The notes beneath the pieces were generated by a model. The model was not told the DNA's origin. It was given only the letters and a program-made list of their open reading frames with translations, and searched no databases. The translations under genes and the position numbers were made by a program. 64,000 nucleotides of DNA from Rickettsia bellii RML369-C (lineage in GTDB: Bacteria; Pseudomonadota; Alphaproteobacteria; Rickettsiales; Rickettsiaceae): contig NC_007940.1 of the NCBI RefSeq assembly GCF_000012385.1, positions 1,178,001 to 1,242,000 on the forward strand. The letters run 5' to 3'. Of this stretch, positions 1 to 64,000 are shown one piece after another (position 1 is the first letter of the stretch; the number at the start of each line of letters is the position of its first letter).

Positions 1-65
1 TTACCTCTTATCTAATATTGCAATTGAAAATATATATTATAATAAATTTAATAAAAGTAAATATA

Positions 66-1760
66 TTAATTATTATTTAGCTCTTCTTCCTGCTGTTTAT
101 ACCAAAGTTCTGCGTAATAGCCTTTTTGTTTTAGTAAGGTTTTATGGTTGCCACGCTCAACTATATAACCATTATCTAAAACAATAATTTCATCAGCATC
201 GATTATTGTTGATAATCTGTGAGCAATAATTAAGGTAGTATAATGCTCCGATATCTCTTTAAGACTTGCTTGAATCAGCTTTTCGGTTTTAGTATCAAGC
301 GAGCTTGTCGCTTCATCAAACACGTATATAGATGGATTTTTGAGTAACGTCCTTGCTATGGCGATGCGTTGCTTCTCACCACCTGAAAGCTTTAAACCCC
401 GCTCGCCTACTTGAGTCTCATACCCCTCCGGCAGGCTAATAATAAACTCATGAATATGGGCGTTCTTTGAAGCAGCTATAACCTCATCATAGCTAGCCGA
501 ATTATCACCATAAGCAATATTGTAATATATTGTATCATTGAACAAGACAGTATCTTGCGGCACGATTCCAATAGCTTTGCGAAGCGAGCTTTGTGTAACC
601 CCTCTTATGTCCTGCCCGTCTATAGTAATACTGCCACTATTAATATCGTAAAATCTGAAAAGCAAACGTGAGATAGTCGATTTGCCTGCCCTACTACTAC
701 CCACTATGGCAAGCGTCTTACCACTATCTATAGTAAAGCTGATATCATGCAAAATCGGGCGTTCTTGATTATAAGCAAAATTCACCTCTTTAAAAGCGAC
801 TTCGCCTTTTGATATAGTAAGCTCTTTAGCGTCTTTAGAATCCTCTACTTCTTCTGGTATGTCTAAAAGATTAAACATATCTTCCATACCAACTAAGGCA
901 TTCTTAATTTCCCTATAAGCAAATCCAAGTATTGAAAGCGGAATTGATAGCTGGAAAAGATAAGTATTAACCATGATTAAATCACCGACAGTCATTTTAC
1001 CTTGATTTATTTTAGTCGCCGAAAGTATCATAAGAGCGACAAGCCCAAGGGATATTATAACATCCTGCCCTATATTTAAAATGGATAGGCTATTAGTTGT
1101 CTTCGTTGCTGATTTTTCATAAATTTGTAGTGCCTCATTAAATTTAGAGGCTTCATATTCCTCATTACTAAAATATTTAACAGTCTCAAAATTCAGCAAG
1201 CTATCGATTGCCCTATTATTTGCGGTATTGTCGCTTTGATTCATCTCTCGTGCAAACGAAATCCGCCAAGTACTAATTAGGAAAGTGTAAAGAACGTAAA
1301 TTGACATGGTTACTAAGATAGTGAAAGAAAACCAAATGCCATATACATACCATAATATCCCGCTTACAAGTATGATTTCTACACTTGTCGGAAGAATATT
1401 AAATAGTGAATAACGCAGCACCGCTTCTATGCCTTTAGTGCCACGCTCTATTGACCTACTTAAGCCGCCAGTTTTTCGGGTAATATGAAACCGCATGCTT
1501 AAATTATGCATATGCTTAAAGACATTAAGAGCAATAAGCCTAGTCGCTTGATGCCCTACTTTTGAGAAGATAATATTCCGTAACTCGCTAAATATCTGAA
1601 CAAATATTTTAGTCCCGCCATATACCATAATCATGCCAATAGTGACCGAAAGGGCTAGGTTTTTATTTAAGCCGTCTATTACGTATTTATAAACTATTGG
1701 TACGAAAATATTTATTACTTTAGCAAGCAACAAACAAATAAGTGAAGTAACGATCCGCAA
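66..1760 (-). CDS. atm1: Atm1-type ABC exporter, fused membrane and ATPase domains
   Basis: Half-size ABC exporter of the Atm1/HMT family, which moves glutathione-linked sulfur or metal compounds across the inner membrane. About 300 N-terminal residues form the membrane domain with several hydrophobic segments. The ATPase domain follows, with Walker A GSSRAGKST near residue 353, signature LSGGEKQ near 457 and Walker B VFDEATSSLD near 480. The usual second glycine of the P-loop is Arg, still within GxxxxGKS. The start is uncertain: this frame begins at a TTG, but the open frame continues upstream to about 1838 (residues WSRDFNIR just before it look like real protein) without an ATG, and a dispersed palindrome lies 10 bp beyond. 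The original start may have been lost or be non-ATG. Confidence 0.88.
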   Translation of the reverse strand: MRIVTSLICLLLAKVINIFVPIVYKYVIDGLNKNLALSVTIGMIMVYGGTKIFVQIFSELRNIIFSKVGHQATRLIALNVFKHMHNLSMRFHITRKTGGLSRSIERGTKGIEAVLRYSLFNILPTSVEIILVSGILWYVYGIWFSFTILVTMSIYVLYTFLISTWRISFAREMNQSDNTANNRAIDSLLNFETVKYFSNEEYEASKFNEALQIYEKSATKTTNSLSILNIGQDVIISLGLVALMILSATKINQGKMTVGDLIMVNTYLFQLSIPLSILGFAYREIKNALVGMEDMFNLLDIPEEVEDSKDAKELTISKGEVAFKEVNFAYNQERPILHDISFTIDSGKTLAIVGSSRAGKSTISRLLFRFYDINSGSITIDGQDIRGVTQSSLRKAIGIVPQDTVLFNDTIYYNIAYGDNSASYDEVIAASKNAHIHEFIISLPEGYETQVGERGLKLSGGEKQRIAIARTLLKNPSIYVFDEATSSLDTKTEKLIQASLKEISEHYTTLIIAHRLSTIIDADEIIVLDNGYIVERGNHKTLLKQKGYYAELWYKQQEEELNNN

Positions 1761-1850
1761 ACGTATGTTAAAATCCCTCGACCATACATAAATAAGGCAG
1801 AAGTGAATAGAATGAATTTTTATGTTGATTTTGATTAGTCATTGCTCAGT

Positions 1851-1953
1851 GTCATCCCGTGGCTTGTCCACGGGATCCAGTTAAAAATAAAAATATGAAA
1901 AGCTCGATTGCTCTCGCTTTATGCTGGATCCCGTGGACAAGCCACGGGATGAC
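1851..1953. repeat. Palindromic dispersed repeat, class A
   Basis: Near-perfect inverted repeat: GTCATCCCGTGG...GGATCCAG on the left and CTGGATCC...CCACGGGATGAC on the right, about 43 bp apart. The same arms recur at 10496, 12205, 28.6 kb, 38.0 kb and 48.2 kb. A worn second copy continues to about 2040 (GCGTTTTTCGAGCCATGCAACAA block, also near 19130). It fills the gap between the glutaredoxin and Atm1 genes, both on the minus strand. Confidence 0.85.
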
Positions 1954-2046
1954 ATCGAGAGCGTTTTTCGAGCCATGCAACAACGCTTTGCCTACGTGGG
2001 ATGACGGACAGGGTAATGCGATCCAAGCCACGGGGTGACATATAAT

Positions 2047-2343
2047 TTAGTCTTTCTTCGGCTGTCCTTCTAGCAACTTATCTAATCTTCCCTCTTTGTC
2101 AAGATCGTATAAATCATCACAACCACCTATATGCATATTATCTATAAATATCTGCGGAAATGTTAATCTATCAGGATTATTTAACTTCTTTCTTAATACT
2201 GCTACGTTTGGATCTTGAGAGTTTTGAACTTCGATTTCTTCATAAGCAACTTCTTTTTTATCAAGTAGTGCTTTAGCTTTCATGCAATAGGGACAACCGG
2301 CAAGGGTGTAAATAATAATAGCGTGTAATATAGCTTTATTCAT
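2047..2343 (-). CDS. grxC: Glutaredoxin, dithiol CPYC type
   Basis: 98-residue glutaredoxin, a cytoplasmic thiol-disulfide oxidoreductase using glutathione. The dithiol active site CPYC sits near residues 18-21, and the later TFPQIFID segment with cis-Pro and the GGCDDL glutathione-binding loop match the family. Length is normal with a slight C-terminal tail. It is transcribed away from uvrB, with about 70 bp between the two starts, and is separated from the atm1-type gene by repeats. Confidence 0.93.
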   Translation of the reverse strand: MNKAILHAIIIYTLAGCPYCMKAKALLDKKEVAYEEIEVQNSQDPNVAVLRKKLNNPDRLTFPQIFIDNMHIGGCDDLYDLDKEGRLDKLLEGQPKKD

Positions 2344-2413
2344 AATGTTGTACTCTTTTATTAAATTTTAATATATTATCTTAAACTATAAATGTTAAAG
2401 CAAGAAAAAAGCG

Positions 2414-4399
2414 ATGAGTAACTTTTCTATTATATCAGATTATAAACCAGCAGGTGATCAACCAAAAGCAATTGATGAAATTATCAAGGGCTTAAACAAC
2501 AAAAAGCGTTCTCAGATGTTGCTTGGTATTACAGGCTCGGGTAAAACCTTTACTATGGCAAATATCATAGAAAGAACCAACCGACCGACGCTTATTATGG
2601 CACATAATAAAACGCTAGCTGCACAAATTTATTCTGAAATGAAATCAATTTTTCCCAAAAATGCAGTTGAATATTTTGTCTCATATTATGATTATTACCA
2701 ACCAGAAGCTTATATCCCGAAAACCGATGTTTTTATAGAAAAAGACTCTTCAATTAACGAGCAGATTGACTTAATGAGGCACTCAGCTACAAGATCGTTA
2801 TTAGAGCGTCGTGATGTTATAGTTGTGTCCTCTGTTTCTTGCATTTATGGTCTTGGTTCCCCTGATTTATACTATCAAATGACAGTCAATTTAGAGCCTG
2901 GTAAAAGTTACCCTCGTGATAAGCTACTTAATGATTTAGTGAATTTGCAATATGAGCGTAATGATATTGGTTTTGAACGTGGTTGCTTTCGGGTTAAAGG
3001 CGATAATGTTGATGTTTTTCCATCACACTATAGTGATAAGGCTTGGCGTTTGTCATTTTTTGGTAATGAACTTGAGTATATTCACGAATTCGATCCGCTA
3101 ACTGGTGAAAAACTTGTCAAGCTTGATAAGGCTATAATATACGGAAATTCTCACTTCGTAATGCCGAAAGAGACAGTAAATAAAGCAATATCAGAAATTG
3201 AAGAGGAATTGCAAAAACGTATCGCATTCTTAAAATCTCAAGATAAATTACTAGAAACACAAAGGATCAATCAACGCACTCAATACGATCTGGAAATGCT
3301 AACCGAAACAGGCAGCTGTAAAGGTGTAGAAAATTACTCCCGCTTTTTCACAGGTCGTAAAGCCGGAGAACCACCGCCCACCTTGTTTGAATATCTCCCA
3401 AAAGATGCATTATTATTTGTTGATGAAAGCCACGTATCCGTACCGCAAATTAGAGCTATGTATAACGGTGATAGAGCAAGAAAAGAAGTGCTGGTAGAGC
3501 ATGGATTTCGTCTGCCGTCAGCTCTTGATAATAGACCGCTAAAATTTGAAGAATGGGATAATTTTAGACCACAAACTGTTTTCGTATCAGCAACGCCTTC
3601 GCTTTTTGAGTTAAATGAAACCGGCGGCGAAGTTGTAGAGCTAATAATTAGACCTACGGGGCTGCTTGATCCTGAATGTATTATTAAGCCAGCTACTAAT
3701 CAGGTTGAGGATTTAGTGGGCGAAATTCAAAGCACGATTGCCAAAGGCTTCTGCGTATTAGTTACCACTCTTACCAAAAAAATGGCAGAAGATTTAACCA
3801 ATTATTTGCAGGAACTTAAATATAAAACCTCTTATTTGCATTCTAACATCCACACATTAGAACGTATCGAAATATTAAGGGATTTAAGGCAAGGAACAAT
3901 TGATATTCTAGTTGGGATTAACTTACTGCGTGAGGGTTTAGACATTCCCGAATGCGGTTTAGTTGCCATACTTGATGCTGATAAAGAAGGGTTTTTGCGT
4001 TCGGAAGTATCGCTGATACAAACGATCGGTAGAGCTGCAAGAAATAGCGAGGGCAGAGTTATACTTTATGCCGATAAAATGACTAAGTCTATCGACAAAG
4101 CTATTAGCGAAACGATGCGTAGACGGACTATTCAGCAAGAACATAACGAAAAATATGGCATAATTCCAAAAACCATCAACCGCACTATCCATGCTTTAGC
4201 AGAGCTTGAGAAAGTAGATAGTAAGCTCGATAAAAAACAAACGCATAATTTATTTGAAAATCCAGCTAAGCTAAAGGCTCATATTGATAAACTGAGAAAA
4301 GAAATGCTTAAAGCTGCAAGCAATCTTGAATTTGAACAAGCAGCAAAGCTTCGTGATCAACTCAAAACCCTTGAAGAAGCAGCATTAGAATTGAGCTAA
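2414..4399 (+). CDS. uvrB: UvrABC excinuclease subunit B
   Basis: Damage-verification helicase-like subunit of nucleotide excision repair; it is loaded by UvrA and recruits UvrC. Full length at 661 residues. The P-loop GITGSGKT is at residues 38-45, the beta-hairpin [10 protein letters not shown] near 92, the DESH Walker B near 337, the helicase motif VI region TIGRAARN near 540, and the C-terminal UVR helical motif ([12 protein letters not shown]) occupies the last 40 residues. It ends 2 bp before the stop of the convergent gltP. Confidence 0.97.
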
Positions 4400-4401
4400 A
4401 T

Positions 4402-5607
4402 TTACGATAAGTAAACCTCTTTATCTAAAGTCCCCTCGCTATTATCAACAAGCATAGTGATTGTTGCATCACCTGTTATATTAATGGTAGTGCGTAACAT
4501 ATCAAGAATTCTATCTATTCCAGCAATAATTGCTACACCCTCAATCGGTAAATGTACAGATGAAAGCACCATAGGCAGCATTATTAAAGAAGCACCCGGA
4601 ATACCAGCACCGCCAATTGAGCCAAGAGTTGAGGTTAGAATAATTACTAAATAATCATGCGGAGCAAGCGTTACACCCATCATTTGAGCAAAAAAGATAG
4701 TAGTAAGCGATAAATTTATAGCAAAGCCATCCATATTAATTGAAGCACCTATCGGCAATACAAACGAGGTACTAGACTCTGAAATCCCAAGTTTCTCACG
4801 ACAAACTTGCATAGTAGTTGAAAGAGTCGCTTTACTACTTGAAGTAGAAAAAGCAAGTATCTGATACTCAAAGCTTTTCTTATAAAAAGGTATAGGAGAA
4901 ACACGACAAAATATATATATAAGCAAACCGAATACTAAATATTGAAATGTCATTGCCACAACAACCGCTATAACAAGCTTTGAAAGGCTTATCATTACTT
5001 CTATGCCTTGCGTACCTATAATCCAAGCTGTTAGAGCAAAAGCACCATAAGGCGATAATTGAATAACAAATGATATCATTTTTAGTACTAATTTCGACAT
5101 TAAATGTATTAAATCAGTAATAGGTTCCGCTGCTGCTTTCATTTTATTTAAGGTAATCCCAACAAAGACGGCAAAAAATACTACTTGCAAAACATCACCA
5201 TTTGCAAAAGCACCGACAGCATTATCAGGTACTATATTTACAAAGAAATCTATTATATTAAAGGATGTTCTCTCAACCTTGCTAGAGCCAGAAGGAGAAA
5301 AATCTATATGCATGCCTACGCCGGGCTTCAATATTGCCGCAACAGCAAGACCAAAGACTGTAGCAAAAAAAGTAGTACCTAAAAAAGCTACTACCGCTTT
5401 CATGCCTACCCTGCCAAGTGCAGAAGTATCATTCATACTAGTAATGCCTGAAACCAAGCTAAAGAAAATTAGCGGTGCAATGATCATTTTTATCAAACGT
5501 AAAAATATGTCACCGACTGGCTTAATATAATCAACATATTGCGGTAGGTAAATACCGAATATAATACCGAAGATTAGACCTAAGGTAACTTTTTGCCATA
5601 ATTTCAT
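4402..5607 (-). CDS. gltP: Dicarboxylate/amino acid:cation symporter (GltP-like)
   Basis: Inner-membrane secondary transporter of the DAACS (GltP/DctA) family, taking up glutamate, aspartate or C4-dicarboxylates with H+ or Na+. 401 residues with about eight membrane segments and the family hallmarks in order: the serine-rich hairpin STSSSKATLSTTM, the NMDG segment in TM7, and the hairpin GIPGASLIMLPMVL. Uptake of host glutamate and 2-oxoglutarate precursors suits an intracellular bacterium that burns amino acids. Exact substrate cannot be read from sequence. Confidence 0.9.
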   Translation of the reverse strand: MKLWQKVTLGLIFGIIFGIYLPQYVDYIKPVGDIFLRLIKMIIAPLIFFSLVSGITSMNDTSALGRVGMKAVVAFLGTTFFATVFGLAVAAILKPGVGMHIDFSPSGSSKVERTSFNIIDFFVNIVPDNAVGAFANGDVLQVVFFAVFVGITLNKMKAAAEPITDLIHLMSKLVLKMISFVIQLSPYGAFALTAWIIGTQGIEVMISLSKLVIAVVVAMTFQYLVFGLLIYIFCRVSPIPFYKKSFEYQILAFSTSSSKATLSTTMQVCREKLGISESSTSFVLPIGASINMDGFAINLSLTTIFFAQMMGVTLAPHDYLVIILTSTLGSIGGAGIPGASLIMLPMVLSSVHLPIEGVAIIAGIDRILDMLRTTINITGDATITMLVDNSEGTLDKEVYLS

Positions 5608-5657
5608 TTTTTACTCCGAATATACTTACTTAATTTAATTTTAATTCAACCATAGGT

Positions 5658-5972
5658 TTATTTACAATTTTGATTAATCCATTCTAAGTATTTTTGAAAG
5701 CCGCAGTCAATATTTATTTTTATTATTTGCGGTAATTCATAATTATGAACTTCAAGGATTTTATTTTCAATTTCTTTATAATTAGAAGATCTTGTTTTAA
5801 TTATAATTCTATATTCTTTTTCAAAGTTTACTTTTCCTTCCCATTTAAAGTAACTTTTCACATCATCGATTTGTATGCAAGCAGCAAGATCTAACTCTAA
5901 TAATAGAGAGGCTATTTTTTCAGCAATTTGTAAATCATTAGTCGTGGTCAAAACTAAGCAAAACTCTTGCAC
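5658..5972 (-). CDS. cutA: CutA1 divalent-cation tolerance protein
   Basis: 104-residue member of the trimeric CutA1 family with a ferredoxin-like fold, linked genetically to copper tolerance but with no settled biochemical role. The N-terminal strand ending TTTND, the central LAACIQI...YFKWEGK segment and the C-terminal LPQI...YLEWI block are characteristic. Starts with GTG two bases after the queD stop, so it is probably co-transcribed with queD. Confidence 0.9.
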   Translation of the reverse strand: MQEFCLVLTTTNDLQIAEKIASLLLELDLAACIQIDDVKSYFKWEGKVNFEKEYRIIIKTRSSNYKEIENKILEVHNYELPQIIKINIDCGFQKYLEWINQNCK

Positions 5973-5974
5973 GC

Positions 5975-6391
5975 TTAGACCTCAACAAAACAATTAGGTG
6001 TTTCAAATAGTTTTATATTAGTAACAAAGAATTTTTGACTTTCAAAAAGCTTAGGGAAAATCTCATTTTTTAAATGCAGAGCAATATTTTCTGCCGTCGG
6101 ATTATTCTTTAAATAATATACTTTCTGACCTGTGTGACTTTCAATTTTCTGCCCGATTTCTTTATCACCTTGATGCAAGATTAGGCTATGGTCAAAATTT
6201 TCATCAACCCAGCCTTTAGCTAAATCTTTAATCAAGCCAAAATCCACTACCATACCAAGTTCATCAGTATTTTTTGCTGCTATAGTTATTTCGAGAACAT
6301 AGCGATGACCGTGCAGATATTGACATTTATTTTGATGACCGATAATTCTATGCCCTGCATCGAACTCAATACGACGAGTACATTTTATCAT
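5975..6391 (-). CDS. queD: QueD-like 6-carboxytetrahydropterin synthase
   Basis: 138-residue member of the 6-pyruvoyltetrahydropterin synthase family, acting in the queuosine/preQ0 pathway by making 6-carboxytetrahydropterin from dihydroneopterin triphosphate. Zinc ligands are His14, His27 and His29 (HGHRY), with the catalytic Cys23 four residues ahead; the later [10 protein letters not shown] and FETPNCF segments carry other conserved active-site residues. It precedes cutA with a 2-bp gap. QueD rather than a eukaryotic-type pterin synthase is inferred from the spacing of Cys and His. Confidence 0.9.
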
Positions 6392-6411
6392 TAATTATAA
6401 CTCCAAGCAAA

Positions 6412-7614
6412 CTATAAGTTTAGCAGTAGCTTTTCAGGACTTTCTATTAGCTCCTTAATTTTTACTAAGAATGAAACAGCTTCCTTTCCATCAATTATGC
6501 GGTGATCGTATGATAGAGCTATATACATCATCGGACGTATTTCAATTTTACCATCTATAGCCACTACTCTTTCCTCAGTTTTATGTAGTCCTAAAATACC
6601 AGATTGAGGCGGATTAATAATAGGAGTAGATAAAAGCGAACCATATACACCGCCATTAGAAATCGAGAATGTGCCACCTGATAAATCAGCCATAGAAAGC
6701 TTACCATCTCTTGCTTTTTTAGCTAGCCCCCCTATTGTCTTTTCAATATCAGCAAATCCCATTTTGTCAGCATCTCTAACAACCGGCACGACAAGACCTT
6801 GTTCTGTTCCAACTGCTACACCTATATCGTAATAATTTTTATATACTAAATCATCACCATCTATCTCAGCATTTACTGACGGAATAAGCTTTAACGCTTC
6901 GATAGTTGCTCTAACAAAGAATGACATAAAACCAAGCTTTACGCCGTGCTTTTTCTCAAACTCATCTTTATACTTACCACGCAGAGCTATAACTTTTGAC
7001 ATATCAATTTCGTTAAAAGTAGTCAAAATAGCAGCTGTATTTTGTGAGTCTTTTAAACGCTGTGCAATGGTTTTACGCAAACGTGACATACGCACACGCT
7101 CTACTCTTTCCTCACTAGCTTTAGCTGAAGAAGTGGTAGAAGTAGCGGCAGGAGTAGGAGCGTTCATAGTCTCTAATACATCACCTTTGGTAATTCTACC
7201 ATCTTTGCCTGTTCCTTTTATATTATTTGGATCAAGCTTATTTTCAGTAACTAATTTCTGCACAGATGGAGCAAGGGTATTATTAGCAACTGCTGGCTTT
7301 TTTGGTACTTTTTCTGGAACAGGCTGGGAAGCTGTTTGAGGTTTTGCTGCTTCGTTACTATTTGTTGCTACAGCTTCCCCCTCATTTATATCGCCTATTT
7401 CTTCACCAACTGCAACATTTGCTCCGTCAGCTTTTATTATTTTACCTATAGTACCATTGCACGGGGAATTAACTTCTAATGTTACTTTCTCAGTTTCAAT
7501 TTCCAATAATAATTCATCGGTTTTAACAGCATCGCCCTCTTTCTTATACCACTTGGCAATAGTCGCTTCTGTTACCGATTCACCGAGAGACGGCACTATA
7601 ATTTTAACACCCAT
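6412..7614 (-). CDS. sucB: 2-oxoglutarate dehydrogenase E2, succinyltransferase
   Basis: Dihydrolipoyl succinyltransferase core of the 2-oxoglutarate dehydrogenase complex. The lipoyl domain occupies residues 1-80 with the lipoylated Lys43 in ETEKVTLEV. An Ala/Pro-rich linker leads to the E3-binding domain near 115-150, and the catalytic domain follows with active-site His371 and Asp375 in SYDHRIIDG. 400 residues, normal length. It starts 1 bp after the sucA stop, so the two are one operon. Confidence 0.97.
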
Positions 7615-7615
7615 A

Positions 7616-10399
7616 TTATTTTACTCCTAAGGCTTCTTTTAATAATTTTTCTTGCTGCTTATTATGTGCTTGTAGTGAGCCTACTGCCGGAGATGCTGAT
7701 TCTTCTCTACCTATATATTTGAATTCATTATTAATTCCTGCTTCTTTTAAAGCATTATTTAGGTGAGAGGTTATATATCTCCAAGCTCCCATATTCATTG
7801 GCTCTTCCTGACACCAAATAAATTCACTTGCTTTATTATATTTTTTTAACAGCTCTACTACAACCTTTTTTTCAAATGGGTATAATTGTTCAAGCCTAAT
7901 AATCGCTATACTACTATTACTGCCACGCATTTCAAATAGATCATAATACACCTTACCGCTACATAAAATTACTTTAGTAATATTGCTTGCTTCTAGTTTA
8001 TTTACTTCATCTAAAACCGGCAAGAACGTAGTATTACTACCTAACTCATCAAGTTTAGAAACCACATTTTTATGACGCAATAAAGATTTCGGTGACATCA
8101 CGATTAATGGTTTTCTAACATTATCAATTATTTGACGACGAAGTAGATGGAAAATTGAAGCAGGCGTAGTAGGATATGTAACATACATATTATCCTCAGC
8201 TGCTAGCTGTAGGAATCTCTCAAGTCTTGCTGAGCTATGCTCTGGTCCTTGCCCCTCAAAACCATGTGGTAGTAAAACTACTAGTCCGCTCATGCGAAGC
8301 CATTTTGTTTCACTACTTGAAATAAATTGATCAAAAATAATCTGAGCTCCGTTAGCAAAATCGCCAAACTGTGCTTCCCATAAAACTAAATTTTTTGGGT
8401 TTGCGAGTGAATAACCATATTCAAAACCAAGCACTGCATATTCAGATAAATTACTATCTGCCACCTCATATGTTGCTTGTTCTTTAGACAAATTATTTAG
8501 AGGTATATAGGTAGTATCATCAACTTGATTATGTAATACCGAATGACGATGCGAGAAAGTGCCACGTCCGCAGTCCTGCCCTGTTAATCTTATATTAGTA
8601 CCAGATGTTAGCAGGCTTGCAAAAGCGAGCTGCTCAGCTGTTGCCCAATCAATAGGCTGATCTGCGGTTAAAGCAGCTTTTCTAGCGTCAAATAGCTTAA
8701 CTAATTTTGGATTAACGGCAAAATCTTTCGGCATTTCGCATAGTTTAGTCCCTAGACTTTGTAAGGTCTTTTTATCTACCCCAGTTACTGCCACTTGTGT
8801 GCGAGTGCGAGTAATACCTTGCCACAAACCACCTAAAAAATGAGCTTCTTGCTTATAATTCTTAGCCTGCTCATACTCCTTATCTAGTTTTGCTTTAAAC
8901 TGTTCTTTTAATTTAGCAAAATAATTATTATCGATCACACCACTTTTCACTAGCTCATTTGCATAGATATTTCCAGGCGTTAGCTTACTCTTGATAATGT
9001 TATACATTTTACCTTGTGTATACATTGGCTCATCGCCCTCATTATGCCCATATTTTCGGTAGCAAATGATTTCCACAATAACATCTTTACCGAATTTCTG
9101 CCTATATTCTACCGCAATATTTGTGGCTTTTAATACTGCTTCTATATCATCACCATTAACATGCAAAATCGGTACTGCTATTATTTTTGCAAATTCCGTA
9201 GAATATCTACTGGCTCTGGTATCTGCTGCATTTGCTGTAAAACCTAGCTGATTGTTAATTACGAAATGTAGCACTCCGCCAATATTGTAAGCAGCTAGGG
9301 GTGACATAGATAAGCTTTCTGCCACAACTCCTTGACCACAAAAAGCAGCATCACCATGTACTAAAATAGCTTTGACTTTACTACGTTTATTATCTTTAAG
9401 CATGTCCTGTTTTGCTCTTACTTTACCTGCAAATATCGGGTTTACAGCTTCTAAATGTGATGGGTTATCAGCAAGTGATAAATGTATTTTCTTATCACCT
9501 ACGACCCTATCCGATGAATAGCCTAAATGGTATTTTACATCACCTGAAACATTTAGCTCATCAGGAAAAACGCTTCCGCTTATAAAGCCTGCAATAACGG
9601 CTCTGTAAGGCTTACCAACTACTTTAGTTAGCGTGTTTAATCTTCCTCGATGAGCCATACCTATAACGATCTCTTCCACACCTTGATGCAGAGATAAATC
9701 AATAGCCTTATTCATAGCAACTATGGAAGCATCACCGCCCTCTACCGAGAAACGCTTAGCTCCTGGGAATTTTGTATGTAGATATTGCTCAAATCCTTCT
9801 ACTTCTACTAAGTCATTTAGGATATTTTTCTTTTCTTCCGAGGAAAATGAAATGACACCTGATTCTAATTTAGAATATAACCAATTTTTTTCTTCCTCAT
9901 TTTCTACCTGCTCAAATTCAACTCCAATAGAACCTGCATAAGTTTTATCCAGAAAATTAACCAACTCGCCTAAATTATATGTTTTTTCTAAAAATTTATG
10001 TTCTATTACTTTACTAAGCTGATCATTTGTAAAACCAAAATTTTCTATACTGAGCTTTAAATCCTCTTTAGTTTTAGTAACTTCAAGCCCAAGCGGGTCT
10101 AGCTTTGCAAGATAATGGGCATATTTACGATAATTTTTTATCATCGCACCAACATTAAAATTATTTGTGGTGGATACAGGATTTTCTGAAGTTTTAGACT
10201 CTTCTGTGGCTGCTGCTTTTAAAATTATTTTAGCAGTACTTTTATTAAGAAGCTGATTGCTATCCTTAACTGAGCTAAAAAACTCTTGCCAAGTTTGATC
10301 AACTGAAGCAGGATTTTCTAAATATTGTTTATATAGTTCCTCAATAAAAACAGCGTTCCCACCGAATAAAAAACCTGTCTTTTTTAAATTTTCTTCCAT
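7616..10399 (-). CDS. sucA: 2-oxoglutarate dehydrogenase E1, thiamine-dependent
   Basis: Decarboxylating E1 subunit of 2-oxoglutarate dehydrogenase in the TCA cycle. 927 residues; the N-terminal E2-binding helix ([13 protein letters not shown]) is typical. The ThDP-binding [11 protein letters not shown] motif and the substrate-binding HRGRLN and HLEAVNP segments are all present, as is the C-terminal transketolase-like half. sucB is directly downstream. Upstream lies a dispersed palindrome at 10496-10612, so the promoter must sit in or beyond roughly 100 bp of ordinary sequence. Confidence 0.97.
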
Positions 10400-10495
10400 A
10401 TTATTTTTACGATAATTTAATTTTTTAACGCCATTGCGACGAGATGTTCTATGTCATTTCCACATAGGCACATAGGTGTCAACTTAAGGCTCGGT

Positions 10496-10612
10496 GTCAT
10501 CCCGTGATTTATTCACGGGATCCAGCATAAAGCGAGAGAAATCGAGCTTTTGACTTTAAAAACTTACTGTATTTTGCTTTTTTCTGGATCCCCGCTTTTA
10601 GCTAGGGATGAC
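10496..10612. repeat. Palindromic dispersed repeat, class A
   Basis: Inverted repeat of about 117 bp. Left arm GTCATCCCGTGA...GGATCCAGC and right arm CTGGATCCCCGC...GGATGAC, with an AT-rich middle containing AAATCGAGCTTTT as in the copies at 1.9 and 19.1 kb. The right arm reads AGCTAGGGATGAC, a subtype also seen as a fragment at the end of holA. The rest of the 265-bp gap between sucA and the M32 peptidase shows no gene. Confidence 0.8.
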
Positions 10613-10664
10613 ATCAGAGCCACACAAAAATCTAGACACAAGTCACGGCATGGCACCTCGTTTA

Positions 10665-12152
10665 TTACAAATACTTCTCTTCCAAGTACTTAATGAACAC
10701 TTCAGGATTTATATTCTCCTCACCGCTAGCACTCTTTAGCAAATCAGGCGAATTTTTTAGTGAACCGAAATTTCTGAAATTTTTATTCAAATAATTATTT
10801 AAGTTACTAAAGTCACCTTTTAAAATATCATCTTTTACGCTTTTGTTTATTTCTTTTACTTTCTTCATTACCATTGATGCAATAATTGCCCCATTTGTGT
10901 AAGCTGGAAAATAACCGAACCATCCGCTAGACCAATGAATATCTTGCAAACATCCTTCACTAAAGCTTCTAGGTTTTATTCCTAAATATTCCTGCATCTT
11001 ACTATCCCAAAAATTTGGCAATTCATCAAGATTTAATTCACCGCTAATAAGTAATTCTTCTATTTCAAAATGCAATATTACATGCATCGGGTAAGTTACC
11101 TCATCAGCGTTAACTCTGATAAAATCCGGCTCAACTTTCGTAATTGCCCTATATAAATTATCTGCCGAATATTCTTCCGACTTAAGGTTAAATTCATCAC
11201 GAAGTAATTTTGCTAAAAACTCCGTAAACTCTCTTGACCTACCTACTTGCATCTCCATAAACAAAGACTGACTTTCGTGAAAAGCCATGCCTTTAGCACG
11301 TCCGACCGGCTGCCCCTTGTACATTTCTGGTAAGTTCTGCTCATATAAAGCATGTCCAGTTTCGTGAATAATCCCCATTAAGCCGCTTATGAAATTATCT
11401 TTATCATATCTGATAGTTAAGCGTATATCATTTGGTGTTCCACCGCAAAAAGGATGAGTAGACTCATCAAGCCGCCCTTTTGTAGTGTCAAATTGCATAA
11501 TTTCCATTATACGCTTGCCGATATTTTTTTGTATTTCAGGACTTAATTCAGTACTTTTTACCAGTTCTTTTTGACTTTTCTGCTTTTCTAAAACCTTACC
11601 AATAAGCTCAGAAAGATTTTCTTTAACATATGAAAAAACTTTTTTAATCTCGCTGCTTGTTCTACTTGGATCATACATATCAATTAATGCATCGTAAGGA
11701 CTGCAATTAAATACACCTGCACGTACTTTAGCAACTTCTCTTGTATAATCTAAAACTTTCTGCAAATGAGGCTTAAATAAATTATAATCATTAGTATTTC
11801 TTGCTTTTCGCCAAACAAGTTCAGCTTTAGTAGTTGCAGCTACTATTCTTTTTTGTAATTCCTCATCGATACAATTTGCATCTAATATCTTCCGCTCAAT
11901 TTCTCTTATATTAGCATTCTGCCATTCATCAAGATTTTTTGCCTCTTCCTTTGCTCTGCTAACTAACTCTTTAAGCAACGGGGATTTTACCAGAGAATGA
12001 ACTAGCGAAGTTAAAGATACCATCTCGTTTGTCCTACTTTCCCCTGAACCTATAGGCATATTTACCGCTATATCCCAATATAATATGCTTAAGATATTTT
12101 TAAAATTTGAGATGGTTGAAAGTTCATTTTCTAGTTTTTTGTAATTGTTCAT
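10665..12152 (-). CDS. M32 metallocarboxypeptidase (Taq type)
   Basis: Zinc carboxypeptidase of family M32, removing C-terminal residues from peptides in the cytoplasm. The HEXXH zinc motif is HETGH in GIIHETGHALYEQ, followed downstream by the second-half ligand region HESQSLFMEMQVGRS. I place the start at the ATG at 12152 (495 residues) because AAGGA lies 8 bp before it; the longer open frame to 12209 runs into a dispersed palindrome and its first residues are repeat-derived. It reads in the same direction as recN, 52 bp upstream. Confidence 0.92.
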   Translation of the reverse strand: MNNYKKLENELSTISNFKNILSILYWDIAVNMPIGSGESRTNEMVSLTSLVHSLVKSPLLKELVSRAKEEAKNLDEWQNANIREIERKILDANCIDEELQKRIVAATTKAELVWRKARNTNDYNLFKPHLQKVLDYTREVAKVRAGVFNCSPYDALIDMYDPSRTSSEIKKVFSYVKENLSELIGKVLEKQKSQKELVKSTELSPEIQKNIGKRIMEIMQFDTTKGRLDESTHPFCGGTPNDIRLTIRYDKDNFISGLMGIIHETGHALYEQNLPEMYKGQPVGRAKGMAFHESQSLFMEMQVGRSREFTEFLAKLLRDEFNLKSEEYSADNLYRAITKVEPDFIRVNADEVTYPMHVILHFEIEELLISGELNLDELPNFWDSKMQEYLGIKPRSFSEGCLQDIHWSSGWFGYFPAYTNGAIIASMVMKKVKEINKSVKDDILKGDFSNLNNYLNKNFRNFGSLKNSPDLLKSASGEENINPEVFIKYLEEKYL

Positions 12153-12204
12153 ATATTCCTTATTGTTTGTCATTGCAAGGAGCTTTATTATATGATTTCT
12201 CTTT

Positions 12205-12233
12205 GTCATCCCGTGGTCAAGCCACGGGATGAC
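12205..12233. repeat. Short class A palindrome at the recN 3' end
   Basis: 29-bp perfect hairpin GTCATCCCGTGG, 5-bp loop, CCACGGGATGAC. It overlaps the last codons and the stop of recN on the minus strand. It could also serve as a transcription stop for recN, but no T-tract follows it. Confidence 0.85.
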
Positions 12234-13869
12234 AAAGTAGTTCCTTAGCCGCCTTTAAGCTTGCTTCAGTAATTGCTTTACCTGAAATCATGCGGGCAAG
12301 TTCTTGCTGTCTTTCGGCTAAATTTAAAGCTTTTACTGTTACTTTTGTTTCTTTTTCTAACTGCGTTTTCTCAATTTTTATATGCAAATCTGCTTTTCCC
12401 GCTACTTGAGGCTGGTGCGTTATAACTATTACTTGCGTAGCTGAGCTAAGCTTTTTGAGCCTTTCACCAACTTTATCTGCAACCTCACCGCCAATTCCCA
12501 CATCTATTTCATCAAATATAATAGCAGGTTTAACCATTTTATTAAATAAGGAAGTTTTTAAAGCAAGCATAAATCTTGATAATTCACCGCCCGAAGCGAT
12601 TTTATTAATTGCCTCTGGAGACATCCCCGGGTTGGTGGAAGCTTTAAAAACTATATCATCTATGCCATATGCTGCCGCTTCTTTTCTTTCTGCTATATTA
12701 ACATGAAAAGTAGCTTTTTCCATTTTTAATTGCTTTAATTCATGGTGCAGCACTTCTTCTAAACGCTTTGCTGCGGCAAGACGTTTGCCCGATAAATCCT
12801 TACCAAGTTTATAATATTCTGTACTTAATTTTGCTTCTTGCACTTGCAATTCTGCTTGATTTGCTATTTTCCCTTTCAAGCTATTTAGCCGATTTAAAGA
12901 TTCCTCTAAAAATGTCTTAAGTGCGTCAGCAGAAACATTATATTTGCGACTAATTGCTTTTATTGCAAATAATCTTTCTTCTATTTCTTCAAGGTTATAA
13001 TCTAACTTGTTAAAATTTTCTAGAAGATTCGATAAATTTTGTCTCGCCTCTTCTAAATTATTATAAGCTTCTTCAAGATTTGTAGAAATATTTGCGAATT
13101 CTTCATTTTGGCTTTGCTTTGCTAATAGCTTTTCTGCTTTACTAATTGAGCTATTTATTTCAGGATTATTAACTTGCTCGAAAATATCTTTGATTAGCTG
13201 CAAATCTTTATCTTTATTTTGCAAATCTTTTCGTATATTTGTTAGCTGCTCTTCTTCGCCTGTTTGAACATTAAGCTTAATCAGCTCTTCGGTTACGAAG
13301 TTCAAATAATCAATTTCTTGTTCTATGGAATTTTGTTTAAGTGCTATTTCAGCAATTTCATTACGGATATTCTGCCACGCTTGATAACACTTGGCAAGCT
13401 GCATACGAAGTTCTAAAAGATCCCCAAAACTATCTAAAATATCACGCTGCGTATTGATTTCTAAAAGGGAAATATTATTGTTTTGTCCGTGAAGTTCAAA
13501 TAAATAAGTAGCTAATTGTTGCATAATAGCTTTGTTAACTACTTGATTATTGATAAAGAAATTTTTGCGTCCTTCTGCTTTTTGGACACATTTTATAAGT
13601 AGCGATTCCTCTAATTCAATGAAATTTTGAGTTAGGAAATTTTTTATTTCATCATTTAATGAAAAGACTATATTAACGGCTGCATAATCTTTCCCATGCT
13701 TTATTATGCCGGCACTTGAAGTTTTATAGCCCAAACAAAATAAAATAGCATCAAGTAAAATAGACTTACCGGCACCGGTTTCGCCGGTAATAACGCATAA
13801 ACCATTAGTAAATTCGATTTCTAACTCGTCTATCAGGATAAAGTTTTTAACTGAAAGACTATGAAACAT
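12217..13869 (-). CDS. recN: DNA repair protein RecN
   Basis: SMC-like ATPase of double-strand break repair that acts with RecA. 550 residues with Walker A GETGAGKS near 30-37 and a long charged coiled-coil-rich middle (about 150-370). The ABC signature IASGGELSRFMLA and Walker B AIIFDEIDVGIGG are in the C-terminal lobe. The last residues CHPVA and the TGA stop are encoded by the class A palindrome at 12205-12233, so the native C-terminus has been replaced or slightly trimmed. Confidence 0.96.
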   Translation of the reverse strand: MFHSLSVKNFILIDELEIEFTNGLCVITGETGAGKSILLDAILFCLGYKTSSAGIIKHGKDYAAVNIVFSLNDEIKNFLTQNFIELEESLLIKCVQKAEGRKNFFINNQVVNKAIMQQLATYLFELHGQNNNISLLEINTQRDILDSFGDLLELRMQLAKCYQAWQNIRNEIAEIALKQNSIEQEIDYLNFVTEELIKLNVQTGEEEQLTNIRKDLQNKDKDLQLIKDIFEQVNNPEINSSISKAEKLLAKQSQNEEFANISTNLEEAYNNLEEARQNLSNLLENFNKLDYNLEEIEERLFAIKAISRKYNVSADALKTFLEESLNRLNSLKGKIANQAELQVQEAKLSTEYYKLGKDLSGKRLAAAKRLEEVLHHELKQLKMEKATFHVNIAERKEAAAYGIDDIVFKASTNPGMSPEAINKIASGGELSRFMLALKTSLFNKMVKPAIIFDEIDVGIGGEVADKVGERLKKLSSATQVIVITHQPQVAGKADLHIKIEKTQLEKETKVTVKALNLAERQQELARMISGKAITEASLKAAKELLCHPVA

Positions 13870-13870
13870 A

Positions 13871-13996
13871 GTCTACTCGATGAATTTCAAAAATTGGCAT
13901 CGTCGTCCTACAAGTACTGCGGTACTCACGTATTAATATACGCTCCGTTCCTCGTCTTGTGGATTCCTTGCTCTTTTTGAAATTGATCTTCGTATA
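13871..13996. repeat. Dispersed repeat, class C
   Basis: About 126 bp with imperfect inverted ends: ACTCGATGAATTTCAAAAATTGG on the left, and CTCTTTTTGAAATTGATCTTCG on the right. The interior holds GTACTCACGTATTAATATACGCTCCGTTCCTCG. Related copies lie at 27794, 32291, 37727, 44785, 51332 and, more diverged, 57061. It fills the gap between recN and bamD. Confidence 0.85.
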
Positions 13997-14004
13997 CATA
14001 CTAT

Positions 14005-14766
14005 TTATTTACCAATATTGTATCCTTTAATTAATTTATAAGCATAGCTATACCATTTACTATCTGGATAGTTATGACCAAGAACCGAAGCATATTTCAT
14101 TGCCTCATCCGATAATCCAAGCATCATATAGCTTTCAGTTAAACGATAAAGTGCTTCTACACAATGAGAGGTAGTTTGATAATTTTCGACTACTTCTTCA
14201 AATCGATTAATTGCTGCCATTGGATTCTTCTTCTTTAAATAGAATCTACCAATTGTTAACTCTTTACCAGCTAAATGATCATTTACTAAATCAATTTTTA
14301 AAGATGAATCAATAGCATATTTAGTATTTGGGAATTTTGTAATTAGATCTTCAAAACTATCTTTAGCCAAGAAAGTTCTAGATTGATCATGATTCACATC
14401 AGAAATTAGCATATAATATGAAAGAGCTTTAAGGTAATATGCATAAGCAATATCAACATTTGCAGGATGTAAATTAATGAAAATATCAAGTACATCAACT
14501 GCCTCTTCGTATTGAGCAGCAAGGAATAATGAGTATGCCTGCATCAACTCTGCTTGCGGCGTAAATTCATTACCCGGATGCTGATAAAATATTTTTTCAA
14601 ATTCTTCAGCAGCATTTTTATACTTCTTTTTCTCAAGCAGAGTAACACCCTCATTATAAAGAGTAGAAATAGGAGTAACTAAATCATCGTTACTTTTTTT
14701 GCTTTTACATCCGTTTAGAATTAGCCCTAAGCATAAAAGGGCACTTAATATTTTTGCTAATTTCAT
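14005..14766 (-). CDS. bamD: BamD outer-membrane assembly lipoprotein
   Basis: Lipoprotein of the BAM complex that helps BamA insert beta-barrel proteins. A signal peptide ends in the lipobox LNGC near residue 20, after which the protein is 253 residues of tetratricopeptide-like helices (YNEGVTLLEKKKYKNAAEEF at the first repeat). BamA is encoded about 14 kb away at 28.8 kb rather than alongside. Length and repeat pattern match BamD/YfiO. Confidence 0.92.
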   Translation of the reverse strand: MKLAKILSALLCLGLILNGCKSKKSNDDLVTPISTLYNEGVTLLEKKKYKNAAEEFEKIFYQHPGNEFTPQAELMQAYSLFLAAQYEEAVDVLDIFINLHPANVDIAYAYYLKALSYYMLISDVNHDQSRTFLAKDSFEDLITKFPNTKYAIDSSLKIDLVNDHLAGKELTIGRFYLKKKNPMAAINRFEEVVENYQTTSHCVEALYRLTESYMMLGLSDEAMKYASVLGHNYPDSKWYSYAYKLIKGYNIGK

Positions 14767-14954
14767 AAGAACTTAAAATTCAGTTAATACCTAAATATAC
14801 ATATAGGTTTAAAGGATTTCAAGAATTCAATTTCTAAAATTTTGTAAACTTATATATTTTTGCTAGGTTTTGTGTGTTTTTGATAAGGGTTTTTATTATT
14901 TTAATAGAAACTAGAATTTATAATGTTTGAGCTTTTAAATCTTAAAAAAAGAAA

Positions 14955-14992
14955 AAGTACCCATAAGAGCAAATCTTATGAGTACTTTATCT
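14955..14992 (-). terminator. Rho-independent terminator after virB2
   Basis: Read on the minus strand, AGTACTCATAAGA and TCTTATGGGTACT form a stem of about 13 bp with a single wobble around a short loop, followed by a run of Ts (the A-rich tract at 14943-14956 on the plus strand). It lies just beyond the virB2 stop and fits an intrinsic terminator. Confidence 0.8.
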
Positions 14993-15013
14993 TTAGAACT
15001 TAAATGTTAACAA

Positions 15014-15382
15014 TTACGAAGTAACGCTGGTGGTACCACAATTAGCATTACCAGTACTATCTGATACCATAGATACTATGTCTGGAGCTTTAAATAATAT
15101 TATAATTGCCGCAACTATAACTAAAGCTACTTCCCATTGTAGTTTTCCTCTAAGTGTTTGAATACCTAGCACGATTATACCAACAACGGCAATACCTCTT
15201 GCTGTATTACCTCTAAATACTAAAATTACATTACATAATGCCGCACCTACTGGATCACCAACGCTAGCTGCAGCTAAACTATCCATGGACATTGTTATAA
15301 TAGCTAAACCAAGTACCATAAATAATAGACGTAGCGACATGTTGTAATCAATTAATTCTTCATTTAATTTACGCAAATTCAT
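15014..15382 (-). CDS. virB2: VirB2/TrbC-type type IV secretion pilin
   Basis: 122-residue small membrane protein of the TrbC/VirB2 family, the major pilin of P-type type IV secretion systems. An N-terminal hydrophobic signal ends near SLAAAS (residue 40), then a first membrane helix, a short basic hairpin with RGKLQWE, and a second helix VALVIVAAIIILF. Start is supported by GAGGT 6 bp upstream. It has its own terminator and no other vir gene is nearby; in Rickettsiales the vir genes are usually scattered. Confidence 0.82.
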   Translation of the reverse strand: MNLRKLNEELIDYNMSLRLLFMVLGLAIITMSMDSLAAASVGDPVGAALCNVILVFRGNTARGIAVVGIIVLGIQTLRGKLQWEVALVIVAAIIILFKAPDIVSMVSDSTGNANCGTTSVTS

Positions 15383-15547
15383 ATTTTTTACCTCAATTAT
15401 GATTAGTTATTTAAAGATTAATGTATATTCTATTTACATATAAATCAACCTATAAATATATGTAATTTAAATTAATATACCAAAATATTGCAAAAATACT
15501 TGTTTTAAGTAACATTATAATCACATATTATGGTCTATAGTCTATGA

Positions 15548-16381
15548 CTAACTACCAAATATATATACAAAAGTAAATAAAAATAACCATACTACATCAA
15601 CAAAATGCCAGTACCATGCTGCAAATTCAAATCCTAAATGCCCATTATTTTTAATAGCAAAGTCACCTCTTCTCGCCCTGAAACAGCATACTATTAAAAA
15701 TATAGTACCTATAATTACATGTGCACCATGAAAGCCAGTTGCTAAATAAAAATTAGACGGATATATACCATCAGTAAATTTAAAAGCCGCATGGTAATAT
15801 TCATATGCTTGCATACAAGTGAAGAATATTCCAAGAATTATAGTAAGACCAAGAGCCGTTACACAATCTTTTTGATTACGTTCTTCTAAGGCATAATGAG
15901 CCCAAGTAACAGTAGTACCAGATAAAAGTAATATTAAAGTATTAATAAAAGGAATATCAAATGGATCAAAAACTTTAATGTTAGGTGGCGGCCATACGCC
16001 TTGTTTTATTACCCATACACCATCTAAAAGACCAACAGGCGATAAACTTGATTTAAAGAAAGATGCAAAAAATACTCCAAAAAACATTATTTCGGTTAAA
16101 ATAAATAAAGCCATCCCAATTCTTAGACCATGTCTAACAGGCTCGGTATGACTATGATCTATTATTCCCTCTTTTATTACATCTCTCCACCAAGAATATA
16201 AGCAATAAGCCACTGAAATAACTCCAAAAGCTAATATGTAATGGTTAAATTTATAGCTATGCATAAATGAAACGCCACCCGCAACTAAAATAAGCAAAGC
16301 GAATGAAGTTAAAATAGGCCAAGGGCTTGGATCAACTATATGAAATAAATGTGACTTAGTAGTAGGATGAGAATTATTCAT
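15548..16381 (-). CDS. coxC: Cytochrome c oxidase subunit III
   Basis: Integral membrane subunit III of aa3-type cytochrome c oxidase. 277 residues with seven membrane helices. The SHTEPVRHGLRIGMALFI segment, ATGFHGAHVIIGT, and the C-terminal WYWHFVDVVWLFLF with conserved His and Trp are textbook COX3. It stands alone here; subunits I and II are not in the window. The 445-bp gap upstream holds a candidate small RNA. Confidence 0.97.
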   Translation of the reverse strand: MNNSHPTTKSHLFHIVDPSPWPILTSFALLILVAGGVSFMHSYKFNHYILAFGVISVAYCLYSWWRDVIKEGIIDHSHTEPVRHGLRIGMALFILTEIMFFGVFFASFFKSSLSPVGLLDGVWVIKQGVWPPPNIKVFDPFDIPFINTLILLLSGTTVTWAHYALEERNQKDCVTALGLTIILGIFFTCMQAYEYYHAAFKFTDGIYPSNFYLATGFHGAHVIIGTIFLIVCCFRARRGDFAIKNNGHLGFEFAAWYWHFVDVVWLFLFTFVYIFGS

Positions 16382-16532
16382 ATTTTATTTTTTTATTTCT
16401 GATTACATACGTAAATATAAATTATTATTTATTTAAAAGCAAATTTTACCACAAAATATCAGCCAAAAAATATAAAAATAGTGCTTATTAACTGAAAATT
16501 ACATTTTTTATCAATATAACAACTAAAGCCTC

Positions 16533-16560
16533 TTGACTATTTATATTATTCAACTAATAT
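16533..16560 (+). promoter_or_regulatory. Candidate sigma-70 promoter for the small RNA
   Basis: TTGACT at 16533-16538, a 16-bp spacer, and TAATAT at 16555-16560. It lies about 20 bp ahead of the long inverted repeat starting at 16579 and is properly oriented to drive it. Confidence 0.45.
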
Positions 16561-16566
16561 ATGAAA

Positions 16567-16733
16567 TGCTAATGATGTTTAAGCTCCATTGTTGCAAGAC
16601 CAATCTGTCAAAAACTTATAAGTCAAGTTTATGCCAGGGGTCTGTTATTATAAGTGAGTAAAATCATGAAGTATAATGGAGGTTGTTATATTGTAACAAC
16701 GGAGCTTAACCCCTGGCACCCTATTTTTTCTTA
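16567..16733 (+). ncRNA. Candidate structured small RNA
   Basis: Intergenic block with two strong but interleaved helices. Helix 1 pairs 16579-16597 with 16691-16709: 17 Watson-Crick pairs, one G-T and one mismatch. Helix 2 pairs 16632-16641 with 16709-16718 perfectly over 10 bp. A smaller hairpin AAACTT/AAGTTT sits at 16612-16630. A promoter-like TTGACT/TAATAT precedes it and a T-rich tract (16723-16733) follows, giving a transcript of about 165 nt. Its size and long closing stem recall 6S RNA, but I cannot confirm the family. No open frame of note. Confidence 0.45.
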
Positions 16734-16826
16734 ATTCCTAATACATGAAGACTATTAAACTTCAGAATCTAACCTAAACATAGAAAATATATATTTAGAA
16801 CTTCTTGGATATGACGGCAGTGAGGA

Positions 16827-17366
16827 TTAAATCTTTTTGCTTAGTTTAATAGCAATTCTACAAATCGCTTTTACTACGCTACTTGTTGCTTTTGCAAATA
16901 TTGCTTGCTCGCTATCATTTATTATAGCTGTGTCTTTATGTTCAATCTCATCTAACCGAAATTTTACAATATTATCTAATAATTCTGGTTCAATGCCTTT
17001 ATTTTCCAAATAATTTATTTGCTGTGCATAATGCTTCTCTATTACTTCTTCTACACTCTCCGTAACTAACATTGCTGTTTTTGTACCAATTTTAGAAGAT
17101 ACAGCCCCAAGTAAAAATCCATAATGATGCCAAAAAGATAATAAGGCAGTAGGTCTTACTTTCTTTTCTAATAATTTTTTCTCAAAATAATCTAGATGCA
17201 CTTCTTCCTGCTCTAGCATCTCTTTAATTAATACATAGTCATTTTGAGATTTAGTATATTTTAACTGTCCTTGATAAATCCTTCTTGCTCCATACTCACC
17301 AGCATGGTTAACTCTAATTATCTCTTGAATTTGTTTATCAGGATCAGAAAAATCAGGTCTTGGCAT
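16827..17366 (-). CDS. coq7: Demethoxyubiquinone hydroxylase Coq7
   Basis: Di-iron monooxygenase that adds the C6 hydroxyl in ubiquinone synthesis, membrane-associated. The ferritin-like ligand motifs are visible: VNHAGEYGA, QEEVHLDYFEK (ExxH), ESVEEVIEKHY and RLDEIEHKD. The start is the ATG at 17366 (179 residues), preceded by AAAGGA; the ATG at 17390 lies upstream of that site and inside the holA end. This matches the short alphaproteobacterial/mitochondrial form. Confidence 0.93.
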   Translation of the reverse strand: MPRPDFSDPDKQIQEIIRVNHAGEYGARRIYQGQLKYTKSQNDYVLIKEMLEQEEVHLDYFEKKLLEKKVRPTALLSFWHHYGFLLGAVSSKIGTKTAMLVTESVEEVIEKHYAQQINYLENKGIEPELLDNIVKFRLDEIEHKDTAIINDSEQAIFAKATSSVVKAICRIAIKLSKKI

Positions 17367-17385
17367 AATGATATATTCCTTTAAT

Positions 17386-17413
17386 GTCATTCGTAGCTAA
17401 AAGCAGGGATGAC
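17386..17413. repeat. Class A repeat fragment at the holA 3' end
   Basis: GTCATTCGTAGCTAAAAGCAGGGATGAC, an imperfect palindrome matching the AGCTAGGGATGAC arm of the copy at 10496-10612. On the minus strand it encodes the last residues of HolA and its stop. Confidence 0.7.
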
Positions 17414-18379
17414 ATCAACGATTTTTTGTAAAAGATCAAACCCGGCAGGATTTAATTTATAATCCACTTCCGCTTGTTGCAATATTCTTAAAGTCTTCAA
17501 GCACTCAGCTAGATTAAGGCTATTTGCTATTTTGGTAAAATCATTAATATACTGATAAAAAATAGGCGGTGATAGCGATTTTATTGCAGAATCAACACGC
17601 TCCCCATTTTTTACTTTCGCCAACACTATATATAAATTTAGATAATGCCTTATTAAGGCTCTAATCATCAGCACTTCATTTATATTTTGCTTTTTTAATA
17701 TATCTAGTTCTTTTAAAAAACTGACATAATTTTTTTGTGAAAAGTACATTGCTAAATCGCTACCATTAGCTATGATCTCACTACTTAGCACCTCTTTAAT
17801 GTCATTTAAGGTAACTTCTTGTTTATCATGCACAAAATATATCAACTTATTTATCTCGTTGGAAACTAACTCATGATCCCCTTTTAAATGATTTTTTAAA
17901 TAAATGAGTGCTTCCCTATCTATAATTTTATTACATTTAGCTAATTTTTCTAAAACTATCTTCTCAATCTTTGCTTCATCATCATGATAACAAGCAAGCG
18001 AAGCTAGTGATTCTTCAGTTTCAAAAAATTTTCTAAAGCTGCTGCTTGAGGTAATATCTTCACCAATAAATACAGGAAAATTAATATAATTATCATTTAG
18101 AATTACTTTTAAATTCTTATCGATCGAATTTCCTACGCCTTTAATTCTAATTAATTCTTTTTGATTAAAGAAGTTAGGCGAATTAAGTAATATCTCTAAA
18201 GAAGAAATATTAAGGTCACTATATTCTATAGAAGTTTGCAGCATGTTAAACTTTTTCACTAAGTGACGGCAAATTTTATCTATATAACCTTTATCAGGAC
18301 CATATAATAATAGAGCCTTAACCTTACCATTGGCTATTAATTCAAATAAACGATTAATTTGCGAAAAATAGAATTTCAT
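17387..18379 (-). CDS. holA: DNA polymerase III delta subunit
   Basis: Clamp-loader delta subunit that opens the beta clamp. 330 residues with the N-terminal LLYGPDKGYI degenerate P-loop region and the beta-interacting NSPNFFNQKELIRI strand, then the three-domain layout of HolA. The end reads DVIPAFSYE plus TGA and is supplied by a class A repeat fragment. The start overlaps the lptE stop by 4 bp, the usual lptE-holA pairing. Confidence 0.9.
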   Translation of the reverse strand: MKFYFSQINRLFELIANGKVKALLLYGPDKGYIDKICRHLVKKFNMLQTSIEYSDLNISSLEILLNSPNFFNQKELIRIKGVGNSIDKNLKVILNDNYINFPVFIGEDITSSSSFRKFFETEESLASLACYHDDEAKIEKIVLEKLAKCNKIIDREALIYLKNHLKGDHELVSNEINKLIYFVHDKQEVTLNDIKEVLSSEIIANGSDLAMYFSQKNYVSFLKELDILKKQNINEVLMIRALIRHYLNLYIVLAKVKNGERVDSAIKSLSPPIFYQYINDFTKIANSLNLAECLKTLRILQQAEVDYKLNPAGFDLLQKIVDVIPAFSYE

Positions 18380-18867
18380 AAATTATTATTTCGAGTAAAG
18401 TATAAAATTATTCTGCTGCGAATTTCCTCAGCTGCCGCATAGGCAAGGTCTATTCCTGTTTCATCTCGTTCAACACTTGAAGCATAGGGGGTAAAAATAG
18501 AATTATATGATGTTGATTGATAAAATTTTTCTTTGATTAATACTTTTTGGCTTTCTATATCAACTAATTGGTATTTGACTGACTGATTGATATACTCCCT
18601 TAAAACATTCGAGTTTTTTTCTATGGTAGCAGGCGTAGTAGCCCCTGCTAATTCTGCTTTAAGAATATATTTTGCTTTTGTTTTTTGTGGCAAGATACTT
18701 GTTAATCGGTGATAAAATTCAGACCCTTCTATTGTTTTAATAGGCTCTACCTCAATAGATTCTAAATTTTTAACTACCTCACTATTACTATATTCTGTAT
18801 TATAAACAGGTTTTAAATTACAACCATTTACAAATAAGAGTAAGAAAACAATAAATAAATAACGCAT
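18376..18867 (-). CDS. lptE: LPS-assembly lipoprotein LptE
   Basis: Outer-membrane lipoprotein plugging the LptD barrel for lipopolysaccharide insertion. Signal peptide with lipobox VNGC near residue 16, then the short LptE domain (163 residues in total) with YNTEYSN, EFYHRLTSIL, YQLVDIESQKVL and DLAYAAAEEIRSRI segments. Sequence is weakly conserved in this family; the position directly before holA strengthens the call. Confidence 0.85.
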   Translation of the reverse strand: MRYLFIVFLLLFVNGCNLKPVYNTEYSNSEVVKNLESIEVEPIKTIEGSEFYHRLTSILPQKTKAKYILKAELAGATTPATIEKNSNVLREYINQSVKYQLVDIESQKVLIKEKFYQSTSYNSIFTPYASSVERDETGIDLAYAAAEEIRSRIILYFTRNNNL

Positions 18868-18915
18868 AATTTTTTAGACTTTTTTTGATTACAAGATGCT
18901 GGTTGGATTATAAGT

Positions 18916-19115
18916 GTCATTGCGAGAAGAAACCGAAAGTTTCAATGAAGCAATCTAGTTGAACCAATGTCATCCCGTGGCTTGTCCAATAGTACAGGAC
19001 AGTTTTTGTTTTATGTCATTCTTAGCAACGGCGGGAATCCAGGAAAATAAGTTTTTAAAACTAAAAGCTCGATTTATCTCTCTTTATGCTGGATTCCCGC
19101 CTATGCGGGAATGAC
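18916..19115. repeat. Composite of class B and class A repeats
   Basis: A patchwork: GTCATTGCGAGAAG...GAAGCAATCTAG (class B end), a broken class A arm GTCATCCCGTGGCTTGTCC at 18969, then an inverted pair GTCATTC...GGGAATCCAG / CTGGATTCCC...GGGAATGAC to 19115. It fills most of the 410-bp gap upstream of lptE; the block after it (to about 19145) repeats the GTTGCATGGCTCG-like tail seen near 1970. Confidence 0.75.
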
Positions 19116-19280
19116 ATATAAGGCATTTTCCGAGTTATACAACAACCTAGGTACAAGCCATGGATAACAAATAACCCCCTAACATCTTTTTATATTAATA
19201 TCAGTTTATTTTGCTTTTGTGAAAGGAAATTATGATAATTACTTTTTATTAATATTTAGTATAAGATTTATTAATTTATG

Positions 19281-19309
19281 TTGACACGCTTAAACAAGAT
19301 TTGTATATT
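19281..19309 (+). promoter_or_regulatory. Near-consensus sigma-70 promoter
   Basis: TTGACA at 19281-19286, a 17-bp spacer and TATATT at 19304-19309. It drives the small gene beginning at 19341 and overlaps the ATG at 19278, which therefore cannot be the translation start from this promoter. Confidence 0.7.
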
Positions 19310-19340
19310 GCCGATTCAAAATAATTTAGGACCATGTTAT

Positions 19341-19634
19341 ATGATAAATATTAATTTAAAAGGAGCAAAAAATTTCTTCAAACTCATAAAAAATTTTGCT
19401 AAACCAAAAATGGACAATGCTAGAAATACAGCTATAAACAATATAACCAAGCAAGATTTAGAAAAATCTTTCAAATTATATGAGAAAAAGCTAATAGAGT
19501 TATCACAAAAATTTTCCTTACAAGCAGCAACTAATAATGATAATTACTACCCTAAAACAGAATGGCATAATGTTGAGGTAATGGGTGCAGATGGAAACAT
19601 AGTAGTAAAAACTATACCGGTCACCGAATTATAA
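19341..19634 (+). CDS. Small protein of unknown function
   Basis: 97-residue protein beginning MININLKGAKNFF. I place the start here because AGGA lies 9 bp upstream and the promoter at 19281-19309 covers the earlier ATG at 19278. Visible: a basic N-terminal third, then a predicted helix (KQDLEKSFKLYEKKLIELSQKF) and an acidic end with WHNVEVMGADGNIVVKTIP. No signal peptide or membrane helix. I do not recognise the family. A hairpin at 19643-19672 follows the stop. Confidence 0.6.
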   Translation: MININLKGAKNFFKLIKNFAKPKMDNARNTAINNITKQDLEKSFKLYEKKLIELSQKFSLQAATNNDNYYPKTEWHNVEVMGADGNIVVKTIPVTEL

Positions 19635-19642
19635 ATCTATCA

Positions 19643-19672
19643 ATATCATTCCTGTGAAAACAGGAATGATAT
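19643..19672. terminator. Bidirectional terminator-like hairpin
   Basis: Perfect 13-bp stem ATATCATTCCTGT / ACAGGAATGATAT with a GAAA tetraloop, between two convergent genes (stops at 19634 and 19688). No long T-tract on either side, so termination strength is unclear. Confidence 0.6.
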
Positions 19673-19687
19673 ATGAACAATAACGAT

Positions 19688-20014
19688 CTAGCTTGGCAAC
19701 ACTTCAACATCCACTCCCATAGGCAGAACATAATAATTATTATCATCCATAAACCCTTTTTCATACATATAATTTTTTAAAACAGGTACTAGTTTTATCA
19801 TTTCATTAAGTAATACATACTCTTCATTTTTAATTGCTAAATTTAATACCTTATCTAATATTAATTTCTCACTATACTTTAATTTATCCCTACTATTCTT
19901 GGTCATAGAGCATATATTGTTCTCACAAAGATACAGTTTATCTTTAAAAAATTGTAACGTATTTTCAGGCGTTATCCCCTCATCATTATTATTTATGTTA
20001 TAGTTCTGTCCCAT
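19688..20014 (-). CDS. Small protein related to the ankyrin-type cluster
   Basis: 108 residues, start overlapping the stop of the broken ankyrin-type gene by 17 bp. Its second half (LNLAIKNEEYVLLNEMIKLVPVLKNYM) has the same helix-turn-helix pattern as the 106-residue protein at 21185 and the ankyrin-type repeat units between them. No signal peptide. It could be the C-terminal piece of the same ancestral protein or a separate translationally coupled gene; sequence alone does not decide. Confidence 0.55.
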   Translation of the reverse strand: MGQNYNINNNDEGITPENTLQFFKDKLYLCENNICSMTKNSRDKLKYSEKLILDKVLNLAIKNEEYVLLNEMIKLVPVLKNYMYEKGFMDDNNYYVLPMGVDVEVLPS

Positions 20015-21122
20015 TAACCCCTCCTAAATTATTTCCTAGTAATTCGTCCTCGAAATCTACCATTTTTTCATTAGGCGGATCAGGCAAATACGAATCATAC
20101 CTAATAGCATCTCTCTCATAGTCTTTCAGTATTGCTTTTATTTTATCAATTTCTTTCTTTGATAGTACTTCACTAAAGCCATATTTTTCTCCAAACATAA
20201 GAGGAGTCAAATTTTCCTTATTCTTCTCTGTTATTAGTTTAGGTTTACATTGCAGTAATATTTCTATCATTTCTGCATCTGCTTTTGCTTTATTTTTAAG
20301 TGCTATATGCAGTACATTATGACCTTCCGAATTAGTATAATCTATACATTTAGGATTATAGCTTAATATCTTTTTTACTAACTTTTTTTTATTTGACATC
20401 ACTGCTTGATAAAAAACATCTTTATTTTGTTTTAAATTAACAGCTATATAAAGTTTTAAATTTTCTTCATTTCCTTTATCATATAAATATTGCAAAAACT
20501 TTAAACTATCTGGAGTTTCTTTAGTATCTTTAATAAATAATGATTTTGATTCTCTAATAGGTACTTTACCACTAGCAACTTTTTTCTCATAATGTTCTAT
20601 TACTTTTTTAATTTTACTATTTTGCTCATTTTGAGCTTCTATGCCAAAACCATATCTTTCACCGAACATATAAGGATTTAGACTTTGATTGTCTATCCTT
20701 GCTACTAAATAAGGTTCATTTTCCAATAATATTTTTACCATCTCTACGTCTACTATACCAGCAAGAGCTTTATGCAGAATATTATGTCCCTCTAATTTAG
20801 TTTTTACGTCTATCAAATCAGTATTTATTGCCAGTATATTTTTTACTAATTCTTTCTTATTTTGTTCTACTGCTTGACAAAAAATACTTTTATTATGTTC
20901 AGTGATAGACCTAAAATATTTTTTTAATTCATTTTTTTTTTAATTCTCACAATCTTTTAAATCTAATTCTTTACAATCTGAGAGAATTGGTGCTGAAGTA
21001 GGTGTAGTTATTCTATCTTCTTCTGAATTAGGTGGAGGTAGTAAATCTTCCGATTTGCTTTTTTTTTTTGTAGCACTTAAATCTAAACTAGGTACGGATA
21101 ATTGTTTTTGTTGCTTCTTCAT
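19998..21122 (-). pseudogene. Ankyrin-type repeat gene broken by a stop codon
   Basis: One reading frame on the minus strand with a single in-frame TAA at 20940-20942. Before it: 60 residues, Lys-rich then Pro/Ser/Thr-rich, from the ATG at 21122. After it the same frame runs 314 residues to 19998. That part holds two tandem units of about 110 residues each, both with the order FxQAV..NKKxLVKxIL, GHNxLHxAL, EMxxILL and PxMFGExYGF. These are ankyrin-like helices. The first unit starts before the TTG at 20816, so an internal restart there would cut it. Hence probably inactive, or a recent mutation. Confidence 0.7.
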
Positions 21123-21184
21123 TTTTTTTCCTAAATTATAATAATTAGAGCTTAAAATAATAAATTATAATGGTTTAGGCTTTT

Positions 21185-21505
21185 TTAAACTTCATCTAAT
21201 GAGGATTGATCACTTCCTAATAATTCTGGCAAAAAATTTTTTAGCTTAGGTTCTATTTCCGACATATTTGCTACTAATTCCTTTTCACCATTCTCAAATG
21301 CGTGACAAAAAATATTTTTAATGAGTTCTTTATTACAACCATTAACATAGTGTTTTAATGCCCTAGGGTTTATTATTTTAAAAAATGCTAAATCCAATTT
21401 TGACGATACTTTTTCTGATATTAGACACTCTATTATCATATCTATATCTTCAGATGTAAGCGAATTATATATATTATTATTGGGTGCAGGGAGTAGTTGA
21501 GTCAT
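21185..21505 (-). CDS. Small protein related to the ankyrin-type cluster
   Basis: 106 residues. The block NIFCHAFENGEKELVANMSEIEPKLKN resembles the FCQAVEQNKKELVKNIL unit of the neighbouring ankyrin-type gene. No signal peptide or membrane segment. TCTCCTAAATTG upstream reads as AGGAGA on the coding strand close to the ATG, giving a good ribosome site. Function unknown; with its neighbours it looks like a lineage-specific family arranged in tandem. Confidence 0.6.
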   Translation of the reverse strand: MTQLLPAPNNNIYNSLTSEDIDMIIECLISEKVSSKLDLAFFKIINPRALKHYVNGCNKELIKNIFCHAFENGEKELVANMSEIEPKLKNFLPELLGSDQSSLDEV

Positions 21506-21643
21506 TATTTCTCCTAAATTGATAAAAATTAAATTCTTAGTAATTTAAAGTTTATAAATTTAGAAGAAACAACGCAATAAACAGAGTTGAATTTGATATT
21601 ATTTAATTGATTAACGATTGTTAATTTATCACAACTAAATTAG

Positions 21644-23116
21644 TTACTGAAGCTTTATATTTTCTGTATTCCATTCATAAGAAACATTATTATATTTAAG
21701 TATATATGGCTTAGTATCTATGGAATCTAAAGTTATATCTGCACTCATTTCATCATGAGACGAAATAATTTTATTGTAACCAAAATGAGCATAATATGGT
21801 TGATAATTTTTAAACCTTATAGTTATAAATTTATCTTTAGTAATATTTGGCATAAGCTTTATTAAATCATCAAGATTATTTAGCTTCAAATCTTTCATCT
21901 CAAAAATTTGCAGTCTATAAACATTTTTATAATCTTTAGTGAAAAATGTTGGTATAGAACTAAAGCTACTACCAGATTGAACTGAAGCTATGGCTAAAGA
22001 TTTAAGCGGAATACCTGATTTATTACTAAAATAATCATCTACTTCAAAAAATATAGCACCGCCAAAATTTACCATTCTACTGATTTTATTATTATTGACG
22101 TTATATAAATTAACTGTTTGTTCAAGCTTTTTCCCATCACGGAATATAACAAGTTTCGTAACGGCGTTTTTAGAATTGTCCATTTCTCTATCAAACATCG
22201 CTAAATTACCACCTAGCTCTTTATCATTAATAGCCCAAATAATATCACCGGCTTTCAAGACCTTTTCAGCAGGCGAACCAGCTAAAACCGTCTTAACGCT
22301 TATAACTCTATTTCTACTATCGGGAAATTTCTTTATATATTTATCCATTTCCTCTTTAGGAAAATTATTATGTCTAACAGCTTTATTTAATGAATATAGA
22401 TCGCTTATTATCCCCATATGCTGTCTTATTGGTTCTTTATTATTCTTTAAGCTTTCTAAAGTGCGGATTACATAATCGCCGTGCAATGCTAAAGAGTAGG
22501 TCTTACCACCACCATATAATACACCTATAGCCTCAATTTTATCGTTTAACACTGGTGAGCCACTAGCACCGCCGGTAACATTTAAATTAATTATATAAGT
22601 ACCTTGCGGCATCATACCATCAATATTATATAGATCAGATAAATAACCTGTATGGAAAGAAAAACCTTGTGCTTCGGTGTTACCAACTACAAAAACTTTC
22701 TGGTTTAATGTTGGAGATTCGTTAGAAAAAGGTATTTCCATTGCTGACTCTGGTATATCGTTACCAGCTACTTTTAAAACGGCATAATCTTGCCAAATAT
22801 CATAATATATTAATTTTGCCTCAGCTTGCTCACCATTATAAAAGGTAACAAAATAAGTACCGATTGCACTAAGCCCAATAACGTGAGTGTTAGTAATTAT
22901 ATAACCATTTTTCTTATCATTAATAAATCCGGTCCCTGTCCAGCTATTTGTATCTTCATAAGCTGATACAGCAATTCTAGTATCAATCGTCACAATAGCT
23001 TTCTTAGCTTTTTCAAATATAGTACTACTTATTTCCGGCGACGCTAAAACTATATTATTTAATAAAAATAGATTAACGATAAATAAAATTTTTGGTAAAA
23101 TTAATAATTTTTTCAT
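21644..23116 (-). CDS. Exported trypsin-like serine protease with PDZ domain
   Basis: 490 residues from the ATG at 23116, chosen over 23122 because GAGGTG lies 5 bp upstream. An N-terminal signal peptide ends near VLAS. The protease domain shows the triad His78 (NTHVIG), Asp110 (QDYAVLKV) and Ser185 (GGASGSPV), as in HtrA/DegP-like enzymes. A PDZ-like segment with VLAGSPAEKVLKAGDIIWAI follows near 270-330. The last 150 residues resemble no domain I know. It is divergent from dnaK with a 75-bp gap, which fits an envelope-stress protease, but not a canonical DegP. Confidence 0.85.
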   Translation of the reverse strand: MKKLLILPKILFIVNLFLLNNIVLASPEISSTIFEKAKKAIVTIDTRIAVSAYEDTNSWTGTGFINDKKNGYIITNTHVIGLSAIGTYFVTFYNGEQAEAKLIYYDIWQDYAVLKVAGNDIPESAMEIPFSNESPTLNQKVFVVGNTEAQGFSFHTGYLSDLYNIDGMMPQGTYIINLNVTGGASGSPVLNDKIEAIGVLYGGGKTYSLALHGDYVIRTLESLKNNKEPIRQHMGIISDLYSLNKAVRHNNFPKEEMDKYIKKFPDSRNRVISVKTVLAGSPAEKVLKAGDIIWAINDKELGGNLAMFDREMDNSKNAVTKLVIFRDGKKLEQTVNLYNVNNNKISRMVNFGGAIFFEVDDYFSNKSGIPLKSLAIASVQSGSSFSSIPTFFTKDYKNVYRLQIFEMKDLKLNNLDDLIKLMPNITKDKFITIRFKNYQPYYAHFGYNKIISSHDEMSADITLDSIDTKPYILKYNNVSYEWNTENIKLQ

Positions 23117-23124
23117 TAACACCT

Positions 23125-23153
23125 CTTGTAAAATGATTAAAGCAGCACTATAT
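23125..23153 (+). promoter_or_regulatory. Possible heat-shock promoter of dnaK
   Basis: CTTGTAA at 23125-23131 and GCACTATAT at 23145-23153 loosely match the sigma-32 boxes CTTGAAA and CCCATNT with about 13 bp between. Only 45 bp lie between this and the dnaK start. Confidence 0.3.
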
Positions 23154-23197
23154 CAAATAAAAAGCAATAAACAAAATAAAAAATTAATAGAGGATTT

Positions 23198-25093
23198 ATG
23201 GGAAAAGTAATAGGTATAGATCTTGGAACTACCAACTCTTGCGTTGCAGTGATGGAAGGTAAGGAGCCAAAAGTAATAGAAAACTCTGAAGGTGAGCGAA
23301 CTACGCCGTCGATTATAGCTTTCGCAAATGGTGAAAAATTAGTTGGGCAGTCCGCTAAAAGACAGGCTGTAACCAACCCGCGTAATACTGTATATGCAGT
23401 AAAAAGATTAATCGGTAGAAATTTTACCGATCCAATGGTTAAAAAAGATCAAGAAATAGTGCCATATAATATAGTTAAAGCTGATAATGGTGATGCATGG
23501 GTTGAAGTTGAAGGGAAAAAACATTCGCCTAGCCAAATTAGTGCTTTTATTTTACAAAAAATGAAAGAAACAGCTGAAAATTATTTAGGTGAAAAAGTAA
23601 CACAAGCAGTTATTACTGTGCCTGCTTACTTTAATGATGCACAGCGTCAAGCAACAAAGGATGCTGGTAAAATCGCAGGGCTTGAAGTACTTCGAATAAT
23701 CAACGAACCAACTGCTGCAGCTCTTGCTTATGGTTTTGATAAATCAGCAAGTAAAACTATTGCAGTTTATGACCTTGGTGGCGGAACATTTGACGTTTCA
23801 ATTCTTGAGATTGGTGATGGTGTTTTTGAAGTAAAATCAACTAACGGCGATACATTCCTTGGTGGTGAAGATTTTGATACAAGAATATTAGAGCATTTAA
23901 TAAATACATTCAAAAAAGAAAGTGGTATTGATTTACGTAATGACCCGCTCGCACTTCAACGTTTAAAGGAAGCAGCTGAGAAAGCTAAAAAAGAATTATC
24001 ATCTGCATTAACTACCGATATTAATTTGCCTTATATTACAGCTGATAATAGCGGTCCAAAACATTTAAATATTAAATTTACTAGAGCAGAACTTGAAAAA
24101 TTAGTCGATGATTTAATTGAGAAAACCATAGAACCTTGCCGTAAAGCTTTAAAGGATGCAGGTTTAAAAGCTTCTGATATTCAAGAAGTAGTGCTAGTTG
24201 GCGGTATGACCAGAATGCCGAAAGTACAAGAAGCAGTAGAAAAATTCTTCGGGCGTGCCCTGCATAAAGGCGTGAATCCTGATGAGGTTGTAGCTCTTGG
24301 GGCAGCTATCCAAGGCGGAGTATTAAATAAAGAAGTAACCGATATATTATTATTAGACGTTACACCTCTATCTCTTGGTATTGAAACTTTAGGCGGTGTG
24401 TTTACAAGATTAATTGATCGTAATACCACAATTCCAAGTAAGAAAAGCCAAGTGTTTTCTACTGCCGATGATAATCAGCATGCAGTAACTATTAGAGTAT
24501 TCCAAGGTGAGCGTGAAATGGCAAAAGATAATAAAATGCTTGGTCAATTTAATTTAGAAGGAATCCCTCCTGCTCCACGTGGTGTACCACAAATAGAAGT
24601 AACTTTTGACATTGATGCAAACGGCATAGTACATGTTTCAGCGAAAGATAAGGCTAGTGGTAAAGAACAAAGGGTAACAATACAGGCTTCCGGCGGTCTT
24701 AGCGATGCTGAAATCGAGCAAATGGTTAAAGATGCTGAGAAAAATGCAGATGAGGATAAAAAGCATAAAGAGCTTATTGAAGCAAAAAACGCTGCTGATA
24801 GCTTAATTTATTCTACCGAGAAAACTTTAACAGATTATAGTGATAAATTATCGTCTGAAGATAAAGGAGGCGTAGAAGAAGCTTTATCTGCTTTAAAAGC
24901 TGTTTTAGATTCAGAAGATGCTTCATTAATTAAAGAAAAAACCGAAAGCTTAACCGCTGCTAGTATGAAAATTGGCGAAGCAATGTATAAAGCTCAAAGC
25001 GACGCTGGTGCTGCGGGTAGTGCTTCTGAAGAAAATACTACTAGCAACGAAAAAGTAGTAGACGCAGACTTTGAAGATGTAGAGAAGAAGTAA
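23198..25093 (+). CDS. dnaK: Chaperone DnaK (Hsp70)
   Basis: Hsp70 chaperone, full length at 631 residues. The ATPase domain opens with [17 protein letters not shown] and carries [13 protein letters not shown] and [13 protein letters not shown]. The substrate domain has [14 protein letters not shown], and the acidic tail ends [18 protein letters not shown] lies 8 bp before the ATG. dnaJ follows after a class B repeat (25101-25190), the usual pairing, though the repeat may insulate the two. Confidence 0.98.
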
Positions 25094-25100
25094 AGTAGAA

Positions 25101-25190
25101 CGTCATTGCGAGGAGCGAAGCGACGTGGCAATCTCATTAAACATCCTGAGATTGCTTCGTCAATTACTTTGTAATTTCCTCGCAATGACG
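25101..25190. repeat. Dispersed repeat, class B
   Basis: 90-bp inverted repeat starting CGTCATTGCGAGGAGCGAAG and ending TTTCCTCGCAATGACG, with ATCTCA/GAGAT inner arms. Further copies at 26517, 28.3 kb, 37.5 kb, 44092 and 51139. Its location between dnaK and dnaJ could form a partial transcription stop. Confidence 0.85.
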
Positions 25191-25236
25191 TTTTATTAGT
25201 TATACATAGCCCCAAACAACCATATAATATAATTTC

Positions 25237-26367
25237 ATGTCACAAGATTATTACCAAATCCTTGGAGTTAGCAAAACAGCAAATAGTGCTGATCTTAAAA
25301 AAGCCTATCATAAGCTAGCTAAACAATATCACCCTGATAATGCCGCATCTGGTGATACAAACGCCGAGAAAAAATTTAAAGAAATCAATGCCGCTTATGA
25401 GGTTTTAAAAGACGAACAGAAAAGAGCAGCTTATGACCGATTTGGACATGATGCTTTCCAAAATCAACAAGCAAGAGGCGGAGCAGGCAGTCAGGGCGGT
25501 CATCCTTTTGGTGCTGATATCAACGATATATTTGGTGATTTCTTTAGCGACTTTATGGGCGGTGGTGGCAGAAGAAAGCCAACTTCAAGCAAGGTTAGAG
25601 GCTCTGATTTAAAATATAATCTTACGATTAATTTAGAAGAAGCATTTCATGGCGTAGAAAAAAATATTAGTTTTTCCAGTGAAGTAAAATGCGATACTTG
25701 TCATGGTAGCGGCTCTGAAAAAGGTGAAACTACAACTACTTGCGATGCTTGTGGCGGCGTAGGTGCAACTAGAGTTCAGCAAGGCTTTTTTATGATTGAA
25801 CAAACTTGTCATAAATGCCAAGGTAATGGTCAAATCATTAAGAACCCTTGTAAAAAATGCCACGGCTTAGGGCGTTATCATAAGCAACGAAACTTATCGG
25901 TGAATATTCCCGCAGGTGTTGAAAATGGCACTCGAATAAGACATCCAGGCGAAGGCGAAGCAGGTATTAGAGGCGGCAATAATGGCGATTTATATGTTGA
26001 TATCGCAATAAAACCTCATGATATTTATAAGGTAGATGGAGCAAATTTACATTGCAAACTACCTATTAGTTTTGTAAATGCTGCCCTTGGCGGAGAAGTA
26101 GCGGTGCCAGTAATTGAAGGCGGCAAAGTTAACTTAACCATTCCAGCAGGTACGCAAAACGGTGATCAGCTAAGATTATGCGGCAAAGGTATGTCTAAAA
26201 TAAGATCAACTATTAGAGGCGATATGCTTGCACATGTGCATGTTGAAGTACCTAAAAATTTATCAAAAAGACAACGAGAATTACTAGAAGAATTGAGAGG
26301 AGAATCCGCCAATGAAAAAGAAAATGACGGCAGCTTTTTTAACAAAATGAAAAGTTTGTGGTCATAA
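25237..26367 (+). CDS. dnaJ: Chaperone DnaJ (Hsp40)
   Basis: Type I J-protein, 376 residues, co-chaperone stimulating DnaK. J domain with the HPD motif (QYHPDN) near residue 33 and a Gly/Phe-rich region 75-125. Four zinc-binding CxxCxGxG units follow: [24 protein letters not shown] and CKKCHGLG, then the C-terminal substrate domains. Complete. Confidence 0.98.
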
Positions 26368-26516
26368 AATTAAGTTTAACTTTTTTCTAGAAATAAAACC
26401 TCTGATGTTATAAAATATTTTATGTGTCATTCTATTCCCGCTTGATGCTGGTCTTGTTGCATGGCTCGATTTTTCCCCTGTCATCCCGTGGCGGCATTGT
26501 TACGTGAATACTAAGT

Positions 26517-26607
26517 CGTCATTACGAGAAGCGAAGCGACGTGGCAATCTCAGGAAATAATAATGAGATTGCTTCGTCAAAACTTACAGTTTTTCCTCGC
26601 AATGACG
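26517..26607. repeat. Class B repeat within a repeat-filled gap
   Basis: CGTCATTACGAGAAGCGAAG...TTTCCTCGCAATGACG. Flanks at 26448-26510 (CATGGCTCGATTTTT...GTCATCCCGTGGCGGCATTG) and 26630-26770 (broken class A and B ends) make the whole 400-bp gap after dnaJ repeat debris; no gene seen. Confidence 0.8.
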
Positions 26608-26806
26608 AGAAAATGATCTACGCAACAATGCATCCCGTGGCTTGCTAACTAGGTTCAGCTAAAAAATGCTATAAGTTAGCATTTTTTTACTTCCTTGCTT
26701 CGTCAATTACTTTGTAATTTCCTTAGCTCAGACGGAAAAACTAATCCACGCTGACAAACCTCACGCTAGAATGACACCAAACAATACTATATATCAGAGG
26801 TTTTTT

Positions 26807-27034
26807 ATGCCTTACAAAAACAATACCGACCTACCCGATTCAGTCAAAAATCATCTTCCAAAGCATGCTCAAGATATTTATCGTGAAGCTTTTAACCATG
26901 CATTTGAACAATATAAATCTCCTAAAAAAAGACGGGATAACGATTCTAGAGAAACTGTTGCACATAAAGTAGCATGGTCAGCTGTGGAAAAGAAATATCA
27001 TAAAAACGATAAGGGCGATTGGGTGAGTCATTAG
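26807..27034 (+). CDS. ChaB family protein
   Basis: 75-residue protein of the ChaB family, named after a proposed regulator of cation transport in E. coli; real function unsettled. The conserved core is visible: LPDSVKNHLPKHAQDIYREAFNHAFEQY, then VAHKVAWSAVEKKY and the final GDWV. Start is the ATG at 26807 (MPYKNN), since the ATG at 26771 is part of a repeat tail. No cation antiporter gene lies next to it. Confidence 0.85.
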   Translation: MPYKNNTDLPDSVKNHLPKHAQDIYREAFNHAFEQYKSPKKRRDNDSRETVAHKVAWSAVEKKYHKNDKGDWVSH

Positions 27035-27089
27035 ATTTTAAATTATTTTTTTCAGAGTCCCATAGTAACATTTTAGATTAGATTCACTC

Positions 27090-27785
27090 ATGCAAAGAAA
27101 AAAAGAAGAATATTCAAAATTAATCTATAACTCTTCCTTAATTTTTAAAATTAAAAAAGTAGCACTTCCTACCCTTAAAGTTTTTCAACAAGAAGTAACT
27201 AAGAAATATCCTAATATTTCTATTAAAATTGATACTCAAACTATAATAAAAGAGATGGTTGACTCATTTTCAAAAGCTTTGTCTTCTTTATTTGAAGAAG
27301 ATGATATAAAGTTTAATAATTTACATTATGCCGGAGGATATGTTTTAGTTTTTTTTTCATCTAATTTATGGACTTATTGGAAAGGTGAATATCTCTATCC
27401 TAAAATTCCAGAATATCAAAATCTAATGTTTTTAAGATCAATGTATATTTATAGTAAAATTGATTATATGCTTAATTACCAATATACTGATAAAATACAA
27501 AAAATTTATAATTATTTTACTCAATCCGATCAGAGTAATATTATCCATGCGAATGATTCTAAGGACAACCTAGTGTTATTAGAAGATTTTAAAAAGCAAA
27601 AAAAAACTTATACTAATCAAAAATTTGCTGATTCGCTTACTAACTATTTAGAAAATTTACTTTTGCAAGAATATTATAAAGCTTTTGATAAAATTAATAT
27701 AGATGATAACTTAAACAACATATGCAACCTTTTTGAAATAAATGCGATAATGGAATTAATTAGTTCTATTAAATCATCAAATTGA
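27090..27785 (+). CDS. Protein of unknown function, 231 residues
   Basis: Lys- and Asn-rich soluble-looking protein with no signal peptide, no clear membrane span and no motif I recognise. It is rich in predicted helix; notable segments are LHYAGGYVLVFFSSNLWTYWKGEYLYP near 95-120 and the C-terminal NICNLFEINAIMELISSIK. Flanked by the ChaB gene and a class C repeat. Codon use matches the neighbours. It could be a lineage-specific effector or remnant. Confidence 0.55.
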   Translation: MQRKKEEYSKLIYNSSLIFKIKKVALPTLKVFQQEVTKKYPNISIKIDTQTIIKEMVDSFSKALSSLFEEDDIKFNNLHYAGGYVLVFFSSNLWTYWKGEYLYPKIPEYQNLMFLRSMYIYSKIDYMLNYQYTDKIQKIYNYFTQSDQSNIIHANDSKDNLVLLEDFKKQKKTYTNQKFADSLTNYLENLLLQEYYKAFDKINIDDNLNNICNLFEINAIMELISSIKSSN

Positions 27786-27793
27786 ACCGACTA

Positions 27794-27924
27794 TAGTATA
27801 CTCGTTTTATTTGAAAAATTGGCTATGTCGTCTTTGTATCCTTCAGATGCTCACGTACCTTTTGTACGCTCCGCTCCTCGGCTTACAGACTCCATGCTCT
27901 TTTCCAAATAAAACTTCGTCTACC
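27794..27924. repeat. Dispersed repeat, class C
   Basis: About 130 bp from GTATACTCGTTTTATTTG to CAAATAAAACTTCGTCTAC, so its ends are inverted copies of each other: TTTTATTTG and CAAATAAAA. The interior holds CTCACGTACC...GTACGCTCCGCTCCTCG as in other class C copies. It follows the stop of the 231-residue gene. Confidence 0.8.
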
Positions 27925-28083
27925 CAACTTTTCATTTATTAGCAGTATATCCTGAATTGAGAGCAGGTAGCTAGTTGTTCGCCAGTTTGCCTATTAGTTA
28001 TAAGCGTTTGTATTAATGCATGTTGTCCAATCCAATTGAGTTTAATTATGTAGGATTGTTAATAATTCATCTTGTGTTTACGG

Positions 28084-28156
28084 TGCCAATGTGGGGATTT
28101 GAACCCCAGACCTACGCATTACGAATGCACCGCTCTACCAGCTGAGCTACATCGGC
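28084..28156 (-). tRNA. tRNA-Thr (CGT)
   Basis: 73-nt cloverleaf on the minus strand. The 7-bp acceptor stem GCCGATG/CATTGGC has one G-T pair, the D arm reads AGCTCAGCTGGTAGAGC, the anticodon loop is TTCGTAA (anticodon CGT, reading ACG), and the T arm is CTGGGGTTCAAATCCCCA. The 3' CCA is not fully encoded (ACCG). No intron. Confidence 0.95.
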
Positions 28157-28237
28157 AAGAATTTAAAATAAGAAAATTATTTTGAAAGTATTATTGTGGA
28201 AGTACTAGGCTCTGTAAAGGAAAATTAATTTAATTTT

Positions 28238-28404
28238 TTGGTATTACTAACTAAATATAGATATCGTCATAAGCTATGCGACTGCAAGGAGCTTGACAAT
28301 CCAGGAAAAATAATAAAAATGCTATGCATTTTACTAGATTGCTTCGTCAAAACTTATAGTTTTTCCTCGCAATGACGATATCTATATTTAGTTAGTAATA
28401 CCAA
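28238..28404. mobile_element. MITE-like element with 33-bp perfect terminal repeats
   Basis: The ends, 28238-28270 and 28372-28404, are exact inverted copies over 33 bp, beginning TTGGTATTACTAACTAAATA. The interior is class B-like (GCAAGGAGC...GATTGCTTCGTCAAAAC...CCTCGCAATGACG). No coding capacity. A related copy with the interior reversed starts at 37483. Confidence 0.8.
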
Positions 28405-28489
28405 TTTTTCTTCACGAACCTAACAATGCGTCCTTAATACAATTTTCGCATGGCATTGTGGTGTGGTTCGGTTTCACATCTGTGTTATG

Positions 28490-28690
28490 CCATGGCGGCA
28501 TTGTTGTATGGCTTCGATTTCATTCCCTCGTGAGGTTTGCTTGCATGGATCGAAAAACGCCCTAAGGTAGTCATCTAGTTGCTTGGGAACTAGATCCAGA
28601 AAAATAACTAAAAATATCAATATTACTGATATTTTTAACTGGATCCCGTGAATAAATCACGGGATGACAGGAGGAAATGATCCATGAGGG
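28490..28690. repeat. Class A composite repeat
   Basis: GGCGGCATTG...GGATCGAAAAACGCCCTAAGG...CTAGATCCAG...AAAATATCAATATTACTGATATTTTT...CTGGATCCCGTGAATAAATCACGGGATGAC...ATGAGGGCAATGCCGCC. Blocks of this composite recur at 37.96-38.12 kb and 38.55-38.71 kb. The gap 28405-28812 holds no gene. Confidence 0.7.
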
Positions 28691-28812
28691 CAATGCCGCC
28701 ACGGGATGAGAAAGGAAAAATTACTTCACGCAAGCACAACGACTACGTTAGGATGACATTTTACACTTTTTTCAAGCTATGCAAGCCTGAAGCAAACTAG
28801 ATTATAATACCA

Positions 28813-31119
28813 CTAAAGATGCGTAGAAAATCTTAAGTGGAAATGCTGCGTATCGTCGTATTTCTTCTTTTTAACCGCAAAACCCCAATCCATTCTAATT
28901 GGTGCAAAGCGTGTTACCCAAATAAATCCAAAACCAACTGATGCTCTAAGTGACTTATCATTATAGATACCATTTGGACTTTGATATTTTGCTTTATTTA
29001 AGCCTACTCCCCATAAGCTTCCTAAATCCATAAATACTGCACCAGTGAGGTTAAATTCTTCAGGTACTGGAGTTGGGAAGTTAAGTTCAGTAGAAAATGT
29101 ATAATATCTTTTACCGCCTAAACCTTCATTAGTAACTTTTTCACGTGGTCCAACACCACCGCTAGCAAAACCTCTTAAGCTATAATCACCTAAATTAAAG
29201 CGATCTGAAATTCTAATAACTCGTCCGCCGAGTGCTGCAATATCACCTCCAGAAGCAGATAGTTTTAAAGTAAGCTTATTTTGTATGAAAGATTTATAAT
29301 ATTTACCATCAACTTCATGTTTCAGATATTTATTATCACCTCCAATACCAGCATATTCTTGACTAACACTTACTAAATAACCATTCTTCGCAATAATTTT
29401 ACTATCTCTTTGATCATAAGCAATAGTGTGACCAATAGCAGAAGTAATAAACTTACCCATTTGCTCCTGTAAAAATATTGAGCTTGATGGAGATGGAGCA
29501 CTCAAAGTATCACGTTTAATTAAATAATCTATTTCGTGACTTAAATCTTCTTTAATTTCATAACCTAAGGAAGTTTTACCACCTACAGAATGCTGTCTAT
29601 AATTTTGATCTGTGTTGGAAAGCACACTCTGACCACGACCGCTTTTATTGATAAATCCGCTTACACCTAGGGATAAATCACGATCTAAGAAATGTGGATC
29701 AGTAATACCACCATAATAGCTAGTAGTATTTTTACTTACCTGCACCCCAGCATTAAGTATTTTACCTGTACCTACTAAGTTATACTCTAAGAAAGAGAAG
29801 CGTCCAAATACCCCACCTGTGGTGTTATACCCTAAATCAAAACCGACAGAAGAAGTAGATTTTTCATCAACATCAACATTTAAGTCATATTTATCCTTGG
29901 TTTTTGCTTGAGCAAAAGTAATTCCTATCTTCTCAAAATAATCTAAGTTTCTAAGATTACGTTCTCCTTTTTCAATATAAGAACGGTTAAGTATATCATC
30001 TTCTTCAGATTTAAACTCTCTTCTTATAACATGATCTTCAGTTTTAAGGTTATTAATAATATTAATTTTATTGATATAAACTTTATCGGCTTTCTCTATA
30101 ATAAATTTAATATTGATTGTATGATCAGGATTTTTTACAATATCAGGATAAACATTCACTGCTGGATAGCCTACTGCTGTAAAATATTCTCCAATTTTAT
30201 CAGCAATATTTTCAACTGTTTTCATATTGAAAACACTACCTTGCTTAATATTGACAATTTTATTAACAGGAGTTATATCGATATTGGTTAATTTGTTTTC
30301 TATTGTAACATTGTCGAAATTATATTTTTCCCCCTCTTCAAGAGAATATGTAAGAACGAAATATTCTTTGGTATTATTTAACTCAGCTGATACCGAAATT
30401 ACTCTAAAATCTGCAAAACCAACTGATTGATAGAATTCTTTTAATAATTCTTTATCATATTCAATACGATCAGGTTCATAAGTATCATTACTATCTAAGA
30501 AACGAAACCAACGAGATTCTTTAGTTAAAACAATAGATTTAAGCTCTGAATCGCTATAATTTTCATTACCACTAAAATAAATATATTTAATACCGGTTTT
30601 TGGTCCTTCTGCGATATCAAAAATAACCTTAACTCTATTATTTTCTAAATCTTCAATTTTAGGTGTTACTATAGTAGCAAAACGTCCGCTACGCTTATAA
30701 ATTTCTGATATTTTTTTTACATCTAATTCAATTTTAGCTTGGCTTAAAGACTCACCTGCCATTGTATAAATCTCTTTAGATAGCATATTAGCTTTTATTT
30801 TAGAGTTACCTCTAAACACTACACTGCTTATAAATGGAGTTTCAGTAACGCTAACAATTAAATTACCATCGCTTGACATATCCATTTTGATGTTTCTAAA
30901 AAGTGAAGTAGCATATAAGCGTTTTATTGCTTCGTCTTCTTTTAAACTATTATAGCTTTCACCAGGTTTTAGCTTTAAATAGCTCTCAATAGTAGAGCGT
31001 TCAATTCTATGATTACCTTCTATAGTTATTTTACGAATAACTGAATCTGCTAAGGAAATGTTATAGTAAAAAATTGTTAATGTTAAAATTGCTAATTTAA
31101 TAATTGACCTGATTATCAC
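28813..31119 (-). CDS. bamA: BamA outer-membrane protein assembly factor
   Basis: Omp85 insertase. Signal peptide at residues 1-24, five POTRA domains over about 25-420, then a 16-strand barrel with the SLRGFASGGVGPR segment near 640 and FGFIWVTRFAPIRMDWGFAV near the end. 768 residues, normal length. The terminal residues are FHLRFSTHL, so the last residue is Leu rather than the usual Phe. It lies just after rseP, an order common in Proteobacteria. Confidence 0.96.
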   Translation of the reverse strand: MIIRSIIKLAILTLTIFYYNISLADSVIRKITIEGNHRIERSTIESYLKLKPGESYNSLKEDEAIKRLYATSLFRNIKMDMSSDGNLIVSVTETPFISSVVFRGNSKIKANMLSKEIYTMAGESLSQAKIELDVKKISEIYKRSGRFATIVTPKIEDLENNRVKVIFDIAEGPKTGIKYIYFSGNENYSDSELKSIVLTKESRWFRFLDSNDTYEPDRIEYDKELLKEFYQSVGFADFRVISVSAELNNTKEYFVLTYSLEEGEKYNFDNVTIENKLTNIDITPVNKIVNIKQGSVFNMKTVENIADKIGEYFTAVGYPAVNVYPDIVKNPDHTINIKFIIEKADKVYINKINIINNLKTEDHVIRREFKSEEDDILNRSYIEKGERNLRNLDYFEKIGITFAQAKTKDKYDLNVDVDEKSTSSVGFDLGYNTTGGVFGRFSFLEYNLVGTGKILNAGVQVSKNTTSYYGGITDPHFLDRDLSLGVSGFINKSGRGQSVLSNTDQNYRQHSVGGKTSLGYEIKEDLSHEIDYLIKRDTLSAPSPSSSIFLQEQMGKFITSAIGHTIAYDQRDSKIIAKNGYLVSVSQEYAGIGGDNKYLKHEVDGKYYKSFIQNKLTLKLSASGGDIAALGGRVIRISDRFNLGDYSLRGFASGGVGPREKVTNEGLGGKRYYTFSTELNFPTPVPEEFNLTGAVFMDLGSLWGVGLNKAKYQSPNGIYNDKSLRASVGFGFIWVTRFAPIRMDWGFAVKKKKYDDTQHFHLRFSTHL

Positions 31120-31210
31120 CTAAAACCTTCTTATAAGATTTATTTAAAATTTTTGCGTTAAACGTACACTATAGTAAATAATATTAACTAGAGCAAGTAA
31201 ATCTACCTAC

Positions 31211-32269
31211 TTAAGAGAATAAATTTTTTATATCGTTAGAAAAAGAAATTACAGTAAGGAAAATTATTATCATTATCCCTATTTGTAATAAAATATTTCT
31301 AGCTTTAATATTCGGTAATTTACCTGTAACTGCTTCATATAATATGAATAATAAATGACCGCCATCAAGTACCGGTATAGGTAACAGGTTAAGTAATCCT
31401 AAATTTACCGAAAGCATTGCTATAAATAGTAAATACATCTCTATACTATGTTCTAAAGTTCTTCCTGATTCTTTTGCAATAGCTACCGGACCTCCTATTT
31501 CACTTACTGATCGCTTTCCTACAATCATTTGTAATGCTGCTTTTAAAGTTACAACCGATACATCTATAGTATTACATATTGCTTCCGATAAACTTGATAA
31601 TATCCCTATTTTAGTGTGAACAGGTTCATTTTTAGCCATAATACCAATACGCAGTATTTTTCTAGCTTTTTCTACAACTACTTCTTCAGGCATTATACTA
31701 ACAGTAAATTCTTCACCTTTTCGCTCTATTAATAAAGTAGAAGAATTTAAACCATTAATTAGTATTTCTTTTTGTACATCACTAAAATCTTTAACTAATT
31801 TATTATTAACTTTAACAATTCTATCACCCTCTCGCAAATTAGCTTTTTCTGCTGGTGATTCAGCTATTACCTCCCCTATTACAGGCTGAATTTCTACTTT
31901 ACCAAGGCAAAAATAAAATCCGGCAAATATTATTATAGCAAGGAAATAATTAATTAAAGGTCCTGCTGCAACTATTAAAAAACGCTCAAAACAAGACTTA
32001 GCATAAAACGCTACTTTTTCATTTATTTCTTGCGTTTTATCCATAATGTTTCGATCATAACCATAAATCTTAACATATCCCCCAAGGGGCAATAAACAAA
32101 TTTTCCACCTAACCCCTTTTGAGTCTGTAATACCGATTAATTCTTTGCCGAAACCTATCGAAAATTCTTCGATTTTTACATTAAAGAATCTTGCAACTGC
32201 ATAATGCCCTAGTTCGTGGATAAACACCAAGATACTAATTGTTATAATAAATCCGACTATAGATAACAT
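31211..32269 (-). CDS. rseP: Site-2 intramembrane zinc protease RseP
   Basis: Membrane metalloprotease that cuts anti-sigma factors and spent signal peptides. HELGH near residue 18, four membrane segments, one PDZ domain ([22 protein letters not shown]) and the second zinc ligand motif PVLDGGH near 300. 352 residues, slightly short because only one PDZ is evident. bamA follows 91 bp downstream. Confidence 0.94.
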
Positions 32270-32290
32270 AATTTTTTATTATTAATATGT

Positions 32291-32421
32291 AGGTAGACGA
32301 AGTTTAATTTGGAAAAGAGTAATCGGCTCATAAAATTAGGAGCGGCAGCAATGACTTAATACGTTGCTACCTGCACATTTATAGAATGACGTAGCCAATT
32401 TTCCAAATTAAACGAGTATAC
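32291..32421. repeat. Dispersed repeat, class C
   Basis: From GTAGACGAAGTTTAATTTGG to CCAAATTAAACGAGTATAC, inverted at the ends, with GGAGCGGCAGCAATGACTTAATACGT inside. It occupies the divergent gap between rseP and nusB, leaving about 50 bp for the nusB promoter. Confidence 0.8.
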
Positions 32422-32474
32422 AAATAAGTAGTTTTAAAGTATAGTATACTAAATTTAAAACTTTATTCCTTTTT

Positions 32475-32945
32475 ATGAGTTCAAATAAAATCAATAAGAA
32501 GTCGATTGCACGTATTGCAGCAATACAAGCTATATATCAACATATGTTACGGAACAATGACAATATAGATGATATAATAGAAAATGTACTTTCTTTTTAT
32601 CGCAACGATACTTCTATGACTGATTCACCCATAAAAATATCACTAACTATAAGTCATTTTAAAATGTTGGTAAAGTTGGTATTTGAAAATATTGATAAAA
32701 TAGATGAAATTATAAGTAATCATCTAGTAAATGATAAAAACCAAAATCATATACCTATTTTGCTACAAGCTTTATTACGCAGTGGTATATGTGAATTATT
32801 ATTTTTTCCAGATATACCTACTAAAGTAATAATTAATGAATATACAGATATAGCAAATGATATGCTAAATGATCACGAAATAGGCTTTGTTAATTCTATA
32901 TTAGATAAAATAGCACACGAAAATAAAAGATTTTATGACAAATAA
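32475..32945 (+). CDS. nusB: Transcription antitermination factor NusB
   Basis: RNA-binding all-helical protein acting with NusE/S10 in rRNA antitermination. 156 residues; [15 protein letters not shown] at the start and [11 protein letters not shown]...[11 protein letters not shown] at the end are the family pattern. rlmE starts inside the last codons (11-bp overlap), so the two are translationally coupled. Confidence 0.92.
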
Positions 32946-33618
32946 TTTAAGCGGTTATAGAAATAAGTTTGTTAGAGTTAAGACTTCTAAAAAACGCACT
33001 GTTTCTTCTAGTAACTGGCTAAGGCGTCAGTTAAATGATCCTTATGTTGCAAAAGCACGCATTGAAGGCTTTAGATCAAGGGCTGCGTATAAACTTCTTG
33101 AGATTCATGAAAAATTTAAAATTTTCACTCCAAATATGAAAGTAGTGGATTTAGGAGCAGCTCCAGGAGGATGGAGTCAAGTAGCTTCTAAACTTATTAA
33201 AGCTACGGATGGTAATTTAAAAAATAAAATAATTTCAGTCGATTTACTTGAAATCGAACCAATTCCTGGAGTTGAATCTTTTCAAAAAGATTTCTTTGAA
33301 AAAGATACTGAAGAATTGATTATACAAGCTTTAAAAGGCAAGGCTGATATAGTACTGAGTGATATGGCATCAAATACTATAGGTCACAAAGCTACCGATC
33401 ATATAAGAACTCTGCTTTTATGCGAGCAAGCTTTTGAGTTTGCTTTAAAAGTTTTAAATCCTTCCGGTCATTTTATTGCTAAAATCTTTCGTGGTGGGGC
33501 TGAAAATGAGCTTTTAAACAAAGTGAAACGTGAATTCTCTACTGTCAAACATTTCAAACCATCATCCAGCCGCAAAGAATCAACAGAAATTTACCTAGTT
33601 GCTCTAAATAGAAAATGA
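32935..33618 (+). CDS. rlmE: 23S rRNA 2'-O-methyltransferase RlmE
   Basis: FtsJ-family enzyme methylating U2552 of 23S rRNA with S-adenosylmethionine. The catalytic tetrad is visible: Lys in [14 protein letters not shown], Asp in [10 protein letters not shown], Lys in FIAKIFRGG and Glu in [11 protein letters not shown]. The SAM loop is [15 protein letters not shown]. 227 residues. Coupled to nusB. Confidence 0.95.
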
Positions 33619-33644
33619 ATTATTAATAATATTTAACTAAATGG

Positions 33645-33673
33645 TTGACATTTATTTACTTATGTTTTATGGT
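33645..33673 (+). promoter_or_regulatory. Candidate sigma-70 promoter
   Basis: Perfect TTGACA at 33645-33650, a 17-bp spacer and TATGGT at 33668-33673, upstream of the small membrane protein gene. TTTTATGG and CCATAAAA flank the likely transcription start and could form a hairpin in the leader. Confidence 0.45.
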
Positions 33674-33737
33674 GGTTTTTACTTAAGTTCTAGAAACCAT
33701 AAAATATGGTAATTCAATTTAATAATGGAGAAAGTTA

Positions 33738-34229
33738 ATGTTTTCTAAAATGTTTAATTATTTTGCTAGTAGTAGTAAAACGCATCTTGATAATACTCAA
33801 GAATCAGCTATAAATTGTGGTCAGCATTCTGCTGAAGCAGCAAGTTATGCCGTAAAAACTTTACCACAAATTCTTTTAGGTCTTATTACTTTTAAAGAAA
33901 TATCTGGCTCAGTAATGACAGGATATGCTTTTGGGTTTGCTTTACCAGAATTTGCAAAGGTAATAGTAAAAAGCCTTGCTAGTACAATATTTTTCCATCC
34001 TACAGCTAGTATGGTAGGTACTGTAGCAGTTACAGTAGCTGCTAATTCTGAAAATGTAGTAGAGTGCATAAAAAATACTGCTCATGCATTATATGACGCA
34101 GGATCTACCGTTTATGAAGGTACTTTATGTGCAGTAAATGGAGCAGCCGCAGCTGCAACTTTTGTTTATGATAATGTTTGTAGCACCGACGTACAATTAT
34201 CAGGAAATGCTATAGAAGCTGTATTATAA
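33738..34229 (+). CDS. Small Ala-rich membrane-associated protein
   Basis: 163 residues with hydrophobic stretches at about 40-70 (LPQILLGLITF...GYAFGFALPEF) and 85-105 (STIFFHPTASMVGTVAVTVAA), and a Cys- and Ala-rich tail. GGAGAAAG lies 6 bp before the ATG. No family recognised; it resembles small hypothetical proteins confined to Rickettsia. It has its own promoter and ends in a strong terminator, so it is a monocistronic unit. Confidence 0.65.
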   Translation: MFSKMFNYFASSSKTHLDNTQESAINCGQHSAEAASYAVKTLPQILLGLITFKEISGSVMTGYAFGFALPEFAKVIVKSLASTIFFHPTASMVGTVAVTVAANSENVVECIKNTAHALYDAGSTVYEGTLCAVNGAAAAATFVYDNVCSTDVQLSGNAIEAVL

Positions 34230-34240
34230 GTTTTCTATCA

Positions 34241-34281
34241 ATTAAGTAAGGTAAAATTAAAGTTTCTTTACCTTACTTAAT
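34241..34281. terminator. Bidirectional terminator between convergent genes
   Basis: 15-bp perfect stem ATTAAGTAAGGTAAA / TTTACCTTACTTAAT with an 11-nt loop. The 3' arm includes the TAA of the convergent START-domain gene. Confidence 0.75.
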
Positions 34282-34713
34282 AATTCCTCTCGCCCTTTCT
34301 TCAAAAGCTGCAATCATTTTTTCGGTTATTTTAATAAAATAGCTGCCAACTAATTTCTCAAATATTTTCGATTTCATTTCAAAATCAATAAAAAATTTTA
34401 GCTCAGTTCCTACAGGATGTGAAGTAAATTGCCAAGTACTTTTTAAATACTTAAAAGGCCCAGAAATAGCCAAGGTATTAATGAAATATTCTTTATCATC
34501 TATTATTTTATTAGTAACATGAGAACGATAACTTTCTGAAAAACCTTTTAACTGAATCACAAGATCCGCAACGATTTCTTCACTATTTTCTGAAATAACT
34601 CTGCTAGCTACACACCAAGGTAGAAATTTAGGATAAGATTTTATATCCCAAACTAAATTAAATAATTCCTGAGGTTTATAAGGTAAGATTTTTGTTTGTT
34701 CGAATGATGGCAT
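34273..34713 (-). CDS. RatA/Coq10-type START-domain protein
   Basis: 146 residues of the Coq10/RatA polyketide-cyclase-like family. The N-terminal ILPYKPQELFNLVWDIKSYPKFLPWC is the diagnostic block; FKYLKSTWQF and LKFFIDFEMKSKIFEKLVGSYF follow. In mitochondria and alphaproteobacteria this family binds ubiquinone and aids respiration; a toxin role (RatA) is known in E. coli. With coq7 in the same genome, a quinone-binding role is the likelier reading. Confidence 0.85.
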   Translation of the reverse strand: MPSFEQTKILPYKPQELFNLVWDIKSYPKFLPWCVASRVISENSEEIVADLVIQLKGFSESYRSHVTNKIIDDKEYFINTLAISGPFKYLKSTWQFTSHPVGTELKFFIDFEMKSKIFEKLVGSYFIKITEKMIAAFEERARGIIK

Positions 34714-34808
34714 TATGTAGTTCTTTTCTTTTAAAATAGCAATTTTATACTCTTTTTAAAAGAAAAGAATAAAAGGAAATGATAATATAAACTTCAATAG
34801 AAAAAATA

Positions 34809-35015
34809 TTAATTAACTAATATTTTTTTTCTTGGCGGGATATATACGGTTTCATCATCTTCTGCATGCGAAATTTTTTCCAAAAGACCAATAAAACGTC
34901 CCTTATTAGGCACTAGTTTTACTATTGCCCATCCTTCTTCTATTGCTTGTTTTATACGCTCTATATCAGCTTTATGTTCTGAAAAAGATATAAATTTTTG
35001 TGTTGGATTTTCCAT
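34809..35015 (-). CDS. Small protein of unknown function
   Basis: 68 residues from the ATG at 35015 (MENPTQKF); an in-frame ATG nine bases earlier at 35024 is also possible. AGCATGTTCATTGATC lies upstream. The core HKADIERIKQAIEEGWAIVKLVPNKGRFIGLLEK looks like a small alpha/beta domain, followed by the acidic-to-basic tail DDETVYIPPRKK. I know it only as a conserved small Rickettsia protein; function not known. Confidence 0.6.
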   Translation of the reverse strand: MENPTQKFISFSEHKADIERIKQAIEEGWAIVKLVPNKGRFIGLLEKISHAEDDETVYIPPRKKILVN

Positions 35016-35198
35016 CTTGATCAATGAACATGTTAATAAAAATTAATAGTATAATAAATTTTTCTTAATAAATCAAATTAATTTTATTACTTAGTTTGAT
35101 TATACTTGAAATAAGAGCATGTTATTATGATTTAGTCAAGATAATCTAGTTGAAAATTAAAAGTTGCAGCATTAATTTTGTATCGTAATAAAATTTTA

Positions 35199-35227
35199 TT
35201 GACTTTTGATCGAAAAAACCCTAAATA
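35199..35227 (+). promoter_or_regulatory. Candidate promoter of the STAND gene
   Basis: TTGACT at 35199-35204, a 17-bp spacer and TAAATA at 35222-35227. The block ATTGACTTTTGATCGAAAAA also occurs at 38258 with one change. Confidence 0.4.
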
Positions 35228-35259
35228 TTTACATCTAAAAATTAGAATTAGCAAAGATT

Positions 35260-37477
35260 ATGAAAAAATATATATTACTGACTATCATACTCTTAATGAG
35301 TAAGAATATATTCGCAAGAGAACAAATATCTAATCTTGTTACACCTGTTAGCTATTTTATAAATCATACATCACAAATAAAAAAGATCAAAAGTAACTTA
35401 ATCAAATATAAACAATCAGGCATATTAGGTGTGAGTGGTATGGGTAAAACTCAGGTTGCTAGGATGTACGCTTATGATAATAAGGCTGATTATGATCTTA
35501 TTTGGTTTATAGATTGTAATTTAGATATTGATGGACAGTTAATGAAGCTTGCTAAAGTTATTAACGCTCAAGCAAATTCTGCAGTCATTTCAGATAATAT
35601 TAGTATGGTAAGAAAGGAATTAATGACTTATCTAGCTAGTAAAGATAAATGGTTATTAGTGTTTGATAATTTAAAAGTAGGCGAGAATAAAAAAATAGCA
35701 GATTTTATTAATTGGGAACATAATGGCAATATTATATTTTGTTCACAGGACAGTGAATTATTACCAAATATCGTAAAAATTACTGCTTTTGAGGAAAAAG
35801 AATCTAAAATGCTTATAGAAAATATTTTAGAAAGTAATAATTCGGAATCGATAGAATTTTTAGCCCAAGAATTTAAAGGATATCCAATTCTTATGGTTCA
35901 AGGATCACAAATATTAAATCAGGTACAGGGTTTAAGCTTAAATGAATATAAGAAGCAAATACAAGGAGCTAATGATAAAATTGAGCTAAATATTAGACTT
36001 GCTATTAATGAGTTAAGTACTTCTGCTAGAAAATTACTAAATGAAATAGCTTTAATTAACAATCAAAGTTTTTCAAAAGAATTTTTAAATTGTATCACTT
36101 CGGATAAGGATCATTTAGATGATGACATTTATAATATTTCCAAATTTGCTTTAATCACTAATATTGAGCCAAATGAAGATAATCCAACATTTGAAATGCA
36201 TGATGTTATAGCAGAAAAAATATTAAAAATTAATGGATATACTAATAATAAAGAATCTATTGATCAGGTCGTTACTAATTATATAAGTTCTGTACCTTCA
36301 AGCGTGGTAAAGGCACGTATTTTTAGAAACGCTAAAACAGTATTAGGTAACATAGATATAATCACAAAAAACGCAGAAAAATATGATATACCCATAAATG
36401 TAATTTTAGGACTAAAAATAAATTTGATAACACAATATATAAATTCTTTAGATTTATATAGTGCTCAAAAATTAGTAGATTGGTTTAATGAAAATGATAG
36501 CAAAGGTAATTTTAAATTATCAAAAATGCGATTATGCCTCATATTTAAGTCTTATAGGTGGATATTATAGGCATCTTGGAAACCATCATAAATCAATTGA
36601 ATATGATATAAGAGCTAAAAAAGTTTATGAGGATATTCAAGGATATAATTCTTACCGATGTAATATAAATTATACTTTGGCACTGGCATATATTGAACTC
36701 GGTCAGCTTGAAGAAGCAAAAAATAATATTCAAATTATGGAGGATATGTTTAACGGTGGGTTGGTTGATAAAGCCGATATTATAACTTTATATTCTGCAA
36801 GAGCTAGATTGTTCGCCATGCAAAGTAAATATGATGACGCACTAGAACAAATTAATAATACTATAAATACAGCTGTAGAGAATGGAATAAATCCTCAAGA
36901 TGTATTTCTAAGCAATATATATCTTATTAAAGCAGATATATTAAATAACCTTGGTAAATATGAAGAAGCTTATTCTCAAGCACAACAAATATATGATATG
37001 AATAAGTTAGTTAAGAAAGAAAATCATCTGATATTTGGGCGTGTTTTTACTCAAATGTCAAAAGCAAAACTTGGTCTCGGAAACCCTAAAGAAGCACTAG
37101 AATATGCAGAAAAGGCTAAAACAATTTTCATTAGCGATACAAATAGACCTAATAAGGAAATTATTACATCACCAGATACAAGCTTGGCTAAAGCATTTGT
37201 TGCTGAAGGTAATGCACTAGCTAGCCTTAATAAAAATGATGAAGCAGTAGAAGCTTACGGCATAGCAGAAAACATATATTGGAATAACTATAAAGAAAAT
37301 ATGAAAAATGTAGACGAGATAAGTATTATGTATTTAAACGCTGCTAAAGCAAGCTGCCATGTACCTCTTAAATCTTTCTATAAAAACTTTCGTGATCATC
37401 AAATAAAGAAATTCGGGGAGCAGCATCCAAAAAGTATAGAAATACTAAAGCTCAATTGCCATAATTTAAATAATTAG
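35260..37477 (+). pseudogene. Exported NLR-like STAND ATPase with TPRs, frameshifted
   Basis: Two frames that join into one protein of about 738 residues. A signal peptide (residues 1-19, ending NIFA) leads into an NB-ARC-type ATPase. Walker A GVSGMGKT is at 57-64, Walker B LLVFDNL near 131-137, a GLPL-like GYPIL near 207, and an exact MHD motif (FEMHDV) near 312. The second frame (from about 36527) carries tetratricopeptide repeats such as AYIELGQLEEAKNN, LNNLGKYEEAY and LGNPKEALEYAEKA. The break falls at a run of five As (36522-36526): four would restore LSKCDYASYL. Mutation, slippage or sequencing error are all possible. Function unknown. Confidence 0.75.
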
Positions 37478-37482
37478 ACTAT

Positions 37483-37895
37483 TTGGTATTACTAACTAAG
37501 TATAAAATCGTCATTGCGAGGAAAAACTATAAGTTTTGACGAAGCAATCTAGTAAAATGCATAGCATTTTTATTATTTTCCCTAGATTGCCACGCTCCTT
37601 ACAGTCGTGTAGCTTATGACGATATCTATATACCGCAAATACTTCAAAAGTTGGTAAGTCAAATAAGCGGTGTGAGTCTGCGGAACGTAGATAAGTGAGC
37701 AAAGACGAATCCCGAAATTTGGCTTATACGAAGATTAACTTCAAAAAGAGCGAGGAGTTCATAAGACGAGGAGCGGCAGCAGTTACTTAATACGTGGCTA
37801 CCTGCGTACTTATAGAACTGTCACCAATTTTTGAAGTTCTATCTTAGTATTTACCAAATCTTGAAGTATTAAAGGTATACTTAATTAGTAATGCT
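37483..37895. mobile_element. MITE-like element interrupted by a second element
   Basis: Left end TTGGTATTACTAACTAAGTATA at 37483 matches the terminal repeat of the element at 28238. Its right half ATGACGATATCTATATA breaks off near 37629. The rest of that right end (TATACTTAATTAGTAATGC) resumes near 37874. The roughly 240 bp in between begin AATACTTCAAAAGTTGGTAA and end in its near-inverse TTTACCAAATCTTGAAGTATT. Confidence 0.65.
37636..37868. mobile_element. Inserted repeat element with 20-bp terminal repeats
   Basis: Bounded by AATACTTCAAAAGTTGGTAA and TTTACCAAATCTTGAAGTATT, inverted copies with two mismatches. Its interior contains a class C repeat in reverse (about 37727-37845: ACGAAGATTAACTTCAAAAAGAGCGAGG...CCAATTTTTGAAGTTC). 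No coding capacity. Confidence 0.6.
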
Positions 37896-37959
37896 GACTA
37901 TTTAGATAATTGTACAAATAGCTTTATTGCGTGGATTGTTTCCTCCTGTCATCCTATGG

Positions 37960-38710
37960 CTTTGTTGCGTAGATCAATTTTTCCTGTTTCATCCTGCGAC
38001 TTGATCGCAGGATCCAGCTTAAAATACTAAAATTATTAGTATTAAAAGTTGTTTTTCTAGATGCCTTAGGTACAAGCAACTAGATGATTACCTTAGAGCG
38101 TTTTTTGATCCACGAAACAATCCCTGCACAAGAATAATAATATAATCCTAATAAATGAAAAGTAGATGACGAAGTTTTGTTTTTATTATATTAATATCAT
38201 AATAGTAGCAAAATAAAGCATGTAATTAAACTTTTTTATACAAATTTATATTTAAAAATTGACTTTTGATAGAAAAACTATAAAATTTTTCCCTAAAATG
38301 GATGCATTATTGTATGATTTCGGTTTTTCCTTTATCATTAAAGGATTTAGTCGGCTTTATTGGAAAGGTAGATTTCTCATTTCTAACTAGGTTCTATTAT
38401 GTGGATTAGTAGAACAACTGCGTCATACCATGACGACATTGTGGCATGGACACCCAATTTTCATGAGCTTGACAAACGAAATGAGCGTGACAATCCAGTC
38501 AACTATAATATGTTATCTATTTATGGTATCTTGTGCCATAAGCTGCATCCTAATATAGAGGGCATTGCCCGTGTGGATCGAAAAGCACCCTAAGGTAGTC
38601 ATCTAATTTCTTGTACCTAAGGCATCCAGAAAAATAATAAAAATACTAGTATTTTTCAGCTGGACCAGTTCCCAAGCCACAGGGTGAGAAAATGATCCAT
38701 GCGGACAATC
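37960..38710. repeat. Class A repeat debris filling a long gap
   Basis: The 1.35 kb between the STAND gene and the kinase-like gene (37478-38825) holds no credible gene. Class A arms occur at 38009-38060 (CATCCTGCGACTTGATCGCAGGATCCAG) and, in reverse order, at 38560-38690 (CGAAAAGCACCCTAAGGTAGTCATCTA...). AT-rich sequence lies between them, including the promoter-like block at 38258. A 64-codon open frame at 38399 is a by-product of the repeats. Confidence 0.65.
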
Positions 38711-38825
38711 CATAAAAGAGACCACTACAACAAGTGAGCTAATGACATCAAGCGTTTTTTATAAATTGCCCCGTTCTTTTTAGCCGCTCGCAACAACACT
38801 ACTCTAAAATAGGTAAAGGTATTTA

Positions 38826-40154
38826 GTGAAACATACTATTATTAAGATAGTTTCTTGTATTATAGCATTTTTGATTTTTCTTATTTTTAATATTTCAGTT
38901 TATTATTGTTTAATATATTATCAAAAAAAAGAATATAAGGGATTACTCAAAGCTTATGCGAGTAGTATATCAAGCTTACTTACACAAGATCTAGAAAATG
39001 CTCTTAATAGCTCCATACCAAATAAAGAATTCTTCTTATTTAAAGGTTTTGAAGTTATTCCTAAATCTAAAACTACTGTGAATTTAATCACAGTAAGTGC
39101 CAATTCTATAAGAGTAAGAAATAAAAAAGAAGAATACATATTTAATTTACACAACTTAAAAGAAATCATAAATAAAATATTTCCTCCTTTTATAATTTAT
39201 AAATTAAGCTTAAATAATCATGATATATTTTCCGAAAGAATAAATATAGATCAATATTTAACTGAAAGTAAACTTGTAGAAGCAAATGGTATTTTAAATT
39301 TAAAATTGGGTATTAAGAAAGACTCGCAATTTTATTTAGATGGAGCATATTTATTACGAAGAAATATGTTAATTTATAGTATCAGCTCATTTTTAACTCT
39401 TTCAATATTAGTATCTATATATTTTAAAATATATAATACCATACAGCAGAATTTTAGAATTTTACATCAAGAAATATATGAAGAAACTGAAATAAATACA
39501 GCATTGATAAATAATAATAAAGCCGATTATGACTTAAGAAAGCTCTTTATAAAAAAATTAACAGAAATATATTTAAAACAAGAATTAGGAGATACATACA
39601 ATCCAAATGATTTTCCATTTAAGAATCAACTTTTTCCTATAAACTTAACTGATTTATCCCTTACTAAAATTAATATTGAAAATTTAATCAAGCTATTACA
39701 AGGATATTTCGCTCCTTATTTTGCTAAAATTGGTATTAGAACTACTAACAATATAAAAGAGAGTGAAATTAACTGCTCTCTTGAAGTTTTTTATCAATTA
39801 ATATTTAGCTTGGTATTTAATTTGGTAAAATTTATAGATAGGCAAAGCAATATTCCTCAAATAATTAAGATAGATTTTAACCAAGATAAAATTACTATTA
39901 CTAACGATTGTTTTTCATTAGATGAAAAGAAAATGATTAAATTATCTGATATTATAATAGAAGAATATACAGATCTTTTTATTTTAAATTGCTATAAGAT
40001 ATTTAAATCGTTAAATGAACATAAATTTAAATATAATATCTTCTCGCATGATGGCTCACACTTAATAGAAATAGTGTATCCTCCATTAAATAACTCTAAT
40101 TTAAATACAGGGAAGATATTAGATTTCACTAAATATTTAAACAATAAAAACTAA
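38826..40154 (+). CDS. Membrane protein with degenerate histidine-kinase ATPase domain
   Basis: 442 residues from a GTG start (AAAGGT 8 bp upstream). Membrane segments at about 8-30 and 180-200 enclose a periplasmic region of 150 residues. The cytoplasmic part lacks an H-box histidine. Its C-terminal third follows the order of a GHKL ATPase: an N-box-like EVFYQLIFSLVFNLVKFID, a G1-like KITITNDCFSLDEKK, and an end resembling LGL..K/GT..I in LFILNCYKIFKSL and GSHLIEIVYP. Key catalytic Asn/Gly residues are altered, so it is likely a pseudokinase. Alternative: an unrelated membrane protein. Confidence 0.5.
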   Translation: MKHTIIKIVSCIIAFLIFLIFNISVYYCLIYYQKKEYKGLLKAYASSISSLLTQDLENALNSSIPNKEFFLFKGFEVIPKSKTTVNLITVSANSIRVRNKKEEYIFNLHNLKEIINKIFPPFIIYKLSLNNHDIFSERINIDQYLTESKLVEANGILNLKLGIKKDSQFYLDGAYLLRRNMLIYSISSFLTLSILVSIYFKIYNTIQQNFRILHQEIYEETEINTALINNNKADYDLRKLFIKKLTEIYLKQELGDTYNPNDFPFKNQLFPINLTDLSLTKINIENLIKLLQGYFAPYFAKIGIRTTNNIKESEINCSLEVFYQLIFSLVFNLVKFIDRQSNIPQIIKIDFNQDKITITNDCFSLDEKKMIKLSDIIIEEYTDLFILNCYKIFKSLNEHKFKYNIFSHDGSHLIEIVYPPLNNSNLNTGKILDFTKYLNNKN

Positions 40155-40157
40155 ATA

Positions 40158-40595
40158 TCATATTGAATATTTTTCTTGGACACGCTGATGTAATATCCAT
40201 TCAATAATTTTATTATCAATAGATTCATCAGGTGTAGGGCGGTAGTAATTAAATACTTCATTTAAGGTTTGAGAAAATTCTGTTTCAGAAACTACTAGAT
40301 TTAATTTTTTTATTGTTTTTATTATCTCAGGCAAGATTTTTTGAAATAAGATATAATCATCTTGACCAAGGTAACCATTAACTTTAATATTAGGATTATA
40401 TAAATCCTTAATTGAAACACCTAAAGTATCAGCTATTGTTTGTAGAATCTCTGCGGAAGGTTTCCTGGATATACCTTTAATAATGTTATAAACACTATTT
40501 TTCTTTAGCTCTGCCTTTCTCTCAAGTTCTGTAATTTGAATATTACGTTCCTTTATGAATTTATATAAATTCTTTTGCAATACTGTATCTGACAT
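40158..40595 (-). CDS. XRE-family transcriptional regulator
   Basis: 145 residues from the ATG at 40595 (MSDTVLQ). The helix-turn-helix covers roughly 8-62: NLYKFIKERNIQITELERKAELKKNSVYNIIKGISRKPSAEILQTIADTLGVSIKDL. The C-terminal 80 residues have no known domain and could bind a ligand or dimerise. It converges on the kinase-like gene with 3 bp between the stops. Dyads upstream at 40637-40670 and 40704-40721 are possible operators. Confidence 0.85.
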   Translation of the reverse strand: MSDTVLQKNLYKFIKERNIQITELERKAELKKNSVYNIIKGISRKPSAEILQTIADTLGVSIKDLYNPNIKVNGYLGQDDYILFQKILPEIIKTIKKLNLVVSETEFSQTLNEVFNYYRPTPDESIDNKIIEWILHQRVQEKYSI

Positions 40596-40703
40596 GAGTT
40601 TCAAATTATAGTTGTATTTTTATAACAAATTAAAACTTTCTTTGTAAAAATTAAAACTAAAGAAATATTATAGTTGATATTTTATTTTAAAAGTGGTTAT
40701 TAT

Positions 40704-40721
40704 AATTACATGTATGTAATT
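40704..40721. promoter_or_regulatory. Possible operator dyad upstream of the XRE gene
   Basis: AATTACAT, 2 bp, ATGTAATT: an 8-bp-arm inverted repeat about 110 bp before the XRE start. A second dyad, TTTCTTT...AAAGAAA, lies nearer the gene at about 40637-40665. The 530-bp gap 40605-41134 is otherwise plain AT-rich sequence with a further hairpin ATACCTA/TAGGTAT near 40959-40981. Confidence 0.3.
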
Positions 40722-41134
40722 GAGAAACATTATTGCTAAACTATAATCAATTTAGATAAGTTTTAAACTAGCTATAAATTTAATAAGTAAAAGCTAGTAA
40801 CAATTTACCATATAAGTCCATATAAATTGACTATAAAACTAACAATACTATCCAGTTGAATACAAATGTAATATAAAAACATTAAATTCATTATTTTAAC
40901 TAAAATAATGTTGTTAGAACATATCATATGTCTTTGAAAAAAGGCAAGAAGATAATCATACCTAAATATACTCTAGGTATAAATATATTGCATTTTGTTA
41001 CGAGAATATAGAAAAACAGAATATCTATACATCAAAATTCATCTCAACTTAATTACTTACTATTTTTTTATGCCTTAGTAATTTAAGCTCTTACTTTAAA
41101 GGCACCAAATATAGACAATAAGGAGAATATTTTT

Positions 41135-41341
41135 GTGAATTTTATAAGAAAAAATTTTCTTGGGGTTGGAAAAAATATAGACATAAATTTAAAAAATATT
41201 TTTAGACAAGTAAATGAAACAACCGAAATATTTAATACATTTCTTATAGATAAAAATTTTACTGATGAGTGGGATGATGAAGATGATTTTGATGATGGTG
41301 TATGGATAGAAGTTCCATTAATAGAATCAAAAGAAATCTAA
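41135..41341 (+). CDS. Small acidic protein of unknown function
   Basis: 68 residues from a GTG with a good AAGGAGA ribosome site 8 bp upstream. Basic N-terminus (MNFIRKNFLGVGKN), then a strongly acidic stretch DEWDDEDDFDDG. No signal peptide or membrane span. I do not recognise it. The ribosome site and clean frame support translation; the family is unknown. Confidence 0.5.
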   Translation: MNFIRKNFLGVGKNIDINLKNIFRQVNETTEIFNTFLIDKNFTDEWDDEDDFDDGVWIEVPLIESKEI

Positions 41342-41479
41342 ATCAATATATACTTTTGAAGTATCTGCGTTATATTATCATGTCACTAGTTAATTTAATT
41401 TTTAAAGTAAATTTTTGAAAATTCCTTATGCGTTAATGATAATTTATAATATAATTTAGTTAAACTATATTATTTAATT

Positions 41480-43042
41480 ATGTCAAACGATAATTCTCAA
41501 GCTACCCCTCCTCTTTCTAAGCAACAATTATTTGCTTTTTTTGGTATGGTTGTCGGTATGTTTATGTCAGTGCTTGATATCCAAATTGTTGCGAGTTCAC
41601 TATCCGTAATAGCAGCAGGACTTGCGGCTTCAAGTGATTAACTTTCGTGGGTTCAAACATCTTATTTAATAGCTGAGGTTATCATAATTCCGATTACGGG
41701 ATTTTTAGCAAGATTACTTTCCACTAGGATTTCTTACTTTATTGCAGCTCTTGGCTTTACGATTATGAGCGTATTATGCTCACTTGCAACGAACATTGAG
41801 TCAATGATCATCTTTAGAGCATTACAAGGATTTTTTGGTGGTGCTATGATACCAACAGTTTTTAGCACTGTTTTTATAATTTTTCCACCATCACAACGCC
41901 CTAAAATTACTATATTAATTGGGCTTGTTGTAACTGTTGCACCAACTTTAGGTCCAACGCTTGGGGGATATATTACAGAAATTTTATCATGGCATTTTAT
42001 GTTTTTGCTAAATGTTATACCTGGTATTTTTGTATGTAGCGTAGTTTTTTTATATGGGCATTTTGATAAACCAAATTACAACTTGCTGAAAAATTTTGAT
42101 TTCCTTGGTATAGCAATTATGGCTTTGACTCTTGGTTTACTACAATATGTTTTAGAAGAAGGTAATAAAAAAGGCTGGCTTGAGGATAATGTAATATTAT
42201 TTTTAAGTATTGCGGTAGCTTTAGGATTTATTTTACTAATAATCAGAGAACTAACTTTTATAAACCCGATTTTAGATTTAAAAACATTTCTCCATAAAGA
42301 TTTTACGTTTGGCTGTCTCTATTCTTTTGTTATGGGTATAGGATTATATGGAGCAGTATATATATTACCATTATTCTTATTTACCATAGCAGGTTATGAT
42401 ACTCTGCAAATCGGTGCTACTATGATGGTAACGGGAATAGCACAATTTTTATCAGCACCACTAGCTGGAAGAATGCTAGGAGCAGGCGTAGATTTACGGC
42501 TAATGCTGATTATAGGGCTTGGAGGCTTTGCACTTGGATGTCATTTAAATAGCTTTCTAACACCTGATTCTAAATTTGCCGAATTTGTACTACCACAATT
42601 CGTTAGAGGACTTTCTTTAATGTTTTGCTTTATACCAACTAATAATATTGCTCTTGGCAATATGCCAAGGGAAAAAGTAGGCAATGCGAGCGGTCTTTAT
42701 AACCTCACTCGTAACCTTGGAGGAGCGGTAGGACTAGCAGTAATTAGTACTATACTAACTAATGATACTAAAATTTTTATGCAATATCTATCAGAAAACA
42801 TCCCCTCCACTTCTATAATGGCAATGGAGCAATTAGATTCATACACCGCATTATTAAGCGGAAAAGTATTTAATCCCGAAAAAGCCTCATATTTATTATT
42901 GGCTAATAAAATAAATACGGATGCATTTGTAATTGCAATAAATAATATATTTAATATGATAGCGTTATTATTTATACTTATAATGCTGCTAATCCCTTTT
43001 ACTTCAAATATCAAGCTATCAGGAAACACCAATGCCCACTAA
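41480..43042 (+). pseudogene. EmrB-type MFS drug exporter with an in-frame stop
   Basis: DHA2-family (14-helix) major facilitator. The frame begins at the ATG at 41480 and is broken only by TAA at 41639-41641, in a context reading SSD-stop-LSWVQTSYLIAEV, where the family normally has Glu (GAA to TAA). After it 466 codons continue intact, including GGAMIPTVFSTVFIIFPPSQRP and the antiporter motif C region TLGPTLGGYITE. A downstream ATG at 41765 would drop three helices, so the product is probably inactive. mnhE overlaps its end by 11 bp. Confidence 0.8.
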
Positions 43043-43346
43043 AATTTCAATTATATTATATTTTCCTTGGTTATTTTGGGAAATATGCAAGTCAGCTTTT
43101 TCAGTTATTAAAATAATTTGGCAAAGAAATATAGTTGTAGAACCAGTTTTTGAATGGGTTGATGCAGAAGGATTAAAAGATATCGGTGAAATAATATATG
43201 GTAACTCAATTACTTTAACTCCTGGTACAGTAACATTAGACATAAATAACAATATGTTATTAGTGCATGCACTCAATAAATCATCGATTGATGATTTACA
43301 CAATGGTAAAATGATTAAAAAAATTAAAAGAATTTTGAGGATATGA
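43032..43346 (+). CDS. mnhE: MnhE/MrpE-type cation antiporter subunit E
   Basis: 104-residue subunit E of the multisubunit Mrp Na+/H+ antiporter family. The diagnostic block is [15 protein letters not shown] followed by LLVHALN and a [10 protein letters not shown] end; an N-terminal hydrophobic region anchors it. It overlaps the MFS gene before it and pyrH after it (4 bp). Other Mrp subunits are not in this window, so whether a full complex exists elsewhere cannot be judged here. Confidence 0.85.
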
Positions 43347-44062
43347 CATCAAATTTAAAATATAAACGGGTTTTGTTGAAAGTTTCAGGTGAAGCTTTAA
43401 TGGGTGATAAGCAATTCGGTCACGACTATGACACAATAAAAAAGATTGCTGGGGATATTAAAGAACTTATTGATTCAGGTGTAGAAGTTGCCATCGTAGT
43501 TGGCGGCGGAAATATTTATCGCGGGATTAATGCAGCATTAGTCGGTATGGATCGAGCATCAGCCGATTATATAGGTATGCTCGCAACTGTTATTAATGCT
43601 TTAACACTGCAAAATGTTATGGAAAGCCTAAACATCTACACAAGAGTTCTATCGGCTATTCCAATGATGAGCGTATGCGAGCCATATATTCGTCGCAGAG
43701 CTAAAAGACACATGGAAAAAGGTCGAGTAGTAATTTTTGCTGGTGGCACTGGTAATCCGTTTTGTACAACCGATAGTGCAGCAGTACTACGTGCAATAGA
43801 AATGAATTGCGATGTTTTGCTAAAAGCAACGCAAGTTGATGGTGTATATGATTCTGATCCGAAAAAAAATCCGAATGCTAAAAAATATTTCACTATTAAC
43901 TATAAAGATGTTATAACTAACAACCTGCAAGTTATGGACTTGGCAACTATAGCAATTGCAAGAGAAAATAAGCTGCCTATAAGGGTATTTTCAATAAAAG
44001 AACAAGGTAATATTGCTAAAGTAGTTCAAGATCAAGGAGAATATACTACAATCGAAGAGTAG
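43343..44062 (+). CDS. pyrH: UMP kinase
   Basis: Hexameric kinase converting UMP to UDP. 239 residues with KVSGEALMG at the start, [11 protein letters not shown] at the phosphate loop, and [30 protein letters not shown]. The start overlaps the mnhE stop (ATGA). frr follows after a class B repeat, the common pyrH-frr order. Confidence 0.97.
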
Positions 44063-44091
44063 TATATTGCTCGTAAGAATTAACTGGAAAA

Positions 44092-44181
44092 CGTCATTGC
44101 GAGGAGCGAAGCGATGCGGCAATCTTATCAAGCATCCTGAGATTGCCTCTGCCCTCTGCTATGCATATCCTCGCAATGACG
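44092..44181. repeat. Dispersed repeat, class B
   Basis: 90 bp, CGTCATTGCGAGGAGCGAAGC...GCATATCCTCGCAATGACG, with inner arms CAATCTT/GAGATTG. Sits between pyrH and frr. Confidence 0.85.
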
Positions 44182-44222
44182 ATAATACCACAACTTATAC
44201 AATAACATATGGATGAAAAATT

Positions 44223-44783
44223 ATGGATAAAGTAACTCTTAAGAAAAATTTACAAGAAAAGATGGATAAAGCTTTAAAGGTTCTAGATCATGAGCTTAAA
44301 GGACTTCGTACTGGTAGAGCTTCAGTTAATTTACTCGATAGCGTAACTGTAGAAGCTTATGGTGATAGAATGCCACTCTCACAAGTTGCGTCTCTAACAA
44401 CTCCAGATGCACGAACAATTAATGTGCAGGTCTGGGACAAATCGATGGTGTCGTCAGTAGAAAAAGCAATTACAGTAGCAAATCTTGGTTTAACTCCATC
44501 CTCAGATGGGCAATTAATCAGGCTACCTATACCAGCTTTAACGGAAGAAAGACGTAAAGAGCTTGCAAAACTTGCTCATAAATATGGCGAAGATACTAAA
44601 ATTTCATTACGTAATATTAGAAGAGACGGAAATGAAGAACTCAAAAAAATGGAAAAGGATAATATTATAGCAAAAGATGAACATCATAGTTTAGCAGAAC
44701 AGGTACAAAAACTAACTGATGAATATAGTAGCAAAGTTGATTCGGCGATAAAGCAGAAAGAGCAAGAAATAATGACTGTGTAA
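44223..44783 (+). CDS. frr: Ribosome recycling factor
   Basis: Releases ribosomes after termination, with EF-G. 186 residues, complete: [37 protein letters not shown] and the terminal helix bundle with [18 protein letters not shown]. Single gene followed by a class C repeat. Confidence 0.97.
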
Positions 44784-44784
44784 T

Positions 44785-44914
44785 AGTATACTCGATGAAC
44801 TTCAAAAATTGGCTACGTCGTTCTATAAGTACTTCGGTACTCACGTATTAAGTATACGCTCCGTTCCTCGTCTTATAACTCCTTGCTCTTTTTGAAGTTG
44901 ATCTTCGTCTACTC
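44785..44914. repeat. Dispersed repeat, class C
   Basis: GTATACTCGATGAACTTCAAAAATTGGC to CTCTTTTTGAAGTTGATCTTCGTCTAC; the best-preserved copy, with GTATTAAGTATACGCTCCGTTCCTCG inside. Lies between frr and gatC. Confidence 0.85.
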
Positions 44915-44994
44915 ATGCTTTACATTACAATTGTATGGAAATAATGTAATTATTTAAGACAATTAGAGACTAAAATATAAAAACAAAATAAATT

Positions 44995-45297
44995 ATGATT
45001 ACAAAAGAAGAAGTAAAAAAAATAGCAAAGCTTGCAAGGCTTAAATTTGAGGAAGATAAGGTAGAGGAATTCTCTAGCAGGCTTAGCTCTATAATGGATA
45101 TGATCGATATTCTAAATGAAATAGATTGCACCGATGTTAAGCCTTTAACTTCTGTTTGTGACATGCAAGCAAGAATGCGACCTGATGAAGTTACAAGCAA
45201 AGACCATTCAAATGAATTATTTGATAATGTTCAGGGTGCTAGCCAGCAGCTTGCTAAAGAAGTGAAATATTTTATTACTCCAAAGGTTGTTGAATAA
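44995..45297 (+). CDS. gatC: Glu-tRNA(Gln) amidotransferase subunit C
   Basis: Small subunit of GatCAB, which converts Glu-tRNA(Gln) and often Asp-tRNA(Asn) to the amide forms; it stabilises GatA. 100 residues with [20 protein letters not shown] and [21 protein letters not shown]. gatA begins 1 bp after its stop. Confidence 0.95.
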
Positions 45298-45298
45298 T

Positions 45299-46780
45299 AT
45301 GACGGAATTAAATAAGTTAAGTGTAGCAGATAGCCTAAAAGGCTTAAAAAATAAGGAATTTACCAGTAAAGAATTAGTTAATGCACATATTAAGCAAATA
45401 GAAAAACATAAAAACCTAAATGCTTATGTTACTGAGACTTTTGATCTAGCTTTAAAACAAGCAGAAGAGGCTGATCAAAGTTATGCCAAAAATCACTCAA
45501 GAACTCTTGAGGGTATACCTTTCGCTGCTAAAGATCTTTTTTGTACAAAAGGCATTAGAACAACTGCTTGTTCTAATATATTAAGAGAGTTTATTCCTAA
45601 TTACGAGTCAGGTGTTACGCAGAATATTTTTAATAAAGGCGGCGTAATGCTTGGCAAAACCAATATGGACGAGTTCGCTATGGGATCGGCAAATATTACT
45701 AGCTGTTTCGGTAATGTAATTAGCCCATGGAAAGCTTTAGATGATGGTGCTGATCTAGTGCCTGGCGGTTCCTCAGGCGGATCAGCTGCGGCAGTAAGCG
45801 GCTTTATGGCTACCGCTGCCCTTGGTAGTGATACAGGCGGTTCGGTGCGTCAGCCGGCAAGCTTTACCGGTTTAGTTGGGTTCAAGCCTACATATGGACG
45901 CTGCTCAAGATATGGTATGGTATCGTTTGCAAGCTCTCTTGATCAAGCTGGTATATTTACTAGAAGCGTTTTAGACAGCAGTATTATGCTCGAAGCAATG
46001 ATAGGTTTTGATGAAAGAGATTCTACTTCTATTAAAATGGAAGTACCGCAATTACAACCTGCTATCGGAAGTTCTATAAAAGGCATGAAAATAGGCGTAC
46101 CTCTAAGTCTTGGAGAGGGCGGGATTATCGAGCCTGATATTATGAAGATGTGGCACTCTACTATAGAGCTGCTTAAAGATGCCGGTGCTGAAATAATCGA
46201 TATTTCTCTGCCGCATACTAAATATGGCGTTGCTGTTTATTATGTTATAGCACCTGCTGAAGCCTCTTCAAACTTATCTAGATATGACGGCGTAAGATAC
46301 GGGCTTAGAGTAGAGAAAGAAAATATGAGCCTAGATGAGATGTATGAAATAACAAGATCTTCCGGTTTTGGTGATGAAGTAAAACGCCGTATTATGATCG
46401 GGACATATGTACTTTCTTCTAGCTTTATGGATGCATATTATTTAAAAGCACAAAAAGTGCGTAGGCTTGTTGCTGATGATTTTAATAATGCTTTTGCAAA
46501 AGTAGATGCTATTTTATTACCATCTGCTCCAACAGAAGCATTTAGAATCGGTGAAAAACAAAATGATCCAACTATTACGTATTTAAACGATTTATTTACC
46601 ATTCCTGCAAGTTTAGCAGGGCTGCCTTGTGTTTCAGTGCCGGCAGGCTTGTCAAATAGAGGGCTACCGCTTGGTATGCAAGTTATAGGTAAGCAATTAG
46701 ACGAATATAATGTTTTAAGAGTAGCATCTGCTATAGAGGCAGGTGTTAAACATATTAAATTTGAGCCGGTAGGGTTTTAG
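45299..46780 (+). CDS. gatA: Glu-tRNA(Gln) amidotransferase subunit A
   Basis: Amidase subunit that frees ammonia from glutamine. 493 residues from the ATG at 45299 (MTELNKL); the frame also opens 4 codons earlier inside gatC. The Ser-cisSer-Lys triad is in [21 protein letters not shown] and [13 protein letters not shown]. gatB follows after 2 bp. Confidence 0.97.
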
Positions 46781-46782
46781 TT

Positions 46783-48234
46783 ATGGCATATATTGAAAGT
46801 AATAGCGGAAAATGGGAATATGTGATTGGGCTTGAAATACACGCTCAAATTTCCTCAAAATCTAAACTTTTTTCAGGCAGCGGTACAACATTTGCAGCAA
46901 GCCCAAATTCACAAGTATCCTATGTTGATGCGGCAATGCCTGGTATGTTACCAGTGCTTAATGAGTATTGTGTTCATCAAGCGATTAAAACAGGTCTTGG
47001 ACTTAAGGCAAAGGTAAATAAATATTCGGTATTTGACCGTAAGAATTATTTTTATGCCGATCTGCCCCAAGGTTACCAAATCTCTCAGTTTTATTATCCG
47101 ATAGTGCAGGATGGTACTATGGAAATACCAACAAGTACTGGTGAGCTGAAAACTATCCGTATTAATCGCCTGCATTTAGAGCAGGATGCTGGTAAGTCTA
47201 TGCATGATCAATCACCACATTATAGTTTTATCGATTTAAACCGTGCAGGTATTGGACTTATGGAAATCGTAACCGAGCCTGATATATCCTCTCCGGATGA
47301 GGCAGCAGAATTTGTTAAGAAGCTCAGAAGCTTACTTCGTTATGTTGGTAGCTGTGATGGGGATATGGAAAAAGGTTCTATGCGTTGTGATGCTAACGTA
47401 TCAGTAAGACGCAAGGGGGAGCCGCTTGGGACGAGATGCGAGATTAAGAATATTAACTCGATTCGTAATATTGTCCGAGCTATAGAGTTTGAAGCTAAAA
47501 GGCAAGTAGATTTGATTGAAAATGGTGAATCTGTAATTCAAGAAACACGTTTATTTAATGCTGATAGCGGTGAGACAAGAACTATGCGTTCGAAAGAAGA
47601 AGCAGCTGATTATCGCTATTTCCCTGATCCTGATTTATTGCCGGTTATTCTTTCTGATGAATTAATAAATGAATTAAAAGCAAGCTTGCCTGAGCTACCG
47701 GATCAGAAAATAGATAAATATATAACCAAATTCGGTTTAAGCAAATATGATGCTGAAGTAATCGTAGCTGATGAGTCGGCTGCTAAATATTTTGAAGAAG
47801 CAGCAAATGAATGTGATCCTAAATTACTAGCTAATTGGTTAATTAATGAATTATTTGGGCAGCTTAATAAAGCCTCAGCCGAAATAAGCGAGTGTAAAAT
47901 TACGCCTAACGATTTTGCAAAATTAATCAAATTGATAGAAGATAATACCATATCCGGTAAAATTGCTAAGACTGTTTTCGAAATTATGTTTGAAACCGGT
48001 AAAGCAGCTGATAAAATTGTAGAAGAACAAGGCTTAGTACAAGTTTCAGACTCTAATGTGCTAAATACTGTAATTGATGAAGTAATCAGAGAAAACCCTG
48101 ATTCGGTTGAAGGATATAAAGGCGGTAAGGATAAATTATTCGGCTTTTTTGTTGGTCAAGTGATGAAAAAAACCGGTGGTAAGGCAAACCCTGGGCTTGT
48201 GAATCAGCTTTTAAAGGAGAAGCTTGGTTCATAG
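46783..48234 (+). CDS. gatB: Glu-tRNA(Gln) amidotransferase subunit B
   Basis: tRNA-binding kinase/transamidase subunit of GatCAB. 483 residues with [10 protein letters not shown] at the start, [31 protein letters not shown] and the C-terminal YqeY-like tail domain ending [17 protein letters not shown]. Last gene of the gatCAB operon; a class A palindrome follows 9 bp later and may end transcription. Confidence 0.97.
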
Positions 48235-48243
48235 TTATCCTTT

Positions 48244-48322
48244 GTCATCCTAGCTAACTTGATCGCGGGATCTCAGTATACAGTCTGGAACACAAGATCC
48301 CGCGATCAAGTTGCGGGATGAC
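48244..48322. repeat. Palindromic dispersed repeat, class A
   Basis: 79 bp: GTCATCCTAGCTAACTTGATCGCGGGATC, short spacer, GATCCCGCGATCAAGTTGCGGGATGAC. It could act as a terminator for gatCAB. Confidence 0.85.
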
Positions 48323-48361
48323 ATACAATAAAAACTATTCAAATTTAAAATATTACTTTTT

Positions 48362-49087
48362 ATGAAGTTTCTTAAAGTACTTTTATTATCTTTATTATTA
48401 ATTTCTTGTGAAAAAAAAGAGCAAGAAGCAACTTTAATCGTTGGAACTTCAGCAGACAATCCACCCTATGAATTTATTCAAAATGGTGAAATTGTTGGGA
48501 TTGATATAGATATTATCAACGCAATAGGCGAGCGTTTAAATAAAAGAGTCATCATAAAAAACTTTGACTTTAATGGCTTACTTGCAGCTTTGGTAAGCGA
48601 AAATATCGATATTGCAGTTGCAGAACTTTCAGTAACACCAGAACGTGCGGAATATATTAGTTTTTCCGATAATTATGCTACAGCAAAATTTGCTGTATTA
48701 TACAGGTTAGAGGACAATGTACAAAGTATTGGTGATTTAGATAACAAAATAATCGGTGTGCAATTAGGTAGTGTATTAGAAAAAAAAGCTGAAGAGCTTT
48801 CTAAAACAATGAATATTAAAGTTCATTCCTTAGCAAATAGTTTAATGTTAGTTGAAGAATTAAAAGCTAAAGTCGTAGATGTTATTATTTCTGAAGAGTT
48901 TCAAAATAAAAAGTTACAAGAAGCAAATCCGAATTTAGCAAGCTATACTTTAGAGGAATTTTCTTCAGAATTTGCTTTAGGCTTGTCTAAAAATTCAGGA
49001 TTAATTAAAGAAATTAATGAAGCAATAGATTCATTGAAAAAAGATGGTACTATCAATAAAATTATGAAGAAATGGCTGGGACAGTAA
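48362..49087 (+). CDS. Family 3 solute-binding lipoprotein (amino acid uptake)
   Basis: Periplasmic binding protein of a polar amino acid ABC importer, lipid-anchored through the lipobox LLISC near residue 16. The SBP_bac_3 pattern is clear: [62 protein letters not shown]. 241 residues. The partner permease and ATPase are not in the window. The next gene overlaps its end by 16 bp. Confidence 0.9.
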
Positions 49088-49554
49088 CAGAAAATCAATT
49101 TAAAGATGCTATGAGCTGTTTTCCTGCAGGAGTGACAATCATAACTACTAATTTAAATAATAAGTTTTTTGGCTTTACTGCTAGTTCTTTTACTTCTGTA
49201 TCTTTAAAACCTCCATTAATATTATTTTGTCTCAATAAAAATTCTTTTAGCATAAAAGGTTTTGAAAACAGTAGTAAATTTGCCATTAGTATTTTAGCAG
49301 AAAACCAAATTGATATCTCAGAACATTTTGCTAGGTCGCATACTGATAAATTTACAAGTATTTCTTATGAGCTTGGTTCTGCTACTTCTTGCCCCTTAAT
49401 AAATGGAGCTATTTGTCATATAGAATGCCTAAAACATGCCACCTATGATGGTGGTGATCATGTTATATTTATTGGTAAAGTAATAAATACTGCTATTAAA
49501 AACGACTCAAAACCTTTAATATATCATCATAAATCTTACATAAAATTAATATGA
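49072..49554 (+). CDS. Flavin reductase-like FMN-binding protein
   Basis: 160-residue split-barrel flavoprotein of the flavin reductase domain family (HpaC/RutF-like), probably reducing FMN or FAD with NAD(P)H. Typical motifs: [42 protein letters not shown], and [11 protein letters not shown]. It overlaps the gene before by 16 bp and dapB by 4 bp. Partner oxygenase not evident, so physiological role unknown. Confidence 0.85.
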
Positions 49555-50303
49555 TTATAAATATAGGTCTTAGCGGTGCTACCGGTAAAATGGGTAGAAC
49601 TATTTTAGAGAGAATAGATAACTTTAAAAATTGTAAAATTTCAGCAAAATTTAATAGCACCCGTGATTTACATGAGCTAAATGATTTATGTAAAAATTCT
49701 GACGTAGTTATTGATTTCTCTACTCCTGAAATATTAGAAAAATTAGTTGATAGTGCTTTAAAATATGATACCAAATTAGTAATTGGAACTACCGGTTTTA
49801 CTTCCTCACAGTTTAAACTTTTAGAAAAAGCAGCAAAAACCTTACCTATTTTATATTCTGCCAATATGAGTATAGGTGCTAATTTACTCGGTTATTTAGC
49901 AAAAGAAGCAACAAAAATATTGGATGATTACGATATTGAGATTTTAGAAGCTCATCATCGGGCTAAAAAAGATGCTCCTTCAGGCACTGCTATTATGCTT
50001 GCTGAAATGGTTACCGCTGAAAAAGAACTAGATATAACATTTAACCGAGGTAATAAAACAAGAAGAACTAATGAAATTGGTATTTCTTCGCTTCGTGGCG
50101 GTAATGTACACGGCACTCATGAAATATTTTTCTTAGGCGATGACGAAACTATCACTTTGAAGCATGAAGCTCTTAACAAGAATTCTTTTGCCGATGGGGC
50201 AATAAGGGCGGCAATCTGGCTACAAGATAAACAAACTGGTTTATATTCTATGCTCGATTTTTATAAAAATTTAATTAATTATCACTTGAAAAAGCCCATT
50301 TAA
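49551..50303 (+). CDS. dapB: 4-hydroxy-tetrahydrodipicolinate reductase
   Basis: NAD(P)H-dependent step of diaminopimelate synthesis for peptidoglycan. 250 residues: Rossmann motif [13 protein letters not shown], then LVIGTTGF, the catalytic [15 protein letters not shown] and [13 protein letters not shown]. Overlaps the flavin reductase stop (ATGA). dapD lies 3 kb on, not in the same operon. Confidence 0.96.
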
Positions 50304-50346
50304 AGGACTATATTTATACTATATAAACATAATCTTAAGGTTTCTT

Positions 50347-51060
50347 ATGATCGATTATACAAAAACTTTGACAGCTTCATCATCTAAAAACAAAACTTTT
50401 GATGAAGGTCTAAGAAAATATATGCTTAAAGTATATAATTATATGGCTTTAGCATTATTACTAACCGGCATAGCTGCGGTAACAACTATATCAGTTGAGC
50501 CTTTATATAATTTAATGTTTCAAACAGGTTTTGGAACGCTTATAATGTTTGCTCCTCTTGGTATCGCTTTATATTTCTTTATGGGATTTGGGCGTATGAA
50601 CCTGCAAACAGCACAGATATTATTTTGGGTTTATGCTGCTTTAACAGGTATGTCTCTTGCATATTTAGCTCTTGTCTATACTGGTGAATCAATAGCTCGT
50701 ACTTTCTTTATTTGTGCTTCTGTTTTTGGAGCAATGAGTCTATATGGTTATAGCACAAATAGAGATTTAACATCTATGGGTTCATTTTGTGCAATGGGTC
50801 TTATAGGTCTTATAATTGCTTCATTAGTTAATATGTTCCTAAAAAGTTCAGGTCTTTCTTTTGCTACTTCTCTCATAGGAATAGTTGTATTTATGGGTTT
50901 AATTGCTTGGGATACTCAAAAAATTAAATCTATGTATTACATGGCAGGAAATGATGAAACAGGACAAAAGCTTTCTATTATGGCAGCTTTTACATTATAT
51001 CTAGACTTCATAAATCTTTTCTTATATCTAATGAGATTTTTAGGCAACAGAAGAGACTAA
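50347..51060 (+). CDS. BAX inhibitor-1/YccA family membrane protein
   Basis: 237 residues with seven membrane helices of the BI-1/TMBIM family, Ca2+-leak or protease-regulating proteins in bacteria (YccA inhibits FtsH in E. coli). Characteristic blocks: LRKYMLKVYNYMALALLLTGIAA, ALTGMSLAYLALVYT, and the end AFTLYLDFINLFLYLMRFLGNRRD. TAAGG lies 6 bp before the ATG. Its role in a host-dwelling bacterium is not inferable here. Confidence 0.92.
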   Translation: MIDYTKTLTASSSKNKTFDEGLRKYMLKVYNYMALALLLTGIAAVTTISVEPLYNLMFQTGFGTLIMFAPLGIALYFFMGFGRMNLQTAQILFWVYAALTGMSLAYLALVYTGESIARTFFICASVFGAMSLYGYSTNRDLTSMGSFCAMGLIGLIIASLVNMFLKSSGLSFATSLIGIVVFMGLIAWDTQKIKSMYYMAGNDETGQKLSIMAAFTLYLDFINLFLYLMRFLGNRRD

Positions 51061-51138
51061 TATATACTCATTTTATTTGACATTGTCTTTTGCTGATAAT
51101 CTTCCCTCATGGCGGCATTACTTGCGTGGATACCAAAT

Positions 51139-51239
51139 CGTCATTGCGAGCGACTGTAAGGAGCGTGGCAATCTCATAAAGCAATATTTGACTCATGAGA
51201 TTGCTTCGTCAATTACTTCGTAATTTCCTCGCAATGACG
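51139..51239. repeat. Dispersed repeat, class B
   Basis: CGTCATTGCGAGCGACTGTAAGG...TTTCCTCGCAATGACG with CTCAT/ATGAG inner arms. Flanked by the GGCGGCATT-type tail also seen near 28.5 kb. Confidence 0.85.
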
Positions 51240-51331
51240 GAAAAATTGACCCATGCGTGTAATGCCGTCACATAATGATGATTATAGCCAATTCTTCAAA
51301 GCAGAAGAGTATACCACGGATAAATGAATAG

Positions 51332-51463
51332 TTGATATACGAAGCTCAACTTGAAAAAGAGCAAGGAGTCTATAAGGCGAGGAACGGAGCGTATACTTAA
51401 TACGTGAGTACCGTAGAACTTATCAAGACGACGTAGCCAATTTTTTAAGTTCATCGAGTATAT
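51332..51463. repeat. Dispersed repeat, class C
   Basis: GATATACGAAGCTCAACTTGAAAAAGAGC to TTTTTTAAGTTCATCGAGTATA; runs to within 3 bp of the stop codon of the SdhAF4-like gene at 51466. Confidence 0.8.
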
Positions 51464-51465
51464 AA

Positions 51466-51609
51466 TTAAAAATCTGTTACTTTTCCTTTATGCTGCCAAT
51501 CACCATATCTTGTTGGCTCTAGACCTTTAGCCCCACCGATTTCCTTTGGCATTTCTTTTTCCTTTGGCAAATTTTCTTCTTCTAATATATTATCTTTTTT
51601 ATTATCCAT
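51466..51609 (-). CDS. DUF1674/SdhAF4-like small protein
   Basis: 47-residue protein with the DUF1674 signature EIGGAKGLEPTRYGDWQHKGKVTDF at its C-terminus, preceded by a Lys/Glu-rich N-terminus. In mitochondria SdhAF4 stabilises flavinylated SdhA during succinate dehydrogenase assembly; the alphaproteobacterial members are its ancestors. It is divergent from rsmE with 11 bp between the starts. No sdh gene is in the window. Confidence 0.85.
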   Translation of the reverse strand: MDNKKDNILEEENLPKEKEMPKEIGGAKGLEPTRYGDWQHKGKVTDF

Positions 51610-51620
51610 GATATCAATTT

Positions 51621-52325
51621 ATGAAATTTAATCGTATCTATATTAATAACCATTTAGCTGAAAATATCAAGTTAGAATTAGGAAGTGATCACACTCATTA
51701 TATTAAAACTGTATTACGTCTTAAGGTAAATGATCAATTTCGAATTTTTAATGGCACGGATGGAGAGTTCCTTGCACAGATTACTAAATTAGATAGGAAT
51801 AACCTTATTATTACAATTCAAGAATGCTTGAGAAAACCTCGTGCTGAATCTTCATTAACGCTTGCTATGTCTATAATAAAACAAGATAAGTTAATGCTTG
51901 CAATAAATATGGCTACGCAGCTTGGTGTAACTAAAATTGTTACTCTAATTACTGAAAGATGTCAATTTAGATCAGTAAATATTGAGCGTTTGACAAAATG
52001 CGTTATTGAAGCAACTGAACAATCTGAGCGATTAAATCCTCCGGTAATAGAGCCTGCTATTTCTATACAAAATTATCTAAAAAAGAATAATAATTTTGTG
52101 TTATATGCAAACGAGCATGAGAAAGAAGAGAATTCTATATTAAAACTTAACAAAGATATTACTAATATTTCGATTGTGATTGGACCAGAAGGCGGATTTA
52201 CCAATGACGAGATTGCTTTGCTTGCCTCATATAAGAATGCATATTCTATAAGTTTAGGAAAGAATATTTTAAGAGCTGAAACAGCCGCTATAGCAGCCCT
52301 TGCTCAAGTAAATCTAGTTAGATAA
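51621..52325 (+). CDS. rsmE: 16S rRNA m3U1498 methyltransferase
   Basis: SPOUT-family methyltransferase acting on U1498 of 16S rRNA. 234 residues. N-terminal PUA-like domain ([25 protein letters not shown]) and a C-terminal knotted domain with [13 protein letters not shown] and [17 protein letters not shown]. Divergent from the SdhAF4-like gene, which may share a promoter region of only a few bases, so each promoter must lie within the other gene. Confidence 0.95.
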
Positions 52326-52445
52326 CATAAAAGCATTTGGGGTCATTCCTTTGCGGTGGGAAGCCAGAAAAAATAATAAAAATACTATGCATTTTACTGG
52401 ATTGCACGCGTACAAAATTTTCAATTTTTCCTCATAATGACAAAT

Positions 52446-53087
52446 CTATTCTAATAACAACCCAAGCCTATTTCCCACAGTAACATCAATATATTTTGCA
52501 GCAGCTGGAAGCCCTTTGATTTCCATTTCTATATACGTATCTTGCTTTGGAGGGATTTTTGCTTTGAGCTTTGTAACAGATATATATTCATCTAGAGCTC
52601 TATTATTACCATCCATCGCCCTAACTTTAATTAAAGGATTAGATATTAAATAATCAGAGTTATTAGATATTTTATAAAACATTTTTATAGTACCAGCATT
52701 ATGCGAACTTCCTAATTTAATTTCCTCTATTTTTAGCTGATCATACTTGCTCAAGGATTTAAAGCTATCTAGCAGTAATATAGCTAAACAAAAAATTATG
52801 AAGCTAGTCCACAATAATGGAAAGACATTATATTTTTGTTTAGGTGGAATATATGGCAAAATCACTGGTACGTTTGCAGAAAATTGATTACCATATCCAT
52901 TTTTAATAGGTGTTTTAACAGCTTCAACTTTATTTTCGTCAAAATCACTTAATTTACTTGTTTTATAATCTAGTTTTTGATACCAAATATGGCTACATTT
53001 AGAGCATTTAACTCGTCGTCCATTAATACCTATTTGATTATTTGAGACAATAAATTTTGTTTGACAATTAGGACAACTAATATACAT
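52446..53087 (-). CDS. Zinc-ribbon membrane protein
   Basis: 213 residues from the ATG at 53087 (MYISCPNC). Starts with an MJ0042-type zinc finger: CPNC and CSKC 21 residues later, in the context [25 protein letters not shown] single membrane helix [14 protein letters not shown] sits near 98, and a 100-residue domain probably outside follows. This resembles DUF3426-type proteins (zinc ribbon, TM, exported domain), whose function is unknown. The longer open frame (to 53141) lacks support. Confidence 0.7.
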
Positions 53088-53158
53088 AGTAAATTTTTTT
53101 ATATTTGACTTCATGATAAAGTTATTTATGCTTTTTAGCAATATAACAGTTAAAAATT

Positions 53159-53986
53159 ATGTTCACATACATCAAAGAAATTGAAGAAGCTTGGCAAATA
53201 AAGGACAAGCTATTACAAGATTCCGTAAAACTTTCAGCATTTAAAAAAACATTACAAGATGTTATAGAAAACCTAAATAAAGGCACCATTCGTGTTTGTG
53301 AAAAACAAAATAGCAGCTGGCAAGTTAATGACTGGGTAAAAAAAGCAATTCTTTTATATTTTATGACGACTGAATCACAGCTTTATAATAATAATTATAA
53401 TAGTTGGTATGACAAAGTTGCCCCTAAATTTCCTTTTGATGCTGAGCTTAACAAGTTTAAAGAAGCCGGCATACGCAAAGTCCCAGGATCGTTTGTTAGA
53501 ACCGGCACATATATTGCTAAAAATGTTGTCATTATGCCGTCTTTTATCAATATCGGTGCTTATATAGATGAGGGTACAATGATTGATACATGGGCTACTA
53601 TTGGTTCATGTGCTCAAATCGGTAAAAATTGCCATATTTCAGGTGGTACAGGAATTGGTGGGGTGTTAGAACCGCTGCAAGCAAAGCCCGTTATTATCGA
53701 AGATAATTGCTTTATCGGTGCAAGATCAGAAATCGCTGAAGGGGTTATAGTAGAAGAAGGAGCGGTAGTTAGTATGGGTGTCTTTATTGGAGCTTCTACA
53801 AAAATAGTTTACAGAGATAGCGGTGAGATTATCTATGGCATAGTACCTGCCTGCTCTGTAGTAGTGCCAGGGGTATTACCTAATAAAGAAGCAGATAAAC
53901 CAGGACTTTATTGTGCTGTAATCGTAAAACAAGTTGATAAAAATACGAGAGCTAAAGTTAGTATTAATGAATTGTTAAGGAGTTGA
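53159..53986 (+). CDS. dapD: Tetrahydrodipicolinate N-succinyltransferase
   Basis: Succinyl-CoA-dependent step of the lysine/DAP pathway. 275 residues, trimeric left-handed helix of hexapeptide repeats from about 110 on ([42 protein letters not shown]). The succinyl branch feeds on succinyl-CoA made by SucAB. Nine codons or so separate its start from the divergent zinc-ribbon gene region. Confidence 0.96.
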
Positions 53987-54099
53987 TATCTAAAAATATT
54001 AGAAAAATAAATAATTATAAATCGTTATTATTATTAAATAAAAATTATTTTTTATTTACATATAAAAATTTCACTTAAGTGTTGTTTTTTAACCTTGAC

Positions 54100-54129
54100 T
54101 TGAAAAATATTAAGGCGTAACCTTATAGT
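54100..54129 (+). promoter_or_regulatory. Candidate promoter with internal dyad
   Basis: TTGAAA at 54100-54105, an 18-bp spacer and TATAGT at 54124-54129. Inside the spacer, TAAGG-5 bp-CCTTA (54111-54125) is a perfect dyad that could bind a regulator. A GGAGG ribosome site follows at 54147-54151. Confidence 0.4.
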
Positions 54130-54156
54130 TGCAATAAAATAATTAAGGAGGATAAA

Positions 54157-54602
54157 ATGACAACTTTAATAGGAATCCAAAATAATTTTGTAGATGGAAT
54201 AAAAGAACTGGTTGAACTTGATTACGATGCTATAGAAGCATATGAAGCCGCCATTAATAGAATTACCGATGAGAATTATAAAACACAATTACAAAGGTTT
54301 AAGGAAGATCACGAAAGACATGTAAAAGAACTAAATGAACTTTTATCAAAACATAAAGAAGACGAGATAACGGGTCCTAGCAGTAAACAATGGCTAACAA
54401 AAGGCAAAGTAGACTTGCTACACAGATTGGCGATAGAGCTATATTACATGCTATGCTTTCAAATGAAGAAGATACTAACACTGCTTATGAAAGGCTAAAT
54501 AATCATGCTGATAAATGGCATGATGCAGAAAAAATTTTAGAACAAGGTTTTAAGGACGAACAAAAACATAAAAAATGGATAGAAAACCAACTTAACGACT
54601 GA
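54157..54602 (+). pseudogene. Ferritin-like DUF2383-type protein, frameshifted
   Basis: Four-helix bundle protein of the PA2169/DUF2383 ferritin-like group. The first frame gives MTTLIGIQNNFVDGIKELVELDYDA...HERHVKELNEL...QWLTKGKV, then the reading jumps to the second frame, ATQIGDRAILHAMLSNEEDTNTAYERL...GFKDEQKHKKWIENQL. A one-base loss near 54408-54415 (GTAGACTT) explains the break; restoring one base gives KV-x-LATQIG. Putative metal ligands (E/H in DHERH, E in NEED, DEQKH) are split between the two halves. Mutation or sequencing error. Confidence 0.7.
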
Positions 54603-54622
54603 ATTAAAAGCTAAAAAATAAG

Positions 54623-54650
54623 GAGAGTACGAAGTTAGTACTCTCTATTT
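54623..54650 (+). terminator. Rho-independent terminator
   Basis: GAGAGTAC / GTACTCTC stem with 7-nt loop, then ATTTT. Follows the ferritin-like gene and lies just before the convergent hemW stop. Confidence 0.7.
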
Positions 54651-55817
54651 TCAGACTTGTAAAAGCCTTGGAACTATATAACTATGCAACATTAAACCCT
54701 TATAGGTTAGATATATATTGTCATCTAACCTAATTAAATCTAATTCTTGGTAATGGTTAAGGCTGCTAATATCTAAAATATTTTCTAATTTTGCATCTAT
54801 TTTCTGCTCCAATGCAGAAATATTTATGCCATCCTTAAGGCGTAAACCCATCATCAAAATTTCTTCAATAATTTCTTGCTTAGTTAGCTTAACATTGGTT
54901 TGAACACCATTATTCTTATTATTAACTGCTTCTAACCATTTTTCTGGCTTATGCCACATCATAATTGCGGATACTGAACTAGGATTTTCAATTATTCTAC
55001 TGTGAGCACCAGGACCTATACCTAAATAATCATTATAGTTCCAATAGGTTAAATTATGTACGCATTCCTGTCCTTTTTTAGCATAATTAGATATCTCATA
55101 TCTAAAATATTTTTGAGATTCTAAATAATCATTCGTCCACTCATACATTTCAGCAGCCAGATCAGAATTTGGAAGAATTAAATTACCATCATGAAATAAT
55201 TTATAAAACGGCGTACCTTTTTCAATAGTAAGCTGATAAAGAGAAATATGCCCTGTAACAAGCTCCATTGCTTGCTTTAGTTCTTGCTGCCAATCTTTTA
55301 GTTCCTGACCACTTCGAGCATATATTAGATCAAATGAAACTCTAGGAAAAATTTTACTAGCGGATTCAATCGTTTTAATAGCCTGCAAGGAATCATGAGT
55401 TCTGCCAAGCTTTTTTAAGTCATTCTCTCTTAAAGATTGTACACCAATCGAAACACGATTAATACCTGCCAACTTAAATGCTTTGAATTTCTCTGTCTCA
55501 AATGAAGTTGGGTTAGCCTCTAGTGTTATTTCTGTTTGCTTATCTATTCTTGCAAACCCACTAATTTTATTTATTATCCCCTCAACAATTTTGGGATTCA
55601 TCAAAGAGGGAGTACCGCCACCAAAAAAAATAGATCTTATATATTTATTTTGAATAATATCTTTAAAATATTCTATTTCTTTCTCATAAGATTTAAGCCA
55701 ATTATCATCATCTATACTATTCGCTATATGGGAATTAAAATCACAATAAGGACATTTAGACAAACAAAAAGGCCAATGAATATATATGCTTAAATCATTC
55801 GCCTTAACTTCTTTCAT
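54651..55817 (-). CDS. hemW: Radical SAM heme chaperone HemW
   Basis: Radical SAM protein of the HemN-like/HemW group, transferring heme rather than oxidising coproporphyrinogen. The Fe-S cluster motif is CLSKCPYC near residues 18-25 (CxxxCxxC), then GGGTPSLM and EANPTSFETEKFKAF. 388 residues. The fourth Cys of true HemN is absent from the motif CxxxCxxCDF, which supports HemW. Confidence 0.92.
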   Translation of the reverse strand: MKEVKANDLSIYIHWPFCLSKCPYCDFNSHIANSIDDDNWLKSYEKEIEYFKDIIQNKYIRSIFFGGGTPSLMNPKIVEGIINKISGFARIDKQTEITLEANPTSFETEKFKAFKLAGINRVSIGVQSLRENDLKKLGRTHDSLQAIKTIESASKIFPRVSFDLIYARSGQELKDWQQELKQAMELVTGHISLYQLTIEKGTPFYKLFHDGNLILPNSDLAAEMYEWTNDYLESQKYFRYEISNYAKKGQECVHNLTYWNYNDYLGIGPGAHSRIIENPSSVSAIMMWHKPEKWLEAVNNKNNGVQTNVKLTKQEIIEEILMMGLRLKDGINISALEQKIDAKLENILDISSLNHYQELDLIRLDDNIYLTYKGLMLHSYIVPRLLQV

Positions 55818-55835
55818 AGATATAACTTATTTTAA

Positions 55836-56035
55836 CTACTTAATTTCTGCTTTTGATAATTTCGTAATTTTTATAACAGACTCTAAGGTAAGTCTTTCTT
55901 TCATCATTTCTTTTGCCATAATAATTTTTTCTTTTGCATTTTAATATTAGCTAGCCTTGTTGCTTCTTCTCTTACCTCTACTTTTCCTTGTTGTATCCAA
56001 TGATGTACTATACTTTCCATAATTTTTTCTCTTTT
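55836..56035 (-). pseudogene. Remnant of an Rpn-type nuclease gene
   Basis: C-terminal scrap matching the end of the neighbouring Rpn gene. From the ATG at 56020 it reads MESIVHHWIQQGKVEVREEATRL. After a frameshift it continues MAKEMMKERLTLESVIKITKLSKAEIK to a TAG at 55836. Compare MKSIAHHWMQQGREEEKAIMV and GLKIDLIATSTGLNEDEIKKL in the neighbour. A stop codon precedes the block upstream. Two lesions at least, so non-functional. Confidence 0.75.
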
Positions 56036-56111
56036 TTAGGGGTTAATTTTAACGGAGTAATGTTTTTATTCCTCCTAATATTTGTAATAGTACATACATT
56101 TATTAATTGGC

Positions 56112-57027
56112 TTATTTAAGTTTTTTGATTTCGTCTTCATTTAAACCGGTTGAGGTAGCAATTAAATCAATTTTTAGACCTGCTTTAATTAAATTTCTAG
56201 CTATGGCAATCTTTTCTTCCTGCAATTTTCTTTACCATGATAGCTTTTTCTTCTTCTCTACCTTGTTGCATCCAGTGGTGAGCTATACTTTTCATAATGT
56301 TCTCTCTTTTTTTAAGATTTAATTTTGATTTAAGTAGTTTTTCTACTTCTATTATATCATCTTGTTTAATTCTGGTCAAAGTGTAGCATAAAATTAGTTC
56401 TATATGCTCAATACCAATATCTATTTTAGCAAATTTAGGCAAAAGATCAGCTACTTCTTCCCATCTTTTTAATAAATCACGCTCATGAATATGCTTCATA
56501 AAGAACTGTAAAATCCCAGACCATGCTTTTTCTTTCAATTTTTCGTCTGGGATATCATGTACATTTATTAATTGATAGTCATTAGTCCATGTAGTCTTTA
56601 CAAGTTCACTATTTTCAAATAGTTCCCATAGATTTCGTGGAGCATTATATTTCTTTTGACCATTGTAAAATATCAAAGGATATATGAAAGGGAACTTTTT
56701 ACTTTTTGTTGATTTCTTATGGTATTCAGCAATTTTAAACATATACCGAAATAACCTCAAAGCCATTTTATACTCAGGTGTGCTTTGGTGTTCTAAAAGT
56801 AGATATAAATAGCCCTTTTTCTCTCCAAACTTAGCAGAAAATAAAATATCTACTATAGATTTCTTAAGTCTTTTATCTACAAAGCTGTCTTTTTCCATTT
56901 TCAGCTTTTCAAAGGAAATCAAATTTTGTATATGGGGAGGTAAATGCATCTCAAAAAACTCTTTAGAAACTAAAGGATTCTCAAACGCACTTCGGATAAT
57001 TTCGTCGTGTTTAGGCTTTTTAGACAC
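56112..57027 (-). pseudogene. Rpn-family PD-(D/E)XK nuclease, end frameshifted
   Basis: Rpn/YhgA-like putative transposase-nuclease. The first frame (57027 to 56197) gives 276 residues, with DIIRSAF-like start HDEIIRSAFENP, KKSIVDILFSAKF, and the nuclease core YLYLLLEHQSTPEYKMALRLFRYM. At 56219-56220 an extra G shifts the end. Removing one G gives KKIAEEKIAIARNLIKAGLKIDLIATSTGLNEDEIKKLK with a stop at 56112. The nuclease core is intact, so a truncated but active product is possible. Confidence 0.75.
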
Positions 57028-57060
57028 TTATAATCGTTTACTATTAATACATAGTGAATT

Positions 57061-57168
57061 AACTTGGACTCAGGATAGTTAATTTAAAAGTAAGACTGCG
57101 GAACGTATACTTAATACGTGAACACAGGCGAAACTTGCAAAATTGACTGTCCCCAGTTCAAGTTAAAA
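57061..57168. repeat. Diverged class C-like repeat
   Basis: AACTTGGACTCAGGATAG...CTGTCCCCAGTTCAAGTT ends form an imperfect inverted repeat, and GCGGAACGTATACTTAATACGTGA inside matches class C. Lies upstream of the Rpn gene. Confidence 0.55.
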
Positions 57169-57249
57169 AACTATAAACGCACTATATACATTTTCTACTA
57201 ATAGTACAACAATAATATTATTTTTTTAATTAGAAGTGGTGATTTGCTT

Positions 57250-58599
57250 TTAGGAAAACAACTTTCCAAGTCCACTGCGAAGCAAGTTTTTAGGATTCAT
57301 GTTGCTTGCTTTTTTCATCATGTCACTTATTTGCTTGAATTGTTTTAATAGAATATTTACTTTCTGTACTGTAGTTCCAGCACCCAAAGCTATACGTTTT
57401 CTGCGAGAAGCATTAATAATATCGGGATTTCTTCTTTCCTTTGGAGTCATAGATAAAATGATTGCTTCTTGATGCTCGATTATTTTACTGTTTAACTTCG
57501 ATTGATCTATCTGATCCATAATCTTACCGCTACCAGGAAGCATACTAAGTATACTACCAAAACCACCTATCTTTTTTATACTTTTCATTTGTTGCAAATA
57601 ATCATTTAAATCAAACTTACCTTTTTTTAATTTAGCTGCTGTTTTTTCTGCTTGTTCTCTATCTACTATACTTGCTGCTTTTTCAACGAAAGAGATAATA
57701 TCCCCCATATCAAGTATTCTAGACGCTATACGTTTAGCATCAAACTCCTCTAAATCGGTTAATTTCTCACCACTACTTAGAAACTTAATTGGTCTTTGTG
57801 TAATATATTTTACGCTTAATGCCGCACCACCCTTAGAGTCACCATCAATTCTTGATAAAATTAACCCTGAAATTTCTAGCTGCTCATTGAAACTACTAGC
57901 CGTAACTACCGCATCTTGCCCTGTCATGCTGTCAATTACTAACAACGTTTCAGTTGGCTCAACTATCTTTTTTATTGCGATTGCCTCATTCATCATTTCT
58001 TGATCAATTTGCGTTCTTCCGGCAGTATCATAAATAACTATATCGTATGCCGATAATTTAGCTTCAGCCATTGCTCTTTTAACGATATCAAGAGGTTTCT
58101 CACCTTTAACAATTGGCAGTGAATTAATTTTTACCGAATTTGCAAGTATCTCTAGCTGCTCTTGTGCTGCTGGTCTATAAGTATCAAGAGAAACTAATAA
58201 GACTTTTTTATTCTGGTTTTTAAGACACAATGCCAGTTTGCCACTTGCTGTAGTTTTACCACTACCTTGCAAGCCCACCATTAAAAGATTTACTGGCGGT
58301 TTTGCATTTAAATTTAGTTTTATCTCATCTTCACTAGAGGATAAAATATTTATCATCTCTTCATGAATAATCTTAATTATCATCTGCCCAGGTGAAACGG
58401 ATTTGATAACTTCCTGTCCTAAGGCTTTTTGTTTAACTTCTGCTACGAAATTTTTTATTACAGGCAGAGCAACATCCGACTCTAAAAGAGCAACTCTTAT
58501 ATCTCTTAAAGCAGCATCTATTTGCTCTTCAGTTAAAAGCCCAGAGCTTACTAGCCGATCAAAAATCTTCATTAAATTTTGCGTTAAAGTTTTAAACAT
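57250..58599 (-). CDS. ffh: Signal recognition particle GTPase Ffh
   Basis: SRP54 homologue targeting nascent membrane proteins. 449 residues: N domain helices, G1 GLQGSGKTT near 105, DTYRPAAQEQL, DTAGR, RIDGDSKGG, and a methionine-rich M domain with SILSMLPG. The 4.5S RNA gene is not in this window. The promoter lies in the 250-bp AT-rich gap upstream. Confidence 0.97.
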   Translation of the reverse strand: MFKTLTQNLMKIFDRLVSSGLLTEEQIDAALRDIRVALLESDVALPVIKNFVAEVKQKALGQEVIKSVSPGQMIIKIIHEEMINILSSSEDEIKLNLNAKPPVNLLMVGLQGSGKTTASGKLALCLKNQNKKVLLVSLDTYRPAAQEQLEILANSVKINSLPIVKGEKPLDIVKRAMAEAKLSAYDIVIYDTAGRTQIDQEMMNEAIAIKKIVEPTETLLVIDSMTGQDAVVTASSFNEQLEISGLILSRIDGDSKGGAALSVKYITQRPIKFLSSGEKLTDLEEFDAKRIASRILDMGDIISFVEKAASIVDREQAEKTAAKLKKGKFDLNDYLQQMKSIKKIGGFGSILSMLPGSGKIMDQIDQSKLNSKIIEHQEAIILSMTPKERRNPDIINASRRKRIALGAGTTVQKVNILLKQFKQISDMMKKASNMNPKNLLRSGLGKLFS

Positions 58600-58847
58600 A
58601 AAGATAAATAATTAAATAAAGTCTTTGTCTAATATATTTCTCTCTTTGCATTTTAGCAACAATAATATTTTGTGACTTTTATGCAACATATTAGTTTTTT
58701 AATAACAAATATAAATTAGAGCCATATTATACAAAAATGTCTTATAATAAGATAAAAACTTACAAAAATATTAAATTGCTGAAATTACCAAAAAACAAGA
58801 ATCTAAAGAACTTGCAAATAACTAAGTAAAGAAAACTTATTAAAAAT

Positions 58848-59081
58848 TTGAAAAAAATAATAAATCCCGAATCTAATCCTAAATCTATAAATGATCAAAT
58901 AGCAAAGCTAGCTGTTCAAGATACAGTATTGTTAATATGTGAATTACTTAACAATAATACCTCGGATATTATTAGTTGTACTAGGAATTTTAAAGTATCA
59001 ATTGAAGTTACTACAGATAATATTAAATATATAGAAGTAATAGGTAACACTGTACTTAGTAACTCCATCTTTGATGAATGA
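58848..59081 (+). CDS. Possible small protein of unknown function
   Basis: 77 codons from a TTG start; no convincing ribosome site. The translation has alternating helix and strand (QDTVLLICELLNN; FKVSIEVTTDNIKYIEVI). It ends 5 bp before the holB stop. Codon use is like neighbours, but the evidence for expression is weak. Confidence 0.3.
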   Translation: MKKIINPESNPKSINDQIAKLAVQDTVLLICELLNNNTSDIISCTRNFKVSIEVTTDNIKYIEVIGNTVLSNSIFDE

Positions 59082-59086
59082 TCTTC

Positions 59087-59887
59087 TTAAGAAAACTCAC
59101 TCATCACTAATATATAACTAGCTTTTAAATCTAAATCATAATCAATTGTGTTGTATATTAGCTTTTTTATGTCGGCAAATTTCTGAACTAGATAGGAAGG
59201 AGTACGATTCGGTAATGCATGGAATATTTTATTTTCTAAATCTGAAAATTCAATATTAATACCTGAAGATTTTTTTAAGATACGGTTCATTAATAGTAAT
59301 ATACTATCAGTAAAATCCAACCATAATTCTCTATCTTTAGTATTAAATTGCTTAATAAACTCTAATTTAGAATTTAAGTTTTCATTATCTGCTATAGGCT
59401 GAATAAATTTAGAATATAATTCTTCTTCAGAATGTCTTTCAGATGATTTAGTACTAATTTTAAAACATCTAGATCTGATGGTAGAAATTATACTTGAAGC
59501 TCTTGAAGTAATCAAAAATATATAACTATTTTTAGGAGTGTCTTCTAAAATCTTTAAACATGAATTTGCAACATTCAGATTCATAAGATCTGCCGAATAA
59601 ATTACGGCAACCTTACAACCTGAAATTGCAGAGGTTTTACTTAAGAACTCCTGTAATTTTCTTATTTGCTCGATAGAGATATTCTTAGCATTAGACGTAG
59701 CAGAAACTTCTCTAGCAATAAGATGATAATCTGGATTATTTTCAAGAGGAATACTATTCTTTAAAAGCTTTGAACATATAAATTTCTCTATATCTTTTAA
59801 AGCTTGCTCTATATTTTCTGCTTCAATAAGCCAGCTATTATGTAGCTTTTTATGTTTTAAACTAAATTCTAGATGCTCAATTATCAT
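59087..59887 (-). CDS. holB: DNA polymerase III delta-prime subunit
   Basis: Clamp-loader stator. 266 residues with ISIEQIRKLQEFLSKTSAISGCKVAVIYSADLMNLNVANSCLKILEDTPKNSYIFLIT and the sensor-like SRCFKIS. The P-loop and zinc module of longer homologues are not recognisable, giving a short AAA+ core that cannot bind ATP by the standard motif. Partner holA is at 17.4 kb. Confidence 0.88.
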   Translation of the reverse strand: MIIEHLEFSLKHKKLHNSWLIEAENIEQALKDIEKFICSKLLKNSIPLENNPDYHLIAREVSATSNAKNISIEQIRKLQEFLSKTSAISGCKVAVIYSADLMNLNVANSCLKILEDTPKNSYIFLITSRASSIISTIRSRCFKISTKSSERHSEEELYSKFIQPIADNENLNSKLEFIKQFNTKDRELWLDFTDSILLLMNRILKKSSGINIEFSDLENKIFHALPNRTPSYLVQKFADIKKLIYNTIDYDLDLKASYILVMSEFS

Positions 59888-60022
59888 ATAAACTAATAGT
59901 TAAGGCTTCCTTTAATGCCATGATTCTTGAAGCATAATTATATTACTAAAGCTATAGGACTGCTAACAGTCCCACGACTGTACCTCAGGCTTAACTGTGG
60001 TACTATAGGAAAAAAATATAAG

Positions 60023-60349
60023 TTACTTATTATTACAAGCTTCTTTAAGTTTACTTCCAGCTTTAAATACAGGTTGCTTATAAGCAGGTATGGTCATTTT
60101 TGCTCCTGTTTTTGGATTACGACCTTCTCTTGATTTTCTGCTTTGTATTCCAAACGAACCAAAACCTGTGATATTAACACTATGTTGATGTTTAGTAGCA
60201 GAAATTATAGATTCAAGCACCCAATTAAGTGCCTTTTCTGCATCAGCTTTTGTAAATGATTTATGCCCCTGATGTTTATGGTGGTGACCATGCTCAGTCA
60301 TGAAAGCAATAAATTCTGTCTTATTCATTTTTTTAGGTTGTGTGCTCAT
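60023..60349 (-). CDS. HU-like nucleoid protein with histidine-rich segment
   Basis: 108 residues of the HU/IHF family. The DNA-binding end is canonical: VNITGFGSFGIQSRKSREGRNPKTGAKMTIPA...PVFKAGSKLKEA. The N-terminus MNKTEFIAFMTE is followed by a His-rich insert HGHHHKHQGHK where HU normally has the first-helix loop, then the helix FTKADAEKALNWVL. Metal binding is possible. A 9-residue leader MSTQPKKMN precedes the usual start. Confidence 0.9.
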   Translation of the reverse strand: MSTQPKKMNKTEFIAFMTEHGHHHKHQGHKSFTKADAEKALNWVLESIISATKHQHSVNITGFGSFGIQSRKSREGRNPKTGAKMTIPAYKQPVFKAGSKLKEACNNK

Positions 60350-60645
60350 AAGAAATCAACTCTCTTTTAATGGGTTAATACATTACTGTCGTAGTACAAT
60401 AATATACAACTAGCAATAATGCACATCAATATATTTTTTTATTTTTTAACTAGGTTATTTAATTATAACAAACTCTTAGTTTACTGCAAATATCCATTAT
60501 TTATAAAGTTTTAAAGATATATATAATTGTATAACTGATGAAAAAAATGTAGCCATTTTACATCAGTTATGCTTTTAAAGCTGGATATAATTAATAATTC
60601 AAGTAAAAATTTACAATAAATATATCAAAGAGAACATCAAATAAA

Positions 60646-63600
60646 ATGTTATTATCTGAAATTTGCATAAAACGTCCGGTATTTGCAACTGTTTTAAGTT
60701 TAGTTATTTTAGTTCTTGGAACAATTTTTTTCACTAAGCTACAAATTAGAGGTACGCCAGATATTTCAATTCCTATTATAAACGTCAATGCTTTTTATTC
60801 TGGTGCTGATGCTTTATATATGGAAAAAGAAATCACAACCCGAATAGAAAAGGCTTTAAAAACAGTTAAAAACCTAGATTATATAACCTCACAAAGTAGT
60901 ACTGGGCAAAGTAGTATTACTTTATCTTTCTTATTATCTACAGATATTGAAGTAGCATTAAACGATGTACGCTCTAAAATATCTGATATAACTTATATGT
61001 TTCCGCAGGATATGAAAGCACCATCGGTTGCAAAGCTTGATGCTGATAGCTTTCCAAGTCTTTTTATAAGCGTTGAAAGTGAACAATATAATGATTTAGA
61101 GCTAACAAAAATTGTTGAAGATTACTTGCAAACTCCTTTAGATAAACTAGAAAGCGTAGGACAATCACAAATTTATGGCGGCAATGAATATATAATGAGA
61201 ATAGAGCCTGATCCTAAAAAATTATATCAACATAAAATTTCTTTATTAGATATTGAGGTTGCCATAAGAGAGCAGAATAAAGATTATCCTGCCGGTAACA
61301 TTAAAACGGGAGTAAATAATTTTATAGTAACTCTTGAAGGTTCTTTATCTAAACCGGAAGAATTTGGCAATATTATAATAAAAGTTCAAGATAATAGTAT
61401 AATCAAACTACAAGATATAGCTAAAGTATATTTAACTGCTCCAGATAGTGAAGTATTATTTAGGTATAATGGGAAAAATTCTATTGCTCTTGGGCTTATC
61501 AAAGAATCTAAAGCTAACGTTATAGATTTATCAAATGATGTTACAAAAGAGATTGAAAAAGTAAAAGAGTCAATTCCTAAAGGAATAAGCTTAAATATTG
61601 CATATGATGGAGCAAAACCTGTTAGAGCCTCGATTTATGCAGTATTTCAAACCATTTTTGAAGCTTTAATATTAGTGATTTTAGTAACATATTTATTTCT
61701 TGCCTCTGCTAAAATTACCCTAATTCCATTTGTTACTATTCCTGTATCGTTAATAGGTACTTTCAGCGTAATGTATGCTATGGGGTTTTCTATCAATATC
61801 TTTACGCTACTTGCCATGATCCTTGCAATCGGGCTTGTGGTAGATGATGCAATAGTTATGCTTGAAAATATATTTAGATACAATGAAATGGGTCATAAAC
61901 CCATGGAAGCGGCATTGCTTGCCTCTAAAGAAATAGGATTCGCAATTATTGCAATGACTATTACACTTGCTGCTGTATTTTTACCTGTTGGATTTATAGA
62001 TGGGTTTGTTGGGAAATTATTCATAGAATTCGCATGGACTTTAGCGTTTTGTGTTTTATTTTCAGGATTTGTAGCCTTAACCTTAACACCCATGATGTCA
62101 AGTCGTATGATTACTAAACATAACGCTCCGACACTTAAGTTTCTAGTTAAATTCAATGAGCTTTTACAATTAATACAGGACAAATATATTTATTACCTAA
62201 ACCTAACTTTTGATAATAAAAAGAAATTTGTCCTAATTATTGCTGCATCATTTGTGGTATTAATAATCAGTTTTAAATTTGTGCAAAAAACCTTTATACC
62301 TCAAGAAGATGACGGGTTCTTGCAATTATCTTTTAAAGGACCGGAAGGATCTAGCTTAGAGCATTCTACTGAAGTAGTAATAGAAGCTGAGAAAATCCTT
62401 GCTAATTATAAAGACATAGCAGGTTACTTAATGGTAATAGGAGCAGGCGGTAGTGATAATGTCCTTTCTTTCGTACCATTAAAAGATTGGAAGCAGCGTT
62501 CTAGATCGCAAGAAACAATCAAGAATATGCTAAATAAACAGTTCTCCGAGATAGCAGGTATGAAAGTTTTTGCTATGGATCCTCGCTCGATGGTCAGTAG
62601 TGGCGGAGGTAGCCCTATCGAATTTACTATTCAAACAAATCTTGAGTATGATGATCTAGATAAAATATCGCAGCAATTTATAGATATAATGAAAGCAAAC
62701 CCGATTTTTTCTAATGTTAATAGAAACCTACAATCAGCAATGCCAACTATTGCTATCGAAATTAATCGTGATAAAGCTTATTTGTATGGAATGAATATGG
62801 CAAATATTGGTAAAACAGTGCAGTATTTGCTGGCAGGTCAACAAGTAGGTGATTTTAGAATGGGGAACGATCTGTATGAAGTGATGCTGCAATTTAATCA
62901 AAAAGATCGTAGTAGCATTAGTGATTTTAGTAAAATTCTGATACCAACAAAAAATAATAATATGTTGCCCCTTGAATCAATAGCTAATATCACAGAAAAA
63001 ATATCCGTAAAATCATATAGCCATTATAACAACTCAAAATCTGTTACCATCTCTTCCGATCTTAGCCCTGATAGTAAAATCGAAGAGGCAATTAACGAAA
63101 TTAATAAGATAGCAGTTAAATTACTTGATCCAGGTAATACTATACTCGAATATATTGGGGAAATTAAACAAATGAAAGAAGCAGATAGTAATATGCTTAT
63201 GACATTTGGCTTTGCTCTCATATTCATTTATTTGGTGCTTGCAGCACAATTTGAAAGCTTTGTTGATCCATTATTAATATTGCTTGCTGTACCTTTTTCA
63301 ATAACCGGTGGCGTGCTTACTCTTTGGATTTCAGGTAACAGTCTTAATATGTATAGTAATATCGGGCTTATTACTTTAATTGGGCTAATCACTAAGAACT
63401 CTATTATGATAGTAGAATTTGCTAACCAACTAAGGGAAAAAGGAGCAAATATTAGAAATGCTATAATAGAAGCTTGTACTCTTCGCCTGCGACCAATCTT
63501 AATGACTACACTTGCTGCTGTTGTAGGTAGTATACCATTGATTTTTGCAACAGGTGCGGGAGCTAGTGCTCGTAATTCTATTGGTCTTGTAATAGTTGGT

Positions 63601-63672
63601 GGCTTAAGCATTGGTACTATATTTACAATTTTTGTTATACCTGTAATATATCAAACATTTAAGAAAAATTAA
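60646..63672 (+). CDS. RND-family efflux pump inner-membrane subunit
   Basis: AcrB/HAE-1 type proton-driven exporter. 1008 residues: IKRPVFATVLSLVILVLGTIFF at the start, two large periplasmic loops, and twelve membrane helices. The proton-relay helix has GLVVDDAIVMLENIFR near 400, and the second half holds LVLAAQFESFVDPLLILLAVP and LIGLITKNSIMIVEFANQLR. No membrane-fusion or outer-membrane partner gene is adjacent, so partners must be elsewhere. Confidence 0.94.
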   Translation: MLLSEICIKRPVFATVLSLVILVLGTIFFTKLQIRGTPDISIPIINVNAFYSGADALYMEKEITTRIEKALKTVKNLDYITSQSSTGQSSITLSFLLSTDIEVALNDVRSKISDITYMFPQDMKAPSVAKLDADSFPSLFISVESEQYNDLELTKIVEDYLQTPLDKLESVGQSQIYGGNEYIMRIEPDPKKLYQHKISLLDIEVAIREQNKDYPAGNIKTGVNNFIVTLEGSLSKPEEFGNIIIKVQDNSIIKLQDIAKVYLTAPDSEVLFRYNGKNSIALGLIKESKANVIDLSNDVTKEIEKVKESIPKGISLNIAYDGAKPVRASIYAVFQTIFEALILVILVTYLFLASAKITLIPFVTIPVSLIGTFSVMYAMGFSINIFTLLAMILAIGLVVDDAIVMLENIFRYNEMGHKPMEAALLASKEIGFAIIAMTITLAAVFLPVGFIDGFVGKLFIEFAWTLAFCVLFSGFVALTLTPMMSSRMITKHNAPTLKFLVKFNELLQLIQDKYIYYLNLTFDNKKKFVLIIAASFVVLIISFKFVQKTFIPQEDDGFLQLSFKGPEGSSLEHSTEVVIEAEKILANYKDIAGYLMVIGAGGSDNVLSFVPLKDWKQRSRSQETIKNMLNKQFSEIAGMKVFAMDPRSMVSSGGGSPIEFTIQTNLEYDDLDKISQQFIDIMKANPIFSNVNRNLQSAMPTIAIEINRDKAYLYGMNMANIGKTVQYLLAGQQVGDFRMGNDLYEVMLQFNQKDRSSISDFSKILIPTKNNNMLPLESIANITEKISVKSYSHYNNSKSVTISSDLSPDSKIEEAINEINKIAVKLLDPGNTILEYIGEIKQMKEADSNMLMTFGFALIFIYLVLAAQFESFVDPLLILLAVPFSITGGVLTLWISGNSLNMYSNIGLITLIGLITKNSIMIVEFANQLREKGANIRNAIIEACTLRLRPILMTTLAAVVGSIPLIFATGAGASARNSIGLVIVGGLSIGTIFTIFVIPVIYQTFKKN

Positions 63673-63675
63673 TAA

Positions 63676-63696
63676 TTTGTAAAATAATTTTACAAA
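63676..63696. terminator. Terminator-like hairpin after the RND gene
   Basis: TTTGTAAAA-TAA-TTTTACAAA, 9-bp stem with a 3-nt loop, followed by ATATAAAAATTT. Confidence 0.5.
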
Positions 63697-63804
63697 TATA
63701 AAAATTTCAATGGACATCTATCTAAAAATAGGAAATTATAATTGTATGGTAAATTGTTTTGAAGTCTAGATTTACTTAAACATCAATAATATGGAGAGCA
63801 AAAT

Positions 63805-64000
63805 ATGCTAATAAATACTTCTAGTAATCCACTTATTACTACTATACATTTACTATCTTCTATAGGTGCTATAAATTGGGGACTAATTGGACTATTCAAT
63901 TTTAACCTAGTAACACTTTTATTTGGTTCATTCCCAATTATCGTTAAGTTACTTTATATAATTATTGGTTTTTGTGGGATATATTCATTTTTATGTTTAG
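63805..64000 (+). CDS. DUF378 small membrane protein (cut by window end)
   Basis: 65 codons visible, open at the end of the window. GGAGAG lies 8 bp before the ATG. The DUF378 pattern is clear: IGAINWGLIGLFNFNLVTLLFG then a second helix LLYIIIGFCGIYSFL. Two membrane helices; function unknown. Confidence 0.8.
   Translation, partial: MLINTSSNPLITTIHLLSSIGAINWGLIGLFNFNLVTLLFGSFPIIVKLLYIIIGFCGIYSFLCL

What the first reader, a model, noticed from the sequence alone, without database searches (positions are those of the whole stretch)
35260..37477. NLR-like STAND ATPase with an export signal and TPR sensor
The protein combines a Walker A GVSGMGKT, Walker B LLVFDN, GLPL-like GYPIL and an exact MHD motif with a C-terminal TPR array, the architecture of NB-ARC immune receptors. 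Yet it begins with a clear signal peptide. ATP-dependent STAND proteins are normally cytoplasmic, so an exported one in an intracellular bacterium suggests either secretion into the host cell, where ATP is available, or a periplasmic pseudo-ATPase. I know of no described role for it. The single-base frameshift at 36522-36526 must be resolved first.
Basis: partly seen in the sequence, partly recalled or inferred. Interest (0 to 1): 0.78.

Follow-up and report, generated by a model that had tools for sequence, protein, structure and literature searches.

The report
Exported NLR-like sensor with pseudokinase partner
The gene is a decayed copy of a widespread bacterial family that sends an ATP-binding, NLR-like sensor out of the cytoplasm and is often paired with a membrane protein derived from a histidine kinase, which suggests that some intracellular bacteria run an ATP-driven sensor in the space between their membranes.

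Summary
Window 35260-36570 encodes a signal peptide plus an NB-ARC-like NTPase; 36488-37477, in another frame, encodes TPRs. This copy is broken, and its near-identical relative in G054 is broken elsewhere; an intact paralogue lies at 221 kb of the same genome. Relatives occur in 51 of 85 Rickettsiaceae genomes. Of 37 intact copies, 34 pass a simple signal-peptide rule (3 of 36 window ORFs do). Walker A Lys is kept in 36/37 and Walker B Asp in 37/37, which argues against a pseudo-ATPase. An intact pseudokinase-regulator pair sits in the window at 38826-40604. A sister architecture, LuxR-HTH + TM + NB-ARC, also puts the NTPase outside. In a class-wide sample all 15 STAND-positive genomes carry the translocase family Tlc (44 of 385 do at E<1e-50). 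Best explanation, mostly inferred: a periplasmic STAND sensor using host-derived ATP signals through the pseudokinase. No structure was obtained; function is untested.

The parts
35260..36570 (+). N-terminal piece of the broken STAND gene: signal peptide and NB-ARC-like NTPase (436 aa)
35260..35316 (+). predicted Sec signal peptide (19 residues ending IFA), conserved in relatives
   Evidence: simple rule: 34 of 37 intact relatives; 3 of 36 window ORFs of 200 aa or more, this one included
35428..35451 (+). Walker A GVSGMGKT
35653..35670 (+). Walker B LLVFDN
35878..35892 (+). GLPL-like GYPIL
   Evidence: Pro invariant
36196..36204 (+). MHD motif
   Evidence: His invariant in 10 deep members
36488..37477 (+). 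C-terminal piece in another frame: TPR array (329 aa)
38826..40154 (+). open partner gene: two-TM pseudo-histidine kinase with an outside loop (442 aa, GTG start)
   Evidence: family A1/A2; beside STAND genes elsewhere; kinase ancestry by profile; no H-box, G1 or G2; no Pfam family over its cut-off
40158..40604 (-). open XRE-type regulator gene (HTH_26, 148 aa), tail to tail with the pseudokinase
   Evidence: HTH_26 E 6.5e-11; relatives convergent to STAND genes elsewhere

Best explanation
The locus is a decayed copy of a trans-envelope sensing module. A STAND NTPase (NB-ARC plus TPR sensor) is exported by Sec and acts in the periplasm. There it binds ATP that entered from the host cytosol through outer-membrane pores, on its way to inner-membrane nucleotide translocases. 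When the TPR array meets its ligand, or the ATP/ADP ratio changes, the STAND protein changes state and engages the outside loop of the membrane pseudo-histidine kinase. The cytoplasmic, catalytically degenerate domain of that protein then passes the change on, probably to the XRE-type regulator encoded beside it. Shown by sequence: conserved export signal, conserved nucleotide-binding motifs, frequent pairing with the pseudokinase and often the regulator, and co-occurrence with Tlc. Inferred: periplasmic residence, ATP as the nucleotide, physical contact, direction of signalling and output. In this genome the window STAND copy is broken, while the pseudokinase, the regulator and a STAND paralogue at 221 kb are open.
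For: Export: 34 of 37 intact members pass a signal rule that 3 of 36 window ORFs pass. ATP machinery: among 37, G57, G60, G62 and T64 37/37, K63 36/37, D138 and N139 37/37; in 10 deep members (21-54% identical to the first row) G57, G62, K63, D136, P211 and H316 are invariant. Purifying selection: in the 25 closest of 134 pairs dN/dS is 0.14-0.46, and the N-half ratio is at or below the TPR-half ratio in 22 of 25 (pairs share members). Module: 41 of 58 pseudokinase places lie directly upstream of a STAND gene on the same strand, 30 of the 41 within 40 bp or overlapping. A convergent XRE-type gene follows in 13 of 18 distinct pseudokinase-paired loci with at least 400 nt downstream (my count). 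The pair or triad recurs in other Rickettsiales families, and a similar two-TM-type gene lies upstream of 8 of 8 exported members seen in the class sample. Pseudokinase: profile of the deeper partners against kinases of this genome prob 97.3, E 2.2e-11; deeper against Rickettsia partners prob 92.8; H-box 0 of 21, G1 2 of 21, G2 0 of 21 partners, against 4, 5 and 4 of 5 kinases with the same patterns. Outside NTPase again: LuxR-HTH + TM + NB-ARC. Nucleotide supply: five Tlc-family genes here, 0 of 14 control genomes; 15 of 15 STAND+ genomes in the class sample and 35 of 35 in the order sample carry Tlc.
Against: No structure, expression or biochemistry: the accepted fold job never returned (last asked). 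17 of 58 pseudokinase places had no STAND directly downstream: 16 with no listed STAND near, 1 in STAND-first order (the STAND list was cut off, so this is a lower bound on pairing). Many STAND copies have no pseudokinase beside them, including the intact 221-kb copy here. Only 2 of 15 partners scanned hit Pfam HATPase_c, both under its cut-off, and the Rickettsia partners alone match kinases weakly (prob 39.6). 4 of 11 partners show a third, weaker hydrophobic stretch in the kinase-like part. The Tlc association is confounded by ancestry and lifestyle; outside Rickettsiaceae within the order it rests on 3 genomes (p about 0.01). The Tlc family also holds carriers of other nucleotides (recalled), and ATP in the rickettsial periplasm was not measured. 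One intact copy (L007) has Walker A Lys to Glu and one of two adjacent copies in L102 has a degenerate Walker A by eye.
Confidence: 0.5

Rival explanations
1. Secreted effector: the signal peptide takes the STAND protein to the periplasm and a second step (for example TolC) releases it into host cytosol, where ATP is plentiful and the TPRs bind host proteins.
For: Precedent: RARP-1 of R. typhi is reported as Sec-TolC secreted, but R. parkeri RARP-1 as periplasmic (PMC9553169, passages). Some Orientia TPR proteins have Sec signals and TolC release was proposed (PMC10732058, passages). Many solo copies have no pseudokinase neighbour.
Against: Frequent pairing with a membrane protein that has an outside loop, overlapping genes, and the LuxR-TM-NB-ARC architecture, which cannot be released whole.
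Confidence: 0.2
2. Periplasmic pseudo-ATPase: a scaffold or TPR binder that no longer uses nucleotide.
For: The periplasm is usually thought to lack ATP (general knowledge); L007 has Walker A Lys to Glu; L102:6994 has a degenerate Walker A by eye; L194 looks like an exported TPR-only form.
Against: Walker A/B, GLPL Pro and MHD His are invariant over deep divergence; the NB-ARC half is the more conserved half.
Confidence: 0.12
3. Envelope defence or mobile-element surveillance: the module detects conjugation or phage entry at the envelope, as cytoplasmic STAND defence proteins do inside, and spreads with integrative elements.
For: Multi-copy, patchy and decaying distribution; Megaera/Megaira plasmid records carry relatives; TraL beside L166; the window HTH matches the defence regulator model capH (E 1.4e-6), though this may be a general XRE match; window piece 1 matches mad8 weakly (E 0.0067).
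Against: No PADLOC match at E 0.001 for the five STAND-type proteins and one pseudokinase scanned; no relative in viral contigs (close relatives only).
Confidence: 0.12
4. Ordinary pseudogene of a TPR family with no special biology.
For: The window copy is broken; G054's is broken elsewhere; two other copies in this genome are broken.
Against: An intact paralogue here, 37 intact relatives and low dN/dS indicate that the family is functional.
Confidence: 0.06

Closest known systems
FxSxx-COOH system TPR protein (NCBIfam NF040586), an NB-ARC+TPR family
   Same: best NCBIfam match, along NB-ARC (100 bits for L035, 190 for L174, 224 for L176, 214 for L002, 78 for L103)
   Different: under its cut-off of 300 bits in every protein scanned; here there is a signal peptide or TM and a pseudokinase or HTH partner
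STAND regulators such as MalT and AfsR; NLR/Apaf-1 receptors (roles recalled)
   Same: NB-ARC-like NTPase with MHD and a TPR-type sensor
   Different: those are cytoplasmic (recalled); this one is exported, with no effector domain of its own seen
Periplasmic partner/sensor-kinase pairs such as LuxP-LuxQ and TorT-TorS (recalled, not tested)
   Same: works like: soluble exported sensor plus two-TM kinase-type receptor
   Different: the exported partner is a nucleotide-binding STAND protein and the receptor has lost kinase motifs
RARP-1 of Rickettsia (PMC9553169, passages)
   Same: Sec signal plus repeat domain, exported
   Different: ankyrin repeats; no NTPase mentioned in the passages seen
Sec-signal TPR proteins on Orientia RAGE (PMC10732058, passages)
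   Same: exported TPR proteins, multi-copy, mobile
   Different: NB-ARC has 0 occurrences in that text, and no partner module is described in the passages seen

Membership tests
STAND / NB-ARC NTPase | Pfam NB-ARC profile over its gathering score | tested here: inconclusive
   window copy 18.4 bits against 23.5; relatives L102 39.5, L103 25.9, L168 40.5, L176 34.5 pass; L035 19.1, L017 17.9, L174 20.6 do not, and L166 has no NB-ARC hit at E 0.1
STAND / NB-ARC NTPase | Walker A, Walker B, GLPL, MHD in order | tested here: met
STAND / NB-ARC NTPase | NTP binding and oligomer switch | not testable with these tools
   needs biochemistry
STAND / NB-ARC NTPase | NB-ARC fold | not tested
   fold job on A3 accepted but not finished
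FxSxx_TPR (NF040586) | score over 300 bits | tested here: not met
   88.5 for window piece 1; 78-224 in five relatives
Histidine kinase (partner) | homology to kinase catalytic domain | tested here: met
   A9 against five kinases of this genome: prob 97.3; but HATPase_c in only 2 of 15 partners scanned, E 4.3e-5 and 2.7e-4, both under the 26.4-bit cut-off
Histidine kinase (partner) | H-box His and G2 box | tested here: not met
   0 of 21 partners have either; G1 2 of 21; same patterns find 4, 4 and 5 of 5 kinases
Sec-exported protein | n-h-c signal peptide | tested here: met
   34 of 37 by simple rule; no trained predictor available
Sec-exported protein | location outside the cytoplasm | not testable with these tools
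   needs fractionation or reporter
Known anti-phage defence system | PADLOC match of the STAND or pseudokinase protein | tested here: not met
   none at E 0.001 among five STAND-type relatives and one pseudokinase; mad8 E 0.0067 for window piece 1; the window HTH matches capH E 1.4e-6

The most novel reading that the evidence does not exclude
A new class of trans-envelope signalling in intracellular Alphaproteobacteria: NLR-like ATPases that work outside the inner membrane and run on host ATP reaching the periplasm. Their output goes through a pseudo-histidine kinase (exported form) or directly through a single-TM LuxR-type regulator (fused form). This would be an ATP-driven sensor of the host cell in a bacterial compartment normally thought to lack ATP.
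Probability: 0.3. Interest if true: 0.9.

Novelty: new variant of a known kind. Interest (0 to 1): 0.7.

Why it matters
STAND/NLR proteins are treated as cytoplasmic because they need ATP. A conserved family that exports its ATPase, found in these samples only in genomes that also carry the Tlc nucleotide translocase family, makes a testable claim: that the periplasm of energy-parasitic bacteria holds usable host ATP and that the bacteria sense it. It would also give these bacteria, which have few regulators, a way to read the host cell.

Tried and rejected
Misplaced start (no real signal peptide): rejected, because the leader is conserved in pattern in 34 of 37 intact relatives. The three that fail the rule are L014 (short core), L032 (weak), and L060, whose true start probably lies upstream in a frame that still holds a signal-like stretch.

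Sequencing error as the cause of the break: not needed, since G054 carries a different lesion in the same gene; not formally excluded.

Independent origin of the two outside-NTPase architectures: a 20-row tree of NB-ARC regions put them on two sides of one branch with weak support (73/79) and no outgroup. So the fused form is a sister, not independent proof. Nine of 29 intended rows were dropped because the script's motif filter missed them (named).

Viral contigs: 8 stretches matched a pattern and none encoded a relative. Solved-structure sequence search gave nothing for piece 1 at E up to 1. Among LuxR-form relatives, L124 (weak segment) and L125 (different N-terminus) show no clear TM between N-terminus and NB-ARC. 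Three STAND-type places (in G427, G612 and G537) were given no locus and were not looked at.

First motif test of the partners used a stricter H-box pattern for partners than for kinases; it was repeated with equal patterns on 21 partners, which gave the same result. Several of the 21 are cut at their N-terminal end by the end of the stretch held.

Rows dropped before counts: 8 exact duplicates, 2 low-identity rows, 1 open frame and 8 without a matching start were left out, leaving 37. In one search, 58 pseudokinase places were typed from 68 rows (3 pairs of split rows merged, 7 small fragments left out), and the STAND list was itself cut off. Distances are between matches, not gene ends. The 13-of-18 count removes duplicate places by hand; L061 and L062 in it are near-identical (97%). 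The 44 Tlc-positive genomes at E below 1e-50 are my count from the table (55 at E up to 0.001). and 65/94 asked for the same samples and returned the same totals; that the unlisted genomes are the same is assumed.

Full report
What is in the window. ORF 35260-36570 (436 aa) starts with a signal-peptide-like leader and carries Walker A, Walker B, GLPL-like and MHD motifs. ORF 36488-37477 (329 aa), in another frame, is a TPR array. The NCBIfam NB-ARC+TPR model NF040586 matches both pieces in order (profile positions 8-214 and 434-670). The pieces were studied apart. The host genome is one contig of 1,522,076 bases; from memory this equals Rickettsia bellii RML369-C, but no tool named it. The 30 relatives found in genome contigs are from Rickettsia or other Rickettsiaceae records.

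The window copy is a decayed member of a family. The same genome holds an intact relative at 221 kb (L035:6049-8409, 786-aa frame, 76-77% identical) and two more broken copies near 611 and 873 kb. In the genome G054 the orthologue (98% identical over 423 residues) is also broken, but elsewhere. Across Rickettsiaceae, 51 of 85 genomes have a match, with up to 12 matches in one genome. Four Megaera/Megaira plasmid records are among the 7 plasmid records with a match.

The leader is real. In 37 intact members aligned, the first residues keep a charged start, a hydrophobic core and usually an A-type end while the letters vary. A simple rule passes 34 of 37, against 3 of 36 window ORFs of 200 aa or more, one of which is this gene. 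No trained signal predictor was available. Deeper members also have hydrophobic leaders.

The NTPase is conserved. G57, G60, G62 and T64 are 37/37, K63 36/37, and Walker B D138 and N139 37/37. In 10 deep members, 21-54% identical to the first, G57, G62, K63, D136, P211 and H316 are invariant. In the 25 closest of 134 pairs, dN/dS is 0.14-0.46. Some members pass Pfam's NB-ARC cut-off and others, the window copy included, fall short of it. A protein that no longer used nucleotide should not keep these residues.

The partner. A gene of about 450 aa with two TMs and an outside loop lies directly upstream of many STAND genes. It is present and open in this window at 38826-40154. The family occurs in 34 of 85 Rickettsiaceae genomes. 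Of 58 places, 41 lie directly upstream of a STAND gene on the same strand, at -6 to +386 bp (30 of them within 40 bp), including STAND genes only 29-39% identical to the query. One more place has the order STAND then partner, as in this window; 16 have no listed STAND near. In 11 partners the two TMs start 164-225 residues apart; 4 of the 11 show a third, weaker hydrophobic stretch. The cytoplasmic part descends from histidine kinases: a profile of ten deeper partners matches five kinases of this genome at prob 97.3, E 2.2e-11, and deeper and Rickettsia partners match each other at prob 92.8. A symporter-kinase-like protein in G016 also matches (prob 96.9). The Rickettsia-type partners alone match kinases only weakly (prob 39.6), and only 2 of 15 partners scanned hit Pfam HATPase_c, both under its cut-off. 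With the same patterns, H-box, G1 and G2 are found in 0, 2 and 0 of 21 partners and in 4, 5 and 4 of 5 kinases. It is best called a pseudo-histidine kinase.

The regulator. A small XRE-type protein (HTH_26) lies tail to tail with the partner in this window (40158-40604). Elsewhere it is convergent to the STAND gene in 13 of 18 distinct partner-paired loci with at least 400 nt downstream (counted). The triad or pair also occurs in other Rickettsiales families: L166, beside a TraL gene, and L167, L168 and L174.

A sister architecture. This genome also has a protein with a LuxR-type HTH (GerE E 5.9e-6), one TM and NB-ARC over the cut-off (28.6 bits), with weak TPR matches. Relatives of this protein, some only partial, are in 15 of 85 Rickettsiaceae genomes at E up to 1e-30. 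A DNA-binding N-terminus should be in the cytoplasm, so one TM puts NB-ARC outside. In the class sample, the 18 non-own loci shown divide into 8 exported STAND genes (one broken), each with a partner-like gene upstream that went into alignment A9; 8 LuxR-type/TM/NB-ARC genes (one split over two frames, one with its N-terminus out of view); and 2 partial ones. Outside L002 and L006 the LuxR assignment is by eye, not by a Pfam scan. The two forms fall on two sides of one weakly supported branch.

ATP. This genome has five Tlc-family genes; none of 14 control genomes has one. The family includes carriers of other nucleotides (recalled). In the class sample, 15 of 385 genomes, this one included, have the STAND family at E up to 1e-20, and 44 of 385 have Tlc at E below 1e-50; all 15 are among the 44. 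In the order sample, 35 of 261 have the STAND family, 97 have Tlc, and all 35 are among the 97. Outside Rickettsiaceae that is 3 of 46 Tlc-positive against 0 of 164 Tlc-negative genomes (p about 0.01). Shared ancestry and lifestyle could produce the same pattern. Tlc sits in the inner membrane and takes up host nucleotides (established knowledge), so ATP should cross the periplasm; this is the basis for proposing a periplasmic ATPase.

Interpretation. The exported protein most likely works in the periplasm as a nucleotide-dependent sensor whose partner is the pseudokinase. Export signal, NTPase motifs, gene pairing and Tlc association are shown by sequence. Compartment, nucleotide, contact and output are inferred. 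Release into the host remains possible: RARP-1 is reported as TolC-secreted in R. typhi but periplasmic in R. parkeri (PMC9553169, passages seen), and Sec signals on some Orientia TPR proteins were noted with the same two options (PMC10732058, passages seen).

Literature. Searches of the held library listed no paper whose title or abstract start describes this module. The passages seen in PMC1800911, PMC2635572 and PMC7159879 speak of TPR genes or NTP-dependent conflict systems in general. Subscription papers are mostly missing from that library, so this is weak evidence of absence.

Limits. The fold job for the STAND family was accepted but unfinished; the partner's job was never accepted. 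The signal rule and TM calls are simple hydropathy scripts.

Noticed in passing
L001:277-3579 / L037 (own genome near 701 kb): A protein of at least 1101 aa with a lipase-like (GYSLG) N-terminal part by eye, then NB-ARC over the cut-off and TPR-like repeats by eye; its N-terminus was not examined for export.
   Followed up: no
L098:1-2343 (G016): A sodium:solute symporter (SSF E 1.9e-10) fused to a kinase-like domain that matches the pseudokinase family; the matching symporter-kinase of this genome has an H-box, which is not seen in L098 by eye.
   Followed up: partly
C-termini of partner proteins in A6 and A9: A short tail (SNVVxL / KVISFAKY type) ends most of the aligned pseudokinases across divergent lineages; a possible output contact.
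   Followed up: no
L194 (G542): A kinase-partner-like ORF, an exported TPR-only protein that seems to have lost NB-ARC, then a convergent HTH gene; read by eye.
   Followed up: no
L173:1032-5882 (own genome near 611 kb): A STAND copy is split around a stretch holding SpoT-like and MFS genes that repeat the upstream pair in inverted order.
   Followed up: no
L016:5001-11271: Three STAND copies in tandem, the third running off the locus.
   Followed up: no
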